This document shows positions 1 through 16,490 of a stretch of DNA of 16,490 bases, one piece after another; the first letter of the stretch is position 1; each line of letters starts with the position of its first letter. Below the pieces are notes generated by a model. That model was not told the DNA's origin and made no database searches. It saw nothing but the letters and a program-made list of their open reading frames with translations. The position numbers and the translations under genes were made by a program. The stretch is taken from NCBI GenBank assembly GCA_017476085.1, contig JAFVEJ010000122.1, forward strand, positions 1-16,490, written 5' to 3'. This DNA comes from Alphaproteobacteria bacterium (GTDB taxonomy: Bacteria > Pseudomonadota > Alphaproteobacteria > RF32 > CAG-977).

Positions 1-1
1 C

Positions 2-925
2 ACTTTGGGCGAAGCGTTGACCCGTACGGTTACCGTGATGGCAACCGGCGTGCGGGACACGCAAATTCCCGATTTGGCTTTTGCTGACGGGGCAGGGTAT
101 AAACAATATCCGGGCAAGACGGATTCTAAAAATTTATTTGACGATAAAGGCATTGTCGGGGTGAAAACGCTCCAAATCGTATTTATGCCGACCATTGCCG
201 GCAAAGTCGTTTTGCCGTCAATGGAAATACCATGGTTTGATGTGAAAACGGGCAAAATGAAAAAGGCCGTTTTGCCGTCGCGCACAATCACGGTGACGGC
301 AGATTCATCGGAAACAAGCGTTTCTTTGCCGCCGGTTTCGCCGCAGACAGCATCCGTACAGGATAATCCGCCGGAAGTAAAAAAAGAATCCGCCTTTGCG
401 GAAGCTTTTTCGGAACCGCCTCAAAGTACGGCGGAACAGGAAGCGGCGCATGCATTTTGGGAAAAATATGTTCATCAGTCTCCGCTGCGGCTGTTTTTGG
501 CCGGGCTTTTGGCCGGAGGCGCAGTTGTAACGTCTTTATGGCTGCTGATGCATTTTTTGATTTTTAAAAAGTCAAAAACAGTTTCTTTGCCGCAGCATAT
601 AAAGGAAAACGATGCTGCCTGCGTTAAACGGTTAAAGGAAGCCTGTCAGTCGGGGGCGGCGGAAAAAGCAAAGCAGGCTTTGTTGGAATGGGGGCGTTCG
701 CATTGGCCGGAAAAACCGCCGCTAACCGTATCGAAATTGGCGGAAAGATTGAACAGTCCGGCACTGAAACAGGAAGCGGACAGTCTGAATGACGCTTTGT
801 ACGGAGAAGATCGCAGCCAATGGCATGGCGAAGACTTCTGGCTGGCTTTTAAAGAAGCTCGGGCGGACGAAAAAAAGAAATGGAAAACTGAAAAAATTCC
901 GGTTCCTCCGCTTTATCCGGAATAA
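2..925 (+). CDS. batD: BatD-family protein, C-terminal part (5' end outside window)
   Basis: The frame is open from the first bases of the window, so the gene starts upstream and only about 307 codons are visible. The early segment resembles the repeated beta-domains of BatD (oxygen-tolerance family): a GEALTRTVTV stretch, a YKQYPGK element, then GIVGVKTLQIVFMPTIAG and LPSMEIPWFD. A Pro/Ser/Glu-rich linker (about residues 100-150 of the fragment) leads to a single membrane helix at about 161-187, then a basic cytoplasmic tail of about 120 residues. This is the BatD layout: extracytoplasmic beta-domains, one helix, cytoplasmic C-terminus. BatD usually lies with batA/batB and MoxR genes and is linked to envelope stress tolerance, though the exact role is unclear. 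The neighbours that would confirm it are upstream of the window. Confidence 0.75.
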   Translation, partial: TLGEALTRTVTVMATGVRDTQIPDLAFADGAGYKQYPGKTDSKNLFDDKGIVGVKTLQIVFMPTIAGKVVLPSMEIPWFDVKTGKMKKAVLPSRTITVTADSSETSVSLPPVSPQTASVQDNPPEVKKESAFAEAFSEPPQSTAEQEAAHAFWEKYVHQSPLRLFLAGLLAGGAVVTSLWLLMHFLIFKKSKTVSLPQHIKENDAACVKRLKEACQSGAAEKAKQALLEWGRSHWPEKPPLTVSKLAERLNSPALKQEADSLNDALYGEDRSQWHGEDFWLAFKEARADEKKKWKTEKIPVPPLYPE

Positions 926-941
926 GCGTTTATTCTTTTTT
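909..941 (+). terminator. Probable Rho-independent terminator of the BatD gene
   Basis: An imperfect hairpin covers the stop codon. CGCTTTAT (909-916) pairs with ATAAGCG (922-928) with one bulged T, and a T-rich tract follows (929-941). The stem is short and AT-rich, so efficiency is uncertain. Confidence 0.45.
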
Positions 942-954
942 TACATTACGTCCT

Positions 955-960
955 TATAAT
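955..960 (+). promoter_or_regulatory. Possible -10 box upstream of the sensor-like membrane protein
   Basis: A perfect TATAAT lies 35 bases before the ATG at 996, just after the terminator-like hairpin. No good -35 is seen at 16-18 bases upstream, so this is only a candidate. Confidence 0.3.
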
Positions 961-995
961 CAATCCGATATTATTTTTTCGGAAAGTCGGGCTTT

Positions 996-2060
996 ATGCG
1001 CAATGTAAGCTTAATTCATACCGTTTTGGCGTCATTGCTGTGGGGGGGCGTTGTGTTTGTTTTTACAGGCATAACGTTTATGAAATATGAATCCGCTTCG
1101 CATATGCTGCGGGAATCCCGTATTGAAGCCGCTTTAACGGCGCTGCATAAAACAATCCAAATTGAAATGGATAAAGGAATTTCTTTGCCTGAATTGAAAA
1201 CGGTGGAAAAAGAATTGCTGCGTTACGCTCAGGATGAAAACGATCTGATTTCCGCTTCGGTTTTTGACGTTTATACGGGAAAAACATTATTTTCTACGGT
1301 TTCTTCACAAAAAGGACGGAATGTGCCGGAGCTTTGGCGTAAGAAGTGTGTTAAGCCGGAAGCGGTTTTTATTGAGTCTGAAAAAAATAAAGAAGTTGCA
1401 GGAGTTCTTCTTTTAAACGCTTTATCCGAAAATGCGGGATGTTTGATAGCGGAGTATTCGGTTGATATTCACGGTTCCGTTCGGGAAAAAATGATAAAAA
1501 CAGCTCTCCGTTATGCCTTTCGACTGACGGGAATAGGTGTTTTGATTTGTGTTTCGGTATATTTTTTCAGTTTTTTGATTTCGACGACGATGATCAATAA
1601 AAAAATACAGGCAAGTGTTTTTTTGTTGTCGTGTCAGAGCATGCTTTTATTCGGACTGTATTTTAATTTTAAAATGACATTTAAAGCGTTTGAAGCTGAT
1701 TTGGGGCAGGAAATCGCGGCTAAAGCGCAGTTGATTGCGGGACGGATCGGCAAACGGTTAAGCCAAACGGTTCAAAGCGGCGTTCCGTTTGATTCCATAA
1801 AAGGGTTGGAAACCTATATGGACCAAATTCGATTTGCCAATCAAGAAATTCTGTTCGTTTTGATCACGGATAAAACGGGGCGTGTGCTTTATGAATCCGG
1901 AACGGCGTCAAAAGCTTTTCAGGCCGATCCTCACACGGGTAAAATTTCTTTGAAAGAAGGATATTATAACGCGGCCGAACCCGTAAACGGCAGCAATGCC
2001 GTTATCGGATGGGTGCAGATCGGGATCAATGAAAGGTTTGTTCGTGAGAAAAATTTATAG
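996..2060 (+). CDS. Membrane protein with two sensor-like extracytoplasmic domains and no output domain
   Basis: This 354-residue protein has hydrophobic helices at about 8-28, 176-198 and 206-226. Two soluble segments, about 30-170 and 227-354, should both face the periplasm. They resemble each other: each has a long amphipathic helix region, a short linker, then a beta-hairpin-like core, ISASVFDVYTGKTLFS (86-100) and ILFVLITDKTGRVLYE (285-300). That pattern is typical of CACHE/PAS-like sensors, so the protein looks like an internal duplication of a sensor module. I see no HAMP, kinase, GGDEF or methyl-accepting domain. The start is supported by GGAAAG nine bases before the ATG. The 3' end overlaps the next gene, which encodes a substrate-binding protein, so the two may work together in ligand sensing. 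The specific family is not recognised. Confidence 0.75.
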   Translation: MRNVSLIHTVLASLLWGGVVFVFTGITFMKYESASHMLRESRIEAALTALHKTIQIEMDKGISLPELKTVEKELLRYAQDENDLISASVFDVYTGKTLFSTVSSQKGRNVPELWRKKCVKPEAVFIESEKNKEVAGVLLLNALSENAGCLIAEYSVDIHGSVREKMIKTALRYAFRLTGIGVLICVSVYFFSFLISTTMINKKIQASVFLLSCQSMLLFGLYFNFKMTFKAFEADLGQEIAAKAQLIAGRIGKRLSQTVQSGVPFDSIKGLETYMDQIRFANQEILFVLITDKTGRVLYESGTASKAFQADPHTGKISLKEGYYNAAEPVNGSNAVIGWVQIGINERFVREKNL

Positions 2061-3048
2061 TTTGCTTTTTTTTCTGATATGTCTGCCTTTTTTTTCGGCG
2101 GAAGCCGCACCGACACAAAAAGTGTATATGGTTTTATGGAACGGGTGTGAGGAGGCGTGCCGCGGTTTTTCGGATTACTTGAAAGCGTCGCATGAAACAA
2201 TAGAAATTATTCGGCGGGATCTTGGCCAAAAAACAGATAAAATCCCTCAGCTTTTAGAAGAAATTAAAGAGCAGGCTCCCGATTTGTTGGTGACTTGGGG
2301 AACTTTGGCAACGCTAAAAATTTTGGGAACGGGGGATAACGGTCCTGTTTCTCAATACGGTTCCATACCGGCATTGTTTATGGTTGTTTCCCAGCCAATT
2401 GAAAGCGGCGTGGTGTCATCTTTGGTTTCTCAAGGTCGGAACATAACGGGCGTTATGCATTTGGTACCGTTGGCGGAACAGCTGCAGTATGCCAGACAAG
2501 TTGTTGCATTTGACCGGCTCGGCGTTATTTATAATCCTGCGGAAACAAACGCTCAGTCAACGGTTGATCAGCTGCGTCAATATGCCGCGCTGATGAATTT
2601 TGAGTTATTGGAACGTTCCGTGCCGCTTTCCAAAAACAATGAACCTCTTGCGGAAAGCATAGCGTCTTTGGTTGCTGATTTGGCGGATAAAAAAGCGGAT
2701 CTGATTTATTTGGGGCCGGACGCTTTTATGAACGCCAACAGAAAAACGCTGATAGATACCGCGACGGCTTTTTCCGTTCCCGTTTTTTCCGCTTCCGAAG
2801 GGGCTGTTCGGTACGATAACGCATTGTTCGCCGTTGTGCACAGATACTATACGGTAGGGCAGCTGGCCGGAAAAAAAGCGCTGAAAATTTTAAAGAATAA
2901 AATACAGGCCTATGATATTCCGATTGAAGCCCCGCAAAGGGCTTTGCTTGTCGTGAACATGACGGCGGCGCAAAAAACAGGATTTTATCCGCCGTTTTCT
3001 TTGCTGCAAAATGCGGATCTGATAAATATTCCGTCATCGGAAAAATAA
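2029..3048 (+). CDS. ABC-type substrate-binding protein (ABC_sub_bind / TrpX-like)
   Basis: The protein of about 339 residues has a signal peptide with a basic start (FVRKIYS), a hydrophobic core (LLFFLICLPFF) and a likely cleavage site near AEA-AP. The mature part matches the ABC_sub_bind family: PDLLVTWGTLATLKIL, IPALFMVVSQPIESGVV, GRNITGVMHLVPLAEQL, LGVIYNPAETNAQ, ADLIYLGPDAF, and near the end a YTVGQLAGKKALKIL segment. Members bind small ligands, for example aromatic amino acids, for an ABC importer; the ligand cannot be told here. No permease or ATPase gene follows, so the protein may serve a distant transporter or the adjacent sensor-like protein. The start is ambiguous. ATG at 2029 is used; GTG at 2044 has a better placed AAAGG. 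Either choice overlaps the previous gene in another frame. Confidence 0.8.
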   Translation: MKGLFVRKIYSLLFFLICLPFFSAEAAPTQKVYMVLWNGCEEACRGFSDYLKASHETIEIIRRDLGQKTDKIPQLLEEIKEQAPDLLVTWGTLATLKILGTGDNGPVSQYGSIPALFMVVSQPIESGVVSSLVSQGRNITGVMHLVPLAEQLQYARQVVAFDRLGVIYNPAETNAQSTVDQLRQYAALMNFELLERSVPLSKNNEPLAESIASLVADLADKKADLIYLGPDAFMNANRKTLIDTATAFSVPVFSASEGAVRYDNALFAVVHRYYTVGQLAGKKALKILKNKIQAYDIPIEAPQRALLVVNMTAAQKTGFYPPFSLLQNADLINIPSSEK

Positions 3049-3142
3049 CGCTGTTTTGTTCAAACTGTTTAAAAAACATTTTTCTGTAAATATTACGGAT
3101 ATCGATTCGCTATCGAAAGTACGGACATTTTTTTCCTTGTGT

Positions 3143-3170
3143 TTGACGAATATGATCAACCTGATACACT
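3143..3170 (+). promoter_or_regulatory. Probable sigma70-type promoter of the phosphofructokinase gene
   Basis: TTGACG (3143-3148) and TACACT (3165-3170) are separated by 16 bases in the 154-base gap before the gene. Transcription would begin near 3177, giving a leader of about 25 bases. The rest of the gap shows only a weak all-AT hairpin just after 3048. Confidence 0.5.
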
Positions 3171-3202
3171 AAAGAGAAATGATTTGTCAGGGAGATTTTT
3201 TT

Positions 3203-4474
3203 ATGCCGTATGAAAAAATAAAAGGAAAATTGCTGGTGGCTCAGGGCGGCGGTCCGACGGCGGTTATCAATCAGTCTTTGGTCGGCGTCGTTTTGGAAGC
3301 GCGCAAGTTTAACCGTGTTGATCTGGTTTACGGGGCAGTGCACGGAGTGCGCGGCATCGTGAATGAAGATCTTGTTAATTTATCCAGCGAAACATCGCAT
3401 AATTTGGAAATGGTCGCCAACACGCCTTCTTCCGCTTTGGGAACGACGCGTGACAAGCCGGATCTGAAATATTGTCAGCAAATGCTCCGTGTGATGCAGG
3501 CGCATGATATCCGCTATTTTTTATATATCGGAGGGAATGATTCTGCTGACACGACCCGCATTATCAGCGAAGAGGCCAAAAAAGAAGGTTATCAGCTCAG
3601 ATGTATCCATATCCCTAAAACGATCGATAACGATCTGATGCATAACGATCATTGTCCGGGGTATCCTTCCGCAGCTCGTTATGTGTCGCAGGCTTTTGTC
3701 GGGCTGAATCGTGACAGTTGGGCTTTGGGCGGAACGGTGATTGCCGTTGTTATGGGGCGTCATGCCGGCTTTTTGACAGCCGCGGCGGCAATGGGGAAAA
3801 AATTCCCGGATGACGGACCGCATTTGATTTATATGCCGGAACGTACATTCGATTTGGACAAGTTTGCTCAGGACGTTCGCCGCGTTTATGAAAAATATGA
3901 TCGCTGCGTTGTCGCCGTCAGCGAAGGAATCCATGACGCATCCGGTCAGCCGATTATTACACAGCTGACAAAAAATAATGATCGTGACGCGCATGGGAAT
4001 GTGCAGTTGTCCGGTTCCGGCGCTTTGGGGGACAGTCTGGCTCAGGTGCTGCGCGAAAAAGTCGGTATTCAACGTGTTCGCGCGGATACATTGGGATATA
4101 TGCAGCGTTCCTTTGTCGGATGTGTTTCCGACGTGGATCAACGCGAAGCTCGCGAAGTCGGGGAAAAAGCCGTTCAGTTCGCGATGTGGGGCAATTCGGA
4201 CGGATCCGTCGCGATCAAGAGAATCGGTTTTTATATGTGCGATTACGATTTGATTCCTTTGGATCAGGTTGCGGCAAAAACACGGACGATGCCGGACGAA
4301 TTTATCACGCCGGAAGGCAATGATGTGACGGATGCTTTTCGTATGTATTTGCGGCCGTTGTTGGGATCAAGGATGCCGGACGCTTATCGTCTGCGCGCGC
4401 CGTTTATTCCTAAAATTTTAAATGAGGGCGTTCCTTTTTCGGCTGAACGCCAGCCACAACTGCCGCAATGGTAA
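3203..4474 (+). CDS. pfp: Pyrophosphate-dependent 6-phosphofructokinase
   Basis: This 423-residue enzyme transfers a phosphoryl group between PPi and fructose 6-phosphate to give fructose 1,6-bisphosphate in cytoplasmic glycolysis; the PPi reaction is reversible. Family motifs are present: GGGPTAVINQS near the N-terminus, YIGGNDSADT, PKTIDNDL with the catalytic Asp, MGRHAGFL for sugar-phosphate binding, and a late MPDEFI region. The Lys in PKTIDND (Gly in ATP-type enzymes) and the Asp in GGNDS are the residues that mark PPi use. The length is normal for the longer PPi-dependent clade. The start at ATG 3203 is chosen over one 24 bases upstream because AGGGAG (3189-3194) is well placed for it. 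The gene is monocistronic, with its own promoter and a strong terminator. Confidence 0.93.
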   Translation: MPYEKIKGKLLVAQGGGPTAVINQSLVGVVLEARKFNRVDLVYGAVHGVRGIVNEDLVNLSSETSHNLEMVANTPSSALGTTRDKPDLKYCQQMLRVMQAHDIRYFLYIGGNDSADTTRIISEEAKKEGYQLRCIHIPKTIDNDLMHNDHCPGYPSAARYVSQAFVGLNRDSWALGGTVIAVVMGRHAGFLTAAAAMGKKFPDDGPHLIYMPERTFDLDKFAQDVRRVYEKYDRCVVAVSEGIHDASGQPIITQLTKNNDRDAHGNVQLSGSGALGDSLAQVLREKVGIQRVRADTLGYMQRSFVGCVSDVDQREAREVGEKAVQFAMWGNSDGSVAIKRIGFYMCDYDLIPLDQVAAKTRTMPDEFITPEGNDVTDAFRMYLRPLLGSRMPDAYRLRAPFIPKILNEGVPFSAERQPQLPQW

Positions 4475-4481
4475 TTTGAAT

Positions 4482-4510
4482 AAAAAAGCGGTCAAGCGGG
4501 CCGCTTTTTT
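4482..4510. terminator. Bidirectional Rho-independent terminator
   Basis: AAAAAAGCGG (4482-4491) and CCGCTTTTTT (4501-4510) form a perfect 10-bp stem with a nine-base loop, with T-tracts on both strands. It ends the phosphofructokinase gene and, on the other strand, overlaps the stop codon of the convergent gene. Confidence 0.9.
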
Positions 4511-4940
4511 ATTTGCGTGTCGTCGGATAGATTTTTTCCGCGTTGGCCGCCAGTTTCTTTTGTCCGCGAGGGTAAAAAAATTTTCCGTCCGGCATACGCA
4601 AAGAACCGTCGGAATACAGTTCTGTTTTGAAAATCGGCATACGGGTAAAATCGCGAACGGCTGAAGCGCATTCTTCTTTGCGTTTCCGATAAATTGAGAA
4701 AGAACTGAGTTTTGACTGAGCGTAGCTGCGTAAACGGGCTTTCTCGATTTCGGGACTTCGGGAAGTGTTGCTGATATAGCGGCTGAGAATTTCTTCAAAT
4801 TGATATAAGGGTTTATATGCGCCGCATGCTAGGACTACGCCGGCTATATGGCCCATTTCTTCATCATCGTTTGACGGCTCGGCCGCAAAAAGATTCAAGG
4901 GAAATAAAGTGAGCATTAAAATAGCGGCAGCTTTACGCAT
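4509..4940 (-). CDS. Small secreted (periplasmic) protein of unknown function
   Basis: The 143-residue product begins with a signal peptide (MRKAAAILMLTLFPLNLFA) with likely cleavage after FAA. The mature part is largely helical and charged and has two cysteines, one in VVLACGAY and one in RKEECASAV, that could form a disulfide. This layout (Gly/Leu-rich segment with a Cys, an R..Y..K..F helix, then ECA) faintly recalls small alphaproteobacterial periplasmic proteins of the TIGR02301 type, but that link is only a guess. An AGGA site eight bases before the ATG supports the start. It converges on the phosphofructokinase gene and is probably transcribed alone. Confidence 0.75.
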   Translation of the reverse strand: MRKAAAILMLTLFPLNLFAAEPSNDDEEMGHIAGVVLACGAYKPLYQFEEILSRYISNTSRSPEIEKARLRSYAQSKLSSFSIYRKRKEECASAVRDFTRMPIFKTELYSDGSLRMPDGKFFYPRGQKKLAANAEKIYPTTRK

Positions 4941-5002
4941 AATAAAATTCCTGTGTAAAAGATATTATCGTAACTTTACTTTATTCGGGAAAAGTTCAAA
5001 AA

Positions 5003-5025
5003 TTCTTAAAATCGGAAAGCCGATT
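5003..5025 (-). terminator. Probable terminator of the hydrolase operon
   Basis: AATCGG (5010-5015) and CCGATT (5020-5025) form a 6-bp stem with a four-base loop. On the minus strand it is followed by a T-rich run. It overlaps the stop codon of the alpha/beta hydrolase. Confidence 0.45.
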
Positions 5026-5725
5026 ATAGGAGAATTTTTTGAAAAAATAAACGCCAGGCCGCTGTAACGGCATCCGGATTTTCTATCGGCGGCAAATGAG
5101 CGCTGTTTTTAATAATGATATGCGTGCCGTCCGGAATTTGCGCGGCCATTTCTTTCATTGCTTCCGGCGGCGATAAAAAGTCCTTTTCGCCGCCCATTAT
5201 TAAAGCGGGACAGCCGATTTTCGAAAGCAAAGACGAAGAGTCCGGCCGGTTCATAATCAGCGTTTGCTCGTTGATGTATTTTTCAATCCCTATGGCCGAC
5301 GCCATCTGTGACAGCATATGACGATTTGCGTCATTACGGTTTTCAGGCAGAATAATATCCAATAAAGCCGGAGAAATAACGGCTTCGATTCCGTTTTCTT
5401 TTGCTTTTTCAATCATTTTCAGCCGTTTTTCTTTTGCCGCCGGAGGGTCCGATCGTTCGTTCGTATCCATTAAAATTACGCCGGCTGCGCGTTCGGGAGC
5501 CTGCCGTAAAATTTCAAAAGCGATATAGCCGCCCATAGAGATGCCGCCTAAGATAAAACGTTCCGGCACTTGAGCTAAAATCCGTTTGGCCGCCGCGGCA
5601 ACATCCGTATCCGGTCCCGGTTCGGGAACGAAAAAATCGTATGTATTTTTCAAAGCCTCGATTTGATGCGCAAACAGAGTAGCATCGCATAACAAAGCCG
5701 GCAGTAAAACGACAGGGGTTTTCAT
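5024..5725 (-). CDS. Alpha/beta hydrolase
   Basis: This 233-residue protein has the alpha/beta-hydrolase pattern: an early strand and loop (VVLLPALLCD), a nucleophile elbow GISMGG with Ser63, an acid residue Asp182 in GGEKDFLSPP, and a base His210 in NSAHLPPIENP. These form a complete Ser-Asp-His triad. A cap region lies between about residues 90 and 165. No signal peptide is seen, so it should be cytoplasmic. The substrate cannot be told; esterases and haloperoxidase-like enzymes share this layout. It starts 11 bases after the stop of the isochorismatase-fold gene and is probably co-transcribed with it, which hints at consecutive detoxification or catabolic steps. That functional link is inference. 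Confidence 0.88.
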   Translation of the reverse strand: MKTPVVLLPALLCDATLFAHQIEALKNTYDFFVPEPGPDTDVAAAAKRILAQVPERFILGGISMGGYIAFEILRQAPERAAGVILMDTNERSDPPAAKEKRLKMIEKAKENGIEAVISPALLDIILPENRNDANRHMLSQMASAIGIEKYINEQTLIMNRPDSSSLLSKIGCPALIMGGEKDFLSPPEAMKEMAAQIPDGTHIIIKNSAHLPPIENPDAVTAAWRLFFQKILL

Positions 5726-5736
5726 TAAAGGTCTTT

Positions 5737-6285
5737 CTATTTGATTAAACGATTTTGAATGTCTTTAAACTCCGGAGAACCGGCTTTTCTCAGCCATTCG
5801 AACAAAACCATTTCCGCACCGGCCAGAAAAACGCCTTCCTGCTTTAAGCGTCGGATTGCGGTTTGTTCGTTTTCCGGAAAACGGCAGCCGGAAGCATCCG
5901 TAACGACAAAAACTTCAAAACCGGCTTCTTTTAACTCAACGGCGGTCTGTAAAACACAAATATGTTCTTCAATGCCGGCAATGACGACTTGTTTTTTATT
6001 CAGAGAGGATAAATGATCCATAAAACCATCCTCTCGTACGGCGGAAAGACTTGTCTTTTCAAAATAAAAAGCCGTTTGAGGCGCCGCGTCCCGAATGTCG
6101 AACAAAGACGGCCCCAATCCTTTGGGGTATTGTTCGGTGATAATAACGGGAATGTTTAAAATGCCGGCTCCTTTCAACAGTCGGGAGCAGCCGTCGATAA
6201 TGCGGCGCGGCTCATGCATCGCCGGAGCCAGGCGTTCCTGAACATCAATAATTAAAAGACATGAATCCGTTTTGCTGATTAGCAT
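5737..6285 (-). CDS. Isochorismatase-family cysteine hydrolase
   Basis: The 182-residue protein carries the three catalytic landmarks of the isochorismatase-like fold: Asp in CLLIIDVQERL, Lys in FEKTSLSA, and the nucleophilic Cys in EEHICVLQTAVEL. The cis-peptide neighbourhood (AGIEEHIC) is also typical. Members hydrolyse amides or ureido compounds (nicotinamidase, N-carbamoyl hydrolases) or isochorismate. The short form and the EEHIC signature resemble YcaC-like or hydrolase-of-unknown-substrate members more than PncA, so the substrate is left open. The start at 6285 is preferred over an upstream in-frame ATG because AGGGA lies seven bases before it. It is first in a two-gene minus-strand operon and divergent from the helicase gene. 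Confidence 0.88.
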   Translation of the reverse strand: MLISKTDSCLLIIDVQERLAPAMHEPRRIIDGCSRLLKGAGILNIPVIITEQYPKGLGPSLFDIRDAAPQTAFYFEKTSLSAVREDGFMDHLSSLNKKQVVIAGIEEHICVLQTAVELKEAGFEVFVVTDASGCRFPENEQTAIRRLKQEGVFLAGAEMVLFEWLRKAGSPEFKDIQNRLIK

Positions 6286-6313
6286 TGTTCTGTCCCTTTT
6301 TTCGGTATATAAA
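6285..6313 (+). promoter_or_regulatory. Candidate promoter of the DEAD-box helicase gene
   Basis: TTGTTC (6285-6290) and TATAAA (6308-6313) are 17 bases apart in the divergent gap. The -35 has only partial agreement and lies at the start codon of the opposite gene, so this is tentative. Confidence 0.35.
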
Positions 6314-6358
6314 GCTTTAATCACCGTGCCACACTTTTTATGGAATATAAATACAAAA

Positions 6359-7753
6359 ATGAAATTTTCTGAACTCGGACTGAATGAAAAGACGCTGAAA
6401 GCCGTAAGCGAAGTCGGCTATGAAGAACCTACACCCATTCAACAAAAAGCCATTCCCGAAATTTTGAAACGCAATGACGTTATGGGAATAGCGCAGACAG
6501 GAACCGGAAAGACGGCGGCATTTACTTTGCCGATGATCGATATTCTGGCAAACGGACGGGCAAAGGCGCTGATGCCCAGAACGTTGATTTTGTCTCCGAC
6601 GCGGGAATTAGCTATGCAAATCGCCGATTGTTTCAAGCAGTACGGTAAATATCAAAAACTTTCCATGGCATTGCTGATCGGCGGAGAGTCTATGATTGAG
6701 CAGCAGAAAGTCTTGTCCCGGGGGGTGGATGTGTTGATCGCGACACCCGGGCGGATGATTGATTTGTGTGAACGGGGGCGCATTTTACTGCGCGATGTCC
6801 GGATATTCGTATTGGATGAAGCGGACAGAATGCTGGATATGGGCTTTATCCCCGATGTGGAAAAAATAGCGGCTAAATTGCCGGCGATGCGTCAAACACT
6901 GCTGTTTTCCGCAACGATGCTTCCCGAAATCAAGGCGCTGGCTCAGAAGTTTATGAAATTTCCCGTTGAAATACGCGTCGATCCGTCGATGTCAACAGCC
7001 GATACGGTGGAACATTTTATCGTCAAAACAAACGAACGCGGCAAACGGGAAGTGCTGCGCAATTTAATCCGCTCTGAAAACGTTCAAAATGCGATGATTT
7101 TCTGCAATCGCAAGAAAGATGTCGATATTTTGTTTAAATCGTTTACGAAACATAAGTTTTCTGTTGCCGCTCTGCATGGGGATATGGCACAGGGGCAACG
7201 TACGGAAACGCTTAACGCCTTTCGTGACGGAAAGGTTCAGCTGCTTGTCTGTTCGGATATTGCGGCTCGCGGATTGGATTTGCCGGAAGTGTCCCATGTG
7301 TTTAATTTTGATGTTCCCGTTAATCCCGAAGATTATATTCATCGTATCGGACGGACCGGTCGCGCCGGTCGGGCAGGGCGGGCTTTTATGCTGATTACTT
7401 CCGCGGATTTTAAAGCATTGGCGGCAATAGAACGGGTGATCGGCCAAAAGATTGAAGAAATGTCCCGTTTTTCCGTTGAGATGGATCCGCCGCCCGAACC
7501 GAAAAAAAAGCGTCCGCAAAAATCAACCGAACCGAAAGGGCAGAAAAAATCTTCCGTTTCCCGGGAAAAGACGGAAGAAAAACAAAAAAAAGATAAACCT
7601 GAGACAAAAAGAAACGCTTCCGGCGGAAAAAAACGGGAAAAAGAAAACGATAATGCTTTTGCCGTAAAACAAAAAGCGCGTTCTTCTGAAAAATCGGGCA
7701 GTTTCGGTAAGGATATTCCTGCTTTTCTGATGAATGAAATTAAAATATCGTGA
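6359..7753 (+). CDS. rhlE: DEAD-box ATP-dependent RNA helicase, RhlE-like
   Basis: The 464-residue helicase has every motif in order: Q motif (F3 to Q28), I AQTGTGKT (45-52), Ia PTRELA, Ib TPGR, II DEAD (153-156), III SAT (184-186), IV AMIFCNRK, V ARGLDLPE and VI HRIGRTGRAG (about 328-337). The N-terminal FSELGLNEKTLKAVSEVGY is typical of the RhlE group. A Lys/Glu/Pro-rich basic tail (about 379-464) probably binds RNA and ends in an IPAFLM peptide like those seen at C-termini of alphaproteobacterial helicases. It should unwind short RNA duplexes in ribosome maturation or RNA decay. The start is set at the Met that opens the Q-motif region; an in-frame ATG 87 bases upstream would overlap the divergent gene and encode unrelated sequence. 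No strong ribosome site is visible before it. Confidence 0.93.
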   Translation: MKFSELGLNEKTLKAVSEVGYEEPTPIQQKAIPEILKRNDVMGIAQTGTGKTAAFTLPMIDILANGRAKALMPRTLILSPTRELAMQIADCFKQYGKYQKLSMALLIGGESMIEQQKVLSRGVDVLIATPGRMIDLCERGRILLRDVRIFVLDEADRMLDMGFIPDVEKIAAKLPAMRQTLLFSATMLPEIKALAQKFMKFPVEIRVDPSMSTADTVEHFIVKTNERGKREVLRNLIRSENVQNAMIFCNRKKDVDILFKSFTKHKFSVAALHGDMAQGQRTETLNAFRDGKVQLLVCSDIAARGLDLPEVSHVFNFDVPVNPEDYIHRIGRTGRAGRAGRAFMLITSADFKALAAIERVIGQKIEEMSRFSVEMDPPPEPKKKRPQKSTEPKGQKKSSVSREKTEEKQKKDKPETKRNASGGKKREKENDNAFAVKQKARSSEKSGSFGKDIPAFLMNEIKIS

Positions 7754-7776
7754 CGAAAATTATAATAAAAAAACGG

Positions 7777-7806
7777 AAGAGAGTTTAAAAAAGCTCTCTT
7801 TGTTTG
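7777..7806 (+). terminator. Probable terminator between helicase and T4SS operon
   Basis: AAGAGAG (7777-7783) pairs with CTCTCTT (7794-7800) around a 10-base loop, followed by TGTTTG. The T-tract is weak. I see no convincing promoter in the remaining 45 bases before 7851, so some read-through into the T4SS genes is possible. Confidence 0.5.
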
Positions 7807-7850
7807 CATTCGGAAAGGTATTTTTAACGAAATAGAGCCACTATTAAAGA

Positions 7851-8564
7851 ATGGAAAAAAGTGTGCCAAATGCGTCTGTTCGCAAAAACATAAACAAATC
7901 TGCTGTTTCCGGAGAAGGGCAAGCAGAAAAAGGCGGGCGTTTGGCTACTTTTATGTGGTTATCGCGTTTTTTTAACGCTTTATGCTTTTTGCTGGTTTTT
8001 ACGGCGTCCGTTTTATCTCTTTCTCTGATTCATATTGCAAAAGAGGCGGACGTTGATTCCGTGTTGGTGACCGCGCCGATGTTTTCTGACAATTTGGCCT
8101 ATTTTGAACCGTTGCATCCGGATATGCCGACAATGGATGTTTTGGCTGAAATGTTTGTTCGCCAATATGTGACGGTCAGAAACAGCGTTTGGCCAAATGA
8201 ACGGAAAATGCGGTATGATTGGGGGCCGGGCGGTATAATAAATAGAATGTCCACCTATCGCGTGTATGAAATTTTTGTCGAGAGAGAAGCAAAACATTAC
8301 TATCCTTCGATGGACTTTGAAAGCACGCCGGCAGTTGTGGTTGACACGAATATCAAAAAAATCATTAAAGAAGGCTGGAACAGCTGGCAGCTCTTTTTTG
8401 ATACGCGTAAAATGGCTAAATCAATCGATCCTCCGGAGATTGAACATTGGATCGCGACGATTCAATTCCGATATTACGCGTCAAATGCATTTATGCGGCC
8501 ATGGCTGCGCAATCCGTTAGGGTTTACGGTAACGCAGTATCATTTGGCACGTCAAAAGCAGTAG
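7851..8564 (+). CDS. VirB8-like T4SS inner-membrane protein, copy A (DotJ/DotI-type position)
   Basis: This 237-residue bitopic protein has a basic cytoplasmic N-terminus of about 35 residues, one membrane helix (about 36-61) and a periplasmic domain. It shares three blocks with copy B downstream: RQYVTVRN (104-111), WGPGGIINRMSTYRVYEIF (124-142) and NPLGFTVTQY (221-230). The last is a VirB8 hallmark near the C-terminus. VirB8/DotI proteins are assembly platforms of the T4SS inner-membrane complex and contact VirB9/VirB10. Two paralogs next to each other recall IcmM/IcmL (DotJ/DotI) of Legionella-type systems. It is the first gene of the operon. Its ribosome site is poor (only an A-rich stretch before the ATG). 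The NTF2-like fold is inferred from family knowledge, not seen. Confidence 0.8.
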   Translation: MEKSVPNASVRKNINKSAVSGEGQAEKGGRLATFMWLSRFFNALCFLLVFTASVLSLSLIHIAKEADVDSVLVTAPMFSDNLAYFEPLHPDMPTMDVLAEMFVRQYVTVRNSVWPNERKMRYDWGPGGIINRMSTYRVYEIFVEREAKHYYPSMDFESTPAVVVDTNIKKIIKEGWNSWQLFFDTRKMAKSIDPPEIEHWIATIQFRYYASNAFMRPWLRNPLGFTVTQYHLARQKQ

Positions 8565-8580
8565 CTTGAGGAGAAAAACA

Positions 8581-8769
8581 ATGAAAATGATTGGAAAAGC
8601 GTTCTTTATTATCGGGCTTTGCGCCGTTTTAAACGCATGCGGTTCCATTTATGAGAAGGAAGTTGTCGGTATCGGGCCGGATATTTCCGAATTAAAGCGT
8701 TCTCCATGCGCTTGTATGCTGTTGAAATTGCCTGCAAATTTGCCTGATTGGATGGCGTCGAACGGATAA
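8581..8769 (+). CDS. Small T4SS lipoprotein with CxC motif (VirB7-like position)
   Basis: The 62-residue product has a short hydrophobic signal ending in the lipobox-like LNAC (Cys20), so it should be lipidated and exported. The mature part is about 42 residues and contains a CxC pair (Cys43, Cys45) in SPCACM, then LLKLPANLPDWM. Size and location fit a VirB7-like lipoprotein that stabilises the outer-membrane VirB9 ring, but I cannot recognise sequence similarity, and it is much shorter than DotK or DotD. GAGGAG (8568-8573) lies seven bases before the ATG, so this start is preferred over an upstream in-frame TTG whose reading would include that site. It sits 16 bases after copy A and 11 before copy B. 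Confidence 0.72.
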   Translation: MKMIGKAFFIIGLCAVLNACGSIYEKEVVGIGPDISELKRSPCACMLLKLPANLPDWMASNG

Positions 8770-8780
8770 ATGAGGGAAAT

Positions 8781-9563
8781 ATGCCCAGACCGGTTAAATC
8801 AAAACAACAGCTGACCATTAAAAATGCCGATACAGGTTCTGTCCCGGCAAAAAATTCCGATGCGGGAAACGTAAAGAAAACGGCGGCAGCGGCATCAACG
8901 CGGAATGCTGCCGGTACAGAACAAATTTCTGTTGATTTGCTTCGGGAACGCCGTTATTTGTGGACGGCTCGGGCATTTGCGATTGTGTCGGCTGTGGCGT
9001 TATGTCTTAATCTGGTTTTGTTGCTGGCAATTATGCATTTAATGCCGCTGAAACGGGTGGAACCGTTTTTGCTGACATTTCAGAACAGAGACGAACAAGT
9101 GGTGAAGATTCGTCCGTTGGCTAAGGATTTAGCGGCAGAAGATATTATTTCGGAAGCGATGATCCGTCAGTATGTGCTGCTGCGCAACACAATGATAGCC
9201 GATGTTGATGAAATGGCTTTTCGTTGGGGGCCTGACGGTCCTTTGCGCTGGATGTCGTCTTCGCAGGTTTATAATCAATTCAGCAAAACGGTCAAAGATT
9301 GGTTGGCTCGGATTAAACTGGAAGGATTGACGCGTGAAGTGCGTATTGAATCCGTTGTGCGCAACCAAAATATTTGGCTGGTTTATATCGTAACGCGCGA
9401 TATGTTGCCGGAAGCGGAAGAACCTGCTATTTCGCGTTGGCGTATCCGGCTGTCGATTAAATATTTCGGACAAGAGCAAAAAGAAGTGAAATATGTTAAC
9501 CGGCTTAAAAACCCGTTGGGATTTGCGGTTGACAGATATGCAATTGAAAGTGCTAACGATTAA
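8781..9563 (+). CDS. VirB8-like T4SS inner-membrane protein, copy B (DotI/IcmL-type position)
   Basis: The 260-residue protein has an Ala/Lys/Asn-rich cytoplasmic N-terminus of about 60 residues, one membrane helix (about 63-86) and a periplasmic VirB8-like domain. Shared blocks with copy A are RQYVLLRN (129-136), WGPDGPLRWMSSSQVYNQF (149-167) and NPLGFAVDRY (244-253). The middle region WLVYIVTRDM and SRWRIRLSIKYF looks like the beta-strands of the family. It should form part of the inner-membrane platform, perhaps a hetero-oligomer with copy A. The start at ATG 8781 follows GAGGG (8772-8776); another in-frame ATG at 8748 would overlap the lipoprotein gene. VirB8 (P-type) and DotI (I-type) cannot be separated with certainty by eye. 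Confidence 0.82.
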   Translation: MPRPVKSKQQLTIKNADTGSVPAKNSDAGNVKKTAAAASTRNAAGTEQISVDLLRERRYLWTARAFAIVSAVALCLNLVLLLAIMHLMPLKRVEPFLLTFQNRDEQVVKIRPLAKDLAAEDIISEAMIRQYVLLRNTMIADVDEMAFRWGPDGPLRWMSSSQVYNQFSKTVKDWLARIKLEGLTREVRIESVVRNQNIWLVYIVTRDMLPEAEEPAISRWRIRLSIKYFGQEQKEVKYVNRLKNPLGFAVDRYAIESAND

Positions 9564-9575
9564 AGAAGGTGTCCC

Positions 9576-11063
9576 GTGAAAAGATATTTTAAAATCCGCC
9601 TTTTTACAGTTATGTTGGTTTTGTGTTGTTTAACGGTTCGGACCGTTTCGGCACAGCAGACGGCTGCCCGCGAATCTATGGATGCGGCGATCGAACAGTC
9701 AAACGGTCAGTATTCCGAGATAGATATGCCTTTCTGGTCTTTGGGAATGCAGCAAAAAGCCTGGAACAAGCCGATGGAACATTTGGGAGAAGGCCAGTCT
9801 AAACCGGGATATTCAAAATATTACTGGACGCCGGATTTGGTTTTGCCTTTGCGTATTCGCGAAGGAATGCATACGCTGGTCAATTTCCCTTCTTGGGAAT
9901 TAATCGAAAACGTGTTTGTCGGGAATGAAACCGCTTTCGGAGCGCAGAAAGTCGCTCCGAACGGTTTGATGATTTTCGCGGCCAGCGTTGATTTGGTCGG
10001 AATGGATACGAATATGATCGTGTTCGGGCGTTCCGGAAACAGATATGTTTTTTATCTCAGAAGCGAAACTTTTAATACGGACAGAATTACAAATTCTGTC
10101 GTGGATATTATTGTCAACGACGCAAAATTTGTTCCCGACGAATCAGGATTGACGCCGACCGCGTCCGGTTCCGTGCCGGTCGGAGGCGGAATGGGAGTCG
10201 GTTTCGGTTCCGCCGGTAATATGCGCGGCGGAAAAACAACAAAGAACCCTACCGAAGACTGGCTGGCGGATGTGGCTGTGGATCCCGAAAAGCTGCGTTT
10301 TGATATCGATGTGTTTATTCCCAATCCGGCGGATATGGAAATTGCTCCCGAACGTGTATGGCGCGATGAAATTTTCACTTATATTGATTTCGGACCTAAG
10401 TCTTTGACGATGACGGAACGGCCGATTGTTAATATGCTTTCTCAAGGATCCGAAGTTCCCATCGGTTTCAGGACGCGCGGACCGAACGGTCGGTTAATGG
10501 TTGTAGAAGGAATCGGTGATCTGGTATTGCGCAACGGAAAAAGACTGCTATGTTTGAAAATCAGAAAAGATCCGTCATACGGAACGGAATGGGTGGAATA
10601 TGAAGCTTCCGTTCAGCCTAAATGGACGCCCGGTCCGATGATTACAACCGGCGGATATGATGGGACGAAGGTTCAATCTGCCGGAAATGTGCCGAATATG
10701 AATGCCGGAGCAAACACTTTCAGCGCAAATCAAATTGCCCAGTTTTCAATGCAGCGCAATCAGAGTTACGGATATGCCGCGCAGCCGTATCGCGGAGGAT
10801 CGGAAAACGGTTTTGCCATTGAGCTTGGTGCGGACAGTGAAATTTCTACATTGGAACAGAAATGGGATGCCATTGCGCGTAAAAACAGAGATTTGTTAGG
10901 CGGTTATGAGCCGTATTATTCGGTGGATGCCGTTGCGGAAGGCGAATCAAGAGATCTGTTCCGTTTGCGTATCGGTCCCGTGAACAGTATTGAAGCCGGG
11001 GATAAATTATGTAATCAATTGGGTCGCCGCGGGGTGACGTGTATGGTTGTGCGGACACAATGA
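9576..11063 (+). CDS. VirB9/CagX-like T4SS outer-membrane core protein with C-terminal SPOR domain
   Basis: The 495-residue protein has a signal peptide (cleavage near VSA-QQ, residue 26), an N-terminal VirB9-type beta-domain (about 86-182: LPLRIREGMHTLVNFP, GLMIFAAS, TNMIVFGRSGNRYVFYLRS), a Gly-rich linker (about 190-220) and the second VirB9/CagX domain (about 240-345: IAPERVWRDEIFTYIDFG, ERPIVN, LMVVEGIGDLVLRNGKRLL). After an Asn/Gln-rich linker comes a full SPOR domain (about 412-495), with FAIELGAD, a central helix ending DLLGGYEP, and FRLRIGPVNSIEAGDKLCNQ, ending CMVV. SPOR domains bind denuded peptidoglycan; VirB9 does not normally carry one. The GTG start has AAGAAGG five to six bases upstream. 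The stop overlaps the next start as ATGA, so the two are translationally coupled. Confidence 0.85.
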   Translation: MKRYFKIRLFTVMLVLCCLTVRTVSAQQTAARESMDAAIEQSNGQYSEIDMPFWSLGMQQKAWNKPMEHLGEGQSKPGYSKYYWTPDLVLPLRIREGMHTLVNFPSWELIENVFVGNETAFGAQKVAPNGLMIFAASVDLVGMDTNMIVFGRSGNRYVFYLRSETFNTDRITNSVVDIIVNDAKFVPDESGLTPTASGSVPVGGGMGVGFGSAGNMRGGKTTKNPTEDWLADVAVDPEKLRFDIDVFIPNPADMEIAPERVWRDEIFTYIDFGPKSLTMTERPIVNMLSQGSEVPIGFRTRGPNGRLMVVEGIGDLVLRNGKRLLCLKIRKDPSYGTEWVEYEASVQPKWTPGPMITTGGYDGTKVQSAGNVPNMNAGANTFSANQIAQFSMQRNQSYGYAAQPYRGGSENGFAIELGADSEISTLEQKWDAIARKNRDLLGGYEPYYSVDAVAEGESRDLFRLRIGPVNSIEAGDKLCNQLGRRGVTCMVVRTQ

Positions 11064-14000
11064 ACGAAGAATTACTCAGCTCATCAGACAGATATTTAAA
11101 AAAATCCAACAGGACTCTGTTGATTGTCGGGATTGTGGCTTTTTTGGCTTTCCTGATAGGCGTTTTTGTCTTGTTGCTCGGAGGGGAAGAACAAAAAAAA
11201 GATGCTGAGGTAACGATAGACGGAGCTGCCGACAGTTCCACAAGTATCGCCGGAGGTCAGGCGGATACGTTTAATTTGCCGCAGGATGCCGCGCCTTCAA
11301 CCATTCGTTTGGTAGTTTCTCCGGAAACGCTGCGTTTCGATCAGGTTGTTTTGGGAACAGAAGCGGAAGGAACGCTGACATTATCCGCTTCTTCCGGGCG
11401 TGTGGGCGTTACGTCCGTTGAATTTGAAAACAAGCAGGATGAAGGTTTCGTTCTGGACAATAAATGCCGTAAAGACATTGTCTTGACCGGAGATGTTACC
11501 TGTAACGTGGTTATTCGCTGGGAACCGAAAACAGCCCGCACGATGCAGTCGAACCTGGCTATTCGATGGAGTGACGAGACTTTCGGCGGGATCGGCCGAA
11601 AAGTTATCGTGCCGATTTCCGCTATGGCAATTGATACCAGTATGTGCGGCGTTTGTGACGAAGCGCCGGGCAGTGGCGGATCAATGCTTGAACAATTGCG
11701 TAAAAAAGGGCGCGTTATTTTGGGGCCGGACGGAAAACCGATCGGTTATGCGGATGAAAACGGGGTCGTTTATGGGTTGGACGGCAAAAGAATCGGGACT
11801 TTGCGTGAAGACGGAACGGTCGTTGACGATCAGGGATATGTGATCGGAGTTGCGGAAGGATCACGGTTGGCTATCGGGCCGAATGGGGAAGTTTTGGGAA
11901 CAATATTGCCGGATGGCCGTGTTATCGATAAGGATGGCCGCTTGATCGGTTACGCTTTGCCGGACGGAACGATTGTTGACGCAAACGGCAATGTGATCGG
12001 CGCGGCTGTTAAAACCGGATTGGCTTATGATAAAAACGGCAATGTGATCGGTCGGATAATGCCGGACGGTACCGTTGTCGATGAAAACGGCAATATTATC
12101 GGTTATGTCAATCCGGACGGAACGATCGTTGATGCAAACGGGAATATTATCGGTTCGGTCGCTCCTCAGGGTGCTGTCGTTGACGCATTGGGCAAACCAT
12201 TGGGGGTTGTTATGCCGGACGGCACCGTTGTCGATAAAGACGGCAATATTATCGGTCGCGTTTTGCCGAACGGTTTCGTCGTTGATAAAGACGGCAACAT
12301 TATCGGTCGTGTTGTCAAAGAAGGTCTGGCAATCGGTCCGGCATGCAAAATGGTCGGAAGAATCAGCACGGACGGTTCCGTTATGTCCGGCAATCGCCAG
12401 GTGGGGCGTTTGACGGCTTCTTTAACAGTTGTCGATATGTCCGGGAATCCGATAGCCGGTTACGTTGAAGAAGGCGCTTTGATTGACTGGAACGGTAAAA
12501 TCATCGGTAAAATCGATACCGACGGTCAGCCGGTTTCCTTTAAAGGAGAACCTTTGGGATGCCTGACGCCATATGGGACGGTTATCAATGATGCCGAAGA
12601 AATTACGTCCGCGGTATTGCCGAAAGGGACGGTTGTCGACAATCAGGCCGGCGTTATCGGTCGAATAATGCCGGATGGTTCGGTCGTCGGAGACGGTGAA
12701 TTAAAAGGCCGTATTTTGCCGGATAAAACGTTTTTATCTCAATCCGGTTCCATTGATGGTGCGCTGGCTCGTCAGAATGTGGGGGTCGGTCCCGGCTGTA
12801 TGGCTTTAGGGTATGCCAATGTAGACGGGCAGGTTATCACGGCGAAGGGAGACCTTGTCGGATATTTGGCTGCCAACGGTGAAATTCTTGACGATAAAAA
12901 GATTGTTTTGGGGCGAATTATGGATTCGTCGGTCGCCTTGAATAATCAGGGGCGGCTTGTCGGCATTATGGATGTGGACGGCAAAGTACAGGATAAAAAC
13001 GGCAAGATTTTGGGATGTATGGATCCTTCGGGAATTGTAATTAATTCCAAAAATGAAGCTATCGGAATGCAGATGCCCGTAGGCGGTGTGCTTGACCGCG
13101 ACGGGCGCACAATCGGCTGGGTGATGCCTGACGGGGCTGTTTCAAGCGCAAAAGGGGCTTCCGTCGGACGAGTCATGCCGGACAGCTCGGTTGTTGATTT
13201 AAGCGGCCAGACCGTTGCGCGCGTTGCTCCGTACAAGGGCTTTGCAATGAAAGACGCCTGCAGCATTGCCGGCAGTATATTGATGGACGGACGTGTTGTA
13301 GATAAAAACTTTAACCGCAGCGCATATATTCAAATGAATGACACGTTGGTTAATGAAGGCGGTTCTTTCCTGGGGCGCGTCGCTTATGCTCCCCGTGCAA
13401 TCAGCACCAAGGATGTTTATCTGGGCAGAACGGCACAAGATGGTGCGTTGTTTGATGCTTCCGGCAAAAAGCTCGGCTGTCTGCGTCCGGATTCTTTATT
13501 CGTTGATCAGAGCAACAAATTTTTAGGAGCCGCTTTGCCGGAGGGGGTCGCCGTCAACAGCAAAACAAGTCTGTATGCACGAGGCGATTCGATTGCAAAA
13601 GCAATGAATCTGAAAGGCTCATCCTTTATCGGAACAGTTACGCTCAGCGGCCTGATTAAAGAAAAAGATTCTATTACCGGCGGTATTATTCCTCCAAAAG
13701 CGGATGTTTTGGATATCAAAACCAGCAAAAAAATCGGTCGTCTGATGCCGGACGGATCAGCTGTGGATTTAGTTGGCAAATATTTAGGTCGTTTAAGAAT
13801 GCCCGCCGGAGAAATTGTGGATTCCGGCAACAAAGTCGTCGGGAAAATTTTTGTCGGTATGCGTCTGGTGGTCGGACCGAATGGGGAAATTCTGGGAGCT
13901 GTTATGCCGGACGGGTCTGTCGTGGATGCGACGGGACGTGTTATAGGCAAGGCAGATCTGAACGGTCAGGTGGTTGATGAAAACGGACGCGTGATCGGGG

Positions 14001-16490
14001 AAGTTATTCCTGTCGGTCAGCCGATTTTAGGGCCTGACGGTAAAATTATCGGTTATGTCGGTATAGATGGCAGTATTGTGGATAAAGACGGAAAACCTGT
14101 CTTGGGGCCGAACGGTAAGCCGATGCGTTACAGAGCCGGCGGTTCGGTGATAGAAGAAAACGGTAAAGTCATCGGTAAAGCGGGACAACTGGAGCGTCTT
14201 GTCTATGATGAAAACGGGAATGTGATCGGGCGCGTTTTGCCGGACGGCACAGTGGTGGATTTAAACGGCAAACCGATCGGTAAGTTATTGCCGGACGGCA
14301 CAGTCGTAGATGAAAACGGAAAGGTCATAGGTAAAGTCAAACAAAACGATCGTCTTGTTTATGACGAAAACGGGAATGTGATCGGGCGCGTTTTGCCGGA
14401 CGGCACAGTGGTGGATTTAAACGGTAAACCGATCGGAAAAATGCTGCCGGACGGCACTGTTGTAGATAAAAACGGCAGGGTTATCGGTAAAGCCGGCCAG
14501 CCGGAACACCTTGTCTATGACGAAAACGGAAATGTGATCGGGCGTGTTTTGCCGGACGGCACAGTGGTGGATTTAAACGGTAAACCGATCGGTAAATTAT
14601 TGCCGGACGGCACAGTCGTTTCTTTGGACGGTTCCGTGATCGGTTACTCTGTTAAAGACGGTTTGGGATTGAATTTTAAAAACGAAGTGCTGGGTAAAAT
14701 TGATTCCGCCGGTCAATTAAAAGAAACTGAAACTGGTCGGGTTTTAGGGACATTACAGGTTGATGATACAATTGCGGACAATAGAAATATTGTTGTCGGA
14801 AAAGGGATTATCAATGCCGTTCCGGTCGGATTGCAATGTCAGGTCATCGGTACGATTAACGATAAGGGATTGGTGATAGACACAACGGGGCGGCAATCCG
14901 GCAAAGTGAATTATGACCGTTCTTTGATTAATTCGATGAATTCCCAAATCGGGTTGGCGTTAAACCAGGAATCCGTCGTAGATGAAACCTGTAAAATTAT
15001 CGGGCAAATAACAACCGACGGTAAGGCTGTCGACATAAAGGGCAAAGAAATCGGCTGTGTTGATTATGAAGGTTTGGTTAAGGATGGGAACGGCAAACGT
15101 TTAGGCCGTATCGTGTCAAAAGGGCCGGTGTTGGGACCTGACGGAAATATTTCCGGAAAAATAGTCGCTAACGGAGAAGTTTTAGGGCAGCAGGGCGACG
15201 TTCTCGGATGTTTGAATGTTAATGGAGCCGTTGTTAATAAAAGTAAGAAAATTATCGGCGTTCCGTCTGAAATGAAATATGCCGTTGACGGTCAAGGCCA
15301 GATTGTTGCGCATATTATAGGCGGTTCTTACGGGGTTAATGCAATAGGCGGAGCTTTTGTCGGAAATGTATCCGGTCAGGAATTGAAAGGAACGGACGGC
15401 AAATCGTTGGGGGTTTTAATTCCGGGCGGCAGAAAAGTAATAGCCGTTGACGGCAAAATAGTCGGTACTGTTCTGCCGCGCGGCCGCGTGCAAAACGACA
15501 GCGGAGAAGAAGTCGGCTATGTAACTTCTTCAATGCGGGTGTTGACGGATGAACAAAAGTTTTTAGGACGAGTGGTTCCGATCGGCGAAGAATGTAAAGA
15601 CGGAAAAAATAAAACGGTCGGTAAAGTTCATTTCGACGGAACAATTATTGATGAAAAAAAACAGGTTCTCGGCCGATTAATGGCCAGCGGTCAGGCGCTG
15701 AATAATGCCGGAGCCCATTTATGTACGATTTCTTTGATCAGTACAAACGATGACGGTTCTTTGTTCCCGAAAGGATTAATCGGAAAAACAGTGTACGGTC
15801 CTGACGGAAAACCCTTGGGCGTTGTCGGAGCGGACGGTTTTATTCGGGATGCAAACGGTAATATTATCGGTCGCGTTTTGCCGGACGGAACCGTTGTCGA
15901 TTTGAACGGAAATGTTATCGGCAAGGCATATCCTAAAGGAGCGGTTTTCAGTCCGGACGGTAAATTTTTGGGAATCGTCGGCCCCGACGGCTTGCTGCGC
16001 GATGAAAACGGTAATGTCATTGGCAAAATGCTTCCGGACGGTACAGTCGTTGATATGAACGGGAATATTATCGGCAGAGCGCTTCAGGAAGACGGAATTG
16101 TTGATTCAAAAGGCAATTTTTTGACAAAGGCCGGTGCGGATCGTTTGGTCTATGACGCGAACGGGAATGTGATCGGGCGTGTTTTGCCGGACGGAACTGT
16201 TGTGGATTTAAACGGCAAACCGATCGGCAAGGTTATGCCGGACGGAACAGTTGTCGATTTTAACGGCAAAGTCATCGGTAAAGCCGGAAGCGGAACGGCG
16301 GAGCGTTTGGTTTATGATGCCAGCGGGAATGTAATCGGCAAGGTATTGCCGGACGGGACTGTTGTCGATTTAAAGGGAAATGTGATCGGCAAAATGTTGC
16401 CGGACGGCACAGTTGTTGATGCAAAGGGCAACGTTATCGGAAGAGCGGCGCCGGAAGCCGGTTCAGATAAAAATGTTCGTGTGGCGGTCG
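11060..16490 (+). CDS. Giant 17-residue-repeat T4SS protein, probable VirB10/DotG/CagY equivalent (3' end outside window)
   Basis: The frame is open from ATG 11060 to the last base (at least 1,810 codons); I read it codon by codon and found no stop. Layout: a short cytoplasmic N-terminus; a membrane helix (about 19-41); a linker; an Ig/ASH-like domain (about 80-192: SPETLRFDQVVLGTEAEGTL, then a Cys136/Cys148 pair); a CxxC (Cys196/Cys199); then from about residue 217 a continuous array of 17-residue units, consensus VLPDGTVVDLNGKPIGK. The bitopic N-terminus, the position after VirB8 and VirB9 and the repeat-rich middle match VirB10-family giants such as CagY and DotG, whose C-terminal domain closes the outer-membrane pore. 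That domain would be beyond the window, so the assignment is inference. No ribosome site is needed, given the ATGA overlap with the previous gene. Confidence 0.85.
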   Translation, partial: MNEELLSSSDRYLKKSNRTLLIVGIVAFLAFLIGVFVLLLGGEEQKKDAEVTIDGAADSSTSIAGGQADTFNLPQDAAPSTIRLVVSPETLRFDQVVLGTEAEGTLTLSASSGRVGVTSVEFENKQDEGFVLDNKCRKDIVLTGDVTCNVVIRWEPKTARTMQSNLAIRWSDETFGGIGRKVIVPISAMAIDTSMCGVCDEAPGSGGSMLEQLRKKGRVILGPDGKPIGYADENGVVYGLDGKRIGTLREDGTVVDDQGYVIGVAEGSRLAIGPNGEVLGTILPDGRVIDKDGRLIGYALPDGTIVDANGNVIGAAVKTGLAYDKNGNVIGRIMPDGTVVDENGNIIGYVNPDGTIVDANGNIIGSVAPQGAVVDALGKPLGVVMPDGTVVDKDGNIIGRVLPNGFVVDKDGNIIGRVVKEGLAIGPACKMVGRISTDGSVMSGNRQVGRLTASLTVVDMSGNPIAGYVEEGALIDWNGKIIGKIDTDGQPVSFKGEPLGCLTPYGTVINDAEEITSAVLPKGTVVDNQAGVIGRIMPDGSVVGDGELKGRILPDKTFLSQSGSIDGALARQNVGVGPGCMALGYANVDGQVITAKGDLVGYLAANGEILDDKKIVLGRIMDSSVALNNQGRLVGIMDVDGKVQDKNGKILGCMDPSGIVINSKNEAIGMQMPVGGVLDRDGRTIGWVMPDGAVSSAKGASVGRVMPDSSVVDLSGQTVARVAPYKGFAMKDACSIAGSILMDGRVVDKNFNRSAYIQMNDTLVNEGGSFLGRVAYAPRAISTKDVYLGRTAQDGALFDASGKKLGCLRPDSLFVDQSNKFLGAALPEGVAVNSKTSLYARGDSIAKAMNLKGSSFIGTVTLSGLIKEKDSITGGIIPPKADVLDIKTSKKIGRLMPDGSAVDLVGKYLGRLRMPAGEIVDSGNKVVGKIFVGMRLVVGPNGEILGAVMPDGSVVDATGRVIGKADLNGQVVDENGRVIGEVIPVGQPILGPDGKIIGYVGIDGSIVDKDGKPVLGPNGKPMRYRAGGSVIEENGKVIGKAGQLERLVYDENGNVIGRVLPDGTVVDLNGKPIGKLLPDGTVVDENGKVIGKVKQNDRLVYDENGNVIGRVLPDGTVVDLNGKPIGKMLPDGTVVDKNGRVIGKAGQPEHLVYDENGNVIGRVLPDGTVVDLNGKPIGKLLPDGTVVSLDGSVIGYSVKDGLGLNFKNEVLGKIDSAGQLKETETGRVLGTLQVDDTIADNRNIVVGKGIINAVPVGLQCQVIGTINDKGLVIDTTGRQSGKVNYDRSLINSMNSQIGLALNQESVVDETCKIIGQITTDGKAVDIKGKEIGCVDYEGLVKDGNGKRLGRIVSKGPVLGPDGNISGKIVANGEVLGQQGDVLGCLNVNGAVVNKSKKIIGVPSEMKYAVDGQGQIVAHIIGGSYGVNAIGGAFVGNVSGQELKGTDGKSLGVLIPGGRKVIAVDGKIVGTVLPRGRVQNDSGEEVGYVTSSMRVLTDEQKFLGRVVPIGEECKDGKNKTVGKVHFDGTIIDEKKQVLGRLMASGQALNNAGAHLCTISLISTNDDGSLFPKGLIGKTVYGPDGKPLGVVGADGFIRDANGNIIGRVLPDGTVVDLNGNVIGKAYPKGAVFSPDGKFLGIVGPDGLLRDENGNVIGKMLPDGTVVDMNGNIIGRALQEDGIVDSKGNFLTKAGADRLVYDANGNVIGRVLPDGTVVDLNGKPIGKVMPDGTVVDFNGKVIGKAGSGTAERLVYDASGNVIGKVLPDGTVVDLKGNVIGKMLPDGTVVDAKGNVIGRAAPEAGSDKNVRVAV
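12344..13720 (+). repeat. Super-repeat of about 153 residues with paired cysteines (three copies)
   Basis: Units begin at Cys429, Cys580 and Cys734 (spacings 151 and 154 residues, near nine 17-mers). Each has a first Cys in an ACKMVG, GCMALG or ACSIAG context and a second in an LGCL or LGCM context at 501, 653 and 807. The distances between first and second Cys are 72, 73 and 73 residues. Sequence after each cysteine aligns well between units one and two; unit three is more divergent and runs into a low-similarity stretch. Confidence 0.8.
14201..14620 (+). repeat. 156-bp tandem DNA repeat, about 2.7 copies
   Basis: Copies start at 14201, 14357 and 14513, exactly 156 bases (52 residues: 17+17+18) apart. 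Copies one and two share an unbroken identical run of 59 bases from GAAAACGGGA to TTTAAACGG, and copy three differs there at only a few sites. Identity at silent positions indicates recent duplication or gene conversion, unlike the older diverged 17-mers. Confidence 0.9.
14837..15211 (+). repeat. Second cysteine-bearing degenerate block with two interleaved Cys pairs
   Basis: Cysteines at residues 1260 (LQCQVIG), 1311 (ETCKIIG), 1333 (EIGCV) and 1384 (VLGCL) form two overlapping pairs, 1260-1333 and 1311-1384, both 73 residues apart and offset by 51 residues (three 17-mers). Confidence 0.75.
16148..16447 (+). repeat. 162-bp tandem DNA repeat, about two copies, related to the 156-bp repeat
   Basis: Copies start at 16148 and 16310. 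They share the LVYD-x-x-GNVIG opening and two LPDGTVVD units with the repeat at 14201-14620. Two extra codons in the GSGTAE spacer explain the 162-bp period. The array may continue beyond the window. Confidence 0.8.

What the first reader, a model, noticed from the sequence alone, without database searches (positions are those of the whole stretch)
12344..15211. Invariant 72-73-residue cysteine pairs and a 9 x 17-residue super-repeat
In the degenerate blocks, cysteines of one context (C followed two or three residues later by G) and of a second context (LGC or IGC) are spaced 72, 73, 73, 73 and 73 residues apart in five cases. First-type cysteines recur after 151 and 154 residues, close to nine repeat units. 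In the second block two such pairs interleave with a 51-residue offset. Regular blocks have no cysteines. This suggests periodic disulfides that staple distant repeats, or lock neighbouring subunits in a ring.
Basis: partly seen in the sequence, partly recalled or inferred. Interest (0 to 1): 0.85.

Follow-up and report, generated by a model that had tools for sequence, protein, structure and literature searches.

The report
Disulfide-stapled repeats in a giant VirB10
A very long repeat protein, probably the stalk of a bacterial secretion machine in gut Alphaproteobacteria, carries pairs of cysteines five repeats apart that relatives keep or lose together, which suggests built-in disulfide staples.

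Summary
In the repeat part of the open frame 11039-16489(+), 10 of 12 cysteines form five pairs 72, 73, 73, 73 and 73 residues apart; chance gave 0 of 20,000 such placements. In repeat register the first Cys always sits in turn column 14 and the second in strand column 2, five repeats on.

In 109 non-redundant sequences, 292 of 301 column-14 Cys have a partner exactly five repeats later. At three sites in 113 full-length relatives there are 307 both, 31 neither and 1 single. So disulfide pairs are well supported. The bond and its 3D distance were not measured. Intrachain is favoured; interchain is not excluded.

The protein is a giant VirB10 with a beta-meander (beta-flower-like) array, in a virB8-virB8-virB9-virB10 cluster. 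The "nine-repeat super-repeat" is a special case: the quantum is three repeats (182 of 183 offsets), and the Cys-free block between Cys blocks varies in length, often in near three-repeat steps. In 37 of 80 loci virB10 is split into two frames; no 73-residue pair spans the cut.

The parts
7851..8564 (+). VirB8-like gene (first copy)
   Evidence: Pfam VirB8 48.7 bits, cut-off 23.2; no NCBIfam match
8748..9563 (+). VirB8-like gene (second copy)
   Evidence: Pfam VirB8 77.5 bits, cut-off 23.2
9576..11063 (+). VirB9-like gene with a C-terminal SPOR domain
   Evidence: Pfam CagX 48.3 bits and SPOR 23.6 bits, both over cut-off; NCBIfam VirB9 43.3 bits, under its 217.7 cut-off
11060..16489 (+). giant VirB10-like gene, open at the window's 3' end. 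Residue numbers in this report count from the GTG at 11039; the likelier start is the ATG at 11060, overlapping the virB9 stop, so subtract 7
   Evidence: frame; sequence of the junction; Bflower_2 396.7 bits with 23 stretches; most complete relatives end in TrbI
11123..11179 (+). single strong hydrophobic stretch (residues 29-47), presumed inner-membrane anchor
   Evidence: hydropathy 3.18 over 19 residues
11465..11503 (+). N-terminal Cys pair 143/155
   Evidence: both present in 112 of 113 full-length relatives, neither in 1
11645..11656 (+). CxxC 203/206, just before the repeats
   Evidence: both present in 113 of 113
11711..12343 (+). regular repeat block 1, no Cys
12344..12562 (+). Cys pair 436-508 (72 residues; repeat 13 column 14 to repeat 18 column 2)
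   Evidence: 102 both, 11 neither, 0 single of 113
12797..13018 (+). Cys pair 587-660 (73)
   Evidence: 113 of 113 both
13259..13480 (+). Cys pair 741-814 (73)
   Evidence: also in the 11 loci of alignment A2 nearest to the window, L001-L008 and L010-L012
13841..14653 (+). regular repeat block 2, no Cys; DNA holds a 156-base (three-repeat, 52-residue) tandem array at 14151-14619
   Evidence: TRF 3.0 copies, 84% matches; the distance between the Cys blocks varies from 292 to 615 residues among 19 sequences, window included
14837..15058 (+). Cys pair 1267-1340 (73)
   Evidence: by its distances P0009 lacks both partners while keeping the next pair
14990..15211 (+). Cys pair 1318-1391 (73), interleaved with the previous one at +51
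15593..15724 (+). further Cys pair 1519/1562 (43 apart), different register
   Evidence: 42-43 apart in the 19 sequences of the window's own group; other groups have pairs 57 or 21-22 apart in the C-terminal part
15776..16489 (+). regular repeat block 3, no Cys, runs off the window

Best explanation
The gene encodes a giant VirB10 of a VirB-type type IV secretion system. Between its membrane anchor and its outer-membrane (TrbI) domain lies a continuous antiparallel beta-meander; the window shows more than ninety of its 17-residue repeats. In the blocks where the repeat consensus is weakest, single Cys at turn column 14 of repeat r and strand column 2 of repeat r+5 come close in the fold and form disulfides within one chain, each stapling a span of about 4.3 repeats, including two interleaved pairs. 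The stapled blocks have fixed length; the Cys-free regular block between them grows and shrinks, often in about three-repeat steps, probably by recombination. The likely role is to stiffen a long periplasmic stalk, and to hold repeat register, where consensus packing is weak. Shown here: the pairs, their register, their joint inheritance, the fixed and variable lengths, the gene order and the meander pattern of strands. Inferred: that the bonds form, that they are intrachain, recombination as the cause of length change, the place in the periplasm and the mechanical role.
For: Register: columns 14 and 2 hold 301 and 308 of the 794 repeat-region Cys in 109 representatives; 292 of 301 pair at +5 repeats, while only 251 Cys-Cys distances are exactly 73 residues, so repeat register is kept more strictly than residue count. 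Joint inheritance: 307 both, 31 neither, 1 single over three sites and 113 relatives. On a tree from the N-terminal part before the paired sites, A1 and B1 change five times each, always together; A2 three times and B2 four times, four jointly; on strongly supported branches 3 + 3 independent contrasts go the same way in 3.0 and 2.9 on average, none the other way (each alone is too few for significance). Even Cys number in 96 of 105. The 73-residue pairing, not the 22-residue alternative, is favoured: 20 sequences lack sites 537 and 609 and keep 587 and 660, and P0009, judged by its distances, keeps 1318/1391 and lacks 1267/1340. Divergent proteins fetched afterwards repeat it: in L097, L099, L101 and L102 (six-letter-word overlap 0.02-0.06 with the earlier set) there are 8 repeat-region pairs at 71-74, plus one at 68. 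In 37 loci with split virB10 the first half holds two whole pairs in 37 and the second one whole pair in 35. Structure: models of residues 425-835 (pLDDT 91.8, pTM 0.87) and 1200-1440 (88.7, 0.82) are almost all beta; pooled couplings show both hairpin turns of a meander. A DsbA-family protein was found in 16 of 16 genomes looked at.
Against: No coordinates were returned, so no Cys-Cys distance is known. Neither DsbB nor VKOR was found in the same 16 genomes (0 of 16 each; the controls rang in 6 and 3 of 14), so the oxidant for DsbA is unknown, and these look like gut organisms with small genomes. Joint inheritance and even counts fit interchain bonds equally well, and isolated CagY motifs multimerised through Cys (PMC2581425, passages). 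Exceptions exist: P0023 has a lone B2; 9 of 301 column-14 and 16 of 308 column-2 Cys lack a +5 partner in register, two and three of them still 72-73 residues from a Cys; the L044 fragment has 477 and 572 unpaired; 9 of 105 have odd counts; lone Cys occur in L097 (2213), L106 (335) and the second frame of L100 (1290) and in six split-type frames. Long-range couplings were too weak to say which repeats stack.
Confidence: 0.7

Rival explanations
1. The pairs are disulfides between neighbouring subunits of the VirB10 ring (A of one copy to B of the next), locking the ring covalently.
For: VirB10-type proteins form rings (paper passages); a constant offset, joint loss and even counts fit this as well; isolated CagY motifs multimerise partly through Cys (passages).
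Against: Needs a constant stagger of about 4.3 repeats between neighbours at every site, also in both halves of the split proteins and for interleaved pairs. The single-chain models are confident, but without distances this is weak.
Confidence: 0.17
2. The Cys are not cross-linked: they are conserved for another reason (metal or cofactor binding, redox sensing) or are hitch-hiking on block duplication.
For: Pairs sit in a few blocks that could have been copied; no DsbB or VKOR found in 16 genomes.
Against: Joint loss by point change with the flanking repeats kept (L016 against L014, L015 and L019: C to G and C to Y) is hard to explain by duplication; one Cys pair per span is poor for a metal; the context of the two Cys is plain repeat consensus.
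Confidence: 0.08
3. Disulfides form, but with the other pairing in interleaved blocks (1318-1340, 22 apart, and 1267-1391, 124 apart).
For: In the C-terminal part of some relatives pairs 21-22 apart do occur, in another register.
Against: P0009 and the 20 sequences lacking A2/B2 keep the 73-residue partner and not the 22-residue one; isolated pairs are at 73.
Confidence: 0.05

Closest known systems
CagY (Helicobacter pylori Cag T4SS, VirB10 homolog)
   Same: A giant VirB10 with a long repeat region ahead of the C-terminal VirB10 domain, regularly placed Cys, and disulfides proposed (PMC2581425, PMC10706595, passages seen). TrbI parts match by sequence (P0002 to CagY chains, E 1e-7 to 5e-6).
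   Different: CagY repeats are alpha-helical; the A motif has 38-39 residues, and a model gives two Cys per module with local bonds (passages). Here repeats are 17-residue beta hairpins and partners are five repeats apart, in a few blocks only.
DotG/IcmE (Dot/Icm type IVB system)
   Same: VirB10 homolog whose pentapeptide repeats were suggested to lie in the stalk (PMC7511231, passages seen).
   Different: NCBIfam's DotG/IcmE model gives P0018 20.5 bits against a cut-off of 750, over the TrbI end only, and does not list P0095; the gene after virB10 in L001 scores as VirB11 rather than DotB (143.4 against 16.2 bits).
Beta-flower fold (Pfam PF21784/PF21785, clan of Tubby)
   Same: Repeat family matches far above cut-off; hairpin repeats with a [DNEQ]xxG turn (PMC10584680, passages seen).
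   Different: Described beta-flowers are small barrels of 8, 10 or 12 strands; here more than ninety repeats run on, with interleaved cross-links, so a row of separate closed flowers is unlikely, though untested.
Rhs/YD-repeat shells, choline-binding and CROP hairpin repeats
   Same: Several of Foldseek's highest rows are hairpin-repeat proteins.

Membership tests
VirB10 (TrbI family) | C-terminal TrbI domain | tested here: met
   Not seen in the window, whose frame runs off the end. Met in three of four relatives scanned: P0002 104.6, P0018 118.7, P0095 114.7 bits against 35; P0067, a first half of a split protein, has none. TrbI matches in 16 of 16 genomes of relatives
VirB10 (TrbI family) | single N-terminal membrane anchor | tested here: met
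   hydropathy peak 3.18 at residue 29; no topology program was run
VirB10 (TrbI family) | gene order virB8-virB9-virB10-virB11 | tested here: met
   window up to virB10. L001 has frames in the same order and then a VirB11-like gene, 143.4 bits, under the strict cut-off of 250
VirB10 (TrbI family) | NCBIfam VirB10/ComB10 models over cut-off | tested here: not met
   P0095 94.3 and 113.2, P0018 101.8 and 99.2 bits against 220 and 300: best-scoring models but below these strict cut-offs, so at most a divergent VirB10; Pfam's TrbI cut-off, which defines the family used here, is passed
VirB10 (TrbI family) | ring in the outer-membrane core complex | not testable with these tools
   needs purified complex
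DotG/IcmE | NCBIfam equivalog NF033900 | tested here: not met
   P0018 20.5 bits against 750; not listed for P0095
CagY | alpha-helical repeat modules | tested here: not met
   both models are almost purely beta
Beta-flower repeats (PF21785) | profile match over cut-off | tested here: met
   396.7 bits against 38
Beta-flower repeats (PF21785) | closed barrel of 4-6 hairpins | tested here: inconclusive
   meander shown by couplings; closure not visible without coordinates
Periplasmic disulfide protein | paired Cys inherited together | tested here: met
   307 both, 31 neither, 1 single
Periplasmic disulfide protein | oxidation machinery in the same genomes | tested here: inconclusive
   DsbA family 16 of 16; DsbB 0 of 16; VKOR 0 of 16; DsbD_TM 10 of 16
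Periplasmic disulfide protein | bond observed | not testable with these tools
   needs protein chemistry

The most novel reading that the evidence does not exclude
A new kind of T4SS stalk: one continuous beta-meander of about a hundred repeats whose length is tuned in three-repeat quanta by recombination in Cys-free segments, interrupted by fixed-length segments held in register by a long-range disulfide ladder (repeat r to r+5), and which in one group has been cut into an inner-membrane-anchored half and a separately exported outer-membrane half that must meet through the array.
Probability: 0.4. Interest if true: 0.8.

Novelty: new variant of a known kind. Interest (0 to 1): 0.63.

Why it matters
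Giant VirB10 proteins with Cys-bearing repeats were known from CagY, where the bond partners are modelled and Cys changes were tested on isolated motifs (passages). Here the partners can be read from evolution alone, at a fixed distance of five repeats, in a repeat fold for which the searches made here found no good match among solved structures. This gives residue-level restraints for the stalk of a type IV secretion system found in many gut and rumen Alphaproteobacteria MAGs, and the natural split of VirB10 would test whether that protein must span both membranes as one chain.

Tried and rejected
DotG/IcmE: my first label for the gene (notes); dropped after NCBIfam scores favoured VirB10/VirB11.

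Nine-repeat super-repeat as a structural unit: rejected, since first-type sites are at multiples of three repeats (182 of 183) and most relatives fill the +6 site.

Separate closed five-hairpin flowers each closed by one disulfide: attractive for the isolated pairs, but interleaved pairs (offset three repeats) cannot both close separate flowers; not settled.

Reading the superhelix from couplings: the two hairpin turns come out clearly, long-range couplings do not stand out from noise; no claim is made on repeats per turn.

Sequence search of solved structures with A2 and with the window ORF found nothing below E 0.07.

A viral-contig scan with VirB9 found no relative. PF10412 (TrwB/VirD4 type) matched in 16 of 16 genomes, but also in 7 of 14 controls, so I make nothing of it. 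Rows dropped: of 80 loci, four with fewer than 15 repeat motifs were left out of the 197-sequence set; the parity count leaves out the window and loci frames without a stop (105 of 109); L056, a split-type protein, was removed from 114 rows before the pair count; repeat identity by lag used the first 60 of 109 representatives.

Literature: the listings showed no paper on this repeat type in VirB10; DUF3659 appears in no held paper, VirB10 together with DUF3659 in none. Only open-licence papers are held, and I read passages, no whole paper. The DsbA2/Dot-Icm study (PMC3086132) is not held; I saw it only as a citation.

Full report
Observation. The open frame 11039-16489(+) (1817 residues, open at the window's end) has 17 Cys. 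Those in the repeat part are 436, 508, 587, 660, 741, 814, 1267, 1318, 1340, 1391, 1519 and 1562. A cyclic 17-residue profile places each first-type Cys in column 14 (the turn Gly of ..DENGKVIGR..) of repeat r and each second-type Cys in column 2 of repeat r+5: 13 to 18, 22 to 27, 31 to 36, 61 to 66, 64 to 69. Random placement gives 0 of 20,000 (two nulls); any single spacing bin reaches five pairs in 8 of 20,000.

What the gene is. Pfam finds beta-flower repeats (396.7 bits) in the window's frame. A search with residues 425-835 gave 136 proteins; the best 120 are listed, 1013-2609 residues long, most with TrbI. TrbI was confirmed in P0002, P0018 and P0095 of four proteins scanned; P0067 has none. 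P0002's end matches ComB10, CagY and VirB10 chains of the PDB. NCBIfam scores favour VirB10/ComB10 (94-113 bits, below the strict cut-offs of 220 and 300) over DotG/IcmE (20.5 bits for P0018). The window reads virB8, virB8, virB9 with SPOR, virB10. In relative L001 frames in the same row are followed by a VirB11-like gene. A VirB9 alignment found 108 loci in genome contigs, of which the best 80 were kept; their titles mostly name Alphaproteobacteria, many from rumen, gut or faeces. No whole genome is held for the window. In 289 genomes drawn from the class of G001, 20 had a PF21785 match, 17 over the cut-off.

Homolog test. 197 sequences (window, 120 proteins, 76 of 80 loci) were reduced to 109 (repeat positions). 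In these, columns 14 and 2 hold 301 and 308 of 794 Cys, the next highest column 37. 292 of 301 column-14 Cys have a column-2 Cys at +5 repeats. 251 Cys-Cys distances are exactly 73, 21 are 72, 11 are 74 and 11 are 75: the repeat count is conserved more strictly than the residue count. Nine of 301 and 16 of 308 lack the +5 partner in register; two and three of these have a Cys at 72-73 residues all the same.

Joint gain and loss. In 113 full-length relatives (114 aligned, L056 removed), the site pair 436/508 is both in 102, neither in 11, single in 0; 537/609 is both in 92, neither in 20 (the window included), single in 1 (P0023); 587/660 is both in 113. On a tree from the N-terminal part before these sites, 436/508 changes five times, both members each time; 537 changes three times and 609 four (four jointly). 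Independent contrasts on strongly supported branches: 3 and 3, agreeing in 3.0 and 2.9 on average; too few for significance one by one. The cleanest case is L016, which has G and Y where its relatives L014, L015 and L019 have C and C. The Cys number beyond residue 210 is even in 96 of 105 representatives.

Fresh check. Ten regions were fetched later. L098 and L103, and one frame each of L105 and L106, were already in the set. Among the new frames, L097 (2838 residues, word overlap 0.02) has pairs at 73, 71, 74 and 74 and a lone Cys 2213; L099 one at 73 and one at 68; L101 two at 73; L102 one at 73 in its longest frame and no Cys in two shorter ones; L104 two and one at 73; the new frames of L105 and L106 two and one at 73, with a lone Cys 335 in L106; L100, a gene broken over two frames, one in each, with Cys 521 and 572 and a lone 1290 left over. 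L103, identical to L026, has no Cys beyond residue 206.

Which partners. In interleaved blocks each first-type Cys has candidates at 22, 73 or 124 residues. Twenty sequences lack 537 and 609 and keep 587 and 660; P0009, judged by distances, keeps the equivalents of 1318 and 1391 and lacks those of 1267 and 1340. Both favour 73.

Fixed and variable lengths. In the window and 18 relatives of its group the Cys positions inside the blocks barely move (first block ends at 376-380; second block 51, 73, 124 in all but L012 and P0009), while the distance between blocks takes the values 292, 297, 298, 351, 401, 402, 453, 575 and 615. Several steps are near 51-54 residues, three repeats; not all are (292 and 575 do not fit well). 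The window has a 156-base array and L005 one of 162 bases. First-type offsets within 20 repeats are multiples of three in 182 of 183, and repeat identity peaks at lag 3 (0.355 in the window against 0.320 at lag 1; 0.232 against 0.220 in 60 representatives). Repeats in the window's Cys blocks score lower against the profile than regular ones (15.2 against 23.2 bits, 29 and 44 repeats).

Split gene. In 37 of 80 loci two repeat frames lie in a row. In the examples printed, the first begins with a membrane anchor and the second with what looks like a cleavable signal peptide (judged by eye from N-termini and hydropathy). In the six split-type genomes searched (G010-G015) the one TrbI match lies in the second frame, by frame length. 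The first frame has two interleaved pairs in 37 of 37; the second has one pair in 35, none in L063 (no Cys beyond residue 210) and none in L037 (cut by the contig end); pairs here are 72-75 apart. The last Cys of each first frame lies 225-440 residues before its end, so no such pair can span the cut. Outside these pairs, apart from the N-terminal CxxC around residues 211-222, there is one lone Cys in each of six frames (L042, L047, L048, L053, L058, L060) and two in L039.

Structure. Models of residues 425-835 (30 sequences) and 1200-1440 (22 sequences) are confident and almost all beta. The tool gave no coordinates, so distances could not be measured. Pooled couplings with Cys masked put the strongest pairs at 4-8 and 4-10 (turn at PDG) and at 11-15, 8-16, 10-16, 9-17 and 8-2 of the next repeat (turn at NG), as expected for a continuous antiparallel meander. 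Long-range couplings were weak. PDB and viral fold searches gave no good match.

Oxidation. In 16 genomes reached through loci, a DsbA-family match was found in 16, DsbB in 0, VKOR in 0 and DsbD_TM in 10; the 14 control genomes rang in 8, 6, 3 and 10. PF01323 also holds cytoplasmic relatives (recalled), so this shows capacity only loosely. Disulfide formation in Dot/Icm proteins by Legionella DsbA2 is known to me here only from citations.

Conclusion. Paired Cys are real, shared by distant relatives and inherited as units; disulfides are by far the likeliest reason. Intrachain stapling is favoured mainly because the offset is constant in repeat units at nearly every site, but ring locking is not excluded. 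CagY is the nearest analogue in what it works like; the repeat fold and the long-range pairing differ.

Noticed in passing
L035:11636-19628 and 36 other loci among L032-L073: virB10 split in two frames: an anchored first half and a second half with an apparent signal peptide and, in the six genomes searched, the TrbI domain; each with its own repeat array.
   Followed up: partly
window 9576-11063: The VirB9-like protein carries a C-terminal SPOR (peptidoglycan-binding) domain, also listed for part of its relatives.
   Followed up: no
window 11465-11656: Two more conserved Cys pairs before the repeats: 143/155 (112 of 113) and CxxC 203/206 (113 of 113).
   Followed up: partly
window 15593-15724; C-terminal parts of relatives: Another class of Cys pairs with group-specific spacing (about 43, 57 or 21-22), sometimes in repeated copies, e.g. 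P0010 and P0022.
   Followed up: partly
genomes G001-G016: DsbA family present in 16 of 16 but DsbB and VKOR in 0 of 16: the oxidant is unknown.
   Followed up: partly
genomes G002 and G004: A second, short TrbI protein (383-residue frame), perhaps from another conjugation system.
   Followed up: no
L100, minus strand, reverse-complement positions 2116 to about 8690: A virB10 relative broken over two overlapping frames, possibly an assembly error; left as it is.
   Followed up: no
L063 second repeat frame (15032): The only complete second-half protein among the 37 split loci without the 73-residue pair; it has no Cys at all beyond residue 210.
   Followed up: no
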